Of a DNA stretch of 64,000 nucleotides, positions 1-64,000 are shown in pieces. Source of the DNA: Chloroflexota bacterium (GTDB taxonomy: Bacteria > Chloroflexota > UBA11872 > VXOZ01); NCBI GenBank assembly GCA_958295775.1, contig CATQHC010000003.1, positions 186,001 through 250,000 on the forward strand, given 5' to 3'. The position numbers and the translations under genes are program-made. The number at the start of each line of letters is the position of its first letter. Position 1 is the first letter of the stretch. Under the pieces are notes generated by a model. The model did no database searches. It was not told where the DNA came from and saw only the letters and a list, made by a program, of their open reading frames with translations.

Positions 1-1030
1 GATGGCGCAATTCCAAGCCGTCCTCTGTCAACTGATACAGTTGCACCACACGCAGCGTCGGACAGCACATCCCGTCGCCCTCCCCGTGGGTCACCATTTG
101 CACCTTGATGTAGAGATCTGCGACGACAAGCTCTTCAAGTTGCACACGGTCGCCCAGCAGGACGGATGCCACGTGCACCGGCGCACCGTCCTCGTTGATT
201 ACGGCTTCCAGGGAACGGAACGTGCCGCTGCCACCGCCGCTTGCCTCAAGCACGACCGCGGCATCATGTATGCCGTCACCGTTCAGGTCGCCGAATGCCA
301 CCAGATCCATCATTGTAATGTGAATCTTGCTCGCTGAGCCCTCGATTGCCTCTTCATACTTGCCGTCCTGCAACTGCGCTTGGCCATCCTTGGGAAACTC
401 ATGCTGATAGGTGGCGTTGCGCAGCGCGTCCTCCGTCAGTTCACCTGCCGGCGTGGTGCGTTGCAGCAGCCTGAGCACGCCAAAGCCCAAATTATAGCGG
501 CGCACTTCCGCTTGCGTGGGACAACACATGGCGTCGCCCTCACCATGCGCCAGCATTCGCACCGTAATGACGGCATCCTCAATCTCGAGCGACTCGATTC
601 GCACACGGTCCCCGAGTGCGGCGGAGTGAAAGTGAAACGGATTGCCGAGTCTGTTGATGACAATAGCCAAGGTGTAGAACGAGCCACTGCCGCCCCCACT
701 CGCCACCAGCACCACTGCGGCATCGTCTAGCGTGTCAGCGTTTACATCACCAAATGCGAAGTGTTCACTCAACACAAGGGTGTTCTTGCTCGCGGAATCC
801 GGCGCTACCGGCTCCTCATATGCCCCGTCCTGCAACTGCGCCTGCCCCGCCTTCACGAATTCAGACGTATACGTGGCGTTTTTCAATACATCGATGGTGA
901 GTGGCGCCGGTTCCCCATCGATCAGATTGGGCTCTTGCCCAGCGGGCTGTTGTACTGCACAGCCGCTTAGCAATAACGCCGCCGCCAAAAGACACAACGG
1001 AAACACGCCGGCCGCAACTGACCTCATCAT
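1..1030 (-). CDS. Partial lipoprotein with two tandem DxNxD-containing domains
   Basis: This gene runs off the left edge, so its C-terminus is missing; the frame stays open from an ATG at 1030 to base 1. Translation begins MMRSVAAGVFPLC, with a hydrophobic signal peptide ending in the lipobox LLSGC, so it should be a lipid-anchored exported protein. The mature part contains two copies of one unit. Each has A-T-Y-x-x-E-F, GQAQLQDG, then a calcium-loop-like FGDxNxDxxxDAAVVL, ASGGGSGxF, LGDRVxxE and GEGDxMCCPT. The loops read DVNADTLDD and DLNGDGIHD, as in FG-GAP or dockerin-type metal loops. The paired cysteines of CCPT occur in both copies. An AAGGA ribosome site lies before the ATG. Function is unknown. 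Confidence 0.8.
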   Translation of the reverse strand, partial: MMRSVAAGVFPLCLLAAALLLSGCAVQQPAGQEPNLIDGEPAPLTIDVLKNATYTSEFVKAGQAQLQDGAYEEPVAPDSASKNTLVLSEHFAFGDVNADTLDDAAVVLVASGGGSGSFYTLAIVINRLGNPFHFHSAALGDRVRIESLEIEDAVITVRMLAHGEGDAMCCPTQAEVRRYNLGFGVLRLLQRTTPAGELTEDALRNATYQHEFPKDGQAQLQDGKYEEAIEGSASKIHITMMDLVAFGDLNGDGIHDAAVVLEASGGGSGTFRSLEAVINEDGAPVHVASVLLGDRVQLEELVVADLYIKVQMVTHGEGDGMCCPTLRVVQLYQLTEDGLELRH

Positions 1031-1167
1031 GATCCTAGTTCCTTGCTAAGTTCGTGAAGTACTATGCGACGTGAGCGTCGTGGTTTGATCTCTTCCGTCC
1101 CTCTCTCACGACCACAAGTCACAGCTACACACATAGACCAGTATACGCGCTAGTATATTGTAAATGT

Positions 1168-2016
1168 CTATGCGGCATGGCGACGCGTCAAACGGAAGAC
1201 CTGCACGCCAAATAGGACGACAACACTTACCACTGCCAGACCGTACCGTGGCCAGGCAGCGCCGCTCACACTACCCATGAACGCGGCTAAGACGATGACG
1301 AGTGCTACGGTGAGCAGGGCCGCGTCATTCCACCGGAGAAGTGCAGATGGATTCCGGCTTGCGCCGGAATGACGGGAAACGGTCCCAGCGCGCGGCGCGC
1401 CGGCCAATTGACCCGCGTAGCCCCGTAACCGCATGACCGTATACAGCCGTTGCACGTAGTCCATGCTGTGCACAAAGACAAGCCCCAGTCCGATGCTGAG
1501 GTTTTTCACCCGTTGCCACGGCGAACCGCCGCCGAGCCCGCCCCGCAGCCGCAGCGATAGCACAAGACGACGCGTGAGTTCCAACAAGACAAACACCGCG
1601 CGATAGGCCATGAGAAGGCTCTCGGCCACCAACGCGGGCAGGAACCGGCTCAGTGGCGCAAAGATGCGCGGATAGGGCGTGGAGGCAACGAGCAGCAGGA
1701 CAACCAGCGCCATTGTAGGCGCCTTGGCGATGATGGTGAGGACCGTGAGCCAGGTGCCGTCCCAGCGCGAGATAGCGAAGATAGCCACAAATAACACCGT
1801 GTAGAGCGAGGTTGCGCCAAGTGTCAGCACCGGCAGCGGTGTGGTGAGGAGCAAGGCCAGCACCAGACCGTACGTTGCCAGCAAGAGCACGACGTGGTCC
1901 GCCAGTATCACGGCCACAAGTACCGCCACGACGAGCATTGCTTTGGCCGTCAGCGTGGCATTGTGCAGCCAACTGCGATAATGCGTTGCCCATAGATCAA
2001 CCGTGCCGATATCCAT
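1168..2016 (-). CDS. ECF transporter transmembrane component T (CbiQ/EcfT-like)
   Basis: This 282-residue membrane protein has about six hydrophobic segments and the two Arg-containing coupling motifs of EcfT proteins, LRLRGG (residues 155-160) and MRLRGY (195-200). In the family these contact the ATPases of energy-coupling-factor importers. It follows a CbiM-like gene on the same strand, so it probably serves cobalt or nickel uptake. No ATPase (CbiO/EcfA) gene lies in the window. Residues 214-225 (SRHSGASRNPSA) are the translation of a dispersed intergenic repeat inserted in frame between the last coupling motif and the C-terminal membrane helices, an unusual acquisition. The call as EcfT is firm; the substrate is inferred. 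Confidence 0.82.
   Translation of the reverse strand: MDIGTVDLWATHYRSWLHNATLTAKAMLVVAVLVAVILADHVVLLLATYGLVLALLLTTPLPVLTLGATSLYTVLFVAIFAISRWDGTWLTVLTIIAKAPTMALVVLLLVASTPYPRIFAPLSRFLPALVAESLLMAYRAVFVLLELTRRLVLSLRLRGGLGGGSPWQRVKNLSIGLGLVFVHSMDYVQRLYTVMRLRGYAGQLAGAPRAGTVSRHSGASRNPSALLRWNDAALLTVALVIVLAAFMGSVSGAAWPRYGLAVVSVVVLFGVQVFRLTRRHAA
1346..1375. repeat. Dispersed E-type repeat inside the EcfT gene
   Basis: The core is an inverted repeat, ATTCCGGC-ttgc-GCCGGAAT, within GATGG...GACGG. The same core appears between genes elsewhere (about 12030-12096, 21541-21596, 35670-35699). Here it is read as coding sequence for SRHSGASRNPSA on the minus strand. Confidence 0.75.
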
Positions 2017-2035
2017 TAGGGTTTGTTCCTCTTAC

Positions 2036-2065
2036 CATAGGAGCACGACATGTCGTGCTCCTATG
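2036..2065. repeat. 30-bp perfect palindrome (A-type)
   Basis: The left arm CATAGGAGCACGACA is followed directly by its reverse complement. It lies between the cbiM-like and EcfT genes of one operon, so the transcript could fold into a strong hairpin there. Relatives with GTAGGGGC ends lie at 29727-29754 and 38213-38240. Confidence 0.8.
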
Positions 2066-2091
2066 CGGGCTGACGCGATTGCGAGCGCCTT

Positions 2092-2880
2092 CTACTCTTG
2101 GGCAGCCGGAACACGCGCCGGTAGCACCAAGTCACGCCGCACGCGCGCCAAGAAACCGATAATCAAGCTGACCAAGATGCCTTCCAGCACCCATCCGATC
2201 AGGCCGAGGAGCAAAACCGCGCGGGCAAAGACCAAGAACGGCGACTCCCCAACGATGGTGGGAGCTTCCTCGTGCTCCTCATGCTCACCCTCGAACACGT
2301 GCAAGGCAACCACGCCCTCGGCAAATGGATCCTGGATCGTGCCCGTTTCTACGTTGTAGGCGCCCAGTTCTCCCATCTCGCCTTGAAAGGGATTGATATT
2401 GGCCGCCGCCACCACACCGAGAAACAAGACGGTCGTCAGCGCCAGCGCGACGAACGCGCTAACCCCCGCCGTGAGGGCCGCCCGCTCTGCCAGCAATCTT
2501 AGGAGACCCCGGAAGAGTAGGTAACCTAAAGTGATCTCTGCTCCCATGAGCAAGGTGTTGATCCCGATGAGGGTAACCGCCCCGTCACCCACGAGCCAGC
2601 GGAGTACCATGAAGATCAGTCCCGCGATGAAGCCGTAGACCGGCCCGAGCAAGATACCGGCTACCACGGTCAGGTGGGGCTCATAGGCGATAGGAACGAG
2701 CGCAAACGACATGACAACGGTCATCAGCGCGGCCATCACGCCGATCAATGGCACCATACGCACCATGGCTTCGCGGTCCGTACGGAGAACAACCAGTCCG
2801 ACCACAGCAATCGTTACCACCCAGCCCAGGCCCCACAGCCAGACCGGAAAAACGCCGTCCGGCACCATGATGTGCGTCAT
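2092..2880 (-). CDS. cbiM: CbiM-like substrate-binding membrane protein of an ECF metal transporter
   Basis: This 262-residue protein begins MTHIMVPDGVFPVW, which matches the CbiM N-terminal pattern M-H-I-x-D-G whose amino terminus and histidines bind Co2+ or Ni2+. It has about seven hydrophobic segments. A segment near residues 196-206 is rich in His and Glu (HVFEGEHEEHEE) and could bind metal. It is transcribed with the EcfT gene downstream, 75 bp away across a palindrome. CbiN and the ATPase CbiO are absent from the window, so the importer must borrow an ATPase or be split in the genome. The family call is good; cobalt versus nickel is undecided. Confidence 0.8.
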   Translation of the reverse strand: MTHIMVPDGVFPVWLWGLGWVVTIAVVGLVVLRTDREAMVRMVPLIGVMAALMTVVMSFALVPIAYEPHLTVVAGILLGPVYGFIAGLIFMVLRWLVGDGAVTLIGINTLLMGAEITLGYLLFRGLLRLLAERAALTAGVSAFVALALTTVLFLGVVAAANINPFQGEMGELGAYNVETGTIQDPFAEGVVALHVFEGEHEEHEEAPTIVGESPFLVFARAVLLLGLIGWVLEGILVSLIIGFLARVRRDLVLPARVPAAQE

Positions 2881-2942
2881 GCCCCAAATCTCTCCTTCAT
2901 AGCCGTTAATAAGCTGAAATAAAATAGCGCGACCACGAGTTG

Positions 2943-2948
2943 ATTATA
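2943..2948 (-). promoter_or_regulatory. Candidate -10 box upstream of cbiM
   Basis: On the minus strand the sequence reads TGTGTATAATC, a consensus TATAAT, about 63 bp before the cbiM start. No clear -35 hexamer is visible. I saw no cobalamin-riboswitch core in this leader. Confidence 0.4.
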
Positions 2949-3037
2949 CACAACACGCCACAGCAGCTACTCTCCACTCTCGGATAGGCGCTCACGTGAT
3001 AGGGCTGAGGCACGGTGGGCGCAACGTCCGTCCTACC

Positions 3038-3046
3038 TGCTACAAT
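3038..3046 (+). promoter_or_regulatory. Candidate extended -10 (TGCTACAAT) for gnd
   Basis: TGCTACAAT lies about 118 bp before the gnd start. The same TGnTACAAT shape precedes hflX and lepA. No convincing -35 element is seen. Confidence 0.3.
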
Positions 3047-3163
3047 CTAGCGCAGAGGCATAGAGGACCGCTTGCAGCGGCATTGGTAGTTCGTGCTCCG
3101 CTCCTGACGATGCCGGGCAGAGAGCACCAGCGACAAATATGTATTTAGGGAGAAGGCGATTAC

Positions 3164-4600
3164 ATGGCAGAGCAGAACGCAGGCACCTGTGACATTGGTG
3201 TCATTGGCATGGCGGTGATGGGGCAGAACCTCGCCCTCAACATGGAGAGCAAGGGCTTCACCGTGGCCGTCTTCAACCGTACGACTACGCGCACCGAAGC
3301 TTTCATGCGCGAGCGGGCGCAAGGCAAGAACGTGGTGGGCGCCTTGACGCTGGAGGATTTTGTCGCTGCCCTCAAGCCACCTCGCAAGGCAATGCTCATG
3401 GTGCAGGCCGGCGCGGGTACGGATGCGGTGATCGATGCGCTGTTGCCGTTGCTCGATCCCGGCGATCTCATCATCGACGGCGGCAATTCGTTCTACGACG
3501 ATACCGAACGGCGCGCCGCCCAGGTGGAAGCGGCAGGCCGCGGCTATATCGGCACCGGCGTCAGCGGCGGCGAGTACGGCGCGCTGCACGGCCCATCCAT
3601 CATGCCCGGCGGCACCGAGGCGGCCTACGCCGCGGTGGAACCCATATTCACCAAGATTGCCGCGCAGGTGGACGACGGCCCTTGCTGCGCCTACTTGGGT
3701 CCGGGCTCGGCCGGCCACTACGTAAAAATGGTCCACAACGGCATCGAGTACGGCATCATGCAAGTCCTCGCCGAGGCCTATGACGTGATGCACCGCGGGC
3801 TGGCGATGTCGGTGCCTGAAATCCAAAAAGTGGTTGCCGGCTGGAATGCGGGCGAACTGCAGTCGTTCCTCGTCGAGATTACTGCCGACATTCTGACCCG
3901 CAAGGACCCTGAAACCGACTTGCACGTCGTCGAGATCATCCAGGACAGCGCGGCGCAGAAGGGCACGGGCAAATGGACGTCTCAGAGCGCCCTCGACCAC
4001 GGCATTCCCATTCCCACCATCACCGCTGCCACGGAAGCGCGCATTCTTTCGAGTTTCAAAGACATCCGCGAACGCACCGCCGGCATTCTGCATGGCGCGT
4101 CACCGGCTTTTGCGGGTACGCGCGCAGAGCTCTTGCCCGCGCTGCAGGACGCAGTCTACTTGGCGGCGGTCTCTGCTTACGCGCAGGGCATGCATCTCTT
4201 GACCGCGGCCTCGGCCGAACGCAATTATAGCTTGGATTTCGCTACGGTGGCCCGCATTTGGAAGGGCGGCTGCATTATCCGCTCGCTCATGCTCGACCCC
4301 ATCAAGCAGGCGTTCGCGGCCGATCCGGCGTTACCGAACCTCATGTTGGCGGAACCGTTCGCAAGCGATGTGCGGCAGCGTACTCCCAACCTGCGCCGTA
4401 TCGTGGCTGAGGCGGCCATGCAGGGCATGCCAACTCCGGCGTTGAGCGCGTCGCTCAACTACATCGAAAGCTATCGCACGGCGCGTCTTCCCGCGAACCT
4501 CGTGCAGGCCCAGCGTGACTATTTCGGCGCGCACACTTACCAGCGCGTAGACAAGGAAGGCGCGTTCCACACCGAGTGGCAGGATATTCATAATATCTAG
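3164..4600 (+). CDS. gnd: 6-phosphogluconate dehydrogenase, decarboxylating
   Basis: The enzyme oxidatively decarboxylates 6-phosphogluconate to ribulose 5-phosphate in the pentose phosphate pathway, reducing NADP+ or NAD+. The 478 residues match the long form of the family. The N-terminal Rossmann motif is GVIGMAVMGQNLALN, followed by FNRTTTRTEAF for cofactor choice. The substrate loop reads SGGEYGALHGPSIMPGG, where most homologs have SGGEEGARYGPS. The catalytic Lys and Glu appear in HYVKMVHNGIEYG, and the C-terminal domain has QKGTGKWT and GAHTYQRVD. The ATG at 3164 follows GGGAGAAGG. It stands alone, divergent from cbiM. Confidence 0.95.
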   Translation: MAEQNAGTCDIGVIGMAVMGQNLALNMESKGFTVAVFNRTTTRTEAFMRERAQGKNVVGALTLEDFVAALKPPRKAMLMVQAGAGTDAVIDALLPLLDPGDLIIDGGNSFYDDTERRAAQVEAAGRGYIGTGVSGGEYGALHGPSIMPGGTEAAYAAVEPIFTKIAAQVDDGPCCAYLGPGSAGHYVKMVHNGIEYGIMQVLAEAYDVMHRGLAMSVPEIQKVVAGWNAGELQSFLVEITADILTRKDPETDLHVVEIIQDSAAQKGTGKWTSQSALDHGIPIPTITAATEARILSSFKDIRERTAGILHGASPAFAGTRAELLPALQDAVYLAAVSAYAQGMHLLTAASAERNYSLDFATVARIWKGGCIIRSLMLDPIKQAFAADPALPNLMLAEPFASDVRQRTPNLRRIVAEAAMQGMPTPALSASLNYIESYRTARLPANLVQAQRDYFGAHTYQRVDKEGAFHTEWQDIHNI

Positions 4601-5007
4601 TGTCGGAAAGAGCTTCTTGGTAGCGTACGCGCGAACTCGCCCGGGATGAAGCCGGACCGACCTTTTCCATCTCGGAGTGGACTTGCTGCCACAACAAGAC
4701 CATGTGCATCCTGCGCCGGGCGTGCCAAACGGCACGACCCGGTGCCTGATTTCCCGGTATTCGCAGCAAGGTCGCACCAGCGAGCAGGAGCGTCCGTTAT
4801 TGATGCGCCGGAATCTCAGTTCGTGGGGAGCACTGCACCAGGCTCAGCACAGGCTTGTGGAACCTTGGACGAACGACTCACCGGCAAGCTCGGGTCTCAC
4901 GCTGAACCTGCTCTTTCAGCAGCACCATAGCGCCACGACCGTACGCACTAGCTGTCAGCGTCTTGCTACATTGAGAATGATTTCAGCAATAGGGAGAGAA
5001 AGCCCCC
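4601..5007. other. Gene-free stretch between gnd and the Nudix gene
   Basis: Open frames here have no recognisable protein features. I find no tRNA, terminator or strong repeat. A TGCTACATT at 4964-4972, 36 bp before the Nudix start, is the only promoter-like element. Confidence 0.5.
4964..4972 (+). promoter_or_regulatory. Candidate extended -10 for the Nudix gene
   Basis: TGCTACATT lies 36 bp before the GTG start, giving a leader of about 30 nt with its own ribosome site. No -35 is clear. Confidence 0.3.
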
Positions 5008-5553
5008 GTGTCATCCAGTTCCGGCGTGGCTGCGTTTCTAAGCCCCTACACTGCGGATGCGACCGAACGCATGGTCTGGTATGACGGCGAGATCAGGCTG
5101 GTCGTCTCATCTTACGTCTCAGACGGACTTCCTCCCAGAGACTTCATCACTTCCGTGCGGACACTCGTTTTCCACGGAGACAACATTCTGCTTATGCAGA
5201 ATAGGGATAGATATCATATCCTGCCGGGTGGCAGAGTGGAGTTGGGGGAGACGCTACCGGAGGCTCTCCGCCGAGAAATTCTTGAGGAGGCCGGCATTGA
5301 GATTTCGGATAGCGAACGCCTGGGTTTTGTGCATCTCAGGCATGAGACGCCAAGGCCGCCGCAATACCCGTACCCCTACCCCGACTTTTTCTGGCTGGTC
5401 TATAGTTCTCACTTCCACAAAGTGAGCGCAGAGGAGCGGGAGCCGGACGAATTCGAAATTTCCGCTGAGTTCGTTCCCCTCGTGAAAATTGGTAGCGTGC
5501 AACTCAGACCGTGCGAACGTGCCTTTCTGGCTTCTGCCCTTCGGAAGCGGTGA
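5008..5553 (+). CDS. NUDIX hydrolase
   Basis: The 181-residue protein carries a complete Nudix box at residues 75-97: G-x5-E-x7-R-E-x-x-E-E-x-G, read as GGRVELGE ... RREILEEAGIE. This motif binds Mg2+ and hydrolyses nucleoside diphosphates linked to another group. The segment before it (HGDNILLMQNRDRYHILPGG) and the proline-rich QYPYPYPDFFW after it are typical of the fold, but the substrate cannot be told. The GTG at 5008 follows AGGGAGAGA; an ATG at 5071 is a possible alternative start. It stands alone on the plus strand. Confidence 0.85.
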   Translation: MSSSSGVAAFLSPYTADATERMVWYDGEIRLVVSSYVSDGLPPRDFITSVRTLVFHGDNILLMQNRDRYHILPGGRVELGETLPEALRREILEEAGIEISDSERLGFVHLRHETPRPPQYPYPYPDFFWLVYSSHFHKVSAEEREPDEFEISAEFVPLVKIGSVQLRPCERAFLASALRKR

Positions 5554-5600
5554 ATCACAAATGCAGGCGCCGCATCGCTCCCATTGCCCGTGTGGTTTGG

Positions 5601-6062
5601 CTACTTGGCGGCAGGTACGCGGTCAAAGATGTCGAGGAGCCGCTGCTGTCGGTAGGCAAAGATACGCTCCAGGTCGCGACCAATCAACAGGCTATTGGCG
5701 AGAGCGCCGCCCGGCAGCGCATACTCCACGCGTTCGGTTGCCAGCGTCCCGCCGTCCCGCGCGGCAAATGCGTGCTCGTGCACCCAGCGCCGGTACGGCC
5801 CCTTGACTTGGCTGTCGACAAACCGGTGCGGCGGTTCCCACGCCAGGATTTTGGTGCGCCAGTGCAGCGGAAAGCCGCGGTACCGCAGTCGATAGTCGAT
5901 GTGCGTGCCCTGCGCCATCGCCACCGGCGAGGGCGTGAGAATCTCGAACCGCAGCCAGCGTGGCGTGAGGCGTTCCAGGTTTGCCGCGTCCGCAAAGAAT
6001 GGGAATACACGGTCTACCGGATAGGGCAGCCAGAGACTCGTCTCAAGGGTGAACATTCGCAT
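5601..6062 (-). CDS. SRPBCC-superfamily (START/Bet v1-like) protein
   Basis: The likely product is 153 residues starting MRMFTLETSLWLPYPVDRVF. It shows the SRPBCC pattern PVDRVFPFFADAANLERLTP, then a beta-rich body and a C-terminal helix with YRQQRLLDIF. Such proteins hold hydrophobic ligands in a deep pocket; many uncharacterised members act in lipid or cofactor handling. The ATG at 6062 fits the family N-terminus. The frame stays open to a GTG at 6149, whose extra residues look non-native. No neighbour reveals its substrate. Confidence 0.78.
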   Translation of the reverse strand: MRMFTLETSLWLPYPVDRVFPFFADAANLERLTPRWLRFEILTPSPVAMAQGTHIDYRLRYRGFPLHWRTKILAWEPPHRFVDSQVKGPYRRWVHEHAFAARDGGTLATERVEYALPGGALANSLLIGRDLERIFAYRQQRLLDIFDRVPAAK

Positions 6063-6171
6063 ACTGATAGACGCCTCAACGGGACGGCCGCTCGCTCGCG
6101 CGCCGGTGTTATCGGACAGCACAATGCGCGCATGGCGCAGCCCTGACACCGATACTACGCATGACGCGGCA

Positions 6172-7608
6172 TCAGGGACTCAGCTCGATCAGCCAGATTG
6201 CGTAGTCCTTAGAGGAGACGAAAGCGAAATGAGTGCCGCTAGGGGCAAGCGCCCAGTCGCCATTGGCGATGAAGAACGGGGTTTGCTCGGGATCCACAAG
6301 CTGTCTCCGTTCGCCGGTCGCAACATCTAGCCTCCAGACGGCAAACCCAGCGTCTGCGGACTCACGCAAAGGGACGTAAACGAGCGTTGATTCTGCCGCG
6401 CCGACCCAAGCGTACCGGCCTGCGAAATCAAGGCGCCGCTGCTCGCCGGTATCAACGTTCATCGCCCAGGTGGTGTTCCAGTACGGGTTTTCCTCAAACA
6501 AGGTGAGAAAGACCGCCCACGCGCCATCGGGCGAGAGCGAGATATTGCGCATTTGTTCCGCCTCGTCGAGTTTCTCGATCTCGCCGGTCGTCACATTGAC
6601 GTGCCACAGGGCCGGACGTTTGGCGCCGAAGGTCTGGGTGCCCAGCACTAACAGCCGCGATCCATCGGGGAACCAGTCCACGATGCCGCCGCCGTAGATC
6701 CTGTTCAAGACACGTGGATTGCTGCCATCCAATTTCGCCACAACGAGAGGCGCGTCGCGGCGGTTGGCATAGAACCATTGCTGCGCGGGACGTTCGTCGT
6801 AAGCAATGAGCGAGCCATCGGGCGAGATGAACACGTGGTTGCCGACCCCATTCAGTGACCAACTATCACCGGTCTCACGGTCGTGCACGGTGACGCCTTG
6901 CAACGTGTGATAGAGCGGCGCTGTCACGTAGCGGTCATTGTGCTGCATCACTCCCACGACTGTGCTGTACCGCGCCCGAATCTCTGTAGCCACATCGATT
7001 CCCCAAATTGCGGCGGGGCGATTGTCCGGCTTGTCCACATAGAGCACCTTTGAGCCGTCAGCCGACCACCAAATGCCGCTGCAGCAGCCGGGCGTAGTCA
7101 GGCGTTTCAGCACCGGTGCGGCCACCGGCGCAGGGGTGGCCGTGGGCGTGGGGCTGGGCGCGGGCGTCGCAGTAGGCGGTATTGCGGTTGGTGTGGGGGT
7201 TGGCGACGGGGTTGCCGTTGGGGGCGCCGGCGTAGGGATGAGCGGCGTAGACGTGGGGGTAGGAGAGGGTGTCGCAGTAGGCGGAATTGCGGTTGGCGTG
7301 GGCGTTGGCGATGGGGTTGCCGTAGGCGTGGGGCTGGGCGCGGGTGTCGCGGTAGGCGAAATTGCGGTCGGTGTCGGCAGCGGCGTGGCAGTTGCCTGAA
7401 GTGCAATTGGCGACGGCAGCGGCGTGACCGCAGGCGGCAGTGGGGTGGGCGTCGCGGTTCCCGGCGTAGGCGTTAGGCGAAGTGTGGATGCAGATACGGG
7501 CGTGCCCTGTTCATTCAGGACGAACGCGCCCGCGCAGCTACTTCCCAGGATGAACCCAAGTCCCAAGAGAAGACCGAAGGCAAGCTGGCGTCGCAATTGG
7601 CGTACCAC
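6172..7608 (-). CDS. Exported WD40-like (PD40) beta-propeller protein with long Pro/Thr linker
   Basis: This 478-residue protein starts with a positively charged, hydrophobic signal segment (RQLAFGLLLGLGFILGSSC), which could be a weak lipobox. Residues about 45-165 are a low-complexity linker of TPTP/SPTP/PPTAT repeats. The rest is a TolB/PD40-like propeller with repeated blades: WWSADGSKVLYV, FISPDGSLIAYD, WFPDGSRLLVLG and SLSPDGAWAVFL. It is four bases downstream of an M23 peptidase gene, so the two are probably co-expressed at the cell surface. The start codon is GTG. Ligand and role are unknown; the fold call is good. Confidence 0.8.
   Translation of the reverse strand: MVRQLRRQLAFGLLLGLGFILGSSCAGAFVLNEQGTPVSASTLRLTPTPGTATPTPLPPAVTPLPSPIALQATATPLPTPTAISPTATPAPSPTPTATPSPTPTPTAIPPTATPSPTPTSTPLIPTPAPPTATPSPTPTPTAIPPTATPAPSPTPTATPAPVAAPVLKRLTTPGCCSGIWWSADGSKVLYVDKPDNRPAAIWGIDVATEIRARYSTVVGVMQHNDRYVTAPLYHTLQGVTVHDRETGDSWSLNGVGNHVFISPDGSLIAYDERPAQQWFYANRRDAPLVVAKLDGSNPRVLNRIYGGGIVDWFPDGSRLLVLGTQTFGAKRPALWHVNVTTGEIEKLDEAEQMRNISLSPDGAWAVFLTLFEENPYWNTTWAMNVDTGEQRRLDFAGRYAWVGAAESTLVYVPLRESADAGFAVWRLDVATGERRQLVDPEQTPFFIANGDWALAPSGTHFAFVSSKDYAIWLIELSP
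7120..7450. repeat. Low-complexity repeat DNA encoding the Pro/Thr linker
   Basis: Units such as GGCGTGGGGCTGGGCGCGGG and GTCGCAGTAGGCGGAATTGC recur several times with small variations inside the propeller gene. Such DNA is prone to slippage, so linker length may vary between strains. Confidence 0.7.
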
Positions 7609-7612
7609 GCGC

Positions 7613-8314
7613 CTAGCGCATCCAAAATCGAGTGAAGTTATTCAGAATTCTCCCTCCGAACGTCGTATCCGGTTGATCTTCCAGTGACTGCCAGCGGCGC
7701 GGGTCTTCAAGGTCTTTCACAAAACCAAGAGAGCGGCCGAGCGCCGCGCTGTGCCAGTCGGCTTTGATTAGGTGCACCGGATTGACCGCAAAGCTGCGGT
7801 TCGGTCTGCGAATTTCAAGATGGAGATGGGGCGAGGCCGCACAGCCAACGTTATCCAGCCAGTCACCGGAATACCCGATGACAGCGCCCGCCTTTACGGA
7901 CTGTCCCCACGGTATCGCCGGAAAGCGGTGCAGATGTCCGTACAAAGAGAGATCACCGTTGGCATGGCGCACGATCGCATTGTGCGGTCCCCCGCCAAAC
8001 GAGAGGTCGTCAGCGCCTACCACCACGCCATCACCGATTGCCCTCACTTCGGTCTCACAGGGACAGGCAAAGTCAATGCCGAAATGCAGCCCTTGTCCCT
8101 CGCGATAGATCGTGTTGCGTGCGTAGTACGCGAAGCTCGTGTTGCCGTACCATTGCTCCACAAACCAGGTGCTGGGGCCGGGAGGTGTTGAGAAGGGAAG
8201 TTGATAGATCGGTTCCGGTTCTGCAGGGAGCGGGAGTTCAGCAGGAGTCAACTCGCCGACTGGAACGAAGAGCCCAGCGTACTTCAAGAATTGGCGACGA
8301 TTCAACAGATTCAC
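7613..8314 (-). CDS. M23-family (LytM) zinc metallopeptidase, Tat-type N-terminus
   Basis: The family cleaves peptidoglycan cross-bridges. The metal and catalytic motifs are present: HFGIDFA (H-x-x-x-D), LYGHLH and HLHLEIR. The GTG at 8314 is chosen because AAGGG lies nine bases before it and it yields a 233-residue protein starting MNLLNRRQFLKYAGLF, a twin-arginine-like export signal. The frame stays open to a GTG at 8401, but that extension lacks a ribosome site. It lies directly upstream of the propeller gene, suggesting a two-gene cell-envelope operon. All catalytic residues look intact, so it is probably active rather than a scaffold LytM protein. Confidence 0.83.
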   Translation of the reverse strand: MNLLNRRQFLKYAGLFVPVGELTPAELPLPAEPEPIYQLPFSTPPGPSTWFVEQWYGNTSFAYYARNTIYREGQGLHFGIDFACPCETEVRAIGDGVVVGADDLSFGGGPHNAIVRHANGDLSLYGHLHRFPAIPWGQSVKAGAVIGYSGDWLDNVGCAASPHLHLEIRRPNRSFAVNPVHLIKADWHSAALGRSLGFVKDLEDPRRWQSLEDQPDTTFGGRILNNFTRFWMR

Positions 8315-8632
8315 CCGTGCTACCCTTGCTACGATTTCGGCAAGATGGAGGGTGCCAGCAGGCGTCATTGAGCACTGGCACGTGAGCCCTTGGCTATGCA
8401 CTCTGTCTCATGGCTCAATCGTGCTATCTGAGCGTACATATCCTACCAGACGGCAATGTGCCGTGCCAACCAGTGCACGATGCACTCGCGCCATGGAGAG
8501 TGCTCGCACTGCTTGACGCTCGCCTATACGCATGGTAGCGTGTGAGTGCAGCAGAACCGATGTGCCGGTTCGATTAGTCATTTCCAAAGAACACGCACGT
8601 GCCGGAATAATGCTACGGAGGAGAGGGCGCTC

Positions 8633-9316
8633 ATGGCTATCGACATGCAGAAGCAGATCATGGTAGACGACCTGATTACTCAGGTTCGCGAGATGTACGC
8701 CCGCGACCTGGGCGACCAGCACATTGATATTCTCTATCAGTCTGCCCGGCGCACGATGAAAGGGCAGGAATTTAGCCCCACTCGTGTGCAAGAAGAAAGC
8801 CTGGGCCGGCTGACGCAGCTAGGGTTCGGCATCAAGCACGAGAGCCGCACGCGCGGCACGACGTTCGACGTGACGGCGGACTATATTGCCCCCTCGCTCA
8901 TGCTGCTCGGTTACCATGACATTTTCCGCTATCAGGCAGGGCGTAACCCTGAGCGGACGCGCGAGGAATTTGCTGATACCGTGCGCGCAATCTTGCAGCC
9001 CACCGTGGTTGAGTTGCTCGACCGCCGCGGCATCGACGCCCTGAGCAAGTTTCAGTCTATCGTGACGGATCGCGACATTGCCCGCACTCCCGCGCCGGAA
9101 CTGGAAGTGAAAGCGGTCCAGTCACTGGTCGAACATGACTGCTTGACTGACGAATTGAAGACTATCTTCTTCGGCTTGCTCGGCCAACGCCATGAGTATC
9201 AGTTGACGACCAAAGGGCAGAGCCTCCTTAGGCTCGCCGAGGCCTTCAAGGAGCTCATGGACCTAGGCGTGAGCTTTACTCTGGAAGAGGAAGAAGGAGA
9301 GACCGAGGAATCCTAA
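8633..9316 (+). CDS. Conserved-looking protein of unknown function with acidic tail
   Basis: The predicted product has 227 residues, from an ATG with an excellent site, GGAGGAGAGG, before it. It is soluble with no signal peptide. It looks mostly helical and ends in a strongly acidic tail (EEEEGETEES). Segments such as VDDLITQVREMYARDLGD and TTKGQSLLRLAEAF look like a regulatory or winged-helix-type domain, but I recognise no family. It is followed by a hairpin terminator at 9469-9490 and then by hflX on the same strand. Coding potential is strong; the function is open. Confidence 0.7.
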   Translation: MAIDMQKQIMVDDLITQVREMYARDLGDQHIDILYQSARRTMKGQEFSPTRVQEESLGRLTQLGFGIKHESRTRGTTFDVTADYIAPSLMLLGYHDIFRYQAGRNPERTREEFADTVRAILQPTVVELLDRRGIDALSKFQSIVTDRDIARTPAPELEVKAVQSLVEHDCLTDELKTIFFGLLGQRHEYQLTTKGQSLLRLAEAFKELMDLGVSFTLEEEEGETEES

Positions 9317-9625
9317 GAGCCGGAAACCAAAGTAGGCGGAATCTGAGGAAGACCTCCAGACCTGTCCTTGGGTATCGTTTCCGCTCGGGGTACGGCGGGC
9401 TGAGACCGCCAACCTACCTCGGTTATCTCAATCACATACACCCCCTGGATGCTTCGGCGAAAGGGCGCAAGGCTGCCGTAAGGCAGCCTTAGCTTTTCCT
9501 AGGGCTGGGTTGATCTGTGCGAGAGTTTTCTCCGCACAACCCAGTCCACTGCTGCCAAACCGCCGCACGCGCGGTTGCGCAACACATACCGGCTTCCATT
9601 AACGGCTCAATGTTCGATATTCCTG
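9317..9625. other. Intergenic region before hflX
   Basis: This stretch holds an imperfect GTAGGCGG...CCGCC-AACCTAC palindromic repeat around 9330-9420, the terminator at 9469-9490 and the promoter region of hflX. No gene is seen. Confidence 0.5.
9469..9490 (+). terminator. Hairpin terminator after the 8633-9316 gene
   Basis: A nine-base-pair stem, AAGGCTGCC with GGCAGCCTT, closes a GTAA tetraloop and is followed by AGCTTTTCCT. The T tract is short, so termination may be partial. Confidence 0.55.
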
Positions 9626-9634
9626 TGGTACAAT
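9626..9634 (+). promoter_or_regulatory. Candidate extended -10 (TGGTACAAT) for hflX
   Basis: TGGTACAAT would place the transcript start near 9641. That favours the downstream TTG start at 9668 over the upstream ones. Confidence 0.33.
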
Positions 9635-9667
9635 GTGTGGACGCACGTGTATGCAGAGGCATGGATT

Positions 9668-10945
9668 TTGCTCGATTTCACGCAGCACAACATAGGCAGA
9701 GAGCGCGCGGTACTCGTGTGTGTCGCGCTCGGAAACGACGCTGACCGGTGGCCGGTGCAGGAGTCGCTGCGGGAGCTTGCCAGCTTGGCGCGCACGGCTG
9801 GTGCTCGCGTTGTGGCTACGCGCCACCAGCAACGGCGCAAACCGGATACGACAACCTTCATCGGCAAGGGCAAGGTGGCGGAATTGAAGTCGCTGCAGCA
9901 CGAGCAGCCATACGACCTGCTTATTTTTGACAACGACCTCACGCCCAGCCAGCAGCGCAACCTCGAGGAGCAACTCGACGTCAAGGTGCTCGACCGTACG
10001 GCGCTCATCCTCGACATCTTCGCCACGCGCGCCCAGACCTCGGAAGGCAAGCTGCAAGTCGAGATGGCGCAGCTCACGTATCTTCTCCCCCGACTTTCAA
10101 CGCTTTGGGTGAAATTTTCACGTCTAGGCGGCGGAATTGGCACGCGAGGGCCGGGCGAAACGCAAATCGAATCTGACCGGCGGCTCATTCGCCAGCGGCT
10201 CTCTCATTTGCGGTCGCGACTCGATGCGGTGCGCGCTCGCCGGTCGCGCCAACGCGCGCGGCGCACGGTGAATGACATGCCGGTGGCATCGCTGGTCGGC
10301 TATACGAATTCCGGCAAGAGCACGCTGCTCAACGCGGTGTCCCAGGCCGGAGTGCTGGCTGAAGACAAACTCTTCGCTACCCTCGACCCCACCACGCGCC
10401 GTGTGAAACTGCCCACCGGCCTGGAGGTAGTCCTCAGCGATACTGTGGGCTTCATTCGCCACCTGCCGCCAAGCCTCATCGCAGCCTTCCGCGCCACGCT
10501 GGAGGAGATTCAGGCTGCCGACCTGCTGCTGCACGTCGTGGACGCCAGCCATTCGCAATGTGAGCGCCAGGTGGCGGCGGTCTACGAGACCCTGACCGAC
10601 CTTGGCATCGAAGATAAACCGATCATTACGGTCCTCAACAAGATCGACCAGCTCGAGGGCCTTGCGCCGAATTTGGCAGATTATCCGAATCCCGTGCTTG
10701 TCTCCGCCCGCGAAGGAGATGGTCTGGACACGCTCCTGGATACGGTTGCGCAGACGCTCAACGCGCAACTCTCGGTCGACGTGCAAGTGCGCATCCCGTA
10801 CCAAGAAGGGCGTTTGGTCAGCCTCTTCCATCAGAGAGGCAGCATTCGCCGCGAGCGGCACGGCGCCGACGGCACAGTAATCGAAGGTACCTTGCCCCGC
10901 AAGTATTGGCCGGTCCTACGCCCCTACGCGATTGGCTCGTCCTAG
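9668..10945 (+). CDS. hflX: GTPase HflX
   Basis: HflX is a ribosome-associated GTPase that splits or rescues stalled 50S/70S particles. The N-terminal HflX domain contains [13 protein letters not shown] and [16 protein letters not shown], followed by the glycine-rich [15 protein letters not shown] and a basic coiled-coil (RRSRQRARR). The G domain has GYTNSGKST (G1), DTVGF (G3), NKID (G4) and SAREGDG (G5). The start is uncertain. The frame opens upstream to a TTG at 9575, with GTGs at 9635 and 9647. I prefer TTG 9668 because AGAGG lies eight bases before it and a promoter-like TACAAT sits at 9629. The identity is secure. Confidence 0.93.
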
Positions 10946-10957
10946 CGCGCCCAGAGA

Positions 10958-11950
10958 ATGCCCTTCAAAATGACCCGCACGCAGCGCCGTACGCTCCCAA
11001 TAATCTATACGCCGCTCCACAAACCCCACGTGCCCCGCATCGAGCTTTCGCATAGTCTTGTCGTCGATCATCCGGAGGTGCCTGAGCGCGTTGAGGTGAT
11101 GGCGAGCGCCCTGCAGCGGGCCGGTCACGCCGAAAGCTTCGTGGAGCCGCGCGAGTTTCCCTTCAGCAGCGCCGCCGCAGTGCATGACGCGAGCCTCCTT
11201 ACCTTCTTGGAGCGGACCACCGCGCGCCTCGCCGAGTCTGCGGGGGATACGCTGTTGGAAACGCCGTACACCATCAGCCCGGACACGCCGCTGGCGGCGA
11301 ATACGCTGGCGCAGGCGTGGCTCGCGTCCTGTGTGGTGCTCACCGGCGCGGAAATGCTGCGCGGCGGCGAACCGCGCGTCTATGCCTTGGAACGCCCGCC
11401 GGGACACCATGCGGGGCGGTACAAGTACGGCGGCTATTGCTACATCAACCACGCAGCCGTCGCAGCCCACGCGTTGCAGAATCACGGCCGCGTCGCGGTG
11501 CTCGATATTGACTTTCACCACGGCAACGGCACGCAGGAAATCTTCTACGAGACCGACGAAGTCCTCTACGTCAGCCTGCACGGGCATCCTGCCTGGGCGT
11601 ATCCGCGCTTTAGCGGCTGGCCGGAAGAGACGGGCACAGGCGCGGGAGAAAATTACACGCTGAACCTGCCGCTGCCGATGTTCACCGAGAACGCCGCCTT
11701 TCTGGAAGCCTTCTCTCAGGCTTTGGAAAAGATTGCCTGGTATGCCCCCGCCTACCTCATCCTCTCGTGCGGCTTTGATACGCGGGCCGGTGATCCCGTC
11801 GGCGCCTTCTCCCTGACCGATGAGTGCTACCAAGCCATCGGCGAACAGCTTGCGGCGCTCTCCGTGCCGATACTGGCTGTGCAGGAAGGCGGCTACGACC
11901 TGGAAGGTCTGGGCAAGGCCGTGGTGGCGCTGGTGGATGGACTTGTGTAG
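10958..11950 (+). CDS. Histone deacetylase-family (acetylpolyamine amidohydrolase-like) protein
   Basis: The 330-residue protein has the arginase/deacetylase fold motifs: RPPGHHAG, GGYCYINHAAVAA, the zinc site DIDFHHGNGTQ, then LSCGFDTRAGD and VQEGGYDLEG. In the family these coordinate Zn2+ and remove acetyl groups from lysine, polyamines or small metabolites. The bacterial substrate is likely a small acetylated amine, but that is inference. It follows hflX by 12 bp on the same strand and could share its transcript. All catalytic residues are present. Confidence 0.88.
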   Translation: MPFKMTRTQRRTLPIIYTPLHKPHVPRIELSHSLVVDHPEVPERVEVMASALQRAGHAESFVEPREFPFSSAAAVHDASLLTFLERTTARLAESAGDTLLETPYTISPDTPLAANTLAQAWLASCVVLTGAEMLRGGEPRVYALERPPGHHAGRYKYGGYCYINHAAVAAHALQNHGRVAVLDIDFHHGNGTQEIFYETDEVLYVSLHGHPAWAYPRFSGWPEETGTGAGENYTLNLPLPMFTENAAFLEAFSQALEKIAWYAPAYLILSCGFDTRAGDPVGAFSLTDECYQAIGEQLAALSVPILAVQEGGYDLEGLGKAVVALVDGLV

Positions 11951-12420
11951 CCAGCACAGGCTTGAGCGTACGGGACTTACTATCGCGCTTCAGATATAGC
12001 TTCTGAGGCCTGAGGAATTCCAAGTCGTCAATCCGGCGGACGCCGGAATCCCTCTGCGCCAGGTCATTGGACTCCGGCAGACGCCGGAGTGACGAACCGC
12101 AGGTCGACTATTCACTTTTTCTCATCCCACGGGACAGCCGCTGCCTACGGCAACTGCCGCGTTCAGTTGGCTCCCATCGCTCTCTACCTCGTCTTGTCAT
12201 GAATGCCGGTAGAGCCGGCGAACCACTCGTCGCTTCCCATTCCCGCACACTGTATGACTCTTCGGCGAGAGAGCGGCAGAAATCCATCCCCACGAGGGGC
12301 GGTTCGCGCACCGCCCCTACAATTGGCGTCTCAATAGGAGAATTGCCAGCCTCGCAGCATGGCGGTTGTGCCTGGAGGAGCGCGGAAGCACTCTTGCATG
12401 GCCTCGCAGTCTTATTTCAC
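11951..12420. other. Gene-free repeat-bearing stretch upstream of pst
   Basis: Two E-type inverted repeats lie at about 12026-12096 (CCGGCGGACGCCGGAATC and CTCCGGCAGACGCCGGAG). An imperfect B-type palindrome lies at 12294-12320 (GAGGGGCGGTTCGCG with ACCGCCCCTAC). The open frame across it (12067-12462) translates repeat sequence and is not credible as a gene. Confidence 0.55.
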
Positions 12421-12426
12421 GACGGC

Positions 12427-12470
12427 TTATGTACGCTACGTAGACACCTTATGAACATTTGATGAACTCT
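12427..12470 (+). promoter_or_regulatory. PHO-box-like 11-bp direct repeats upstream of pstS
   Basis: Four consecutive 11-mers can be laid out: TTATGTACGCT, ACGTAGACACC, TTATGAACATT and TGATGAACTCT. The first, third and fourth resemble each other, and ATGAAC recurs exactly 11 bp apart (12451 and 12462). PhoB/PhoP response regulators bind direct repeats with an 11-bp period, so this is a plausible phosphate-starvation operator. It lies 370 bp before pstS, further than usual. Confidence 0.4.
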
Positions 12471-12836
12471 CCTTCTCTCACGCGCCAAGCACAGCAGGCC
12501 GCTCACTGCCTTGCACTGCGCCAGCTAGAGGGGATAGACGAAAGCGTGAGTTGAGTTTGCCAAAGTGGTTCTTTCCCAGTCATAGCAACAATGTCCGCAT
12601 CTTTATCTGATTGTTAACATGGCCCAACTGTGCGTTGACCGCATTTCGGAGCCCGTGATACTTTTCCTCACTGTTGAGAGAAAAACTTTGTTCCATGCGC
12701 GCGTTCACCGGCGTAGGATTGCACAGGGTGGCATCCACCCTGCCCACGGTGAGATGAGGAAAAGCGAAGTGCACCACGTTCGGTTGGCGGGCGCGAAGGG
12801 ACAGACTGCTGTCGCACCAAGAATGGGAGGAATGAA

Positions 12837-13871
12837 ATGACAGCACCGCTTCGGATGAGCAGACGACGGTTCACTTTTGCCGCGGCAGGCGTGGCAGGCT
12901 TTGCCCTGCTGGCCGCGTGCGGAGGAGATTCCGGCGCTGGCGAGACTGATGGACTGGAAGGAGACATCATCGTCGATGGCTCCAGCACGGTCTTCCCCAT
13001 CACCATGGCCGCTGCCGAAGAATTCAGCATCATGCATAATGGCGTGCGCGTGAGCGTAGGCGTCTCCGGCACGGGCGGCGGCTTCAAGAAGTTTGCCGCC
13101 GGCGAGACTGACATATCGGACGCTTCGCGGCCCATCAAGCCCTCCGAGATTGAGGCGGTAACTGCCGCCGGATTAGATTTCATCGAAATCCCGGTTGCCT
13201 ACGACGGCCTCACCGTGGTCGTCAACCCCGAGAACGACTGGGTAGACTGCCTGACGGTGGACGAACTGAAGAAGATGTGGGAACCGGCAGCGCAGGGCGA
13301 AGTCACGAACTGGAATCAGATTCGTGATAGCTTCCCGGATATGCCGCTGGACCTCTTCGCCCCCGGCGTGGATAGCGGCACCTTTGACTATTTCACCGAG
13401 GCCGTCGTGGGCGAGGCCCAGTCCAGCCGCGGTGACTTCCAGGCCAGCGAGGACGATAACGTGCTGGTTACCGGCGTTGCCGGGAGCAGGAGCGCCATCG
13501 GCTACTTCGGTCTTTCCTACTACGTGGAAAACACCGACAAAGTCAAGGCCGTCCCGATTGACTCCGGTAACGGCACGTGCGTGGAACCGTCCTTCGCAAC
13601 GGTCGCCGACGGCAGCTACCAGCCGCTAAGCCGCCCGATCTTCATCTATGTGCGGAAAGACGCGGCAGAGCGTTCTGAGGTGGATGCGTTCGTCAAGTAC
13701 TATCTCAGCAGCGAGTTCACGCCCCTGATTTCCAGTCCCGAGGTTGGCTACGTGCAGCTCTCCAGCGAGCTCTACGCGGCGCTTACCCAGCGCTTCGCTG
13801 ATCGCGTCACCGGCACGTTGTGGCCGAACGGCGCTGAGGTCGGCGCATCGCTCGACCGCTACATGCAGTAA
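12837..13871 (+). CDS. pstS: Phosphate ABC transporter substrate-binding lipoprotein PstS
   Basis: PstS captures inorganic phosphate outside the membrane and delivers it to PstCA. The 344 residues begin with a Tat-like SRRRF motif and lipobox LLAACGG. The mature protein has the classic [32 protein letters not shown] and SGTFDYFTE phosphate-site motifs. GGGAGG lies six bases before the ATG. It heads the order pstS-pstC-pstA-pstB, with a 205-bp gap to pstC that may allow separate transcript levels. A PHO-box-like repeat lies upstream. Confidence 0.95.
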
Positions 13872-14076
13872 GAGCCGTCTTCGCCGCAAAGCAAGCAGCG
13901 TTACTGCGGCGTACACCAATCCAATTGAAGACACGCTACCGGCACTCTCCCGCGCGGAGAGTGCCGGGGCTGGCTCACCCGCCGCGTTGCGCCTGGTGAG
14001 AAGCCAGCCTTCGAATACAGTTGAATCGTAACGCAGCAACTGCATGATGTTGGCAGTTGTGAAGAGAGGAGCTCCG

Positions 14077-15018
14077 ATGGCAGAGGACGTATCCCCGTTC
14101 TCGCACTATCCGTCGCGCAACGACATGAGCAAACGGGCGAGCCGCAACTTCAAAGAGGAAGCCATACGCTATGCGCTCATGGCAACGGCAACGCTCTCTA
14201 TCGTTACGACCCTCGGCATCCTCTTCTCCCTCATGGGAGAGACGTTGTTCTTCTTCAGGGAAGTTTCAATCTTTGAGTTTCTCACTGAGACCGAGTGGAC
14301 CCCACTCTTCTCAATAAAGAAGTTTGGGATCTGGCCGCTGGTCACTGCTACCGCGCTTGTCGCCTTCATCGCGCTGGCGGTGGCCATCCCAACCGGCCTG
14401 CTCATCGCCATTTACCTCAGCGAATTTGCTCGACCGCGGGTACGCGACGTCATCAAGCCTGTGCTTGAGGTACTCGCCGGTGTGCCCACCGTCGTCTACG
14501 GCTACTTCGCCCTGACGTTGGTAACGCCAATCCTGCAGGAGTTCATTCCGGGATTGCGCATCTTCAATGCACTTAGTGCCGGCATCGTGATGGGCGTCAT
14601 GATTATTCCGATGGTAGCCTCCTTGAGCGAGGATGCCATCGGCGCCGTGCCGCAGGCATTGCGCGAAGGGGCGTACGGTCTGGGAGCGACCCGCTTTGAA
14701 GTGGCTACCCAAGTCGTGGTCCCGGCGGCGCTCTCCGGCATCGTGGCCTCGGCAGTGTTGGCGCTCTCACGCGCGGTTGGCGAAACCATGATTGTCTCTA
14801 TCGCGGCGGGCCAAAACCCCACATTCACGCTGGACCCCCGCGTGCCGATAGAGACGATGACCGCTTACATTGTGCAGGTAAGCCTGGGAGACACGCCGTT
14901 TGCCTCGCTTGAATATCGCACGATCTTTGCCGTGGGTACCATGCTCTTCATCTTGACCTTTGCCATGAACATCTTCGCTCATTGGTTTGTGCGCCGGTTC
15001 CGGGAGGAGTACGACTAA
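14077..15018 (+). CDS. pstC: Phosphate ABC transporter permease PstC
   Basis: The 313-residue inner-membrane protein has six hydrophobic segments. Its permease signature for the ATPase is [24 protein letters not shown] (read in part), with E-G-A-x-G-L-G-A-T. PstC forms the phosphate channel with PstA. The start at 14077 is preferred because AGAGAGGAG precedes it; an in-frame ATG at 14044 lacks a site. Its stop codon overlaps the pstA start (TAATG at 15016-15020), so the two are translationally coupled. Confidence 0.93.
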
Positions 15019-15914
15019 TGTCTGAAGACACCCAAACGGTTGGCCGCAGCGAGCCAATCTTCAAAGCCAGCATGCAATGGCGGCGCATCAAGGCCCACTT
15101 CTTTGTGGTGTTGGGCCTGCTGAGCGTGCTGCTCGGCGTTGTTACTCTGCTTGTGCTTCTGGCAGACGTAATTATTCAGAGCACCGGGTGGCTGGACTGG
15201 CAGTTCTTTACCAGCTTCGACTCGCGTTTTCCGGAACGTGCCGGGATTAAGGCGGCACTCTTCGGCACGCTCTATATGATGTTCTTTACCATGCTGCTCG
15301 CCGTGCCCATTGGAGTTATGTCGGCGATCTACCTGGAAGAATATGCCGGCGATAACTGGTTTACCCAATTCATTCAGGTGAACATCGCCAACTTGGCCGG
15401 AGTGCCATCTATCGTGTACGGCTTGCTCGGCTTGCAGGTGTTCGTGCGTTGGATGGAGATGGGGCGTAGCGTGCTGGCCGGTTCATGCACCATGGCGCTG
15501 CTTATCCTACCCATTATCATCGTCGCTTCCCGCGAGGCCATTCGCGCGGTGCCGCCAAGCATGCGGGAAGCTTCTTTTGCGCTAGGCGCTTCCAAGTGGG
15601 AGACCGTACGCCACCACGTGTTGCCGTATGCCCTGCCCGGCATGCTCACCGGCGCCATTCTGGCTGCAGCGCGTGCCATTGGCGAAACCGCGCCGCTCAT
15701 TACCATCGGCGCCCTGACGTTCGTGCCGTTTCTCCCTGAACATCCGCTTGATCGCTTTACCGTGTTGCCGATTCAGATTTTCAACTGGGTCTCACGCGCA
15801 CAGTCGGAATTCCATGAATTGGCGGCAGCAGGTATCATAGTTCTGCTCGTCGTACTCATTGCGCTAAACTCCGTAGCAATCTATCTGCGTCAACGACTCC
15901 GCACTAAATATTAG
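15018..15914 (+). CDS. pstA: Phosphate ABC transporter permease PstA
   Basis: The 298-residue permease has about six transmembrane segments and the loop [20 protein letters not shown] typical of PstA. The ATG at 15018 is the A of the pstC TAA stop, with GGGAGGAG upstream. It partners PstC in the membrane and is followed 22 bp later by pstB. Confidence 0.93.
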
Positions 15915-15936
15915 CCCAGGGGAAGGGAAGAACAGT

Positions 15937-16809
15937 ATGATAAAGGTGCCATTAAAGAAGGCCGATGCGGAAGAAAGCACTGTCGAAGCTGTGGTGACGC
16001 AACCTGCCCCTGCGGAATTGCCGAAAGACGCTCCAATGGAGATTCTCGATCCGGCCGTTGAAGTGAATAACTTCAGTCTATGGTACGGGGATTTCCAGGC
16101 CGTTACTGATGTCTCCATCGGGTTTCCGCGCAAGAAGATCACGGCCGTCATCGGTCCCTCCGGCTGCGGCAAGAGCACGCTTCTGCGTGGGGTCAACCGC
16201 ATGAATGAACTCATCGGCGGCGTGCGTACTCAAGGCAACGTGCTGTTGGAAGGCACCAACATCTACGCGGATACGGTGGACCCGGTTGAGGTGCGGCGGC
16301 GCATCGGCATGGTCTTCCAGAAGCCGAACCCGTTCCCGCGCTCGATCCGCGACAACATCCTCTTCGGCGCGCGCGTCAACGGCTATCAAGCCGACGAGGA
16401 TGAACTGGTGGAAGCGGCGCTGCGCGGCGCGGCCCTCTGGGATGAGGTCAATCACGACCTGAAGCAGAGCGGTCTCGCGCTTTCCGGCGGTCAGCAGCAG
16501 CGCCTCTGCATCGCCCGCGCCATCGCGGTCTCACCGGAAGTGCTGCTCATGGACGAGCCGTGCTCCGCGCTGGACCCTATCGCTACGCTGAAGATCGAAG
16601 ACCTCATGCGCGAGCTTGCCAAGGACTTCACCATCATCATTGTTACCCACAACATGCAGCAGGCCGCCCGCGTCTCCGACTACACGGCGTTCATGCTGTC
16701 CGATGACGAATCACGCGGCAAGCTGATTGAGTTCGGCCCGACATCCGACCTCTTCACCAACCCCACCGACGAGCGCACCGAGGCGTACATCACCGGCCGC
16801 TTCGGCTAA
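15937..16809 (+). CDS. pstB: Phosphate ABC transporter ATPase PstB
   Basis: PstB hydrolyses ATP to drive phosphate import. The motifs are GPSGCGKST (Walker A), VFQKPNPFP (Q loop), [14 protein letters not shown] (signature), [12 protein letters not shown] (Walker B) and the switch His in IVTHNMQQA. Compared with typical PstB of about 250-260 residues, this 290-residue protein carries about 35 extra N-terminal residues, acidic and Ala/Pro-rich ([17 protein letters not shown]). No phoU follows; the next gene is on the other strand. Confidence 0.95.
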
Positions 16810-16995
16810 GGGCCGTTCCCGCCTGGCAGCGCACTATTCCCATGCGCTTTCTTGCCTCACGTGAAGGCTAGGATTCCATTCTCCCCGGGCGAGGCGATTC
16901 TCATTGGGTGTGTTGAGTATTGAGCCATAGCGTTGCTCCCATTCCCAGAGTAAGCGCCGGTTGGTAATTGCCGCGACCATTGCCAGGGATCGTTT

Positions 16996-17053
16996 GCTCT
17001 CCTGGGGGAGAGAGGGTCAGGGCCTGCCCCGTACGTGATACGGGGGTGAGGGC
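16996..17053. repeat. D/F-type intergenic repeat
   Basis: CTCTCCTGGGGGAGAGAGGG is followed by GGCCTGCCCCGTACGTGATA and CGGGGGTGAGGG. These two modules recur at 33282-33320 and 46670-46750. It lies in the convergent gap between pstB and the Gfo/Idh genes, where a hairpin could end both transcripts. Confidence 0.65.
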
Positions 17054-17076
17054 GGCACCGCAAGCTTCCCGCGAAA

Positions 17077-18144
17077 CTAGGCCCTTCGCTTCATTTGGTA
17101 CTGCGGAATAGCCACCGGTTTGCCGCCGTTGGCGGCGGATTCGGCGGCGCAAACACCGGGCAGGCTGTACATGATGCCTTCGTAGACATCAATGGGCGCG
17201 GGGGTGCCCTCGCGGATTGCCTTCATGAAGGCCTTTAGCATAAACCATTCGGCGGTGCCGTGACCGCCCAGGGCGGCGGTTACCGGGGCATCGGGGAAGT
17301 TAATTCCCAGTGGCAGGTTGTCGGGCACGACAAACTCTCGTTCTCCCGCATAGCGAAACTTCGGCTCATCCTTTCCAATCCAGCCGCTGTCGAACGTGGC
17401 CTTAGTGCCCATGAAGACCTGCCGGTGATTGCCCCAGTGGGAGTTGGCAAATGAGCAAGAAATGCGCACGATACTGTCGTCGGTCATGCGGAATATCGCC
17501 ACCTGGATGTCGTCAAGGTCCGGTTCGTAGTGCTCCTTTGTACCCAGACTGACCACCTCCACCGGGTATTGGCCGGTAACCCACATGATCGGGCCCAAGC
17601 TGTGCGTGAGGTACGTGATAGGGGGCATCGGCGAACGCCATGTGCGGTTGCCGTGCTCGTCGCGCCGCAGACTGGGAATGTTGTGAATGTACTCGGCTTC
17701 CGCGGCGAAGATCTGTCCCATGTCTCCACGCTGGTTGAGGTGCTTGAGGGAGTGCACGTACGCCCAGAAGCAGCAGTTTTCGCCGCACATGTAGAGGGCA
17801 TCGCTCTTTTCCGCCGCTGCCACGAGTTGGTCGGCCTCTTCCCGCGTGGCGAGATTAGGAATCTCGGAGATGACGTTCACTCCCGCCTCGAGCACCTGTA
17901 TTGAGTGCTCCGCGTGCTGGGGCGCCGGCGTCGCCACCACCACGAGGTCCAAGTCCTCTTCCAGCATCTCCTCCAACGTGGCAAAGCCCTTGGGCACGTT
18001 GTAATCAGCACAGACCGTTTGCCGCCGTTCGTCGTACATATCCGCGATTGCAGTGACACTCACGCCGTCCATGGCCTGCAAGACGCGCACAAAGCTCCGC
18101 CCGCGCCGCACGCCGAATACGCCCGCCCGCAATTCGCTGCTCAT
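17077..18144 (-). CDS. Gfo/Idh/MocA-family oxidoreductase (tandem copy 1)
   Basis: The 355-residue protein has an N-terminal Rossmann domain (AGVFGVRRGRSFVRVLQAM) and the long C-terminal alpha/beta domain of sugar dehydrogenases. Members oxidise or dehydrate sugars, inositols and their derivatives with NAD(P). It is about three-quarters identical by eye to its upstream neighbour at 18241-19305. Two oddities occur in both copies. The glycine motif is degenerate, and the conserved E-K-P motif is E-I-P (ISEIPNLATREEADQLV), losing the lysine that normally contacts cofactor and substrate. The conserved HSLGPIMWVTG supplies a later His. GAGGAG precedes the ATG. The substrate is unknown. Confidence 0.87.
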   Translation of the reverse strand: MSSELRAGVFGVRRGRSFVRVLQAMDGVSVTAIADMYDERRQTVCADYNVPKGFATLEEMLEEDLDLVVVATPAPQHAEHSIQVLEAGVNVISEIPNLATREEADQLVAAAEKSDALYMCGENCCFWAYVHSLKHLNQRGDMGQIFAAEAEYIHNIPSLRRDEHGNRTWRSPMPPITYLTHSLGPIMWVTGQYPVEVVSLGTKEHYEPDLDDIQVAIFRMTDDSIVRISCSFANSHWGNHRQVFMGTKATFDSGWIGKDEPKFRYAGEREFVVPDNLPLGINFPDAPVTAALGGHGTAEWFMLKAFMKAIREGTPAPIDVYEGIMYSLPGVCAAESAANGGKPVAIPQYQMKRRA

Positions 18145-18180
18145 AGCACTCCTCGCTCTGCTTTGCCCCCAGTAATGAAT

Positions 18181-18220
18181 GGATTCCCTCTCCCGGGGAG
18201 AGGGTTAGGGTGAGGGCGAC
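18181..18220. repeat. D-type palindromic repeat between the tandem oxidoreductases
   Basis: CCCTCTCCC-GGGGAGAGGG can pair, followed by TTAGGGTGAGGG. Its position between two co-directional paralogs suggests a transcript-processing or stabilising hairpin, but that is inference. Confidence 0.65.
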
Positions 18221-18240
18221 AAATACCTTTTCGCTCGTCG

Positions 18241-19305
18241 CTATGCCTTGCGCTGCAATTGGTACTGCGGAATCTCTACCGGCCGGCCGCCGTTGGCGGC
18301 TGATTCCGCCGCGCAAATACCCGCCAGGCTATACATATTGCCTTCGTAGACGTCGATGGGCACGGGGCCGCCGGTACGGATCGCCGTGAAGAAGTCCTCC
18401 AGCATGTACCATTCAGCGGTGCCGTGACCGCCCAGAGCAGCGGTTTTCGGCGCATCGGGAAAGTTCGTGCCCAAGGGCAGGTTGTCGGGTATGGTGAAGT
18501 CGCCTCCCGCGTAGCGGAACTTCGGCTCATCTTTGCCGATCCAGCCGGAATCGAACGTCGCCTCGGTGCCCATGAAGACCTGCCGGTGGTTGCCCCAATG
18601 GCAGTTGGCGAATGAACACGTAATGCGCACGACGCTGTCATCAGTCATGCGGAAGACGGCCATTTGGATGTCGGTAAGGCCCGGCTCGAAGTGCTCCTTT
18701 GTGCCCAGACAGACCACCTCTACCGGATACTGGCCGGTGACCCACATGACTGGGCCCAGACTGTGGGTGAGATAGATGATTGGCAGCATCGTCGCCCGCC
18801 ACGTGGGATTGCCGTGTTCGTCGCGCCGCATACTGGGGATAGCGTGAATATACTCCGCTTCCGCGGCAAAAATCTTTCCGAAGTCTCCCCGCTCGTTGAG
18901 GCGTCTGAGAGAGTGCACGTAGGCCCAGTAATTGCAGTTCTCGCCGCACATGTAGAGGGCATCGCTCTTTTCCACCGCGGCTACTAACCGATCGGCTTCT
19001 TCCCGCGTGGCGAGCGTAGGAATCTCCGAGAGCACGTTCACACCCGCCTCGAGCGCCTGGATAGAATGTTCGACGTGCTGGGCTATTGGTGTTGCGACCA
19101 CCACCAGGTCCAAGCCCAAGTCGAGCATCTCCTCAAGCGTTGCGAAGCCTTGGGGCACATTGTGCTCTTCACATACCGTTTGCACCCGTTCGGCGTTCAT
19201 ATCCGCTACGGCTGCCACGTGCACACCGTCCATGGCCTGGAGCACGCGGACATAGCTCAGCCCCCGCCCTACGCCCAAGACGCCCGCCCGCAAATCGCTG
19301 CTCAT
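18241..19305 (-). CDS. Gfo/Idh/MocA-family oxidoreductase (tandem copy 2)
   Basis: This 354-residue paralog of the downstream gene starts MSSDLRAGVLGVGRGLSYVRV, so its glycine motif G-V-G-R-G-L is closer to canonical than that of copy 1. It shares the E-I-P variant (LSEIPTLATREEADRLV), MCGENCNYWAYVHSL, HSLGPVMWVTGQYPVEVV and the C-terminal YSLAGICAAESAANGG. Retention of both copies suggests two related substrates or a hetero-oligomer. The neighbours (aldolase, UxuA-like dehydratase, permease) point to catabolism of a sugar acid or cyclitol. The ribosome site GAGGAA precedes the ATG. Confidence 0.87.
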   Translation of the reverse strand: MSSDLRAGVLGVGRGLSYVRVLQAMDGVHVAAVADMNAERVQTVCEEHNVPQGFATLEEMLDLGLDLVVVATPIAQHVEHSIQALEAGVNVLSEIPTLATREEADRLVAAVEKSDALYMCGENCNYWAYVHSLRRLNERGDFGKIFAAEAEYIHAIPSMRRDEHGNPTWRATMLPIIYLTHSLGPVMWVTGQYPVEVVCLGTKEHFEPGLTDIQMAVFRMTDDSVVRITCSFANCHWGNHRQVFMGTEATFDSGWIGKDEPKFRYAGGDFTIPDNLPLGTNFPDAPKTAALGGHGTAEWYMLEDFFTAIRTGGPVPIDVYEGNMYSLAGICAAESAANGGRPVEIPQYQLQRKA

Positions 19306-19362
19306 GGCATTCCTCGCTCTGCTCTGCTTACGAATCTACATCTGCTCCGAGAAAACTGCGGC

Positions 19363-20127
19363 CTATCCCAGCGTCTCAATTTCGCCCCGGAGATTCTGCA
19401 TGCCGGTACTCACAAAAACACTATCGTTGCCGAACCAGAGGAAGCGAAAGCCCTCGGCGACGCGCTGCTGGGCCTGCGCGTAGCTCTGGCAGACGTAGCC
19501 CGCCGCCGTGCCGGTGCGTTTGCCGGCGGCGGCGACCTGCTGCACCAGTGCCTCGTGGTGGGCCTCGTCGTGGCCGTGCGCCTTTACGTTGATCATCAAA
19601 TCGCCGGGGCCGATGAGCACCACGTCCACACCTTCCACCTGCATGATGCTTTCGACGTTGGCAATCGCCTCTTCACTCTCGACCATGACGATGACCATGA
19701 CCTCGTCGTTGGCGCGGGCATAGTAGTCCTGCGCCGTGCCGCCTCCAATGAGGCCAAGCCGTATGCCGCCGCCGGAACGGTTGCCTTGCGGCGGGAATCG
19801 TGCCGGGCTCGCCATGGCGGCGGCCTGCTCGGCATTCTCAATCATGGGAACAATCACGCCCAAGGCGCCCATGTCGAGCACGCGGTTGATGGTGCCCGGT
19901 TCGTGGCCCTTAACGCGCACGATCGGCACGGTATCGGTATGCAAGAACCGCGCCAGCGCGTTATTGAGTGACAGCTCGGTCCACTGCCCGTGCTGCCAAT
20001 CGAAGCTCATGAAGTCAAAGCCCACGTGAGCGACTTGCTCCGCCAAGTCCGGCGAGTCAATGCCCATTGCCGGCCCGGCGGTAATGCCCCCGGCTCGAAT
20101 TTTGGCCAACGCCCGGTTCTTCTGCAT
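19363..20127 (-). CDS. HpcH/HpaI-family class II aldolase (citrate lyase-like)
   Basis: The 254-residue TIM-barrel protein belongs to the family that cleaves 2-keto-3-deoxy sugar acids and 4-hydroxy-2-ketoheptanedioate to pyruvate and an aldehyde. Visible motifs are FDWQHGQW (the catalytic His region), MGALGVIVPMIENAEQA, the metal-binding ESEEAIANVE and LIGPGDLMINV. AAGGAG lies before the ATG. It sits between oxidoreductases and a mannonate dehydratase-like gene. A pathway from a hexuronate or aldonate to a 2-keto-3-deoxy acid and then pyruvate is therefore plausible, though not proven. Confidence 0.87.
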   Translation of the reverse strand: MQKNRALAKIRAGGITAGPAMGIDSPDLAEQVAHVGFDFMSFDWQHGQWTELSLNNALARFLHTDTVPIVRVKGHEPGTINRVLDMGALGVIVPMIENAEQAAAMASPARFPPQGNRSGGGIRLGLIGGGTAQDYYARANDEVMVIVMVESEEAIANVESIMQVEGVDVVLIGPGDLMINVKAHGHDEAHHEALVQQVAAAGKRTGTAAGYVCQSYAQAQQRVAEGFRFLWFGNDSVFVSTGMQNLRGEIETLG

Positions 20128-20366
20128 TGTCTCTGTGCTCCTTTTGTTGTCAGTCTAGAGAAGCCTCTTGCATCTCCACTCAAATCGCTATAGGCATACG
20201 AGTCTATTTGCCGATAACTACGTGCGTATCAATTCCGTCCGCAGACATTGCCTCAAGAAAATAAGTGCAACCCTATCCGTCATTACCGTGAAAGCGGGAA
20301 TCCATCTTCTCTGTGCAAATGGGTCATTCACGCGGATGAGAGCTGTAACGAATTTACCTCAAGACC

Positions 20367-21359
20367 CTAGTTCGCCAACCCCTGCAATAGCGCTCGCACG
20401 TAGCCTACCGAGTAGGCGACGTATTGGTGCCCATTGGCCGTGTCGCCGGTTAGCTGCATCACGTGGTCGAAGTCAATGGCTCCTTGGTAGTGTACCCCAT
20501 GCAGCGCCTCCACGACTTCCTGCATGTGCATGTCGCCTTCGTCCAAGAAGACCTCGCTGTAGCTGCCGTTCGCGGGCAGCGTGCCGCGCACGTTGCGGAA
20601 GTGCACGTGGACGATCTTGCCTTGCCCGCCGAAACGCCGAATTCCCTCAAAGATATCCTCACCCGATTCGTAGCGCGTGCCGACGCAGAACGTCATGGTG
20701 TTCTTTGGGCTAGGCACCTCAGTGAAAAGGCGGTTGAAATCGGCAAAGCGGCACATAATCTGCGGATTGCCGTAGAGTTCATACAGCGGCGGATCGTTGC
20801 CGTGCATGGCGACGTTGATACCCGCCCGCTCCGCGACAGGAATCACCTGCTTGTAGGTGAGCAAGAGATTCTCCCAGAGCTGGTCGGGGGTGACCGTGAG
20901 GCGCGGGGCGGTTTGGCCTGCTTCCTCGGCCGCGAGATCAAAATGGTAGTAGCGGTAGCCGCCGCGGCCCTCCGGCCAGGAGCGTCCGGTTGCGGTACCG
21001 CTACTGGCATTCGCGGCTTGGAAGCATTGCACGCCAAACACGGGGACACCCACCTCTCCCAATAGCTCCGCCATGGCGCAAAGGTGATCGCGCTGCCGAG
21101 CGGCCTCGGGACCGCCGATGAGGGCGTCGAGGTGCTGCGAATTAGTGGCGTTGGCGCGCTCGATGCGCAGACCGGCTGTGGCAAAGCGCGCCACGATGTC
21201 GTGCAATCCTTCCCGCGTAAAGCACCCGGTTTCGTCGTATCCCGGCACCATCCCAAGCTCGATGTCGATACAGTCCACTCCGATCTGCTGCAGGAAGCGC
21301 AGGTAATCGTCTCCGCCACTCTTTAGCGACTGCCGGTTCGCGCGTACACCGATCTTCAT
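20367..21359 (-). CDS. Mannonate dehydratase-like (UxuA family) protein
   Basis: The 330-residue TIM-barrel protein has the UxuA metal and substrate motifs MHGNDPPLYELYG, TMTFCVGTRYESGEDI, VHVHFRNVRGT, FLDEGDM and DHVMQLTGD. In the characterised family the enzyme converts D-mannonate to 2-keto-3-deoxygluconate. Divergence and the neighbours leave other sugar acids possible. The ATG at 21359 follows AAGGAG; the upstream extension to 21386 is unlikely. It is the most upstream gene of the 17-21 kb minus-strand cluster. Confidence 0.85.
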   Translation of the reverse strand: MKIGVRANRQSLKSGGDDYLRFLQQIGVDCIDIELGMVPGYDETGCFTREGLHDIVARFATAGLRIERANATNSQHLDALIGGPEAARQRDHLCAMAELLGEVGVPVFGVQCFQAANASSGTATGRSWPEGRGGYRYYHFDLAAEEAGQTAPRLTVTPDQLWENLLLTYKQVIPVAERAGINVAMHGNDPPLYELYGNPQIMCRFADFNRLFTEVPSPKNTMTFCVGTRYESGEDIFEGIRRFGGQGKIVHVHFRNVRGTLPANGSYSEVFLDEGDMHMQEVVEALHGVHYQGAIDFDHVMQLTGDTANGHQYVAYSVGYVRALLQGLAN

Positions 21360-21843
21360 GGCGCTTGCTCCTTGAATTGGCTGCAATTTTGCTCAAGGGA
21401 TTTCGTTCTGCTAGTAGCCGTCCGAATCTCTCTGTACGTATGCTACACGTGATGGACGTCAACCGCTTAGAACTCGTGCTGACATTAGAGGGCTGACGCC
21501 ACCCCCAGGTTTGCTTATCCAGGAAGGATCATGCCCAGTTTCCGTCATTCCGGCGAAAAGCCTGCCCCGTACTCGATACGGGGCAGGAATCCAGAGACCT
21601 GCCAGGAGCCCTCGCTAGCATGGTGGCGGGCCTCATTCACGCCATCCCGACTTTGCTTCCAAATGAGACCCTTGCCTCAGTTTGCCTAACAATCGAGACT
21701 TGGCAGGAACGGCGCGAAATCTCCCCTCACCCTGGCCCTCTCCCCGAGGAGAGGGAAAAGGACCCCGCCTTGGCGGGTTCTGCAAGAATCACAGTGTGGG
21801 ACCGTTGGCTTCCAGGCGTTTTCGCGATCATCGATTGCTCGCG
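21360..21843. other. Intergenic region with E, F and D repeats
   Basis: An E/F composite lies at 21541-21596: CGTCATTCCGGCG, then CCTGCCCCGTACTCGATACG and GGGCAGGAATCC. A D-type inverted repeat lies at 21721-21762 (CCCTCTCCCC-gag-GAGAGGG). No credible gene is present. Confidence 0.6.
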
Positions 21844-23106
21844 TCACGCCGCCGCCTGCTTGGCCGGCCTCTGCTTGATGAGCACCAGCGCGACGAGCGC
21901 AGCGAATACCGACACAGCGCCGGAGAGAATGAACGCGCCGCCCAGACCGAGCAGGTCGGCAACCACGCCCGCAGTCATGGGTCCGATGAACATGCCGATG
22001 GCGTAGACGGCTTGGAAGACGCCCATGGCGGTGGCGCGGTCCTCACCGGAGATCTCCCGAATGCTCAGACCCATCAGCAGGGGATAGACAATGCCGCGCC
22101 CGATGCCGTTGATGCCCTGGGAGGCCGCAAGGAGCGGAATGTCGTGGATGAGCGGCACCACGAACGTGGTAGCCGCCATGATCATCATGCCGGCAAAGAC
22201 CGCCCAATTGTCGCCGAGGCGCTGCGCAAAGCGGTGATTGACCAGTGAAGCCAGCGTATACGGCACCAGCGATACCACACCGATGATGCCCAGGGTAAAC
22301 TTGCTCGCGCCCAGGTCATCGGCGTAGACCGGCACGAAGCTGAAGGTGGTCGCCCAGAAGGCGTAATGGTTGAGCGCCGTCACCGATGCCACGATGATGA
22401 GTGCCGGATGAGTCATTACCCGCCAAATCTGCCGGAGTGTTGGCGGCTTGCGCGTAACGCGCTGCTCCTTGATCGGTACTGTTGAGACCAGGCCGATCAC
22501 GGCCAGGCCGGCGCCCGCATAGAACGTGGCTACCATACCCCACGATTCGGCAATCTGGCCGCCGGCAAGGTTCACTACTATGAGCGAGAGGCCGTTGATG
22601 GCCGACATGATGCCCATGGCCTTGGGCGCCTCATCGGACGGGAAGTAGCTGGCATAGAGCACCGTAAACGCCACCCACGTGGCGGCGCTGATGCCCAGCA
22701 CACCGCGAAAGACCGCCAGATACGTGGCGGTAGGGGCCAGCGCCAGGCCCAAGCAGCCGACGATGTTGAAGAAGTGCCCGGCGTAGAGGAACGGCAAACG
22801 CCGGCCCCAGCGGTCGGACAGTATGCCCAGCGGAATGCGGAGCACCATCTGCACCAGGCCGTACGCGCCCACCACGATGCCGATGAGCGTGAACGTTGCC
22901 CCCAGCGATTCCGCATAGACCGAGAGGATCGGCGAATAGACGTACAGCGCGCCCCAATAGAGAAACGTGCCAACGTAGAACGCCCAAACGGTCAGCCGGT
23001 CAGGCCGATGGTGAGAGGCGGTGGTGGACGCTTGCTGGGTTGTGGGCACAGGGTTGTTTGCTGCTATCTCTGAACTAAGTAATGTGGAATGAGGCGCTAA
23101 TGCCAA
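21844..23106 (-). CDS. Major facilitator superfamily transporter
   Basis: This protein of about 420 residues has twelve predicted membrane segments. The MFS loop 2-3 signature appears as GILSDRWGRRLPFLYAG, and the second half repeats the pattern near VNHRFAQRLGDNWAVFAG. It probably exports drugs or imports a catabolic substrate of the neighbouring sugar-acid cluster. The start is uncertain: TTG 23106 lacks a ribosome site, and a GTG at 23049 would remove 19 residues. Proton coupling is assumed from the family. Confidence 0.85.
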   Translation of the reverse strand: MALAPHSTLLSSEIAANNPVPTTQQASTTASHHRPDRLTVWAFYVGTFLYWGALYVYSPILSVYAESLGATFTLIGIVVGAYGLVQMVLRIPLGILSDRWGRRLPFLYAGHFFNIVGCLGLALAPTATYLAVFRGVLGISAATWVAFTVLYASYFPSDEAPKAMGIMSAINGLSLIVVNLAGGQIAESWGMVATFYAGAGLAVIGLVSTVPIKEQRVTRKPPTLRQIWRVMTHPALIIVASVTALNHYAFWATTFSFVPVYADDLGASKFTLGIIGVVSLVPYTLASLVNHRFAQRLGDNWAVFAGMMIMAATTFVVPLIHDIPLLAASQGINGIGRGIVYPLLMGLSIREISGEDRATAMGVFQAVYAIGMFIGPMTAGVVADLLGLGGAFILSGAVSVFAALVALVLIKQRPAKQAAA

Positions 23107-23166
23107 TTCTTATACTTTGGTATATTGGACTTGAGAGTGTGTGGCACACATAGACTAGGGGGAGAA

Positions 23167-23364
23167 ATGGATTCGTCGAAGGAATCTAAGAATCAAGAAC
23201 CTGAGCGCCCCAAGATATATGTCACTGAGAAGGGTGCACGGTATGTCGACGCTAACGAACTGATGCGTAGCAAGAGGGGCCGTGCCGCAGTCAAGGCCGC
23301 GGCAAAAATTCCGGTCAAGAAACCACCCCACGCATCTTCCAAGGATTCCCCACAAAGAGCTTAG
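23167..23364 (+). CDS. Small basic protein, unknown function
   Basis: The 65-residue protein starts at an ATG with AGGGGGAGA just upstream. It contains an acidic then strongly basic sequence (KIYVTEKGARYVDANELM, SKRGRAAVKAAAKIPVKK). It is soluble and has no recognised domain; the basic tail could bind nucleic acid or membrane. Its stop lies two bases before the next gene, so the two form a tight pair. The AT-richer flank and small size suggest accessory DNA. Confidence 0.6.
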   Translation: MDSSKESKNQEPERPKIYVTEKGARYVDANELMRSKRGRAAVKAAAKIPVKKPPHASSKDSPQRA

Positions 23365-23366
23365 AC

Positions 23367-24056
23367 GTGCTGGAGCTTGGCGAGGCGCTTATTCCCATTC
23401 TTGCAGGGTACTGGATTCTGACACGCCTGCACTACACACACTATAGCATCGTTCGAGACTCCGGCTACCACCTCTTTTTCAAGGCCGCTATCGTTGGCAC
23501 ATTTCTATTCCTTGCTGCGCACTTGATTGTCGTTCTAATCGGGAACTTGCTTTCGTCAATGGCGACACCATGGGACATTCACTCCGTTAGCCCCTTTTCA
23601 GCTTCACCGACTGTCATCGCTTTACTAGGCCTGCTAGCCCCATTCGTAGGCAACCAGTTTTACAGCAAGGAGAAAGCCGCAAGCCGAGCGGCTGTGGCAG
23701 ATGGTGATTTCATCGAACTTCTGATTGCACAATCCATTGAGAATCAGAAGTTAATCGAAGTGTCGCTTAGGAATCGAAAGTCATATGTTGGGATCGGAAT
23801 TGTCAGCGGCATCGAAACCATCGACAAGGATAACGCTGACATAAAACTGCTGCCACTCGCGAGTGGCTATCGCGACGAGCATACACAGGAATTATTTATC
23901 ACAGAAAACTATGCTGAGGTGCTCCAAGAACACACGTATTTGCGTTACGACGACTTCTGTATCGTCATTCCTATATCCGAGATTGTATCTGCTCGCGTGT
24001 TCGATCCCGATGCCTATACAGTCTTTCAAGAAGAGAAGGAAGACTTCCCGCTCTGA
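23367..24056 (+). CDS. Membrane protein of unknown function with cytosolic domain
   Basis: The 229-residue protein has three hydrophobic segments (about residues 5-20, 37-62 and 82-98) followed by a soluble domain. Within that domain, SLRNRKSYVGIGIVSGIE and LPLASGYRDEHTQELFITENY resemble a widespread uncharacterised cytosolic module found behind membrane anchors in Proteobacteria. The start is GTG, two bases after the small basic gene, so coupling is likely. It is convergent with the glycosidase gene. No function can be assigned; a role in surface sensing or defence would be speculation. Confidence 0.65.
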   Translation: MLELGEALIPILAGYWILTRLHYTHYSIVRDSGYHLFFKAAIVGTFLFLAAHLIVVLIGNLLSSMATPWDIHSVSPFSASPTVIALLGLLAPFVGNQFYSKEKAASRAAVADGDFIELLIAQSIENQKLIEVSLRNRKSYVGIGIVSGIETIDKDNADIKLLPLASGYRDEHTQELFITENYAEVLQEHTYLRYDDFCIVIPISEIVSARVFDPDAYTVFQEEKEDFPL

Positions 24057-24182
24057 CTCATAAGGCTGCACTTGAGTGAGAAGTCTTCCCTCAAATGCAC
24101 TGATGCCAATGTGGCAATTTCTTCCCACAAGCGAGCAGCGCGCGAACCGTTCGCTCTCAGTCCTCGGCGTGATTCCTTTATC

Positions 24183-27140
24183 TCACGCCAGCCGAATACT
24201 CACGCCTCCCACGCCGAAGCGGACGAAAGTGTAGTCGTCGGTCCAGTTCAGCCAGTCGGAGAACGTGGCGGGAGACACCGCCAGAATCTCACCGTCGCGG
24301 TGGTGGTGGGGGCCGAGCAGATTGTGGAGCGTGCCGATCAGCTCCAATTCCAACGTGTTTTCGCCTTCGACTAAGTGGGACGAAATATCAAGCTCGTGGG
24401 GACGCCAGACGATCTTGCCAGCTTCCTGGCCGTTCACGCGCGCGATCGTCACGGTCGCGTCGAGTCCGTCGAGCACGAGTGCTGCGGCGTCCGCCTTGCG
24501 GGTGACCTGCACCTGCTGGCTGAGCCGCACGCGGCCGGCATAGAATGGCAGCCCCTGATGCGTGAGGTCGCCGGACTGCGCTTGCGTCGGGGCCGCACCC
24601 AGCCGGAATCCAGCATCGGTTTCCTCCACCCCAAAGTCGCCAATCACGTAGCAGGCTTCGATTTCCATATCGAGACTTGTCACACTCTCCAGCGTAACCG
24701 TGTTCGTGCCCGGTCGGGCGAGACCGCCGATGGGAATGCGCCGGAAGGTGGTATCGAGCCAGTAGCCGTCGCCGGCATCATGCGCGACCGCCGTGCCGTT
24801 CACCGCGATGCGAAACTCATCCGGACGTTCCAGCACCAGCGTGAGATCGTGTCCCGCCGCGAGGCCGGACTCAAAAGTGTACTGCACGGCAAACGGCACA
24901 CCCGTTCCGGTTGTCCGAAAGTGTTGCAGGGTACCGGCTCGCCGTAGGATTTCCAGGGCCTTCAGGTGGGGCACCGGGTCGTGCCAAGCGCCGTCGGCAA
25001 TGCGATAGGCGCAATAGTCGAGCGTGAGCGCGTTGGGGTCCAGCAATTTTATGTCCCAAGTGTCACCCGCAGCGACTGATGCGGTATAGTCCGGCGCGGG
25101 TGCGGCCTCACCGGCTGGGCCGTTCGCATCACTGACGAGCAGATACGAGCCAACCGGCGCAAACGGCAGCGTAACGGCGCCATTGGCCGCATGTTCTTGC
25201 GCAGGAAGCGGTTTAATCTCGCCGGTGGCCGCGTCCCAAAGTTGCCAGTTGCCCGCTTCCGGCAGGTGTACGGTGTAATCGCCGCCTTCGTCTTGGCTCG
25301 TGTTTGCCAAGAAAAGAGTCTGCTCCCCGCTGTTGCGCCGCAAGTTATACCACACGTGCGGCACTTCGCTGCCGTCCCCATTGGTTACCCGGACCGGCCG
25401 GCTGAGGTGTGGTTCCAGTGTTGCTGCGAGAGATTCGTCTCCAAGCGGCAGCGTGTCGCACGCGCCAATCAATGCCGCCACCGAGTCATCCGGCTCGCCA
25501 TCCACCAAAGTCGGCGTTTCATCGCAGAAGAACACAACGCCGCCTGCAGCCCTGAACGCCTGGAGCAAGGCCACCGTAGAGCTTGCCAGCGTAACGCTCG
25601 GCGGCACGATGACAACTCGGTACCGCATCTGCCCGATGACCAAATTATCGTCTTCCACGCGGGCGTGCCGGGCCATGATCGATTCATCGCCAAAGTGGTA
25701 ATCGAAATGTTCCTCCAAGAGCCGCGTCGAAAGGGCGACCCACGGATCGTTTATTCTTCCCGCTGCTTGGGGGTTCTGCGGGCGATAGACGGACCACGCG
25801 CTGCCAATGGGATGCACGACGAGGAGGTCTACCACACGCTCGCCCTGACTGAGCGCATAGGAGAGCCGAGCATAATAGTCGTCTACCAAGGCATTATGCG
25901 GCCACCACGGTTGCTGGTAAAAGATGTCTGGGGGATAGTCCCGCTTGCGCGCGCCGCGCAACGTGTATGACGACAGGTGTGGGTTTAGGAAGTTTACGCC
26001 CAGCACGCACTGCCAGTCGCCAATCCACTTGCGCCCTTCAAAAGACAGGTTCTGGCCGGAGCAACCGTAGGTCTCCGAGAGCGCCCGCTCCTTGCCAAGC
26101 TGGCAGACGACGCTGTCCAACTGCTTGGGCGTCACGAGATCGGCGATATTGCGGCGCAGGTGGTCGATGCCCGGATAGTGCATATATTCGTAGTGCGGCA
26201 TTACCGCGCCGGACACCGGAATCTGCTGCTGCAAGGAATCCTCATAGAGGTAGTGCCCGGTGAGCTTCAGGTTGTGCGCGTCGCACCACTCGTAGAGCTG
26301 TCTTGAGTACGCCTCGACGAATTGCTCGGTGATGGCGCGCCAGTAGTGGTAGCGCACCTTGTGGAAGTCGCCGGTGTCATAGAAGAGCGACGGCAAGTGC
26401 GAAATCAAGTCATACCCGAACTTCCCCTCGAAAATCTGCGCAAACCCTTTCGTCCATGGTACGGAAATCTCCGGGTACTCCTGGTGGAAGGAACAGAAAT
26501 TCGGCTCGTCGGTGAACATGCCGGGTACCACCGTGCCAAAGTCGTCGCCCACGACCTCGTGATAGGCGGCATACGTGTTGGCTATGAATTCCTGCACACC
26601 CTCGATGCTGAGCTGGTCGCTGTAGGCGGCGCCATTGAACCATTCGCTGCCCAGCGGCGCGATCCATTCGTGAAACTGCAGGTAGGTGAGGCGGGCATCG
26701 TCTTGCTGCTCGTCTACCAGTCGCACGTCGGTGAGCACGCCGTTGTTGAGATTGCCCGCAAACACTGCCACGCTCTCCGGATAGGTATCGTAGCGGTTGA
26801 ACACCCGGCAGGCGAGCACCCGCATGCGAAAGTCAGGGCTCTTGAGCGCCGTCATGCCGCCGGCGAAACCGCTGGGCCACTTGTCCTCATCGTAGAGCCA
26901 GGCGTGCATGCCGCGCCGCCGCGCCTCCTCGACACACGTGCGAATGCGGTCCATCCACTCCTGCGTCATGTAGGGCGTCTTGAGACCCAGCCGCGAGTGC
27001 ATGAAGAAGCCGCCCCATCCCGCCTTCTCCATCTCATCGATCTGCCGCACCAACTCGCCGTCTTCCAGCCAGTCGTTCCACGACCAGAACGGCACAGCGC
27101 GATACTCGACACCAGGATTCTTAAATGTCGCTCTATCCAT
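24183..27140 (-). CDS. Large glycoside hydrolase, GH106-like (alpha-L-rhamnosidase type)
   Basis: This 985-residue protein opens with PGVEYRAVPFWSWNDWLEDG and continues GWGGFFMHSRLGLKTPYM and AWLYDEDKWPSGFAGG. These are the hallmark sequences of GH106-like proteins, whose known members remove alpha-L-rhamnose from pectic or other polysaccharides. The middle contains a flavodoxin-like glutamine-amidotransferase-type segment (HPIGSAWSVYRP, VVFFCDETPTL). The C-terminal third is beta-sandwich carbohydrate-binding (VQVTRKADAAALVLDGLDA, NTLELELIG). No signal peptide is seen, so it may act inside the cell on imported oligosaccharides. ATG 27140 follows GGAGG; a start at 27161 is less likely. Confidence 0.8.
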   Translation of the reverse strand: MDRATFKNPGVEYRAVPFWSWNDWLEDGELVRQIDEMEKAGWGGFFMHSRLGLKTPYMTQEWMDRIRTCVEEARRRGMHAWLYDEDKWPSGFAGGMTALKSPDFRMRVLACRVFNRYDTYPESVAVFAGNLNNGVLTDVRLVDEQQDDARLTYLQFHEWIAPLGSEWFNGAAYSDQLSIEGVQEFIANTYAAYHEVVGDDFGTVVPGMFTDEPNFCSFHQEYPEISVPWTKGFAQIFEGKFGYDLISHLPSLFYDTGDFHKVRYHYWRAITEQFVEAYSRQLYEWCDAHNLKLTGHYLYEDSLQQQIPVSGAVMPHYEYMHYPGIDHLRRNIADLVTPKQLDSVVCQLGKERALSETYGCSGQNLSFEGRKWIGDWQCVLGVNFLNPHLSSYTLRGARKRDYPPDIFYQQPWWPHNALVDDYYARLSYALSQGERVVDLLVVHPIGSAWSVYRPQNPQAAGRINDPWVALSTRLLEEHFDYHFGDESIMARHARVEDDNLVIGQMRYRVVIVPPSVTLASSTVALLQAFRAAGGVVFFCDETPTLVDGEPDDSVAALIGACDTLPLGDESLAATLEPHLSRPVRVTNGDGSEVPHVWYNLRRNSGEQTLFLANTSQDEGGDYTVHLPEAGNWQLWDAATGEIKPLPAQEHAANGAVTLPFAPVGSYLLVSDANGPAGEAAPAPDYTASVAAGDTWDIKLLDPNALTLDYCAYRIADGAWHDPVPHLKALEILRRAGTLQHFRTTGTGVPFAVQYTFESGLAAGHDLTLVLERPDEFRIAVNGTAVAHDAGDGYWLDTTFRRIPIGGLARPGTNTVTLESVTSLDMEIEACYVIGDFGVEETDAGFRLGAAPTQAQSGDLTHQGLPFYAGRVRLSQQVQVTRKADAAALVLDGLDATVTIARVNGQEAGKIVWRPHELDISSHLVEGENTLELELIGTLHNLLGPHHHRDGEILAVSPATFSDWLNWTDDYTFVRFGVGGVSIRLA

Positions 27141-27356
27141 GACAGGAGCCTCCAAAGGCATTGCACATGAAGCGTCTTGGTAAGTCTATTGGCTGCATTG
27201 TACTCACGGAAGATAGACGCACACAAGCAGAAAACACTTCGCAATAAAATCATCAGAGTGAGTGTGCTTTTTGAACATGCCGGGATACCAGACGAATGGA
27301 CAGCGCCACTCGAGTCGTTGAAGATCTCTACTAGAATCGAGGTCTAGTCGTACAAG

Positions 27357-28373
27357 CTACTCACGGTCATGTTCAAACCAACCTGCTTTAATCTTTCGGG
27401 CCAACTTCCTGAAGTCCATTTGCGCATCAAGTGCAGCAGCAGCGTGACCGCCAATTGCGCCGTCAGCAGGTGTAAGCTTGAAGATAGGCTTGCGCACTTC
27501 CTGGGCCAATGGAACAAGGCTCCGGAAATGCTTGACTGTAGCAAGAGAATGTTCGTCCTCTTCAGGCGTTCGGGGGTAAGGTCCTGACTTCTTCATTAGC
27601 AGGTTTTCCGCATACTCTCTTGGCATACGATTGACCCACTTATCGTACGCTTTGACAGGCCGAGATAGACGAATGCCGTGCTGCTGCACCACATAACCAA
27701 TGGGCTGCATGTTGCCTCTGGGAAGTGGGAATGCGGGTGCAGTCCAATTATCTCTTCGCTTCTGCCAGTCTTGCCGCCATGTGCGCAGAGTAGGGCCCAG
27801 GTTTCGTAAGCCCTGCAGGGAAAACAGATCGGCCCCCAGAGGGACGACAACATAGTCGGTAGCTATCAAGGCTGAACGGTTGATGGCCCCAAGGTTTGGG
27901 CCAACATCAGCTAGGATAATTGAAGCATTCATCGCTTCTGCCCCCGCTTGCATTATGGTTGAGAATGCAGTCAATATCCGAAATGGTCTAAAGAGATCAC
28001 TGGAACCAAGCGCGTTCGGCCATTCAGCAGATAGCGTGTCCTCAAAGCCAGCCAACGCCAAGTCTCCCGGAAGCAAGCTGAGTTGCTCTGTAATCTGTTG
28101 AAGATCAGGATGTTGCAGATCGCCAACTCGCATTAGCGGCTCCACACATTGGAATATAGTGCTTGCGGTTGAAGAAGCACTGTGATTTCCATTCCAAAGG
28201 GTCTCGACACGCTCATCCTCAAGAAACATGCTAGTAAGGTTCGCTTGCGGATCGAGGTCTGCGGCAACAACTCTAATCCCTAATTCGGCATACATCCACG
28301 CCAAGTGATAGACGAGAGAGGTCTTTCCAACCCCGCCCTTGTTATTGAAAAAGGTGAGAACGGGTACACTCAT
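27357..28373 (-). CDS. ParA/MinD-type P-loop ATPase
   Basis: The 338-residue protein carries the deviant Walker A KGGVGKT (residues 12-18), AADLDPQANLTSMF (Walker A') and IILADVGPNLG (Walker B), the pattern of ParA partition ATPases and Soj-like proteins. The body is longer than chromosomal ParA, with an extra segment (FPLPRGNMQPIGYVV to PYPRTPEEDEHS) between the ATPase core and C-terminus. No ParB gene is adjacent. Its start overlaps the stop of the AlbA_2 gene by four bases (ATGA), so the two are translated together. Chromosome partition is unlikely. A plasmid, phage or defence role is inference. Confidence 0.8.
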   Translation of the reverse strand: MSVPVLTFFNNKGGVGKTSLVYHLAWMYAELGIRVVAADLDPQANLTSMFLEDERVETLWNGNHSASSTASTIFQCVEPLMRVGDLQHPDLQQITEQLSLLPGDLALAGFEDTLSAEWPNALGSSDLFRPFRILTAFSTIMQAGAEAMNASIILADVGPNLGAINRSALIATDYVVVPLGADLFSLQGLRNLGPTLRTWRQDWQKRRDNWTAPAFPLPRGNMQPIGYVVQQHGIRLSRPVKAYDKWVNRMPREYAENLLMKKSGPYPRTPEEDEHSLATVKHFRSLVPLAQEVRKPIFKLTPADGAIGGHAAAALDAQMDFRKLARKIKAGWFEHDRE

Positions 28374-29695
28374 TGTTTTTGCCCCTTCTCTTTGGACTTC
28401 CCTCTAATTGTCACAAAGACATGGTTTTCAGGGAAAGCGAATTCCGGTTCAGGATGACCGGCCTCTTCCAAGAGTTGGCGGGCTCTTGGTATACCGTAGC
28501 CAAAGCGCTGCACGAAGCCAAGGGTTTTCATAGCATCCGCCACGTTCGGATTGCGGTAGTCAACTATACCAAACGAACCGAGATTTTCGGCAGTAACCGC
28601 CCCGAATAAGCCTCCGGGACTCATAACTTCAAGGCGATCGTTATACCAGTAGACACTGACCGGCGCGTTTGTTTCCTCATATGTACGATGCATAATGGCG
28701 TTTCGGGTGATCTGCTGAATAGCTGCATTGGGATAGAGACTAGTCCGCTTTTCGACCGGGCCGGAGATGATGTCGACTGCAGTCCGATTGTGAGCGATCA
28801 GCTTCTCATCCAAGCGTCGGACGATGTCCGGTATAGTGCCACGAAACTCCTGACTGTCAATGATGTCGCTTGTTAAGTCTATCCCATCTAACTTAAGGAA
28901 TTGGACGTAGGCTCCCGGCAAGAAGTCCTGCGGGTTCTTCCCAATCATCAAAATTCCCAACACGGTTGGCAGAGGTTCTCTGGCGGTCGCAGTCATCTTT
29001 GTCGCAGCCAATTGCTCTTGAGTGTTGCGCTCATTGGCTTCGAGGACGTCTGGCGAGAAAGCTTGTGTCAGATACTCATGCTCAAACTGAGGCAGGTTGA
29101 GGTCGCTCAACGTGGCAGAGGGAACCGGATGTATGTCAAACGGAATGTCTCTGTAGCGGCGTTTCTCATTGAGAGTTCGTTCATCCTGCGCGGTTGCAGT
29201 CCCTCTCCGAGAGCCAATGCGGACATGCACGCGGCCGTCATAACGGACCGGCGGCGAATCGGACGGCTGCACGGCGACCACGGCAACGTCGCTTCCACAG
29301 ACAGAACGCCGCTCTACTGTCAGCGAGAGCGGCGGCACAATATTGCCATCGGTCTTCATGTCCGCCAGTTGCCGGAGTAGCCCATCCGTTACCGACAAGC
29401 CGGCAACAGTGCCATCATCCCGTACGCCCACGAATACAACCCCTGGCTTGCGGTGGTCGGGCAGATCATTGGCAAACGCACAAATGGCTTCTCGGATCCG
29501 GTTGGGCGCATCGCCGCGCAAGGACTCCTTGAACTCAACGCGGTCCGATTCACCTCTTTGCAGCAATTCCATCACGTCTTCAGTGTCGAGATTTGCCACC
29601 GTGGGAACTCCAACTTCCATTCCAGCTTTCAGCAACACATCTTTGGCTGCATTGTACTCATCCACCATAGTAAGAGAAAAGCGGTATGCAGACAT
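28370..29695 (-). CDS. AlbA_2 (Schlafen-like) domain plus histidine-kinase-type ATPase domain protein
   Basis: The product of about 441 residues has an N-terminal AlbA_2 domain: ESDRVEFKESLRGDAPN, ICAFANDLPDHRKPGVVFVG and VRYDGRVHVRIGSRRGTAT. Its C-terminal HATPase_c_4-type domain has NAAIQQITRNAIMHRTYE, YNDRLEVMSPGGLFG and GYGIPRARQLLEEAGHPEPEF. Such proteins are often labelled putative transcriptional regulators and recur in accessory and defence islands. The start is uncertain: ATG 29695 is used, TTG 29725 and ATG 29668 are alternatives. It overlaps the ParA-like gene by four bases. An A-type palindrome lies just upstream at 29727-29754 and may be part of the promoter region. Confidence 0.8.
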   Translation of the reverse strand: MSAYRFSLTMVDEYNAAKDVLLKAGMEVGVPTVANLDTEDVMELLQRGESDRVEFKESLRGDAPNRIREAICAFANDLPDHRKPGVVFVGVRDDGTVAGLSVTDGLLRQLADMKTDGNIVPPLSLTVERRSVCGSDVAVVAVQPSDSPPVRYDGRVHVRIGSRRGTATAQDERTLNEKRRYRDIPFDIHPVPSATLSDLNLPQFEHEYLTQAFSPDVLEANERNTQEQLAATKMTATAREPLPTVLGILMIGKNPQDFLPGAYVQFLKLDGIDLTSDIIDSQEFRGTIPDIVRRLDEKLIAHNRTAVDIISGPVEKRTSLYPNAAIQQITRNAIMHRTYEETNAPVSVYWYNDRLEVMSPGGLFGAVTAENLGSFGIVDYRNPNVADAMKTLGFVQRFGYGIPRARQLLEEAGHPEPEFAFPENHVFVTIRGKSKEKGQKQ

Positions 29696-29726
29696 GGGAA
29701 GCGTAGTGAACACCACGCGATGCAAA

Positions 29727-29754
29727 GTAGGGGCACGACATGTCGTGCCCCTAC
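29727..29754. repeat. 28-bp perfect palindrome (A-type)
   Basis: The arm GTAGGGGCACGACA is followed directly by its exact reverse complement. The identical 28-mer occurs at 38213-38240, and a close relative at 2036-2065. Confidence 0.85.
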
Positions 29755-29816
29755 TCAGCTTAGATCGTTCACTATTGACAGCGCCTGCAGCGGCCCCGAA
29801 CGTGAGACTGGGTAGG

Positions 29817-31151
29817 CTACGTGCTCGTGATGCGGGAGATTGTGCCGTTGCGGAAGATCACGTACACTTCACCATCGGCGTCCTCGCCGAAGGAGGTGAT
29901 TTCCGGCGGAGCCCTGAAGAGCACGGTGCGGAGCCAGGAGCCGTCGGCTTGCGGAGTCAGTGTCCAGACGATGCCGGTACAATAGTCGCCAAAGATGTAA
30001 TTGCCCACGAGATCCGGCAGTTGCCCGCCGCGATAGACGTAGCCGCCCGTCACCGAGCAACCCTCGTCGCGGCCGTACTCCGCAATCGGAAAGACCAGCT
30101 CCCGCCGGACCATGCCCTCCGTACTGCGGTTACCGAAGGGCTGAGTGCCCTCATATCGATTCCAGCCGTAGTTCTCGCCGCCCGTGCTGGCTGCCGGCTG
30201 AAAACTCACCTCTTCCAGCTTGTTTTGACCAACGTCGGCGATAAAGAGGTCGCCCGTGACGCGGTCGAACGAGAAGCGCCAGGGATTGCGCTGGCCCCAG
30301 TTCCAAATCTCCGGCCGCACGCCCTCACGTCCAACGAACGGATTGTCCGCCGGAATCACGTACGGCCCGCCTGTGCGCACGTCTATGCGCAACATCGTGC
30401 CCAGCAGCGTCCCCAAATTCTGTCCGTGGTCGTGCGGATCGCCGCCCGAGCCGCCGTCACCGAGGCCGACATAGAGGTAGCCGTCGGGGCCGAATTTGAT
30501 CAAGCCTCCATTGTGATTTCCATAGGGTTGACCGACGCGCAGGAGTATCTCTTCGCTGTCTACGGCAGCCGTGTCGGGGTTGTCCGCAGAGACGCGGTAG
30601 CGGGCGACGACGGTCTCACCACTCTTATCTGTGTAGTACACAAAGAAGATGCCATTGGCTGCATAATCGAGGTCGAACGCCATGCTCAAGAGCCCCTGTT
30701 CGTTGGCGCTGGAACCGACGCGCGACCGAATATCGAGGAAGACCGGCTCCTGGCGCTGACCGTCTCTGAGAATAGCAATCCTGCCGTTTTGCTCCACGAT
30801 GAAAAGGCGTCCGCTGGTGTCGTCGGGTGCGTACGTAAGATAGAGCGGACGATTGAAGCCCGTTCCTACTTCCTTGAGGCCATACGCGCCCTCGGCTGGT
30901 GGTTGCGGCGTGCTTGCGGCGGGCGCTGGCGCCGCGGTGGGTGCGCTCGTAGCCGCCGGGGCCACCGTGGGTGGAATCTGGGTTGGCGCGGCCGTGGCAA
31001 TCACAGGCGATGCAGCGGGCACAGGCTCCGGCTCATCGTCACCGCACGCGCTTGCCAGTCCGCCGACCAGTACGATCGACAGCAACACTACACCGAGCTT
31101 CTTGGCCGGGTGCCCAAACTTCCTCATACGTTCTATTCCCCATAGGTTCAT
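29817..31151 (-). CDS. PQQ-dependent aldose sugar dehydrogenase-like lipoprotein (GSDH family)
   Basis: The 444-residue protein begins with a signal peptide and lipobox (LVGGLASACGDD), then a Pro/Ala/Thr-rich linker to about residue 85. Its six-bladed propeller has family motifs: GFNRPLYLTYAPD, GLLSMAFDLDYAANG, GNHNGGLIKFGPDGYLYVGLGDGG (in part), RNPWRFSFDR, GQNKLEEV and VTGGYVYRG. Soluble and lipid-anchored family members oxidise aldoses with PQQ and Ca2+ outside the membrane. ATG 31151 follows GGGGGA; an ATG at 31127 would also keep the signal. The frame opens upstream to 31520, but that part is not native. The PQQ supply is not in this window. Confidence 0.87.
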   Translation of the reverse strand: MNLWGIERMRKFGHPAKKLGVVLLSIVLVGGLASACGDDEPEPVPAASPVIATAAPTQIPPTVAPAATSAPTAAPAPAASTPQPPAEGAYGLKEVGTGFNRPLYLTYAPDDTSGRLFIVEQNGRIAILRDGQRQEPVFLDIRSRVGSSANEQGLLSMAFDLDYAANGIFFVYYTDKSGETVVARYRVSADNPDTAAVDSEEILLRVGQPYGNHNGGLIKFGPDGYLYVGLGDGGSGGDPHDHGQNLGTLLGTMLRIDVRTGGPYVIPADNPFVGREGVRPEIWNWGQRNPWRFSFDRVTGDLFIADVGQNKLEEVSFQPAASTGGENYGWNRYEGTQPFGNRSTEGMVRRELVFPIAEYGRDEGCSVTGGYVYRGGQLPDLVGNYIFGDYCTGIVWTLTPQADGSWLRTVLFRAPPEITSFGEDADGEVYVIFRNGTISRITST

Positions 31152-31354
31152 GCAAATCCCCCGCTTCTGTGGATTTCTGACATCGCGCGTATCGTGGAAA
31201 CATGTATACCGTACGCGCAATATAACGGACGCACTGCATCGATCACAGCGCGCAACGCCGCTACTGCTGCCTATGTCCCATGATACACTGGTAGCGCCGC
31301 GTAGACAGCGCACCAAATAGCCAGAATCGTACCTCACTGGGAGGCACAGATCTC

Positions 31355-31771
31355 TTGACGCCCGCTGCCGAATCAATCGCGCCACCACCCTTCGCTCCGG
31401 CCTACCTGCAGCGCTGCCGCGCGGCCCGGCGCGACTTGTCCGCACTGTGGACGCCGGCTGTCGGCGATTGGACTCTTCAGGCCGATGATGCGTGTCTTCT
31501 GAGTGAAAAACAGGCGGCACAGGGCAGCGAGCTTACTGCCGACCGCTCCGTCTGTTGGCTGCCGCGCCTCGACCAACTGCTCGCACTGTTGACCGCCGTC
31601 TCGTCGCATACTGTGTTGGACTGCTACAAAGGTGATTTTGCCTGCATCTGCTTTGACGAGGTGAGCCGGCGCATCGCCGACGTGGTGTCGGAAACGCCGG
31701 AACTTGCCTGTCTGCAAGCACTTTTGTTCATCCATGCCGAGCTGGCGGCGCACGAGAAATCGTGGGAGTAG
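31355..31771 (+). CDS. Hypothetical protein upstream of the EndoQ-like gene
   Basis: The 138-residue product starts at a TTG with GGGAGG about ten bases before it; no ATG is available in frame. It is acidic and helical with several cysteines (DCYKGDFACICFDEVSRR, ELACLQALLFIHAEL). I recognise no family. It ends 20 bases before the EndoQ-like gene on the same strand, so the two are likely co-transcribed, which hints at a DNA-repair accessory or an uncharacterised enzyme. Confidence 0.5.
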   Translation: MTPAAESIAPPPFAPAYLQRCRAARRDLSALWTPAVGDWTLQADDACLLSEKQAAQGSELTADRSVCWLPRLDQLLALLTAVSSHTVLDCYKGDFACICFDEVSRRIADVVSETPELACLQALLFIHAELAAHEKSWE

Positions 31772-31790
31772 CAGCCGAATCACAAGGGAA

Positions 31791-33023
31791 ATGCCAGCAA
31801 GCTACCGGGCCGACCTGCACCTGCACTCGTCGTATGCCATAGGGACGGCGAGAGACATAACTATCCCCACGTTGGCCCAATGGGCACAGCGCAAAGGCAT
31901 TCAACTGCTCGCCACCGCCGACTTTACGCATCCGCGCTGGCGCGCCCACTTGCAGGAGACCCTGCAACCCGCTGCGGGCGAGCTCTTTTCTTATTCGGAC
32001 ACGCGCTTCGTTCTCGGCGCCGAGCTCTCCTGCGTCTTCAAACATGCGGGCAAAGGCCGCCGCCTGCACCTGCTCGTGTACGTGCCAAGCTTCACTGCAG
32101 TAGAAAAAATATGCCGGTTCCTGGAGCGTGCCGGCGCTAAACTGGCCGGGGACGGGCGGCCGCTCATATCCTTGCACGCACGGGAACTGACAGCCGAAAT
32201 CCTTGCTATCGAGCCCCGCAGCATCATCATTCCGGCCCACGCCTGGACACCCTGGTACGCGCTCTTCGGCTCTAAGTCCGGTTTTGAGTCGCTGGAAGAG
32301 TGCTTTGGCGAGCTAGCGCCAGCGATACCTGCCCTCGAAACGGGCCTCTCCAGCGATCCGGCCATGAATTGGCGGGTACCGGATGCCGACGGCCGCAGCA
32401 TTGTGTCGTTTTCGGATGCGCATTCGCCCCGCAACCTCGGGCGCGAAGTGACGGCGTTTCAGGGACCGCTGACGTTTGCTGGGCTAGCTACCGCGCTTAG
32501 AGAGGAACGAATCGCCTACACCTTGGAGTACTATCCCGAAGAAGGCAAGTACCACGCCACCGGCCATCGCGCCTGCGGCGTGCGCTATCTACCGGCGGAG
32601 ACGAAAGCACAGGGGACGGCGTGTCCGGTCTGCGGCCGTCCCCTCACAGTGGGCGTGCTGGAGCGTGTGGAAGCGCTGGCGACCGAACCGGCTGTTTCTC
32701 TAAGAGCCGATGAGCAAGGATTCTTGCATGGCGCGAATGGACGCCCGCCCTTCAAGCACGTGGTCCCGCTCATGCAAATCTTGGCGGAAGCCCTCGGTGT
32801 TGGCGAGCGCACGAAGTCCGTCGCCCGCGCCTACACTGGGCTTACCGATGCGCTCGGCTCCGAATTCGCCGTGCTGCTGGAAGTGCCTGTGGCAGCCATC
32901 GCGGACACGGCCGGTGCACGGATTGCGGAAGGCATCGGGCGCATGCGGGCGGGCGACTTAGCGGTCGACCCGGGGTATGACGGGCGCTACGGCACCGTGC
33001 GCATCTGGCCGGATGAGACGTAG
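31791..33023 (+). CDS. Endonuclease Q-like PHP-domain DNA repair nuclease
   Basis: The 410-residue protein starts with the PHP motif YRADLHLHSSYAIGT, then LAQWAQRKGIQLLATADFTH and the metal-binding His and Asp in IIIPAHAWTPW and VSFSDAHSPRNLG. A zinc-ribbon-like segment, CGVRYLPAETKAQGTACPVCG, follows, then a C-terminal domain. This layout is that of archaeal and sporadic bacterial EndoQ, which cleaves DNA 5' of deaminated bases (uracil, hypoxanthine, xanthine). The ATG at 31791 is the first with good homology; upstream frame overlaps the preceding gene. The family is firm, the activity inferred. Confidence 0.83.
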   Translation: MPASYRADLHLHSSYAIGTARDITIPTLAQWAQRKGIQLLATADFTHPRWRAHLQETLQPAAGELFSYSDTRFVLGAELSCVFKHAGKGRRLHLLVYVPSFTAVEKICRFLERAGAKLAGDGRPLISLHARELTAEILAIEPRSIIIPAHAWTPWYALFGSKSGFESLEECFGELAPAIPALETGLSSDPAMNWRVPDADGRSIVSFSDAHSPRNLGREVTAFQGPLTFAGLATALREERIAYTLEYYPEEGKYHATGHRACGVRYLPAETKAQGTACPVCGRPLTVGVLERVEALATEPAVSLRADEQGFLHGANGRPPFKHVVPLMQILAEALGVGERTKSVARAYTGLTDALGSEFAVLLEVPVAAIADTAGARIAEGIGRMRAGDLAVDPGYDGRYGTVRIWPDET

Positions 33024-33047
33024 GGGCGGTTCGCGAACCGCCCCTAC
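33020..33047. repeat. 28-bp perfect palindrome (B-type)
   Basis: The arm GTAGGGGCGGTTCG is followed by its reverse complement. It begins inside the EndoQ-like gene's TAG stop codon and could serve as its terminator hairpin, although no T tract follows. Confidence 0.8.
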
Positions 33048-33070
33048 TGTACGGAAACCTTGGACAGATC

Positions 33071-33510
33071 GTAGCGCGGGGGCTTGTCCCCCGCTTTGGA
33101 AGAGATATTGTCGATCCGAAAGCCCTGTGCCGGAGCAAACTCTGGGGGGCGAAATTGGGAACGTCCAGTGCCAATTCCACAACGACAGGACTTCCCCCAC
33201 ACCCTAACCCTCTCCCGGCAGAGACCTTTTCGTAACCCTAGCGGAACCAATATGGTTCCCTCTCCCGTAGAGGAACAGGGCTAGAGCCTGCCCCGAACTT
33301 GATGCGGGGGTGAGGGTGAATCTCCCAAATTACCTACATATGTATACCGATTTCGCTATGTTACGTCTTGACCTTGCACAATTTAAGGGACCACTTCAAC
33401 CAAGAGACCCCTCACCTCGATCCTCTCCCCAGGGAGAGGAAGTTCGTCTCGAATGCATGTGGGTAGTTCAAAGTTCTCAGCCGGGAGAGGGGACCATATC
33501 GCTTCGGTGA
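33071..33510. repeat. Repeat-packed intergenic region (C, D and F types)
   Basis: The stretch between the EndoQ-like and aminotransferase genes (33024-33652, no gene) holds a C-type hairpin at 33071-33096 (GTAGCGCGGGGGCTT and TCCCCCGC). D-type CCCTAACCCTCTCCCGGCAG lies near 33200, and the F-type CCTGCCCCGAACTTGATGCG near 33285-33305. Further D-type arms lie at 33411-33500. Convergent transcripts meet here. Confidence 0.65.
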
Positions 33511-33652
33511 GGCTTAGGCAAAGGTCTCCGGTGGGCGAGGGAGGAAGTTCGCTTTGGCGAGGGACAGGTAGTGGTCTACGGCGAGTGAGGGGGGACTCGC
33601 AACACAAGGGAGAACGCAACGCTCGCGCCTGACAGTGCCTGAATGGCCCTGC

Positions 33653-34819
33653 TCAGCGCGGCATGGCTGCCATGATCTCGATGGCGCGTTCGATTTCCTC
33701 TTCGGTGTTGATGAACGCGGTGCAGAGGCGCACGCCTTGCATGCCGTCGTGCATGAGCGCGCGGCACCAGACCTTGTGTTCATGCAGATAGGCGGCAAGG
33801 TCGTCGCCGGTGACCCCTTCAACGCCGTAGGCCACGATGCCCGTGTAGGCAGCGGGGTGTTCCGGGTCGTAGCAAATAGCCCTCGGATGCTTGAGGAGTT
33901 CACTACGCAGCCAGCGGGAAAGATGCTTGGTGCGCTCCTCGACGGCCGCGATGCCGTGCCCTTCCAAGTATTCCACGGCAGTGCCCAGCCCCGCCATGGT
34001 GGGAAAGTTCACCGAGCCCATTTCCAGCCGCCGGGGATAGGGTTGCCAGTCAATCTCGCCGGTCTCGAAATCGATGTGTTTCGCCACGTGGCTGCCGCTC
34101 CAGGACATCTGCAGCACGTCGCGCATGCGTTCGGCCACGTAGAAGCAGCCGCTCCCGTAAGGGCCGAGCATCCACTTGTAGCCGAGCACGGCGTAGAAGT
34201 CAGGGTCGATGGCGGCTATATCCACATTGAGTTGGCCGACGGCCTGGCCGCCGTCTATGTAAACGTACGCGCCCCGGTCGCGCGCCAGGCGGCACATCTC
34301 CGCCACGGGCAACTCCGTGCCCCGGTCCTGCACTACGTGGCTCAGGGCCACGAGCTTGGTGCGCGGGGAGAGCAGCGCCTCGAAATTTGCCAAGTTTTCT
34401 GCCGGCGTCGCGCCAACGCGCATGTGGTGGATCACGGCCCCGTGCTGCTTGCGGCCGATGTTATAGAGCGGCAGCCAGAGCGCGTCGTCTTCCTCGTTGC
34501 TGGTAATGATCTCGTCGCCAGGCGCCAGCGGCAGGCCGGAGACCACTAAGCTCATGCTATTGGAGACGTTGTTCACCATCGCAATCGTGGTGTCAGGCAC
34601 ATTGAAGAACCGCGCCAGCGCCTCGCGTGTGCGCTGTTTGTGCAAGAACCTCTCGTCGCGGCGGCTCTGCAGCCACGGGCCGTTCTCGAAGAAGAACTGC
34701 CACCGGTCCATCACTTCTTCCAGCACAGGTCGAGAATTGGGCCCGATTCCTGCCGTTTGCAGATAAATGCCGTTTTGCAGCGCCGGAAAGTCCTCGCGAA
34801 TTCGCGGTATGTCCAACAT
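33653..34819 (-). CDS. Class V aminotransferase (cysteine desulfurase / isopenicillin N epimerase-like)
   Basis: The 388-residue PLP enzyme starts MLDIPRIREDFPALQNGIYL and contains VNNVSNSMSLVVSGLPL, ALSHVVQDRGTELPV, the Asp motif YIDGGQAVGQLNVDI and the Schiff-base lysine in VLGYKWMLGPYGSGCF. Family members remove sulfur or amino groups or epimerise amino acids. The motif DGGQAVGQ lacks the usual DGAQAVGH histidine, so it may not be a desulfurase. ATG 34819 follows AGGAAAAGG. The upstream frame to 34954 translates a C-type repeat and is rejected. No sulfur-transfer partner is nearby. Confidence 0.85.
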   Translation of the reverse strand: MLDIPRIREDFPALQNGIYLQTAGIGPNSRPVLEEVMDRWQFFFENGPWLQSRRDERFLHKQRTREALARFFNVPDTTIAMVNNVSNSMSLVVSGLPLAPGDEIITSNEEDDALWLPLYNIGRKQHGAVIHHMRVGATPAENLANFEALLSPRTKLVALSHVVQDRGTELPVAEMCRLARDRGAYVYIDGGQAVGQLNVDIAAIDPDFYAVLGYKWMLGPYGSGCFYVAERMRDVLQMSWSGSHVAKHIDFETGEIDWQPYPRRLEMGSVNFPTMAGLGTAVEYLEGHGIAAVEERTKHLSRWLRSELLKHPRAICYDPEHPAAYTGIVAYGVEGVTGDDLAAYLHEHKVWCRALMHDGMQGVRLCTAFINTEEEIERAIEIMAAMPR

Positions 34820-34911
34820 GCCTTTTCCTCTTTTGCTAATTTGCCCACTAAGCGCTTGGACTCTGCTACTATGCTCAATCACGATGCAAGGGCAGTCCTC
34901 ATCAACAAGCC

Positions 34912-34937
34912 GTAGCGCGGGGGCTTGTCCCCCGCTT
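34912..34937. repeat. C-type palindromic repeat
   Basis: GTAGCGCGGGGGCTTG followed by TCCCCCGCTT, nearly identical to 33071-33096. It lies upstream of the class V aminotransferase gene. Confidence 0.75.
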
Positions 34938-35010
34938 CTTGGCGCCAAGAGCAAACACTATCCGGGCAAGACCCTTAGCACCTATACCGCAACGTCTCGT
35001 GGCCCTGCAG

Positions 35011-35355
35011 TTAGCCCGATCCGCCAGGCCGGTCGTACGAAGTCCGCTCCGCCACGATCTTGGTCTTGCCCAGCGCGGCTCGCATCTCGTCCGACGTGAG
35101 CAGCGGCGTGGTCTTTACCGTCTTGACGTGGCCGGGCGCTATGGCGGCAAGCACGGCGGCTGCGGCGGTGGCGCCGTCCGGGGCTTCAAAAATCACAACC
35201 CCGTCGTAGTCGCCAAAGGCATAGTACACCGCGATCAGCCGGCCGCCGAGACTCTCCAGCAGCGGCTCGATGGCGTCCCGCCGGTCTTCCGGATCTTCGG
35301 CCAGTTGCTGCCACGTTTCCGTGGCGTAAGAAAACTGAGACATGTACGTAGGCAT
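35011..35355 (-). CDS. GYD-domain protein
   Basis: The 114-residue protein starts MPTYMSQFSYATETWQQL and contains YAFGDYDGVVIFEAPDGATA, the G-D-Y-D signature of the GYD family (PF08734), a ferredoxin-like dimeric alpha-beta barrel. No reaction is established for the family. ATG 35355 follows AAGGAAGG. It stands alone between the aminotransferase and the IS30 element. Confidence 0.82.
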   Translation of the reverse strand: MPTYMSQFSYATETWQQLAEDPEDRRDAIEPLLESLGGRLIAVYYAFGDYDGVVIFEAPDGATAAAAVLAAIAPGHVKTVKTTPLLTSDEMRAALGKTKIVAERTSYDRPGGSG

Positions 35356-35385
35356 TGCGCATCCTTCCTTTCTCTGGTACTTCAA

Positions 35386-35699
35386 TTACATGGCGCGCCC
35401 ATGAACGCGCAGATGGCCACTCCCCGAAGCAAGGCATGCCGGCACACATTGATGGCAATTGCCCTATGAAGTAGTCTGCGGGCGAAAGACAAACAACTCA
35501 TTGCCACTCGCATGTCTGACCTGCATACGGCCCGTCTCTAGTATATCCGTTCGGCTCCACCATGTACTGCCTGCGGCGATCCCAGGAGTGTCGCCAATAG
35601 TCCGTCATTTGTATGTTAGGGAGGCCTGCAAATGAGCGAATGTGAGAGGGTAATGCGAGAGGCGCGTCGTCCGCCATTCCGGCGCAAGCGGGAAGATGG
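35386..35699. other. Flank of the IS30 element, no gene
   Basis: No independent gene is seen. The last bases, CGCCATTCCGGCGCAAGCGG, are an E-type repeat arm directly abutting the left inverted repeat of the IS element and are read by the transposase C-terminus. Confidence 0.5.
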
Positions 35700-36684
35700 A
35701 CTCACATTTCAAGTGCAACACTTGGTTCATGAATACTTCTGCTGGCGTTTGGTAGTCAAGACACTTGCGCGGGGTGTGGTTGTAGGCCTGCACGAGTTGC
35801 GCAAAGCGTTCCTCGGTTACGGTCGCCAGATCGGTCTTGCGCGGCAGCCCGCGCCGCAGGCGCCCGATAGCATTTTCGATGCCGCCTTTCTGCCAGGGAG
35901 AGTGGGTGTCGCAGAAGAAGGTCTGCATCCCCAGGTCATGGAGGCGGTAGTGGCGCGCGAACTCGGTGCCGTTGTCGAAGGTGGCGGTTTGACGCCACTC
36001 TGGAGGCAAGGAAGCGAACAGGTCGTGCATGGCAGTGGCGATAGGTTCGGCGGCCTTGCCGGGCGGTCGCGTGGCGATGAGCAAGCGCGAGTGGCGCTCG
36101 TGCAAGGTCAAGACGGCTTGGCCGTAGGTGCGAAAGAGCATCAGGTCCACCTCCCAATGACCGGGGGATTGGCGGTCTGCCGCCGTCTGGGGCCGTTCTG
36201 CCAGCGGTCGGCGCTGGGCAATGAACGAGGCCGGACTGCCGCCTCTGCGCCCCCGCCAGCCGCGTTTGGACTTGCCCCGCGGCAGGTAGTGCCGCCACGT
36301 GTAGTCCTTGGTGCGTGCCATTTGCGCGTAGATAAAGCGATAGATGGTCTCGTGGGAGATGACCGGGCCGCTGGCGTCCCGCGCCAAGCGTCCGGATACC
36401 TGCTCCGGCGACCAGCCAGCTCGCAAGTATCCCAGCACCACCTCCCGCAAGGCAGCATCTCGCTCCAGCTTGCCGCCGCCCCAACGCCGCGCCAACGCCT
36501 GTTCCTGGGCATATCTCGCCTGATACCCCTGCTTCCCGGACCCATTGCGTATTACCTCCCGCGTAATGGTCGATGGCGCGCGATCCAGAGCTGTAGCAAT
36601 TTTCCGCTGCGACTGCCCCGCGGCGAGAAGTCTGGCCACTTCACACCGCTCTTCAATGGTAAAATGCGTGTATCTCTTTCCCAT
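35605..36684 (-). CDS. IS30-family transposase
   Basis: The 359-residue protein begins MGKRYTHFTIEERCEVARLL with the IS30 N-terminal helix-turn-helix (QSQRKIATALDRAPSTITRE). Its DDE core has GHWEVDLMLF, TATFDNGTEFARHY and QKGGIENAIGRLRRGLPRK. All three acidic residues are present, so it may be active. Its last ~32 residues (CESIFPLAPEWRTTRLSHYP onward) are translated from flanking host DNA beyond the left terminal repeat, because no stop lies inside the element. The ATG lies 13 bp inside the right terminal repeat. Confidence 0.92.
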   Translation of the reverse strand: MGKRYTHFTIEERCEVARLLAAGQSQRKIATALDRAPSTITREVIRNGSGKQGYQARYAQEQALARRWGGGKLERDAALREVVLGYLRAGWSPEQVSGRLARDASGPVISHETIYRFIYAQMARTKDYTWRHYLPRGKSKRGWRGRRGGSPASFIAQRRPLAERPQTAADRQSPGHWEVDLMLFRTYGQAVLTLHERHSRLLIATRPPGKAAEPIATAMHDLFASLPPEWRQTATFDNGTEFARHYRLHDLGMQTFFCDTHSPWQKGGIENAIGRLRRGLPRKTDLATVTEERFAQLVQAYNHTPRKCLDYQTPAEVFMNQVLHLKCESIFPLAPEWRTTRLSHYPLTFAHLQASLTYK

Positions 36685-36722
36685 GGCAACACCTTAGCAA
36701 AGTGTTGCACTTCGTTTGTGAG
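35700..36722. mobile_element. IS30-family insertion sequence
   Basis: The ends are 26-bp imperfect inverted repeats: 35700-35725 (ACTCACATTTCAAGTGCAAC...) and 36697-36722 (reverse strand ACTCACAAACGAAGTGCAAC...), with 21 of 26 positions matching. The element is 1023 bp and carries one transposase gene. A clear target duplication cannot be identified; IS30 elements usually make 2-3 bp. Confidence 0.85.
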
Positions 36723-36940
36723 TCTAGAGAATCCATCCTCTCCTATTTGGCTTGAACTCGTCCCAGTGAAAGACAATCTCCCGCATTATTGACAAGCATT
36801 CATCAGAGAGAATAGCAAGAATGCAGAACTGAGAAACTCCAGGCTCTAGATTCTTGCCCCCGTGTCTAGCACGGAACTGCGGCGCGCTCGAAATGGCAGG
36901 TACCGGTCAACGCTGCTCGTCGCAACGGTAGCCTATTCGC

Positions 36941-38068
36941 CTAAGACAGTCTTTGCACCGCTCTCTTCAGCGCGTCGGCGTTGTGCCGGTGAAAGTCCTG
37001 GTCACGGGCGCTGACGCCGGTGATCATCAGGCGCGGCATCAGGGATTCCGCCACCGGGCACCAGCCGCGGCGATACGGGAGCGGCTGTGATTGCGGCGCG
37101 CGGCTCACGCCGTACCCCCCGCCCAAACTGAAGACGGGATGAAGGTACGCCGGCACACCAACGTAGCCGAAACTGAAGGCGGCTTCCTCCGCGGCGCACG
37201 CTGCCTTGAATTCCTCCAACGTGGGGCCGCCCGGCTGCGGCGCGAAAGCCGCCACCCAGAGATGGTAGGAATGGACGCTGTCCGCACTGGCCTGTTGCGG
37301 AAGCAGCCAAGCGCAATCTTCCGCCGCTTGCGCATAGAGCTGCGCGCTGGCGCGGTCTTGGGCCACGTAGCCGCGCGCGCGGCGCAATTGCACCCGCGCC
37401 ACGGCGGCAGTCATTTCGGTCATGCGAAAATTGTGGGCCAGCCGGGTCGGCGCGGCGCCAAACGTGATGATGGCGCGCATCTGCTCGGCAAGGTATGGGT
37501 CGTTGGTGACCGCAATGCCGCCGTCGCCCGTGCTCAGGTGCTTCGAGGCTTGAAAGCTGAAGACGCCCACAGAACCGAGCGTGCCCGCATTGCGCCCATG
37601 CCACTCACCAAAAAGCACGTGGGCGCAATCCTCGACCACGGGCAGCTTGTGCGCGTCCGCCACCGCCAGAATGCCCGCCATGTCCGCCGGTTCGCCCCAG
37701 TGATGCGTCACGATGATGGCTTTGGTGCGCGGCGTGATGCGCTCGGCCAGCGAGGCGGGGTCCATGTTATGCGTGCGCTCGTTCACATCGGCGAACACGG
37801 GCATGGCTCCCGTGTACAGCACCGCCAGACCCCCAAAGAGCACCAGCGGATCGCACACCACCTCGTCACCGGCCCCGACACCCACCGCCCAGAGGGCCGC
37901 GTGCAGCCCGCCCATCGCCGCATTGCAGGCAATGGCGTGTTCGGCTCCCAGCGCCGCCGCGAACTCCTGCTCCAAGGCCGCCACCTCCGCGCTGCCGGTA
38001 AGCACACCGGACTCCAACACCCGCGTGACCGCCGCAATGTCCTCGGCATCGAACACCTTATTGCTCAT
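36941..38068 (-). CDS. DegT/DnrJ/EryC1/StrS-family aminotransferase
   Basis: The 375-residue PLP protein has VLESGVLTGSAEVAALEQEF, CNAAMGGLHAALWAVGVGAG, VVEDCAHVLFGEWHG and the Schiff-base Lys in FSFQASKHLSTGDGG. Family members aminate nucleotide-linked keto-sugars, usually for surface glycans or natural products. It is alone here, without sugar nucleotidyl genes, so its product is unknown. ATG 38068 follows GAGAGGG; the longer frame to 38155 is not supported. Confidence 0.85.
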   Translation of the reverse strand: MSNKVFDAEDIAAVTRVLESGVLTGSAEVAALEQEFAAALGAEHAIACNAAMGGLHAALWAVGVGAGDEVVCDPLVLFGGLAVLYTGAMPVFADVNERTHNMDPASLAERITPRTKAIIVTHHWGEPADMAGILAVADAHKLPVVEDCAHVLFGEWHGRNAGTLGSVGVFSFQASKHLSTGDGGIAVTNDPYLAEQMRAIITFGAAPTRLAHNFRMTEMTAAVARVQLRRARGYVAQDRASAQLYAQAAEDCAWLLPQQASADSVHSYHLWVAAFAPQPGGPTLEEFKAACAAEEAAFSFGYVGVPAYLHPVFSLGGGYGVSRAPQSQPLPYRRGWCPVAESLMPRLMITGVSARDQDFHRHNADALKRAVQRLS

Positions 38069-38212
38069 TGTGGTTGCCCTCTCACGTGCCTCTCGCGCAG
38101 ACCGTCGTATTGGTCTCTTGATGATACTGTATCGAGACCGGTAAGGTGGTCGCAATGCCGCCTGTGGCTTGGTCTACTCTCCATAGTCCCATGCATCTGC
38201 TTCCGGCATCAC

Positions 38213-38240
38213 GTAGGGGCACGACATGTCGTGCCCCTAC
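38213..38240. repeat. 28-bp perfect palindrome (A-type)
   Basis: Identical over all 28 bp to 29727-29754; arm GTAGGGGCACGACA. Confidence 0.85.
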
Positions 38241-38269
38241 ACCTCACGTGCGATCGGGACTGGAAGTTT

Positions 38270-38312
38270 CAACCCTCACCCCGGCCCTCTCCCACGCTTG
38301 GGAGAGGGAGAC
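38270..38312. repeat. D-type repeat, copy 1 of an exact 43-bp duplication
   Basis: It contains CCCTCACCCCGGCCCTCTCC, then CACGCTTGGGAGAGGGAGAC. The arms CCCTCTCCCA-cgct-TGGGAGAGGG pair perfectly. It is identical to 38668-38710. Confidence 0.85.
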
Positions 38313-38667
38313 TCTTGCGGTGGGAAGGAAGGGGGAAGAATCCTCTATGTTTGAAGAAGGAAACTCCCCTCCACAGAAGATGGGGGATGGCCATCTTTTA
38401 ACTTGCTGAAACGAAAGGAAGACGCTTGCTAAACGGCGGCGCAGCCAGCCACGTTTAGTACTCACCATATAATTTCCCTCGCAGTACAACTCGGAAGGAA
38501 GCGATGACGGACAAGTCGGCGCCGCGGGAAGCAGACATTGTGCATCCCAACTACCAGTTGGGCAAGGCGGGTGGGAATCCTGGAGGATGCGGTTAGCACG
38601 TTGGTCAGACGTTGGGGGTCCAACTTGTGGCGACCGTACACTGCCCGTGCTCTTAAAGCGAACAGGT

Positions 38668-38710
38668 CAACCCTCACCCCGGCCCTCTCCCACGCTTGGG
38701 AGAGGGAGAC
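38668..38710. repeat. D-type repeat, copy 2 of an exact 43-bp duplication
   Basis: Same sequence and orientation as 38270-38312, 398 bp away; recombination between them would delete the intervening gene-free DNA. Confidence 0.85.
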
Positions 38711-38811
38711 GAATGCGAAGCGTCGGGCGACCTCGGTCGGGCAACCTAGTCGGCCAACGCCAGTCACCTCATCCCGGTCGGCCAACGCCAGTCGTCTAAC
38801 CGTGGGTTGGC

Positions 38812-40803
<1,992 letters not shown>

Positions 40804-40884
40804 GCCCTATCTCCTGGAGCAGCATGTCGCACATACGCAAAGCTGGGAGTGGAGTACGTGCCGGGAAGTTGCCATTGATTTCTG

Positions 40885-40960
40885 CAGCTTGTCGTGAAGT
40901 TCGTTCGTGCTGAGCTTTGCCGAAGGCTCGAAACCTGAACGGTTGGCCTGTGACAGACTC
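40885..40960. repeat. G-type dispersed repeat
   Basis: GTTCGTGCTGAGCTTTGCCG and AAGGCTCGAAACCTGAACGG match a repeat that reappears in altered form at 41366-41415 (CGTCCTGAGCC...CGAAGGGTCGCAGGATGAAC). It lies upstream of both uvrB and rpmI. Confidence 0.5.
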
Positions 40961-41091
40961 AGGCCGAACGTTGAAATTGCCCCAGCCGCAGCAACGAAAA
41001 GCGCTGGGCACACGAAGTGCGCAGTTGTGTGCATCAACTTGTGTATGATACCATAGCACTCTATTCCTCAATTATGAGAGGTGATAATTTT

Positions 41092-41298
41092 GTGCCTAAA
41101 ATGAAGACGCACAAGAGTACGCGCAAGCGCTTCAAGGTGAGCGGCACCGGTAAGTTGATGCGGCCCAAAGGGAGTATGAACCACTTGCGCCGCAAGAAGA
41201 AGCCGCGCACGCTGCGCACGACAGCGCACTATTTTGAGGCCCCCGACGGCGAGAGAAAACGCGTCAAGCAGCTCCTTCCCGGCGCCGGAATAAAGTAG
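41092..41298 (+). CDS. rpmI: Large ribosomal subunit protein bL35
   Basis: The 68-residue basic protein reads MPKMKTHKSTRKRFKVSGTG and KLMRPKGSMNHLRRKKKPRT, as in bL35. The GTG start is supported by a near-perfect GAGAGGTGAT site eight bases upstream. bL35 usually sits between infC and rplT; here infC is missing and the gap to rplT is 286 bp filled with repeats. Confidence 0.95.
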   Translation: MPKMKTHKSTRKRFKVSGTGKLMRPKGSMNHLRRKKKPRTLRTTAHYFEAPDGERKRVKQLLPGAGIK

Positions 41299-41584
41299 GC
41301 GCCAAGAACTGGCCATGCCTGCAGCGAGCGGGGAATTGGAACAGTTCACAAGTGAGACGTTGCCACCAGTCGTCCTGAGCCTGCCTGCCCTGAGCCAGTC
41401 GAAGGGTCGCAGGATGAACGGGCCGACGAAGCTGAGTCAGAGTAATAGCCTGGAAGTAGCACAGCGCGGAGGTTAGGCCTCCGCCGGTTTCCGGCAAGAC
41501 AGTAGCGCGGGGGCTTATCCCGCGCAGTTCACGCCAGATTTCGACAGAGAAGAGACGTACCCAACACCAAAGAGTAGAGTAACT
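41299..41584. repeat. Repeat cluster between rpmI and rplT
   Basis: Three repeats lie in the spacer. A G-type copy is near 41366-41415, a hairpin GCGGAGG-TTAG-GCCTCCGC near 41466-41483, and a C-type copy is at 41502-41526 (GTAGCGCGGGGGCTTATCCC). They separate two genes that are normally a few dozen bases apart. Confidence 0.65.
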
Positions 41585-41950
41585 ATGCCCCGAGTAAAAC
41601 GCGGCGTAACATCGCACAAACGCCACAAGAAAATCCTCAAGCGCGCGTCAGGGTACTGGGGCGGCCGCCACCGCCTGTTCAAGACGGCAAATGAAGCGGT
41701 GATGCGCGGCATGGCCTTCTCGTACCGCCACCGCCGTACCCGCAAACGCGAAATGCGCCGCCTCTGGATCGTGCGCATCAACGCCGCCGCGCGCCAGCAC
41801 GGCCTCTCCTACAGCGCCTTCATGCACGGCCTGCGCGAAGCCAACGTCTCCCTGGACCGCAAGATGCTGGCTGACCTCGCCGTTCAGGACAGCGCAGCGT
41901 TTGCCGAGCTTGCCAACGTAGCCAAAGGCGCCTTGCCGGCCGCTTCGTAG
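41585..41950 (+). CDS. rplT: Large ribosomal subunit protein bL20
   Basis: The 121-residue protein begins [20 protein letters not shown] and contains [15 protein letters not shown] and [20 protein letters not shown], the bL20 signature. It binds 23S rRNA early in 50S assembly and in some bacteria represses its own operon. No clear ribosome site precedes the ATG. Its own promoter may lie within the repeat cluster upstream. Confidence 0.96.
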
Positions 41951-42086
41951 AGCATCCCGTTTACACGCAACCCGAATCGTAGGCGAGTCCTCTTAATCTA
42001 CGTACCGCGTAGCTGCGCACGTCTTTTGCAGCGAGATTGAAAACGCAGACTTGGCCGCACCTACGCATGCAAGCTCGACCATGCGT

Positions 42087-42422
42087 TCATGCGCTCTGCA
42101 CCCTGTCTTCAAGCACGTGCTTGATCCATTCGTTGATGCTCATCCCACTCTGTATGGCTGAGACGGCAACCCGCTGATGCAGAGCCGGCCCCAGTCGCAG
42201 CGTGAGTTTTCCGGAAAACGGTTTGCGCGGCTCGACGCCGTCCTCCTCACATGAGGTCAGATACTCCTCGACCGAAATGCGAAACTCCCGTTCTAGGCCC
42301 TCCACGTCGGCGGCTTCGAACATGACAATGGGATAGGGCCCTGCATTCACGACCTGCCCGTGAAGTAACCCCACCGAATCGTCGTATTCGACTGTGGCTA
42401 TGTAGCCCTTATACTCCATCAT
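42087..42422 (-). CDS. hicB: HicB-family antitoxin
   Basis: The 111-residue protein starts MMEYKGYIATVEYDDSVGLL, the degenerate RNase-H-like HicB domain. It ends with a ribbon-helix-helix/HicB-type DNA-binding tail (GKLTLRLGPALHQRVAVSAI, SGMSINEWIKHVLED). It would neutralise HicA and repress the operon. TAGGAG lies seven bases before the ATG at 42422. Its start overlaps the hicA stop (ATGA), the usual hicAB coupling. The partner hicA is frameshifted, so this antitoxin is functionally orphaned unless it acts on another HicA. Confidence 0.85.
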   Translation of the reverse strand: MMEYKGYIATVEYDDSVGLLHGQVVNAGPYPIVMFEAADVEGLEREFRISVEEYLTSCEEDGVEPRKPFSGKLTLRLGPALHQRVAVSAIQSGMSINEWIKHVLEDRVQSA

Positions 42423-42688
42423 GGCGACACTCCTATAGACTTGAGAAACATGGCAATGCCACGGACAGTGGCCTTGCCGGTCTGCGGGCTGGGGGTGCGG
42501 CCTATGAATGACGATGCGCTCCGCCCCTTTCTTCAGGAGCAAACGAGAACCTGCCCGCTCCGAAACATCCACACCTACCGCTTCTCGCACAGTCTCTACG
42601 TCCGCCCACCTGATGTCAGAGGGCGTGGGCCTTGTGAAGACTCGTTCTAGCGTACGCCGGTGCTCTTTAGAACTGGAGCCGATGACAT
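42419..42688 (-). pseudogene. hicA: hicA toxin remnant with two frameshifts
   Basis: Read in three frames, the region rebuilds a full HicA: ATG at 42688, then HRRTLERVFTRPTPSDIRWA, VSERAGSRLLLKKGAERIVI, HRPHPQP, and finally KATVRGIAMFLKSIGVSP with a TGA that overlaps the hicB start. A one-base loss near 42661-42664 (AAGAGCACCGG where AAGAGCCACCGG is expected) and a one-base gain near 42482 break the frame. The initial frame stops after 13 codons. The middle part is only visible as the N-terminal part of the long frame leading into hicB. Both indels could be assembly errors, but two in 270 bp argues for decay. Confidence 0.75.
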
Positions 42689-42813
42689 CGCTAGAGTGGT
42701 ACGGTTAAGTTGTTGTCATGCGCGATAACCCCGGCTCTTGCTTGGGCTGGCGTCGAAAGCAGGTTTTCGCCAGTCTTGTTTGCGCATTGCTGTCAGTCCC
42801 GCACGGACATCTA

Positions 42814-42822
42814 TGGTACACT
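42814..42822 (+). promoter_or_regulatory. Candidate extended -10 (TGGTACACT)
   Basis: TGGTACACT lies 36 bp before the small 47-residue gene, the same spacing as the TGCTACATT before the Nudix gene. Confidence 0.3.
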
Positions 42823-42857
42823 CCCCACCGGGATGGAATGACAATGGGGGATTCCAA

Positions 42858-43001
42858 ATGAACATACGATCATTGCTCTACTGGCTGGCGCGAATTCTCG
42901 GCGACGTAAACGCCGTGCGCAGAGGACGCATCGGACAACGCATTGTCCGCCGCGTCGCTGGCAAAGCGACCGGCCGCGCCCTGCGCAAGACCCTGCGCTA
43001 G
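42858..43001 (+). CDS. Small conserved-type basic protein (47 aa)
   Basis: The product reads MNIRSLLYWLARILGDVNAV and RRGRIGQRIVRRVAGKATGR with a short tail. It combines an amphipathic N-terminal helix with an Arg-rich C-terminus. Short proteins of this pattern are widespread in Chloroflexota and archaea without known function. GGGGGA lies six bases before the ATG, and a promoter-like element sits 36 bp upstream. It stands alone. Confidence 0.65.
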   Translation: MNIRSLLYWLARILGDVNAVRRGRIGQRIVRRVAGKATGRALRKTLR

Positions 43002-43212
43002 GGGCGCCAAGCCGTGCGCCACCCAACCGCGTGACCTCGTGTCTCTTGGCGAGCTTGTGGACTTTGTCGGACGCGCACGCGCGTGAAATCAGCACGCCGG
43101 CTGCGTTTCTTGCGCCAGTACGCAGTCAGCAAGCCCTCAATCCCTTGCATTGCCAGCTCCACAACTGCCGCGTGACGGGCTGCAACTTCTGACGCGAGAA
43201 CTCTAGGGGCAC

Positions 43213-43782
43213 ATGTACAGTTTGCGCAGAATCCCCGATGTGCGAACCGCCAAAGGCTGGAAGCAGATCTTCGCCGGTCTCGTATGCCTACTGCTGGCAG
43301 GCGTCTGCCTTAGTGTGACCGCCTGTGGCGGGGACGATGAGAGCGGTGCGAACACCGGCGCGCCGCCGCCCACCGCCCGTGTGGCGGCAACTGCCACCCC
43401 GCTGCTGATCGCTACGCTCACCGCGACAAGTGAGCCTACAGCTATTCCGCCGCCAACACCGCTTGCGAGCCCTTCTCCTCCCGCAACCGCCGCTCCCTTG
43501 CCAAGGCCTTCTCCCGCTCCCACACCTTCTCCTACTCCATTGCCCTCGCCCTTGCCGGTGCCGTCGCCTACCACAATACCGTCTCCAGTACCCGCCGCTA
43601 CCGCAGCGCCGCAGAGCGACTTCGACCCGCAACAGTACATCGGAAAGGGCGACGAGTACAACTGCGGTGATTTCGACTACCAGTGGCAGGCCCAAGCGGT
43701 CTTGGAGGCGGACCCATCAGATCCAAACAGGCTTGATAGAAACGACGATGGGGTCGCTTGTGAAAGCCTTCCCAAGCAGTAG
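43213..43782 (+). CDS. Lipoprotein with Pro-rich linker and Excalibur calcium-binding domain
   Basis: The 189-residue protein has an N-terminal signal and lipobox ([11 protein letters not shown]), a Pro/Ser/Thr/Ala linker (about residues 50-130) and a C-terminal Excalibur domain. That domain reads [20 protein letters not shown], then [19 protein letters not shown]. The D-R-N-D-D-G loop and the two cysteines are typical. Excalibur domains are extracellular and often accompany thermonuclease-like enzymes, but none is fused here. It is probably exposed on the cell surface. Confidence 0.82.
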
Positions 43783-43920
43783 GGGATGCTAGCTAGCCGA
43801 TAGGGAAGGAGTGCGCATACCCTCTTGGAAGAGAGTGCTTTAGGAGGTGTGGAGAGGTGACCCCAAAGACATGTCTGCCCCCCGCAGTCTGTGCTTGGAT
43901 GAGTTCAGCCGCAGGTTGCG

Positions 43921-45240
43921 CTAACTGTCTTCCGCCCTTTCCTGCACCGTTTTCAGTGCCTCACGGGCCCGGTCGAGGATTTCGCCTACGTCCTCGTCGG
44001 TGTGGGCCAGCGAGAAGTAGAGCTTTTCGCCGGGATTGGTGAGAATGCCGGCGCGGAGCAGTTCGCGGGCAAAGGCGATGCGCTTCGTATTGTCGGTCTG
44101 CAGGCAGTCGCGGTAGCTGCGCAGTTCTCCCTCGCCAAAGAAGACCTGGAGCAGCGGCCCCGCGCCAATCGCCTGCAGCGGCTCGCCAAACTCCCTGCCG
44201 AGCGCTGCCAGCCCACCGCGCACCTCATCGCCGATCGCGTGCAGGCGGGCAAAGCTGCCCTCTTCCTGGAGCACGCCCAGGGTAGCCAGGCCCGCCACGG
44301 CGCTTAGCGGATTGCCGCTAAACGTGCCGCCCATCCAGACGTAACGCGGCGTGCCCCGGATAGCCGACGAAACCACTTCCATGATCGCGGCGGGGCCCGC
44401 CACCGCGGCCTGCGGGTAGCTGCCCCCCAGCGCTTTGCCGAGCACCGCCAGGTCCGGCTGCACGCCGTAGTATTCTTGCGCGCCGCCCCAGGCGAGGCGG
44501 AAGCCGGTGACGATTTCGTCGAAGATGAGCAGCGCCCCCACCTCGTGGGCCAGGTCGCGCACTGCTGCCAGGAAGCCCGGCTCAGGATTGAGCGCCCGCT
44601 GGAGCGGCTCCATGATAATGGCCGCCAAGTCGTCCCCGTGCTGATGCGCCAAATCGCGGGTGAGAGCCAGATTATTGAATTCCGAGACCAGCACCTGGTC
44701 CTGTACCTGTTGTGGAATACCGCTGCTGTCGGGAATGCCGTGGGGGTAGTCGCTGATGCGCGGCGGCACGGTGCTCATGGTGGCGTAGTCGTTGCCGCCG
44801 TGGAGCGCTCCTTCGAACTTGAGCACCTTGTTACGGCCGGTATAGGCGCGCGCAATGCGAATCGTGTAAAATGTGGCCTCCGTGCCCGTGCTCACGAAGC
44901 GGATCTGCTCGGCGCAGGGTACGGCGTCCACCACCTGTTCCGCCAGCCGGATCCCCGGTTCGTTGAGCAGGAAGTACGTCGCGCCCTTCTCAACCTGCGC
45001 TTGCACTGCCGCCACGACCGCCGGATGCGCGTGACCGATGAGAACCGGCCCCGAACCCAGGATGCAGTCTATGTACTCCCGGCCGGTCATGTCCCACACG
45101 TGGCCGCCGCGCCCGTGGGTGACCACGATTTGATACTCTTCCGGCAGACTCCACAGGCCTGAGGAACCACCCGGAAAGAGCTCGCGGCTGGTCGCCAAGA
45201 GTTCTTGTTGTAGTGCGCTCGCTTCAGATTCAGTTTTCAT
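43921..45240 (-). CDS. Class III aminotransferase (glutamate-1-semialdehyde aminomutase-like)
   Basis: The 439-residue PLP enzyme has FPGGSSGLWSLPEEYQIVVT, FVSTGTEATFYTIRIARAYT, FDEIVTGFRLAWGGAQEYY, the Schiff-base Lys in LGKALGGSYPQAAV and GGTFSGNPLSAVAGLATL. It is closest to glutamate-1-semialdehyde aminomutases and related aminotransferases. No tetrapyrrole genes are nearby, so a catabolic omega-aminotransferase role is as likely. GAGGAAG precedes the ATG. It is upstream of a second PLP enzyme on the same strand but 300 bp away. Confidence 0.83.
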   Translation of the reverse strand: MKTESEASALQQELLATSRELFPGGSSGLWSLPEEYQIVVTHGRGGHVWDMTGREYIDCILGSGPVLIGHAHPAVVAAVQAQVEKGATYFLLNEPGIRLAEQVVDAVPCAEQIRFVSTGTEATFYTIRIARAYTGRNKVLKFEGALHGGNDYATMSTVPPRISDYPHGIPDSSGIPQQVQDQVLVSEFNNLALTRDLAHQHGDDLAAIIMEPLQRALNPEPGFLAAVRDLAHEVGALLIFDEIVTGFRLAWGGAQEYYGVQPDLAVLGKALGGSYPQAAVAGPAAIMEVVSSAIRGTPRYVWMGGTFSGNPLSAVAGLATLGVLQEEGSFARLHAIGDEVRGGLAALGREFGEPLQAIGAGPLLQVFFGEGELRSYRDCLQTDNTKRIAFARELLRAGILTNPGEKLYFSLAHTDEDVGEILDRAREALKTVQERAEDS

Positions 45241-45529
45241 GGAATCGCTTCCTCAGTTCTCTTGTCGTCCGGACCAGGCACTTGCCGGACATGGACTGGC
45301 TCAATCAGGGCACGTCATCCTGCATGTGAAACAGGACCGGCGGGCACTCCCCCACAGGATACTGGCACCTCAAATCCCGCGGTACCGCCCTGCGCAAGGT
45401 ATCTTACCATGCCCGTTTAGCGAAGCCGCTTGTTCATTACAGGCTTCTATAGTCGCTTGGGAGCAATTCTGCCCGTCACAGCGACTACGGGCGCCCACTC
45501 CACGCCAGGCTTCACTCGCTAACAGCCGT

Positions 45530-46573
45530 CTACGCAAGCACCTCGTCCGCGTGTGCGAAGAGCGACGGGATGCCGCCGGTGTGCACGAAGACGACGCGTT
45601 CATCTTGGCCGAATGTGCCTTTGCGCACGAGGTCGATGAGGCCGGACATGGCCTTGCCGGTGTAGGTGAGATCGAGCAAGATGCCTTCCGTGCGCGCCAC
45701 GGTGTGCACGGCGTCTCTGCCCGCGGCGGTGGTGACGCCGTGGCCTTTGCCGTAATACTCTTCGCGCACGTCAACTTCCTCTGGGGTCAGAGCGCACGGG
45801 ATACCGTAGTGGGTTGCTGCGCTCTGGGCGAGGGCGGCGATGCGCTCGCGCTGCGGTGGATTTTGCGGGCGGATAGAGATTCCGGTCACGTGGTAGGGCA
45901 AGCCCAGCGCCTTTACCGTGGCGGCGATGCCGGTGTGGGTGGAGCCGGAACCGGAGGTGACCATAATGGTCGTTGGCTGTTCCGGCAGGCGCTCCAATTG
46001 CTCATGCAACTCCAGCATGCCGTTCAGGTAGCCCGCCACCGACTTCACTGCCAGTTCGGGGTACTTATTCGTGAAGCGGTAGGGCCGCCTGCCCGCGGCT
46101 TGCAGTTCCGCCACGCGCTCGTCGATGATCGACTGCACGCCCACGTCATCCGCCTCCGGCGCCACCTCCACGTGCGCGCCAAAGAGATGGTTCAGGAGCA
46201 GGTTGCCCTGTACAACCGCCCGGTGGCGCAACGCCCCCAGCACCAGGTAGCATTCCAGCCCCAGTTTCGCCGCTGCCGCCGCGGTCTGGCGGCACTGGTT
46301 CGATTGCGGATACGCGCCGGTAATGATGCAGTCGGCGCCTTGCGCGATCGCTTCACCAAAGAGAAACTCCAGGTTGCGGGTCTTGTTGCCGCCCAGCGCC
46401 AGCCCGGTCAGGTCGTCGCGCTTGATGAAGATATCCGGGCCGCCCAGTTGCTCAGTCAGGCGCGGGCAGAAGTCGAGCGGCGTGGGCAGATGCGCCAAAT
46501 TCGCCCGCGGCAGCGCGTCGAGCGTCGCTCGATACGTGTCTATGGTTATCGTTGTCCGCGCTCGAATACTCAT
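45530..46573 (-). CDS. D-cysteine desulfhydrase / ACC deaminase-family PLP enzyme
   Basis: The 347-residue fold-type II PLP enzyme has FIKRDDLTGLALGGNKTRNL (the Lys forms the Schiff base), TGAYPQSNQCRQTAAAAAKL, MVTSGSGSTHTGIAATVKAL and LLDLTYTGKAMSGLIDL. Family members release ammonia from D-cysteine, other D-amino acids or 1-aminocyclopropane-1-carboxylate. Substrate cannot be decided by sequence reading. ATG 46573 is preferred; a GTG at 46588 would add five residues. Confidence 0.83.
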   Translation of the reverse strand: MSIRARTTITIDTYRATLDALPRANLAHLPTPLDFCPRLTEQLGGPDIFIKRDDLTGLALGGNKTRNLEFLFGEAIAQGADCIITGAYPQSNQCRQTAAAAAKLGLECYLVLGALRHRAVVQGNLLLNHLFGAHVEVAPEADDVGVQSIIDERVAELQAAGRRPYRFTNKYPELAVKSVAGYLNGMLELHEQLERLPEQPTTIMVTSGSGSTHTGIAATVKALGLPYHVTGISIRPQNPPQRERIAALAQSAATHYGIPCALTPEEVDVREEYYGKGHGVTTAAGRDAVHTVARTEGILLDLTYTGKAMSGLIDLVRKGTFGQDERVVFVHTGGIPSLFAHADEVLA

Positions 46574-47107
46574 CCCCTGCCGCCTCACTTTTCACATCGA
46601 ATGACCTAAGAAGAGCCTTGCTTGGATACGCTTCATTGAACCTGTTGAGCTAAGGAAGATTTCCTCTCCCGCTGGAGACTCTTTCATAAGACCCTTGCCG
46701 GAGGGAGAGGGTTAGAGCCTGCCCCGTACGTGAGACGGGGGTGAGGGTGATTCTCCCACAAGCCGCTACGCTTTGTCGGTAGGATGCAAGCTTTTAAAGT
46801 TTCTCTAGAGCAATGGAACCGGATTGGCAGGACTTCCCCTCACACATATCCTCTCCCCAGTGAAAGGGCGTACCTCCTTCTCCCTCGGCCGTAGATTCGC
46901 CAGGGTCTCCTCTTGATGGAGATCTTTGCGAAACCTCAGCCAGCGGCGCAGGAAATACTCCCTCTCCCGCCGGGAGAGGGCCGGGGTGAGGGGATTACTG
47001 CTTGTACTGTCCTTATCTACCTCTAAGACCTAAACGAAAGTGTACAAAATCGTTGAAAACGGCCCAGATTGCGGGGATTCCCCCCCCTCACCCTAACCCT
47101 CTCCCGT
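46574..47107. other. Gene-free region packed with D/F repeats
   Basis: D arms (CCTCTCCCGCTGGAG, GGAGGGAGAGGG) and an F module (GCCTGCCCCGTACGTGAGAC) lie at 46660-46752. Further D copies lie near 46840-46866, 46962-46995 (CCCTCTCCCGCCGGGAGAGG) and 47085-47107. The last copy is split by the IS481 element. Confidence 0.65.
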
Positions 47108-48205
47108 TGTATAGACCGGGTACATGGGTTACACATGTTCGGGTTGATGGGTTACACCTAAAGGCATGGGAAATCTTGCAGCAGGAGGATGACCATGCCG
47201 TGGAAGGAGAGTACGGTTGTGTCTGAACGCAAGGAGTTCGTTGCCCTGGCACTGACGGACGGATCGAACATCAGTGAACTGTGCCGACGCATGAAGATCA
47301 GCCGCAAGACGGCGTACAAAACGCTGCGGCGGTATGCGTCGGGGGGAGCGCAGAACCTGCGTGACCGTTCGCACCGTACGCACAGCTGTCCGCACCGGAC
47401 AGACCCGGAGCTGGAAGAGAGGATCATCGCGCTGCGCCTGGCGCATCCTACGAAGGGCGCGCATGTGCTGCACAGGCTGCTGCAAGACCAAGGCTGCACG
47501 GACGTGCCGGCCAAGAGCACCATCCAGGCCATTCTCAAACGCCATGGGCTTATCGATCCCGTGGAGAGCGCCAAGCACACACCCCACGTGCGTTTCGAGT
47601 GACCCCAGCCCAACGCACTGTGGCAAATGGACTTCAAAGGGCATTTCAGCATGCACCATGACCGTTGCCATCCCCTCACCCTCCTGGATGATCCTTCCCG
47701 CTTCAACCTCGCCCTACAAGCCTGTGCCAACGAGCGCGGCGAGACAGTCCAAGACCGCCTCACCACTGTCTTCCACCGCTACGGCCTGCCCCAGGCCATG
47801 CTCATGGATAACGGCTCCCCCTGGGGCAACGACAGCGGCCAGCCCTTCACGCCTCTCACCGTCTGGCTCTTGCAGCTGGGCATCAGCATCCGGCACAGCC
47901 GACCCTACCATCCCCAGACACACGCCGAGCCCGAGGCCTTTCCCGGAAACCTTGCCTGCCCTCGCCTATGCTCCCGACGACCAGGTGCGCTCCGTCGATG
48001 TCAACGGCCGCATCTCCTTCCAGGGCAATGTATTCGCTCTCGGCAAGGCCTTCCGGCACAAACGCGTCGCGCTCAGACCCACCACAACCGACGGCGTCTG
48101 GGGCGTGCATTTCTCAATACAGCGCATCAAATCCATAGACCTCAGAAAACAACATCTGTAACCTATCAACCCGAACATCTGTTACCTATGTCCCCAGTCT
48201 GTACA
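47108..48205. mobile_element. Degenerate IS481-family insertion sequence
   Basis: The left end TGTATAGACCGGGTACATGG pairs with the right end (reverse strand TGTACAGACTGGGGACATAG), and the similarity continues through ATGTTCGGGTTGAT-GGTTACA. Ends are TG...CA. The element lies within a D-type repeat: left flank CCCTAACCCTCTCCCGT, right flank ACGGGAGAGGGGAC. It has entered the loop between the two arms. The transposase inside is broken. Confidence 0.85.
47195..48161 (+). pseudogene. IS481-family transposase remnant
   Basis: The first part (47195-47602) has the helix-turn-helix of IS481 transposases, MPWKESTVVSERKEFVALAL and CRRMKISRKTAYKTLRRYAS. It ends at an in-frame TGA where homologs read Arg (HVRFE-stop-PQPNALWQMDF), consistent with CGA to TGA. 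The frame continues with the catalytic ALWQMDFKGHF and LMDNGSPWGND. At about 47925, after RPYHPQTHA, a deletion removes the segment with the catalytic Glu and shifts frame into the C-terminal part (PSPRPFPETLPALAYAPDDQ, TTTDGVWGVHFSIQRI). It cannot make an active enzyme. Confidence 0.85.
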
Positions 48206-48396
48206 ACGGGAGAGGGGACTTAGTCTCCTCGGTACACCCCTATGCAAAAGTCACCTCGAGGGAGAGGGGATTCCCTTGCCGCGGTATTGGTTATGCAAAG
48301 ACCTCCTACGGGGTGACCGAATTCGGTTCTTAACCAAGCATAGCAACGAGTTTACCCACCCGTACGGGATGGAAGCTGTTGCTGACCAGCCTGCAC

Positions 48397-49341
48397 CTAC
48401 CGCGCGACTGCCGCCGCAACCCTGGCGTCTGCCTTCGCCACAAACGGCGCCATGTAGTCCTTGAATTTCTGCGCGTAGGCGTCTAAACTGTCCAGTTTGC
48501 CGCCGTCGCGCAGGGATGAGCACATTTCGTACGCCACCGTGCCGGTGTAACCCGTTGCGATGAGCGTGTCAAAAAACGTAGCGTAGTCAATCAAGCCCTC
48601 GCCCAAGGGCACGCCCAACATGCGGGGGGTCTCTTCTACGTAATTCACGAGCGCCGGTTCGTACCGGTAACGCGGCAGGGCCACGTAGTCGGCGACCGTC
48701 GTGTACGCCGTGAAGGGCGCCATGCGGCGCACGGCTGCTGCCAGGGCCTCGCCATGCAAGCCCTGTACGGCGGGCGACCAGGCGTCGAAGGCCGCCCGGC
48801 AATTGGGATGGTCTACCTCGGAGAGCAGTTGGTACATGCTCTCGTAGTCGACGGCGATGTCGTGGTGGTTCTGCACGGTAAGCACAACGCCAAAGTCCGC
48901 GGCGAGCCGCGCCGCCTCGCGCAAGCCGGTGACGACGCTGGTCCAACCCGCGTCGTACGACACGCCGTCACGCTCGTAGCCGGTGAAGATGCGAATTGCG
49001 GGGCAGTCGAGATCGCGGGCCAGCGCCGCTAGTTCAGCGATATAGACGATCTGGTGTTCCCAGAACGGCACGTCTGGCCGTTCTGGGCCAACGGTAAAGT
49101 CGTTATAGCCCGCCAGCGAGTGCACGCTGAGGCCATGTTCTGCCAGCAGCCCCCGTACGGCTTCCCGTTTCTCAGGCTGATGGAACGGATAGTCGAGCAG
49201 CGAGAGATGCGGTCGCTTGGCGACGAGCATCACGCCCGAAAATTCCAGCGCCGCCGCGCGGGCAAGAAAGCTCTCCAGCGTCAACCGTTCTTGTCCCGGC
49301 CATACGCCTGCGTAACTTACCGAATGTAAGGCTAGTTGCAT
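48397..49341 (-). CDS. Xylose isomerase-like TIM-barrel sugar phosphate isomerase/epimerase
   Basis: The 314-residue protein has MQLALHSVSYAGVWPGQERL, GVVLTVQNHHDIAVDY, NCRAAFDAWSPAVQ and a late Glu in GTVAYEMCSS, the metal-binding pattern of the AP-endonuclease-2/IolE-like superfamily. Members isomerise, epimerise or dehydrate sugars and cyclitols. AAGGAG lies eight bases before the ATG. It stands alone, but similar metabolism is encoded at 17-21 kb. Confidence 0.84.
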   Translation of the reverse strand: MQLALHSVSYAGVWPGQERLTLESFLARAAALEFSGVMLVAKRPHLSLLDYPFHQPEKREAVRGLLAEHGLSVHSLAGYNDFTVGPERPDVPFWEHQIVYIAELAALARDLDCPAIRIFTGYERDGVSYDAGWTSVVTGLREAARLAADFGVVLTVQNHHDIAVDYESMYQLLSEVDHPNCRAAFDAWSPAVQGLHGEALAAAVRRMAPFTAYTTVADYVALPRYRYEPALVNYVEETPRMLGVPLGEGLIDYATFFDTLIATGYTGTVAYEMCSSLRDGGKLDSLDAYAQKFKDYMAPFVAKADARVAAAVAR

Positions 49342-49587
49342 CGCTGTTACTCCTTATTCGTATGCTCATACGCGACCTGACAGAGTGTATTCTTCAAGCT
49401 CTTGTCAGTAATTCTAATGGAGTCCGCGTGAGTATGTCGCCTTATTGGTGCGTACGGGCGTCAATTGGGTGACGAAAGTCCCTGGGCGCTAACTCTAGGA
49501 GGTTTTCCTTGGCGTGCCGCAATTCACGCAGGCGCAGGGCTCAATACCTGCTTACGTAGAATTCTCACCGATAAATGCTTTTCCTTG

Positions 49588-52500
49588 TTAGGGTTTCCGG
49601 GTCTCCTCCGCAGGATTGCCGTTGGTCATGGCGTCGCTTTCCGCCTGGCCGTTCTCCGTAGGTTTTGTATCGATTTGTGCTGCGCGCTGCGTCGCGACGA
49701 TAGTCTGAGTTTGAGTTGAGGTCTTGACCGCTGGACTGCTCCCGCTGCTCGTCGGCGATACATCGATCCGTGCTTCCGCGCCCCGTTTGGCGGGATCGCC
49801 GTTCTCTGGGGTTGGGGAGTCCTCCGACAGGTTCGGCGTGTGCGCATCGGGGTCGACTGCGGCCTGTGGCGCTGGCGCCGAGGGCGAATCAGGCGATGCT
49901 GCGGCCTCTTGCTGCGACTTAGGTGGAGCGGGCTCTGCGGCAGCATTCTCCGCTCCGTCCCCTTGCGCCGGTCCGCTTGGCGCACCCCCGGCTTCCGAGG
50001 CTCCGGCGGCGTGTGTGCTCTCAGTTGGCGTCGCGGTCTTGGTGGGAACAGTTCCGGTGTCACCTTCAAGCGCAACCTGCGCGACACGCATCAATTTGGC
50101 CCGCAATATGTCGTTTTCAGTGCGCAGCGAGCGTAGGGATTCCTCCTCAATCTTTGCTTGCATCTCCTTGGCCAGTACTGCGGCCTGCTGGGCGAGAGCA
50201 GTTTCCATCTGTTTCTGCTGGGTCAGGTCGCGCACCACACACAAGAACTGGTCCGCGGCAAGCGCCGCCATGCCGCCGGCGAGCACTTGGCCGCCGGCCG
50301 GATGGCACGTAAACCGGCTGGGCCGACCGTCGCGCTGCACCTGTGCGATTGCGGCCATGACCTGAGACGCCAAGTCAACGGGCAGGACCTCCCGCACTCT
50401 GGCCCCGACCAGTTCAGCCACCGCGCGTGGGCCAAAGTTCGCGGCGGGCTTGCACTCCAGAATAGTGCCGTCGGCCTGCAGCCGGAGCAGGAGATCGGGC
50501 AAGAGTGTGCGCAGGGCCTGCAGCGACGTTTCCGCTTGGGTCAATTGCGCAGTGGCGCGCTGCACTTGGCTGACGTCCCGCACGAGGGCGATTACTTCAT
50601 TGTCGCCACAGGCCGCGAGACTTCCCTGATACGTGGAGTCCTCCTCCAGTGTGCACACAAACTCCTGCACCGTGCCGCTTGCCAGCGCTTGCACGGCGGC
50701 GGTATGCACTGCCTCCGCCAGCGGTCCCGGCAACACGTCCCGCACCGGTTTCCCCCGGAACGCTGGGGTCTGCACGAGCTTGCCTGCATTGGAGTCTTGC
50801 GCGTCCACGACCGTGCCGTCGCTCTGCAACCGCAGCACGAGATCGCCAATGACCTGATCGAGCGCGCGCTGGCGCGCCAACACAGCGGCCTGCGCGGAGT
50901 CAACCTGTGCAAGATGCGCGCGCATGGCTTGATTCGTTGACTCGCTCTCCGCCAGTTGCGCCGTTGCTTCCTTGAGCTCAGTCGTGTCGCGCAGCAGTAA
51001 GAGCACTGTGTCTTCTGCAAAGGTAGCAATGCGCACTGCCAGCTCTTGTCCGCTCTGCCGCGTGAAAGAAAGTTCTTGCACTTCACTGTTTTCAATGACC
51101 GCTTCCGCTGCAGCTACCAGGGGAGCGACATCATCGCCCTGGAAGACATCCTCCAGGTGTTTACCGGCGAACATGTCCCCGTAGCCGGCAAACTCCGGGG
51201 CGGCCGGCGGTTGCATGTCCTGGATGATACCGGTGCGCGTTATGCGTATGAGCCAGTCACCCGTTACGCGCCTCAGTGACTCAGCCTTCAGTCGTTGGGC
51301 TTCCAAATCTTGGAGGGCCCGCGCTTGCGCGGTGTGATCCTGGATGATGCACAGCGCGTGGTCGGCGCTGTGGGCGGTCACATAACCTTCCAGAGCCATG
51401 CTGCCATCCGCCGCGGCGTATTGTAAACGTTCCGTCTTGCCTGCTTGGAGCACGCGCGCAACGGTCGCCATGATGGCGTCGGCCTGGTCGAGCGGCAGCA
51501 CTGCGCGAATATTCTTTCCCAGGAGGTCGCTCGGCAATGCGGTGGGACCGAATTCGGCAGCCGGTTTCCAATCCGTAATCGTGCCGTCGCCGCGCACGCC
51601 TATCAGCAAGCCCTTGGTGGCGTTGCGCAGAGCGCGGTGGCTGGCTTGGAGATCGCGCAGGGCGAGTGCCGGCGCGGGCACGGGCGTGTCCTCCGCAGCG
51701 CGTGAAAGCGGGGAGGGCTCTGGGGCATCGCGGGCTGCGGCGGGTGTCGCGGCTCTTACGGCCTCTGCCGCCGGCGCGCCGGCCGTGGCTTTCGAGACGA
51801 TGCCCACGGCAACGCAGACGTAACTCGCCAAGACCAGTGCGTGCCCGAACAAGAGCAGCAATTCAGACGGCCAGGCATAAACGAGGGGCAAGCGCGCCAG
51901 CGCAAGCAGAGTGATGACAAGAGTCAGCAGGACCCAGCGGGAGAATGGGTCAGTGCGCCAACGGCCGCTCCGCAAGCTGGCGCCAATACCCAGCAGGGCG
52001 AGTGTGGCCGCCAGAAGTAAGTCCAATTGGGCAGTGAGCGGCGCCAGTGGCTGCCCCAGCGCAAATACCACGCTGGCGGCTTGCGGCAAGGGGAATACCA
52101 AAGCGGCGACCGTTACGATGAAGGCAAGCGTGGCGGCGGCCAGAAAGACGCCCCCCGGTTGTGCGGCTGAAGGTCGGTCTTGCCTGTTCGCGAGCAGACT
52201 CAAGCACAGGAACAGACTGAAAAAGAGCGTCGGCAGCAACGCGCCCCGTAGCGCCGAGGCCGTGGCAACTGTGGACTCTGCGGAACCAAGCACGCCGGCG
52301 AACGCGGCAAAGTGATAGAGATGCAACGCGGCGGCAACCCATAGTCCCGCACTCACGAGCAAGAAGGCATCGCGCCGCACTGCCAGGAATTGCTGCAACG
52401 CGAGCGCACCGGCAACCAGCGCGAACGCTGCCGCCAGGACGAGCGCAAGACCGTATGCAGCCTCGCCAGGTGTGGCAAAGGCAGCGAAGCGCAGCGCATA

Positions 52501-52617
52501 GAATGCTGCCAAGAGGACAAGCATTACGGCATACGCTGTGGTGCGCACGGGGTGTCTCTGCAATACTGCCGCCATGAACCTCTGTTCTGCTCGATTCCAG
52601 CCGCTACGCCACGACAT
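49588..52617 (-). CDS. Membrane-anchored multi-PAS protein without recognised output domain
   Basis: The 1009-residue protein has seven or eight N-terminal membrane segments (about residues 25-290). Four PAS-like units follow, marked by TDWKPAAEFGP, IQDMQPPAAPEFAGYGDMF, VDAQDSNAGKLVQTPAF and LECKPAANFGPRAVAELVG. Each is followed by a VLP- or EDVF-type motif and a strand ending in a VRD- or IQD-type motif. Coiled coils join the units. Residues about 850-1009 are low-complexity (Ala/Pro/Ser/Glu/Thr), with no kinase, GGDEF, EAL, HAMP-cyclase or methyl-accepting sequence. It resembles the sensor half of a histidine kinase. It may signal through a partner or be truncated; no regulator gene adjoins it. 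Confidence 0.75.
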   Translation of the reverse strand: MSWRSGWNRAEQRFMAAVLQRHPVRTTAYAVMLVLLAAFYALRFAAFATPGEAAYGLALVLAAAFALVAGALALQQFLAVRRDAFLLVSAGLWVAAALHLYHFAAFAGVLGSAESTVATASALRGALLPTLFFSLFLCLSLLANRQDRPSAAQPGGVFLAAATLAFIVTVAALVFPLPQAASVVFALGQPLAPLTAQLDLLLAATLALLGIGASLRSGRWRTDPFSRWVLLTLVITLLALARLPLVYAWPSELLLLFGHALVLASYVCVAVGIVSKATAGAPAAEAVRAATPAAARDAPEPSPLSRAAEDTPVPAPALALRDLQASHRALRNATKGLLIGVRGDGTITDWKPAAEFGPTALPSDLLGKNIRAVLPLDQADAIMATVARVLQAGKTERLQYAAADGSMALEGYVTAHSADHALCIIQDHTAQARALQDLEAQRLKAESLRRVTGDWLIRITRTGIIQDMQPPAAPEFAGYGDMFAGKHLEDVFQGDDVAPLVAAAEAVIENSEVQELSFTRQSGQELAVRIATFAEDTVLLLLRDTTELKEATAQLAESESTNQAMRAHLAQVDSAQAAVLARQRALDQVIGDLVLRLQSDGTVVDAQDSNAGKLVQTPAFRGKPVRDVLPGPLAEAVHTAAVQALASGTVQEFVCTLEEDSTYQGSLAACGDNEVIALVRDVSQVQRATAQLTQAETSLQALRTLLPDLLLRLQADGTILECKPAANFGPRAVAELVGARVREVLPVDLASQVMAAIAQVQRDGRPSRFTCHPAGGQVLAGGMAALAADQFLCVVRDLTQQKQMETALAQQAAVLAKEMQAKIEEESLRSLRTENDILRAKLMRVAQVALEGDTGTVPTKTATPTESTHAAGASEAGGAPSGPAQGDGAENAAAEPAPPKSQQEAAASPDSPSAPAPQAAVDPDAHTPNLSEDSPTPENGDPAKRGAEARIDVSPTSSGSSPAVKTSTQTQTIVATQRAAQIDTKPTENGQAESDAMTNGNPAEETRKP

Positions 52618-52744
52618 TGGCGCATATTCTTCTACGCCGCTGGCTCTTCCTGAAACTTGCTATCGCGGGGAGAACACGGAGATTCCAAATCCGAAACAGA
52701 TATGAAGTGAAGCTGCGCGCTACGTAATCCGGTTTGGGGCGCGA

Positions 52745-53623
52745 CTAGCACTCTACGTCTTTGCCCTCACTCCCAAACACCGCCATGCGATCTTCCTGCT
52801 CTATCCGCTCGGTGTCTGCTGGAATGAAGTGGAATTGGAGCGCCCGGCGCCGGCTCTCGCTGCGGTTTGCCGGAGTGCCGTGGTGCATGAGTCCGTCGAA
52901 GAAGAGCACGCCGCCGGGTGGGAGCGGCACGGCAACGTCGCGGTTGAGGTCGAGGTGGTCGTCGCATATCTGCCAGTCCCGCCGGCGAAAGTGCACCACC
53001 GGCCCTTCCTTGTGGGTGCCGGGTTTCACGTGCATGCAGCCGTTTTCGAGCGTGGCGTCGTCCAGCGCGGTCCAGGTGCCCACAATCGGCGTGCCCATCG
53101 GCAGATTGAAGAAGGCGTGGTCTTGGTGCCAGGGCTTCTCCCGCCCAATGCCGGGCGGCTTGCTCAGGGCTTGGTCCGCAAAAAGCTCCGGTTCAGCTTC
53201 GAGCAGACGGCTTACGACCCGCTGCAGGTTGGGATGCCACGCCATGGCTTTCATGCGCGGCTCAAACTCCACAAAGTGTTGCAGTTTGCGCACACAGTCC
53301 AGTTGCTTTTCAGGGGGCAAGGTGCGGACGTATTTCTTCGCTGCAGCCTCGAATTGCACGCCCACAAATTCGGGATATTTGCCGATAACGAGGTCGGTGA
53401 AGCCCGCCAGCGCTTCTTGGATTTCGTCGGGCGCAAAGACGTTCTGAATGACGAGGAAACCGACTTCTCGATAGAATGCCACGTGCTCATCGGAGAAGTC
53501 ATCGATGCTGGCAATGCCGGTGGCGCAGTTGTCGTAGCGGTAAAGCTGATCGTTATACTGGTCACCCTCATACTGGTCGAACTTAAGTTCCGTGGCGGCT
53601 CCCAGTTCCTGAACCTGTGCCAT
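52745..53623 (-). CDS. Phytanoyl-CoA dioxygenase (PhyH) family protein
   Basis: The 292-residue protein is an Fe(II)/2-oxoglutarate dioxygenase. The facial triad appears as WHQDHAFF (H-x-D) and the distal His in LFFDGLMHHGTPANRS, with the 2-oxoglutarate Arg in ESRRRALQFHF. Members hydroxylate fatty acyl-CoAs, small molecules or natural products; the substrate here is unknown. GAGGAG precedes ATG 53623. The upstream frame to 53764 is not supported. Confidence 0.87.
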   Translation of the reverse strand: MAQVQELGAATELKFDQYEGDQYNDQLYRYDNCATGIASIDDFSDEHVAFYREVGFLVIQNVFAPDEIQEALAGFTDLVIGKYPEFVGVQFEAAAKKYVRTLPPEKQLDCVRKLQHFVEFEPRMKAMAWHPNLQRVVSRLLEAEPELFADQALSKPPGIGREKPWHQDHAFFNLPMGTPIVGTWTALDDATLENGCMHVKPGTHKEGPVVHFRRRDWQICDDHLDLNRDVAVPLPPGGVLFFDGLMHHGTPANRSESRRRALQFHFIPADTERIEQEDRMAVFGSEGKDVEC

Positions 53624-54166
53624 AGTAGTCTCCTCGTTCGAAAATGAGGGGTAAATGCGGAATTGCCTGACTTTGATGGTAGAACTGACTCTGGCTACTG
53701 TCAAGCGTGGAATTCCCCGGGACATGGCGATTTCTGCCCCCACTTGGGCTTGCCTAAGCCGCAAGCGGAACAGGCGCCATACAAAGGCATAGTGCGCCGA
53801 AAGACACGGGAGTAAATTGGCAGTCTAGCTCCCTCTCCCTCGAGGGAGAGGGGGATCCGCCTGCTTGTCATGGCGAGTTGCGAAACTAAGAAACGCCAAC
53901 CAATGAACGCTGCGTTGCGCAAATGCGAACTACCCAAAAGCCCACGGCGCCGCAGTCTCAACCAGGGTGCGAGGCACTACTGTAAAGCCAGTTTGAAGCG
54001 AGTTGCATTCATTGGACCGATGTCACGATCAGGGGCAGGAGCGGCATTTGCTACAATGAACGGTGGCAGGCTGACCGACTTTTTGCACTTACAGTTGAAT
54101 TTCGCAATATACTAGGCCGCTGCATCCAATGCATTTACGATCGATTTTGCCAATAAGAGGCATCAT
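53624..54166. other. Intergenic region before lepA with a 22-bp palindrome
   Basis: A perfect 22-bp D-type palindrome (arm CCCTCTCCCTC) lies at 53831-53852. An extended -10 (TGCTACAAT) at 54049-54057 may serve lepA, 110 bp downstream. No gene is seen. Confidence 0.55.
54049..54057 (+). promoter_or_regulatory. Candidate extended -10 (TGCTACAAT) for lepA
   Basis: Identical to the element before gnd and at a similar distance (110 bp) from the start codon. The -35 region is not recognisable. Confidence 0.33.
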
Positions 54167-55975
54167 GTGCCGAGCACTCATTCAGTGAACCAACAACACA
54201 TCCGCAACTTTTGCATCATCGCCCACATCGACCATGGCAAGTCCACCTTGGCCGACCGGCTCTTGGAAAAGACCGGCGCGCTCGACGCCCGCAAGGTGGT
54301 GGAGCAGGCGCTTGACTCGATGGAGCTCGAGCGCGAGCGCGGCATCACGATCAAGGCCAAGGCCGTGCGCATGCTCTACCCGGAAGCCGGTGGCCCCACC
54401 TACGAGCTCAACCTGATCGACACGCCGGGGCACGTGGACTTTGCCTACGAGGTCTCGCGCGCGCTCGTCGCGTGTGAGGGTGCGTTGCTCGTTGTCGACG
54501 CTTCACAGGGCATCGAGGCGCAGACGTTGACCAATCTCTACCAAGCCCTGAACCACGACCTCGCCATCATTCCGGTGATCAATAAGATCGATCTGCCCAG
54601 CGCGCAGCCTGACATGGTGGCGGTCGAGTTGGAGAATCTCGGCTTCACGCCCGAAGAGATGATCTATGCCTCCGCCAAGACCGGCTTGGGCACCGATGAA
54701 GTGCTGGCGGCCATTGTGGAGCGCATCGCGCCGCCGTCCGGCACGGAAGCGGCGGCCGCCCGCGCGCTCATCTTTGACTCCCATTACGATCAACACAAAG
54801 GGGTTGTCGCTTACGTGCGTGTTGTAGAAGGCGCCGTGGACGCGGGACAAGAAATCCTGCTCATGCAGTCCGGCGCGCGCTCCGAGGCCATGGAGATCGG
54901 CACGTTCCGCCCCCATCCGGTCAAGGAGTCGCTCCTTGCCACCGGCGAGGTGGGCTATGTGGCGAGCGGCCTCAAAACCCTGCGCGAGTGCCAAGTGGGC
55001 GACACCATTACCATGGCGGCAGCGCCGGCAACACAGCCCCTCCCCGGTTATCAACCCGCGAAACCAATGGTGTTTGCCGGCTTCTATCCGGTGGAGAGCG
55101 AGGACTACGCACCGCTCCGCGACGCCTTGGATAAGCTCAGACTCAACGATGCCGCCTTGACCTATGTGCCGGAAACGAGTCCGGCGCTCGGTTTTGGCTT
55201 CCGCTGCGGCTGCCTGGGTTTGCTGCACCTGGACATCGTGCAACAGCGGCTGGAGCGCGAATACGGCTTGGAAATCTTAACTACGCTACCGAATACGGAG
55301 TACCGGGCGGTGACTACTGCCGGCAAGAGCGTGGACGTGGACACGCCTGCGCAGTTGCCGCACCCATCGGAACTCGACCGCATCGAGGAGCCGTGGGTCG
55401 AGCTTAATCTCATCACGCCGTCCGGTTACATCGGGGCCATCATGGAACTGTGCGAAAACCGGCGCGGCGCGTTCAAGGAGCTTGAATACTTGGACGAACG
55501 GCGCGCAATTCTCAAGTACGAGGTGCCGTTCGCCGAAATTCTTACCGACTTCTACGACCAACTCAAGACTCGCACCCAAGGTTACGCCAGCATGGACTAT
55601 ACGGTGACGGGCATGCGCCCCGGCGATCTGGTGAAGCTGGAAATCCTCGTGAACGGCCAGCCGGTGGACGCCCTTTCGAGCATCATACCCCGCGAACGTT
55701 CCCAACAAGTCGGTCGGGGGTTAGTCGAGGAACTGCGCCGTCAGATACCGCGCCAGTTGTTCGAAGTGCCGTTGCAAGCCGCTATCAGCGGCCGCATCAT
55801 CAGCCGGGAGACGATTCCGGCGCTGCGCAAGAACGTGCTCGCTAAGTGCTACGGCGGCGACGTCACGCGCAAGCGCAAGCTGCTGGAAAGACAGAAAGAG
55901 GGCAAGAAGCGCATGAAACGAGTCGGCCAGGTGGAAATACCGCAAGAGGCGTTTCTGGCACTGCTGAAAGTGTAG
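54167..55975 (+). CDS. lepA: Elongation factor 4 (LepA)
   Basis: LepA is a ribosome-bound GTPase that assists translation initiation and 30S biogenesis and can back-translocate ribosomes. The 602 residues have [20 protein letters not shown] (G1), [14 protein letters not shown] (G2), [14 protein letters not shown] (G3), [11 protein letters not shown] (G4) and the LepA-specific C-terminus [20 protein letters not shown]. The GTG start has AAGAGG six bases upstream. The pepF gene follows 52 bp later on the same strand. Confidence 0.97.
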
Positions 55976-56027
55976 TGTCGTTAGTCCAGTGGCATTGTGA
56001 AATTCAATTCAATAGGAGCAATACAGA

Positions 56028-57854
56028 GTGACTGAATCACTAACGGCGACGGCTGAGGCACAGGAGACCGGCGCGGAGTCGGTGCGTTGGGACTTGAGAG
56101 ATCTCTACGCCGGGCCGGACGATCCAACGATAGAGGCCGATTTCAAGGCCGCGCTAGAGCAGGCGCAGGCGTTCCAGGAAACGCACAGAGGCCGAGTTGC
56201 CGCAGGCGAGATTACTCCGGATGAGTTCGTGGCGGCAGTTGAGGAGATCGAGCGGATCTACATGTGCGGCCATAAGGCCATAATGTTCGCGCATCTGGTC
56301 TTCTCGGTGGATACGGCCGACCCGGCGCACGGGGCCTTGCTGCAGCGCACGGAGGAACAGGTCACCGCGGTGCAGAACACGCTGCTCTTCTTCGACGTGG
56401 AGTGGCGGCAGGCGGACGATGGCTTTGCCGAACGTATTCTGGCGCACCCGCCGCTCGCGCGGTACGCGCACTCTTTGCGGCAGGAGCGGGCCTTCGCGCC
56501 CCACACTCTCTCCGAGGCCGAGGAAAAGCTGGACGCCGAAAAGCGCCTGACCGGCATCAGCGCCTTCCAGCGGCTCTTTGACGAGCGCACCAGCCGCTTG
56601 CGGCAAACAATCACGCTGGATGGCGAGCGCAAGGAGATGAACGAGACCGAACTCCTGGCGCTGCTTTACCATCCCGACCGCGCCGTGCGGCGGCGCGCGC
56701 AGATTGCCATGACGAAGGCGCTCCAAGACGACGCCCATATTCTGACGTTCATCTTCAACGTGGCGGCGCAAGAGAAGGCCATCGAAGACCGCCTGCGGAA
56801 CTTTCCCGACCCCATGTCGTCACGCAATCTGGCCAACGAAGTTGACGACGCCACGGCTCACGCCATGCTCGATGCGGTGACGCAACGGTACGACATCGTT
56901 GCCGACTACTACACCCTCAAGCGCCGCATGCTGGGCTACCGCAAACTCTACGACTACGACCGCTACGCGCCGGTGTTTCCCCCGCCGGAGGGCGGCGTCG
57001 ACTTCGGTGAGGCCAAGGCGCTTGTGCTCGACGCCTACCAGGCCTTTTCGCCGGAAGTGGGCAACCTAGCCGGAGAGTTCTTTGAGAAGCAGTGGATCGA
57101 TGCCGCTGTATTGCCCAATAAGCGCGGGGGCGCGTATTGCCAGCCCTGCTTGCCCAGCTTGCATCCCTATGTCTTTCTCAACTACATGGGCAACCAGAGG
57201 GACGTGATGACGCTGGCCCACGAGCTCGGCCACGGCATCCACGCTCGCCTTTCTCGCGAACAGTCGTACCTCGAATTTGATACGTCACTGGTGGTAGCGG
57301 AGCTTGCCAGCACGTTTGGCGAGATGCTGACATTCCACCTGCTCATGGAACGCACCAGTGACCCGCGCGTGCGGCTCAGTCTGCTGGCGCAGAAGATCGA
57401 GGACTCGTTCGCGACGGTTTTCCGCCAGGCGGCGATGCACCAGTTCGAGTACGGGCTGCACACCCGCCGCCGCAGCGAGGGCGAACTCACGGCGGAGACC
57501 ATCGGCGAAATCTGGATTGAGCAGCAGTCGGCCATGTTCGGCGACTCCGTGGCGATGACGGAAAACTACCGTCACTGGTGGGCGTACATCCCGCACTTCA
57601 TCCACGTGCCGTTCTACGTCTACGCCTACCCCTTTGGCGAACTGCTCTCGCTCTCGCTATACCATGCGTATCAGCAGCAAGGCGCGCCCTTTGTGGACGT
57701 GTATCGCGGCATGCTGGCGGCCGGCGGCAGCGAATCCCCCGCCCAACTCATGCAACGCGCCAACATCAACACCGCCGACCCCGCCTTCTGGCACGGCGGC
57801 CTGGACATCATCCACAACATGGTGCAAGAGGCGAAAACGCTGGCCGAAGTGTGA
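56028..57854 (+). CDS. pepF: Oligoendopeptidase F (M3 family)
   Basis: The 608-residue zinc metallopeptidase carries the active-site motif HELGH (residues 398-402, TLAHELGHGIHARL) and a downstream Glu (LASTFGEML). The fingerprints YCQPCLPSLHPYVFLNYMG and AYPFGELLSLSLYHAYQQQG belong to PepF proteins that degrade cytosolic peptides of 7-17 residues. AGGAG precedes the GTG start. It is close behind lepA, though no functional link is known. Confidence 0.94.
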   Translation: MTESLTATAEAQETGAESVRWDLRDLYAGPDDPTIEADFKAALEQAQAFQETHRGRVAAGEITPDEFVAAVEEIERIYMCGHKAIMFAHLVFSVDTADPAHGALLQRTEEQVTAVQNTLLFFDVEWRQADDGFAERILAHPPLARYAHSLRQERAFAPHTLSEAEEKLDAEKRLTGISAFQRLFDERTSRLRQTITLDGERKEMNETELLALLYHPDRAVRRRAQIAMTKALQDDAHILTFIFNVAAQEKAIEDRLRNFPDPMSSRNLANEVDDATAHAMLDAVTQRYDIVADYYTLKRRMLGYRKLYDYDRYAPVFPPPEGGVDFGEAKALVLDAYQAFSPEVGNLAGEFFEKQWIDAAVLPNKRGGAYCQPCLPSLHPYVFLNYMGNQRDVMTLAHELGHGIHARLSREQSYLEFDTSLVVAELASTFGEMLTFHLLMERTSDPRVRLSLLAQKIEDSFATVFRQAAMHQFEYGLHTRRRSEGELTAETIGEIWIEQQSAMFGDSVAMTENYRHWWAYIPHFIHVPFYVYAYPFGELLSLSLYHAYQQQGAPFVDVYRGMLAAGGSESPAQLMQRANINTADPAFWHGGLDIIHNMVQEAKTLAEV

Positions 57855-58018
57855 GGGCACTCGTAAGTTGCTTTCAGATTAAGCCGATTGACGTGCCTTC
57901 TTGGTTATTGGGGTTGTGAATTAAGTCACAGGATGAATGCTAGAGTCAACAGGCGCTATTGGCTTAAATGCATGGTATGCTCAGGGTAGGAATAGGTTCG
58001 ATTTAGGGGGTAATAGCG

Positions 58019-58570
58019 ATGGGCAACAATCCAGAGCCCAACGAGGTGAAGTTCAAGGAACTCCTCATTTACATCGCGTTGTGTTCGGAGGGTGACGACT
58101 CATTCGGAGCAGTCAAACTCAATAAACTGTTGTTTCTTTCAGACTTCTTAGCCTATTTGCGGCTTGGTAAAGCGATGACATGGGTAGTGTATCAAGCACT
58201 ACCACAGGGTCCCGCGCCAAGAAGACTCGTGCCAATTCGCGAGGAACTAGAGGAAGAAGGCGCAATTGCTGTCAGGCAAGAGGACTACTATGGGCATGAT
58301 CAGAACCGCATACTTGCCTTGCGCAGGGCAAACTTGAAGCTTTTCTCATCAGAAGAAGTGGATATAGTTCGGCAGGTAATCGAGCTTTGCAGAGGAAAGA
58401 ATGCCAATGAGATTAGTGAATTCTCTCATAGGTTTCTTGGCTGGCGGCTGGCAGATCAGGGAGAGGAAATTCCCTACAGTAGTGCATTAATTGGATCGCG
58501 TGAACCTTCGAGACGGGAAAGGGAACACGGCCTCAACCTGGCTGACGAGGCAGCAGGTCTTCTCTCATAG
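58019..58570 (+). CDS. Panacea-domain (SocA-like) antitoxin
   Basis: The 183-residue protein has the Panacea-domain core AVKLNKLLFLSDFLAYLRLG, ALPQGPAPRRLVPIREELEE and EGAIAVRQEDYY. Panacea proteins neutralise diverse toxins encoded next to them by binding directly. The ATG follows AGGGGG. A RelE-like toxin remnant begins six bases after its stop, giving the usual antitoxin-first order. The DNA is more AT-rich than its neighbours, which fits an acquired accessory locus. It appears intact. Confidence 0.8.
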   Translation: MGNNPEPNEVKFKELLIYIALCSEGDDSFGAVKLNKLLFLSDFLAYLRLGKAMTWVVYQALPQGPAPRRLVPIREELEEEGAIAVRQEDYYGHDQNRILALRRANLKLFSSEEVDIVRQVIELCRGKNANEISEFSHRFLGWRLADQGEEIPYSSALIGSREPSRREREHGLNLADEAAGLLS

Positions 58571-58576
58571 GAAAAC

Positions 58577-58858
58577 ATGCCAGCATACCGAGATGTTGTC
58601 CGCACAGAACGCTTCGAGCGGGAACTAAAGAAGATTGAAGAGGATCCACTGCGTGCGGATGAGTTCACAGAAGCCGTCGAATGGACACTGGCGCGAGATC
58701 CTACTTCCGGCACTCAGATAAGAGAAGATCCGCCAATCTAGTACATCCCTATGTTGGATCTGCCTTATGGCAGTTCTCTAGCGATCTACTACACTTTCGA
58801 CGACAGGAAAGTGTGGCTGCTATCAATTCTCTTGTCGCACTTCTATGAAGTTTTTTGA
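58577..58858 (+). pseudogene. RelE/ParE-like toxin gene interrupted by an amber codon
   Basis: The frame begins ATGCCAGCATACCGAG and encodes AYRDVVRTERFERELKKIEE, WTLARDPTSGTQIREDPPI, then a TAG at 58739-58741. It continues in the same frame as YIPMLDLPYGSSLAIYYTFD, DRKVWLLSILLSHFYEVF and a TGA at 58856-58858. The rebuilt 93-residue protein looks like a RelE-type mRNA interferase of the group that ends PPxW-x-IPM...YYTFDD. Homologs I recall have Trp where the TAG stands, so a single TGG-to-TAG change would explain it. No frame shift is needed. It is next to an intact Panacea antitoxin. Confidence 0.75.
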
Positions 58859-58950
58859 CACTTGCAGCGCAGACATATGCCGCACTCCCAGCGCCCTACA
58901 TCCTTGTCAATTCTGCAATTCCCAACAAGCATCTAGTTTCTGGCAGAAGT

Positions 58951-59394
58951 CTAGCGTCCGGTGGCTTCCTTATTCAACCGTGTGAAGAACTGCTTCATGA
59001 GCAGTTTGGCGGCTTGGTTCATGAGGCGTTGGCCGACGCGGGCCAGGGTGCCGCCGGCTTGCGCGTCGCCGGCCACGTGGATGGTGGTGACGCCTGGCTT
59101 GTCCTCCGCGAGGGAGAAGGCGCCCTCGCCTTTCACAAAGCCGGGGCCGCCTTTGCCTTCCACGATCATGCGGTAGCCGTGGGGCGGGTCGCGGTCGGCC
59201 ACCGCCACCGTGCCCTGGTAACGGCCTTTGATACCGGCCACGCCCACGTTGAGGGTAGCCGCGAAAGAGTCTGCGCCGGTCGGTTCCAGCTTTTCGCAGC
59301 CGGGGATGCACACCGCGAGCACGTCCGGGTCTTGCAACAGCTCCCAGACGTGGTCCTTCCCCGCTTTGATCGTGAACGTACCCTCTACCTTCAT
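58951..59394 (-). CDS. coxG: CoxG-like SRPBCC protein (CO dehydrogenase subunit G)
   Basis: The 147-residue protein starts MKVEGTFTIKAGKDHVWELL and has DPDVLAVCIPGCEKLEP, the CoxG/SRPBCC signature. The family is encoded with molybdenum hydroxylases and is thought to recruit the enzyme to membranes or help its maturation. It is divergent from coxS, 462 bp away, so it is likely expressed separately but from the same control region. The ATG has a weak AGGGAA site. Confidence 0.85.
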   Translation of the reverse strand: MKVEGTFTIKAGKDHVWELLQDPDVLAVCIPGCEKLEPTGADSFAATLNVGVAGIKGRYQGTVAVADRDPPHGYRMIVEGKGGPGFVKGEGAFSLAEDKPGVTTIHVAGDAQAGGTLARVGQRLMNQAAKLLMKQFFTRLNKEATGR

Positions 59395-59528
59395 GCGTCA
59401 TTCCCTTGCTTGTTTTGCACGGCCTTCTATCTCTCCAATCATACCGCCAATCGCAAGAGGTATCCTAGTGCATGAGCGGCTAATGAAGGCGCAGTTTGCC
59501 GCGTAGTGGTTAGTGGCTGGCACTGAAG

Positions 59529-59553
59529 AGCGGGGGACGAGCCCCCGCGCTAC
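59529..59553. repeat. C-type palindromic repeat
   Basis: AGCGGGGGACGAGCCCCCGC plus GCTAC is the reverse orientation of the C-type elements at 33071 and 34912. It is followed at once by TACAATCTAGCG, a sequence also found at 3041-3052. Confidence 0.7.
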
Positions 59554-59583
59554 AATCTAGCGATCACCCTGAGGAGCAACACT

Positions 59584-59736
59584 ATGCAAGGTCAAGTATG
59601 CGCTCAAGATTCCTTCCCGTGTGAATCACTGGGACGCTGCCCGCTTGAAATGACGCCAAGCAATTACGCACTGCTGGATTATGCGGCTGCTTGGGAGATA
59701 GACACGTGTGTAATTGAAGCGCAATTGGTATACTAA
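59584..59736 (+). CDS. Candidate small protein (50 aa)
   Basis: An ATG with GAGGAG eight bases upstream opens a 50-codon frame: MQGQVCAQDSFPCESLGRCP, LEMTPSNYALLDYAAAWEID and TCVIEAQLVY. It has four cysteines and no recognised family. It sits between coxG and coxS, downstream of a C-type palindrome. The good ribosome site supports translation, but conservation is untested, so this could be a leader peptide or chance. Confidence 0.35.
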   Translation: MQGQVCAQDSFPCESLGRCPLEMTPSNYALLDYAAAWEIDTCVIEAQLVY

Positions 59737-59741
59737 ACCAA
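59725..59741 (+). promoter_or_regulatory. Inverted repeat upstream of coxS
   Basis: TTGGT-ATACTAA-ACCAA is a five-base inverted repeat with a seven-base spacer. It lies 116 bp before coxS and overlaps a TATACT that could serve as -10. It could be an operator. Confidence 0.3.
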
Positions 59742-59752
59742 GTATTTTGCGT

Positions 59753-59824
59753 CTTCGACGAAGTCGGCGACTTCGACTAAGTTGGCATCTTCGACTGAGT
59801 CGGCGTATTCGGCAAATTCGGCGC
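59753..59824. repeat. Four tandem 18-bp repeats upstream of coxS
   Basis: Units CTTCGACGAAGTCGGCGA, CTTCGACTAAGTTGGCAT, CTTCGACTGAGTCGGCGT and ATTCGGCAAATTCGGCGC follow without gaps. Each contains a TTCG...TCGGC core. They end 33 bp before the coxS start, so they lie in the leader and could bind a regulator or shape the transcript. Confidence 0.6.
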
Positions 59825-59856
59825 ATGCAGACACGCTTTGCGTAGGGGGTAATAGT

Positions 59857-60333
59857 ATGCCCAATGAGATTTCAGTAACGGTCAACGGCACGCGTCACAC
59901 GAGCAGTGTCGAGCCGCGCTTGTTGCTGGTGCACTACCTGCGTGACGAGCTGGGACTCACCGGCACGCACGTGGGATGCGATACCAGTCAATGCGGCGCG
60001 TGCACGGTGGTCGTGGATGGCGCCGCGGTCAAGTCCTGTACGGTGCTGGCGGTGCAGGCTGACGACAGCGAGGTGACTACCATCGAAGGTCTGGCGCAGG
60101 ATGGCGAACTGCATCCGGTCCAGGAAGGCTTCTGGGAGGAGCACGGATTGCAGTGCGGCTTTTGTACGCCGGGCATCATCATGACCCTTCACCAAGTGTT
60201 GGAGGAACAGCCCGACCCGAGCGAGGAGGAAATCCGCCACTCGCTGGCCGGCAACATTTGCCGCTGCACCGGGTATCAAAACATCGTGAAGGCGGCCCAA
60301 TACGCGGCACAGCGGCTGCAGGAGCAAGCGTAG
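59857..60333 (+). CDS. coxS: CoxS-like [2Fe-2S] small subunit of a molybdenum hydroxylase
   Basis: The 158-residue protein has both 2Fe-2S clusters. The ferredoxin-type one uses Cys 41, 46, 49 and 61 ([17 protein letters not shown] ... SCTV). The second uses Cys 100, 103, 135 and 137 (LQCGFCTPG ... NICRCTGY). It passes electrons from the Mo site to FAD. GGGGGT lies before ATG 59857; the frame upstream translates the 18-bp repeats. It is separated from coxL by 349 bp. Confidence 0.92.
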
Positions 60334-60682
60334 CGGAAACGGTGCATGCGAGGGCGCGGGAGATAGGCGGAAGGTATGGATGTCGTGAGGCAATGTGTGT
60401 AAGTCTCCCGAGCGCGGGTAAAGATGGATTCCCGCCCCGTACGTGATACGGGGCAAGCTTTCGCGGGATTGACGGAGTGTGCGGCGTCCATTCTTGAAAG
60501 TGCTCTTGGCAATGATCGCTGCACGGTGACGATGTAGGAGTCAGTCCGGAATTTAGAGTGGAGCTTCTTGCCGTCTCAGAATTGCGATAGAAGTCAGTGG
60601 TTTTCCTCTCGGTAGGTCTCACGCGTTTGCAGTCCTGACAGTGATCGGCAATAGCCAGGTGCGTAAATAAAGGAGCGAGGCG
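60334..60682. other. Gap between coxS and coxL with an E/F repeat
   Basis: It contains GATGGATTCCCGCCCCGTAC, then GTGATACGGGGCAAGC and GCGGGATTGACGG at 60425-60475, an F-type arm inside E-type borders. No gene is seen. The gap is unusually long for subunits of one enzyme. Confidence 0.5.
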
Positions 60683-63064
60683 ATGATCGCGGGCCAAGTA
60701 TCGAAATTGATCGGTTCGCGCGTGAAGCGCAAAGAAGACCCTCGCCTGATTACGGGGGAGGGTAAATATACGGACGACGTCATCCTGCCGGGCATGGCGT
60801 ATATGGCCGTGCTGCGTAGTCCGTATGCCCACGCGCGCATAAATGGCATAGACACGGCGCAAGCCGCCGCACTCCCCGATGTCTTGGGTGTGATGACCGG
60901 CGCGGAAGTCAACGAGCGCTGTAGTGAGCCTTTTCCGCTCTTTGCCATCTTGGAGGGCATGCAGTACCCGGAGCGCTGGCCGATGGCGGCGACGAAAGCC
61001 AACTACGTGGGCGAGCCGGTGGCTGCCGTAGTTGCTTCCTCGCGGGCGGCGGCGCGGGACGCGCTGGATCTCATTGAAGTAGACTACGAGCCCCTGCCTG
61101 TCGTTGTAGATATGGAGACGGCGGCGGATCCCGATACACCCGTCATCTTCGAGGAAATGGGATCCAACCTTTGTTACGAAGCTTCCGACCAGGCGGGCGA
61201 TCCCGACCGCGCCTTTGCCGAGGCCGACGGTGTGGTGGAAGCGCGCATGGAGCAGCCGCGCCTCATTCCCAATCCCATGGAGCCGCGGGCGACGGTGGCG
61301 GACTATGAGCGCAGCAGCGGCAATGCGACGTTGTGGGTCACCACCCAGAACCCGCACATCGAGCGCATGGTAGTTGCCCAGATGCTGGGCATGCCGGAAA
61401 ACAAGCTGCGCGTGGTTGCCATCGACGTTGGCGGCGGCTTTGGCTGCAAGATCAATACGTACTCTGAGTCCCTCATCGCTATCATTCTAGCCCAGGAGTT
61501 CGGCCGGCCGGTGAAGTGGGCGGAAGACCGCACCGAGCATTTCGTATCCACTAGCCACGGCCGGGGCCAAGCGCAGTACGTGCAAGCCGCCTACAAGAAG
61601 GACGGCACCCTGCTCGGCATGAAACTGAAGATCTACGCCGACCTCGGGGCGTACGCCCAGGTGATTTCGCACGTTATTCCGACACTCACTCCCTCACTGG
61701 CGCCGGGTGTCTACGCTTGCCGCGACATCGGCTGGACCACCGTCGGCGTCTTCACCAACAAGATCCCCTACGACGCTTATCGCGGCGCAGGCCGGCCGGA
61801 AGCGGCGTACATCATCGAACGGGTGATGGACTTGATTGCCGATGCCACGGGCAAAGACCCCGTAGCAGTGCGGCGCAAGAACTTCATTCCGAAAGATGCG
61901 TTTCCCTACGAGACTCCAACCGGGATGATCTACGACTCCGCCGACTACGATGCGGCGCTGGATAAGGCGCTGGCAATCGCGGACTACGACAAGCTGCGGG
62001 CCGACCAAAAGGCCCAGCGCAAGGACGGGAGAATCGTGGGCGTCGGTGTGACGGTGACGACCGAGGTCTGCGGGTTTGGCCCCGCCGCCGCCATGGGCGG
62101 TCTGGGTGGCTTTGAGAGCGCAACGGTGCGGGTAGACCCCATGGGCAAAGTCACGGTCCTCACGGGCGCATCACCCCACGGCCAGGGTGAGGAGACGTCG
62201 TTTGCGCAGATCGTGGCCGACGACCTGGGCGTGCCTTTCGATGACGTGGAGGTCATCCATGGCGATACGAGCATAGTCGCGCGGGGCGTTGGCACCTTTG
62301 GCAGCCGTACGCTGGTGGTTGGCGGCACGGCTATCGTCAAAGCGAACGAACAGATCAAGGAGAAGGCCAAGCTCATCGCCACGGCGCTCCTGGAGAACAA
62401 GATCGAAGATACGCTCGATCCTCAACTTGTCACGCTTGAGGACGGGTTGTTTTCGGTGCAGGATATGCCGGACCAGTACGTTACCTGGGCCGAGGTGGGC
62501 GCCGAAGCCTACGACGGCCAGTTGCTGCCGGAAGACCTGGATCCCGGCCTGGAGGCGGTCTCGTTCTGGGAGCCGCCGGGGCTGACGTTCCCCTTCAGCG
62601 CGCATATCGCCACGGTTGAGATCGATCCGGATACCGGCGAAGTCTCTTTGACGCGCTACGTATCCGTAGACGACTGCGGTACGGTGATCAATCCCACGCT
62701 CGTGGAAGGGCAAATCCACGGCGGCTTGGCGCAGGGCATCGGCCAAGCACTGCTGGAGCAGGCGGTCTGGGACGATGAAGGTCAGCTTGTTTCGGGCTCG
62801 CTGATGGACTACGCGATGCCGTTTGCCCAGGAATTTCCCATGTTCGAGTTAGACCGCACGGTAACACCCAGCCCCGTCAATCCGCTGGGGGCGAAGGGCA
62901 TTGGCGAGATGGCAACGATCTCCGCCACGCCGACCGTTGCCAATGCGGTCGTGGACGCGCTTTCGCCGTTAGGCGTGACGCACGTGGACATACCCATGAC
63001 TGCCGAGCGCATCTGGAGGGTACTGCAAACACACCGCCGTGGCCGGAGAGGAGGCCGCTCATGA
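60683..63064 (+). CDS. CoxL-like molybdopterin large subunit (form II / aldehyde oxidase type)
   Basis: The 793-residue catalytic subunit has the molybdopterin-binding GGGFGCKINTYSE and RPVKWAEDRTEHFVSTSHGR. The active-site loop is AYRGAGR at residues 365-371, and the catalytic Glu motif is GAKGIGEMATISATP. True aerobic CO dehydrogenases (form I) carry AYRCSFR; AYRGAGR marks form II and related hydroxylases whose substrates are often aromatic or purine-like. A CO-oxidising role is therefore doubtful. AAGGAG precedes the ATG, and its stop overlaps the coxM start by four bases. Confidence 0.9.
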   Translation: MIAGQVSKLIGSRVKRKEDPRLITGEGKYTDDVILPGMAYMAVLRSPYAHARINGIDTAQAAALPDVLGVMTGAEVNERCSEPFPLFAILEGMQYPERWPMAATKANYVGEPVAAVVASSRAAARDALDLIEVDYEPLPVVVDMETAADPDTPVIFEEMGSNLCYEASDQAGDPDRAFAEADGVVEARMEQPRLIPNPMEPRATVADYERSSGNATLWVTTQNPHIERMVVAQMLGMPENKLRVVAIDVGGGFGCKINTYSESLIAIILAQEFGRPVKWAEDRTEHFVSTSHGRGQAQYVQAAYKKDGTLLGMKLKIYADLGAYAQVISHVIPTLTPSLAPGVYACRDIGWTTVGVFTNKIPYDAYRGAGRPEAAYIIERVMDLIADATGKDPVAVRRKNFIPKDAFPYETPTGMIYDSADYDAALDKALAIADYDKLRADQKAQRKDGRIVGVGVTVTTEVCGFGPAAAMGGLGGFESATVRVDPMGKVTVLTGASPHGQGEETSFAQIVADDLGVPFDDVEVIHGDTSIVARGVGTFGSRTLVVGGTAIVKANEQIKEKAKLIATALLENKIEDTLDPQLVTLEDGLFSVQDMPDQYVTWAEVGAEAYDGQLLPEDLDPGLEAVSFWEPPGLTFPFSAHIATVEIDPDTGEVSLTRYVSVDDCGTVINPTLVEGQIHGGLAQGIGQALLEQAVWDDEGQLVSGSLMDYAMPFAQEFPMFELDRTVTPSPVNPLGAKGIGEMATISATPTVANAVVDALSPLGVTHVDIPMTAERIWRVLQTHRRGRRGGRS

Positions 63065-63933
63065 TCCCCCAAGCGTTTGACTATTACGCACCCACGTCAG
63101 TTGCCGACGCCCTGCGCTTGCTCAGACAGCACGGGGACGATGCGAAATTGCTCGCAGGCGGCCATAGCCTGCTGCCCATCATGAAGCTGCGCTTATCGAC
63201 GCCGCAGTGCTTGATCGATCTTGGCAGAATCTCCGAGTTGCGCTTCATCGGTGAGGCGGACGACGGCTGCCTGGCGATTGGCGCCATGTCAACGTACCAC
63301 GACATCAAGAACTCGGCGCTGGTGCAGGAACGCGTGCCTGCGCTGGCGGAAGCCGCCGGTGAGGTGGGCGACGTGCAGGTGCAGAACAAGGGCACCATCG
63401 GCGGCAGCTTGGCCCACGCCGATCCGGCGGGCGACTTTCCCGCCTTGGCGCTGGCGTTGAATTTCGAGCTTGTCACCGCGACGGCCCGCTCCGGCCGCAC
63501 CATAGCCATCGATCGCTTCTTCCGCGACCTGCTGACCACGGCACTGCGGCCCAACGAGATTCTGACTGAAGTCCACATTCCCGCGCTACCGGCCGGCACC
63601 GGCGTTGCATACCAGAAGCTGCCGAATAAGGCCTCCCACTACGCTGTAGTGGGCGTAGCGGCGGCGATCACGGTTGGTGACGATGGGGTCTGCACAGATG
63701 CCCGCGTGGGCGTAACCGGCGCCGGCGCGACGGCCGTGCGGGCGCGCAATACGGAGCGCATCCTCAAGGGCAAGCACATCGACGCGGCAGTTATCCGCCG
63801 CGCCGCCAAACGCGCTGGCGCGAACGTTGAGGACTTCAACGACGATCTCCATGCATCAGCCGAATACCGCGAACACCTAACGACGGTATTTGCCGCGCGG
63901 GCGATAGAGGACGCGTTGTCGCGCGCTGGCTAA
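63061..63933 (+). CDS. coxM: CoxM-like FAD-binding medium subunit
   Basis: The 290-residue protein has both FAD motifs of the family, LLAGGHSLLPIMKLRL and GTIGGSLAHADPAGDFPAL, and a C-terminal CO_deh_flav domain. It accepts electrons from the small subunit and passes them on to quinone or another acceptor. It starts with an ATGA overlap on coxL, ensuring co-translation. Gene order is S-L-M instead of the M-S-L of classic cox operons. The window ends 67 bp after its stop. Confidence 0.92.
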   Translation: MIPQAFDYYAPTSVADALRLLRQHGDDAKLLAGGHSLLPIMKLRLSTPQCLIDLGRISELRFIGEADDGCLAIGAMSTYHDIKNSALVQERVPALAEAAGEVGDVQVQNKGTIGGSLAHADPAGDFPALALALNFELVTATARSGRTIAIDRFFRDLLTTALRPNEILTEVHIPALPAGTGVAYQKLPNKASHYAVVGVAAAITVGDDGVCTDARVGVTGAGATAVRARNTERILKGKHIDAAVIRRAAKRAGANVEDFNDDLHASAEYREHLTTVFAARAIEDALSRAG

Positions 63934-64000
63934 GAACAACTGAATGTGAGCGTTGCTATCTACGGCAGCCAGATCCGTGCTGCAGGTAACATGAAAAACA

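Follow-up and report, generated by a model that had tools for sequence, protein, structure and literature searches.

Within the window, a stretch of 64,000 nucleotides of chromosomal DNA (G000:C3:186001-250000), lies what is probably a type II toxin-antitoxin (TA) module of the PanA-PanT kind in which one stop, replacing a conserved Trp codon, has inactivated the toxin gene, the antitoxin gene being intact. The locus would thereby be a clear case of TA-module death that begins with the toxin, lost through one stop codon, and spares the antitoxin. An intact copy occupies the same site in the chromosome of a congener (G001), allowing a direct comparison with the broken pair.

Organization of the Locus

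The features of the locus and its flanks are as follows.

56028-57854, + strand: upstream flank, a gene named from its sequence as an M3-type oligopeptidase; the same upstream neighbor is present in G002
58019-58570, + strand: panA, intact Panacea-domain antitoxin gene, 183 aa, with TAG as its stop
58577-58858, + strand: panT frame, RelE/ParE-fold toxin gene, 93 codons ending in TGA with the break at codon 55; a pseudogene as it stands (full-length alignment to the intact G001 toxin; fold from the G001 homologue)
58577-58741, + strand: shortened ORF of 54 aa, the predicted product; on the G001 model it reaches from strand 1 through the two helices and strand 2 to the second residue of strand 3
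58739-58741, + strand: in-frame TAG, where all intact Panacea-linked relatives found encode Trp
58742-58855, + strand: the 38 toxin-frame codons beyond the stop, untranslated, with codon-position constraint still visible
58951-59394, - strand: CoxG-like gene (SRPBCC, name inferred); in each of the six genomes of the genus it forms the conserved edge of a variable slot

The antitoxin gene is preceded by a purine-rich ribosome site (AGGGGGT), and its product matches the Panacea model of Pfam (PF13274) over residues 34-142, scoring 54.4 bits (cut-off 25.7; E = 2.9e-14). It is the sole Panacea gene of the genome. A search of genome contigs with the antitoxin returned only a distant match (33%), from Peregrinibacteria, and with PHROGs the same query gave one weak family of unknown function.

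Only 6 nt (58570 to 58577) separate panA from the panT frame, well within the distance of ≤100 nt between adjacent genes by which PanAT pairs have been defined (PMC8832971). From its ATG at 58577, panT runs through 54 codons to the TAG at 58739-58741 and then, with no frameshift, through a further 38 codons to the TGA at 58856-58858. The original prediction had described an intact antitoxin frame followed by a toxin frame that continues unshifted on both sides of the TAG, and each part of this description is confirmed: the antitoxin frame is uninterrupted between exactly the coordinates given, and all 93 positions of panT (58577-58858) align without a gap to an intact ORF in the congener. The inactivation had also been called single-step, which fits the one lesion in an otherwise intact frame.

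In the window, antitoxin and toxin share one reading frame, parted only by TAG GAA AAC (58568-58576). An antitoxin-toxin fusion made by readthrough of both TAG codons was considered and rejected because the spacer in G001 is one base shorter and the two frames differ there.

Intact Homologues and the Conserved Tryptophan

Homologues were sought in 101 genomes and then in 400 genomes of the phylum. Among the 101 genomes, close relatives of both the toxin and the antitoxin were found in the congener only, where the two genes are adjacent and uninterrupted with the toxin directly behind the Panacea gene. The G001 toxin aligns with the panT frame over its full 93 positions (E = 1.5e-43, 73% identity, gapless), and given such an alignment to an intact ORF, the frame in the window is not a product of chance. 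Upstream of the stop 45/54 residues are identical and downstream 23/38, so that the downstream 38 codons, whose homology to toxin C-termini had been one of the points on which the original prediction might fall, are indeed those of a toxin. The two antitoxins are 80% identical.

A codon-by-codon comparison revealed TGG in G001 at the position of the TAG. The search of the 400 genomes of the phylum added further Panacea-toxin pairs in G327 and G129, and G056 carries another; in all four genomes, the Panacea gene is followed by a homologous toxin. Trp is invariant at the column of the stop in 4/4 of these intact Panacea-linked toxins, which come from G001 and three further genera. The change from Trp to stop, postulated earlier from family pattern, is thus borne out by TGG in the congener and Trp in all four intact homologues, and the TGG-bearing homologue beside a Panacea gene that would support it exists at the same chromosomal site in G001. 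As expected of a pseudogene, the disabling lesion is absent from the intact orthologue (TAG vs. TGG).

Searches of plasmids and phages with the toxin gave no match, and viral contigs, scanned for the exact pattern surrounding the stop, gave none either. Two more Panacea genes of the phylum (L008:1218-1980 and L007:1170-2064) lie beside small partner ORFs that are weakly or not related to panT, which is in line with partner swapping. The partner in G077 matches the toxin profile over residues 6-41 only.

Fold of the Toxin and Relation to Known Systems

The intact G001 toxin was modeled by AlphaFold2 from a four-row alignment (pLDDT 83.1, pTM 0.75). The model comprises a strand (6-9), two helices (11-20 and 24-40) and four further strands (46-50, 53-61, 66-74 and 78-88), the beta-alpha-alpha-beta-beta-beta-beta order of the RelE/ParE superfamily (RelE, ParE, HigB2, YoeB). 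With Foldseek, its top matches in the PDB are mostly toxins of the RelE/ParE/HigB type (TM 0.56-0.71, probability 1.00), including HigB2 (8a0x), ParE (6x0a) and the M. tuberculosis RelE1/RelE2 toxins (RelE entries 9g12 and 3g5o); the E-values are weak, the best being 1.5e-3. On this predicted structure, assignment of the toxin to the RelE/ParE/HigB fold is good. By sequence, the toxin remains below the Pfam cut-offs, with sub-threshold ParE-like scores for PF15781 (16.4 bits; cut-off 28) and PF05016 (16.5 bits; cut-off 23), and searches of NCBIfam and of the sequences of solved structures returned no hit and nothing relevant, respectively. The earlier label "RelE-like" therefore holds for the fold of the G001 toxin and fails by Pfam cut-offs.

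E. coli RelE needs the arginines R61 and R81. These residues have no evident counterpart in the G001 toxin, which lacks Arg after residue 41, and the label of a RelE-type mRNase is therefore withheld on present evidence; by alignment, the G327 relative has several Arg in the same half.

In the modeled fold, the stop falls two residues into the strand at 53-61, such that three of the five strands are lost. Loss of function is therefore expected, and the 54-residue product of panT would be inactive.

PanA-PanT systems combine Panacea (DUF4065) antitoxins with many kinds of toxin, partners with ParE domains included (Kurata et al., 2022; PMC8832971), and RelE/ParE are among the commonest folds of the NetFlax network of 2023, which also shows direct neutralization by standalone Panacea (PMC10440598). 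The original prediction had singled out the pairing of a Panacea domain with a RelE-type partner; the pairing is present at the level of fold, but it is no novelty, having been described in both of these studies. As in known PanA-PanT systems, the Panacea antitoxin comes first with the small toxin directly after it, and the pair recurs in several species. The locus differs in that the toxin frame of the window carries a stop and its toxin cluster matches no curated family over cut-off. The Panacea model of Pfam is named after the SocA antitoxin of the SocA/SocB system, but SocB belongs to a different toxin cluster, T10 (PMC8832971). The locus is an inactivated, ordinary member of the known PanA-PanT kind, and with it the RelE/ParE-fold partners known for Panacea grow by one toxin cluster.

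As a working scheme, the upstream Panacea antitoxin would be co-expressed with the small RelE/ParE-fold toxin, which it would bind and neutralize, the intact pair presumably being a working toxin and antitoxin. In the lineage of the window, a single stop at the conserved Trp codon of the toxin would then have cut the protein to 54 residues, with the last three strands missing, and left the antitoxin gene intact; loss of the toxin with retention of the antitoxin is the viable order of decay. The loss is presumably real and fixed in the population.

TAG as a Stop Codon and the Age of the Lesion

TAG is a real stop in this genome, which uses the standard genetic code. It ends 22/46 of the main ORFs in the window, more than any other stop, and release factor 1 (RF1) is encoded in the genome. 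Of the 47 tRNA genes found, none has a CUA anticodon, and the best profile match to PylS scores 20 bits against a cut-off of 178. Together, these data rule out an alternative code involving pyrrolysine or amber suppression.

Compared with G001, the 38 codons after the stop show 10, 9 and 22 differences at first, second and third positions, respectively, a third-position excess (22/41, p = 0.006), while flanking intergenic DNA of the two genomes is ~54% identical. Most of the divergence therefore arose under coding constraint. When neutral drift of ≥0.4 substitutions/site was simulated from the G001 sequence, <7% of runs kept first- and second-position changes this low and also acquired no new stop, and drift above roughly 0.4 substitutions per site is disfavored. 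With the post-stop frame still constrained, the stop must be younger than the split of G000 and G001. The lesion had been proposed to be recent; this stands as an upper bound only, its age lying anywhere between one generation and a good part of the branch, a range that precludes finer dating.

The share of first and second positions that differ is higher in the post-stop codons (19/76) than in those preceding the stop (10/108; p = 0.007), in a pairwise comparison with G001 whose changes may lie on either branch. Constraint may have eased once the stop had arisen, or the C-terminus may be looser by nature. The TA pair also has a higher dS between G000 and G001 (1.2-1.7; window 58019-58858 vs. 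L006/L021) than flanking coxL (0.67) and coxG (0.40), which may be due to codon bias in the cox genes or to allelic exchange.

Alternative Explanations for the Stop

The stop might instead be an artifact of sequencing, assembly or consensus calling, or the allele of a minority strain carried into a metagenome-derived assembly, the toxin of the living organism being intact. One base separates the TAG from the homologous codon, the remainder of the frame is intact and constrained, and the source genome (3.42 Mb, 9 contigs, 2.3% contamination) does look metagenome-assembled. However, the TAG stands in a non-homopolymer context, where consensus substitution errors are rare, and the LepA, oligopeptidase, Panacea, CoxG and 793-aa CoxL-like frames nearby are all uninterrupted, indicating that the assembly is not generally error-ridden. 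An artifact or minority variant is accordingly judged rather unlikely.

A second explanation, compatible with panT being a pseudogene, is that the truncated fragment or the solitary antitoxin has been kept for a purpose, e.g., as an orphan antitoxin against related incoming modules. Related Panacea pairs exist elsewhere in the phylum, and the panA frame is both intact and constrained (dN/dS 0.08 against G001). This constraint, however, is a mean across two lineages, most of it older than the stop, and we regard retention for a purpose as unlikely; the more specific proposal, that selection has retained the lone Panacea antitoxin, by itself or together with the 54-residue fragment, in an anti-addiction or sensor role within a slot that exchanges defense cassettes, is slightly less likely still.

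Low-level synthesis of the toxin through readthrough or reinitiation, the TAG then throttling a live gene, is very improbable: the third-position excess and an ATG three codons downstream of the stop (58751) would suit it, but the usage of TAG, RF1, the tRNA complement and the sub-threshold PylS score argue against readthrough, no ribosome-site sequence precedes 58751, the resulting 35-aa C-terminal product would have neither helix, pre-stop history accounts for the post-stop constraint, and no relative has a stop at that codon.

A Variable Slot Beside coxG

The module sits in a slot of variable content, in which the wider value of the locus lies: across six genomes, it holds the TA pair, two other kinds of candidate phage-defense genes, or nothing. 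Homology among the six ends at the 3' end of coxG. The TA pair directly adjoins coxG in both G000 and G001, at the same chromosomal site. Beside the 3' end of coxG, G002 carries a candidate defense gene resembling PDC-S11 of PADLOC, G003 and G004 carry a PD-T4-4/PDC-M47-like ATPase with a small partner as a two-gene defense candidate, and in G005 the slot is empty, with only ~145 bp. Neither an integrase nor a tRNA was noticed at the slot.

The oligopeptidase gene, whole in G000 and G002, is missing from this place in G001, where a 3' remnant of ~41 codons persists upstream of the Panacea gene (L021:5056-5169). Retention of this remnant suggests that the TA pair occupied the site before the oligopeptidase gene was lost there. 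The variable slot spans 57855-58950 in the window and L017:2949-4974, L018:1853-3887, L019:3225-3369, L020:3167-4240 and L021:5327-6173 in the other genomes.
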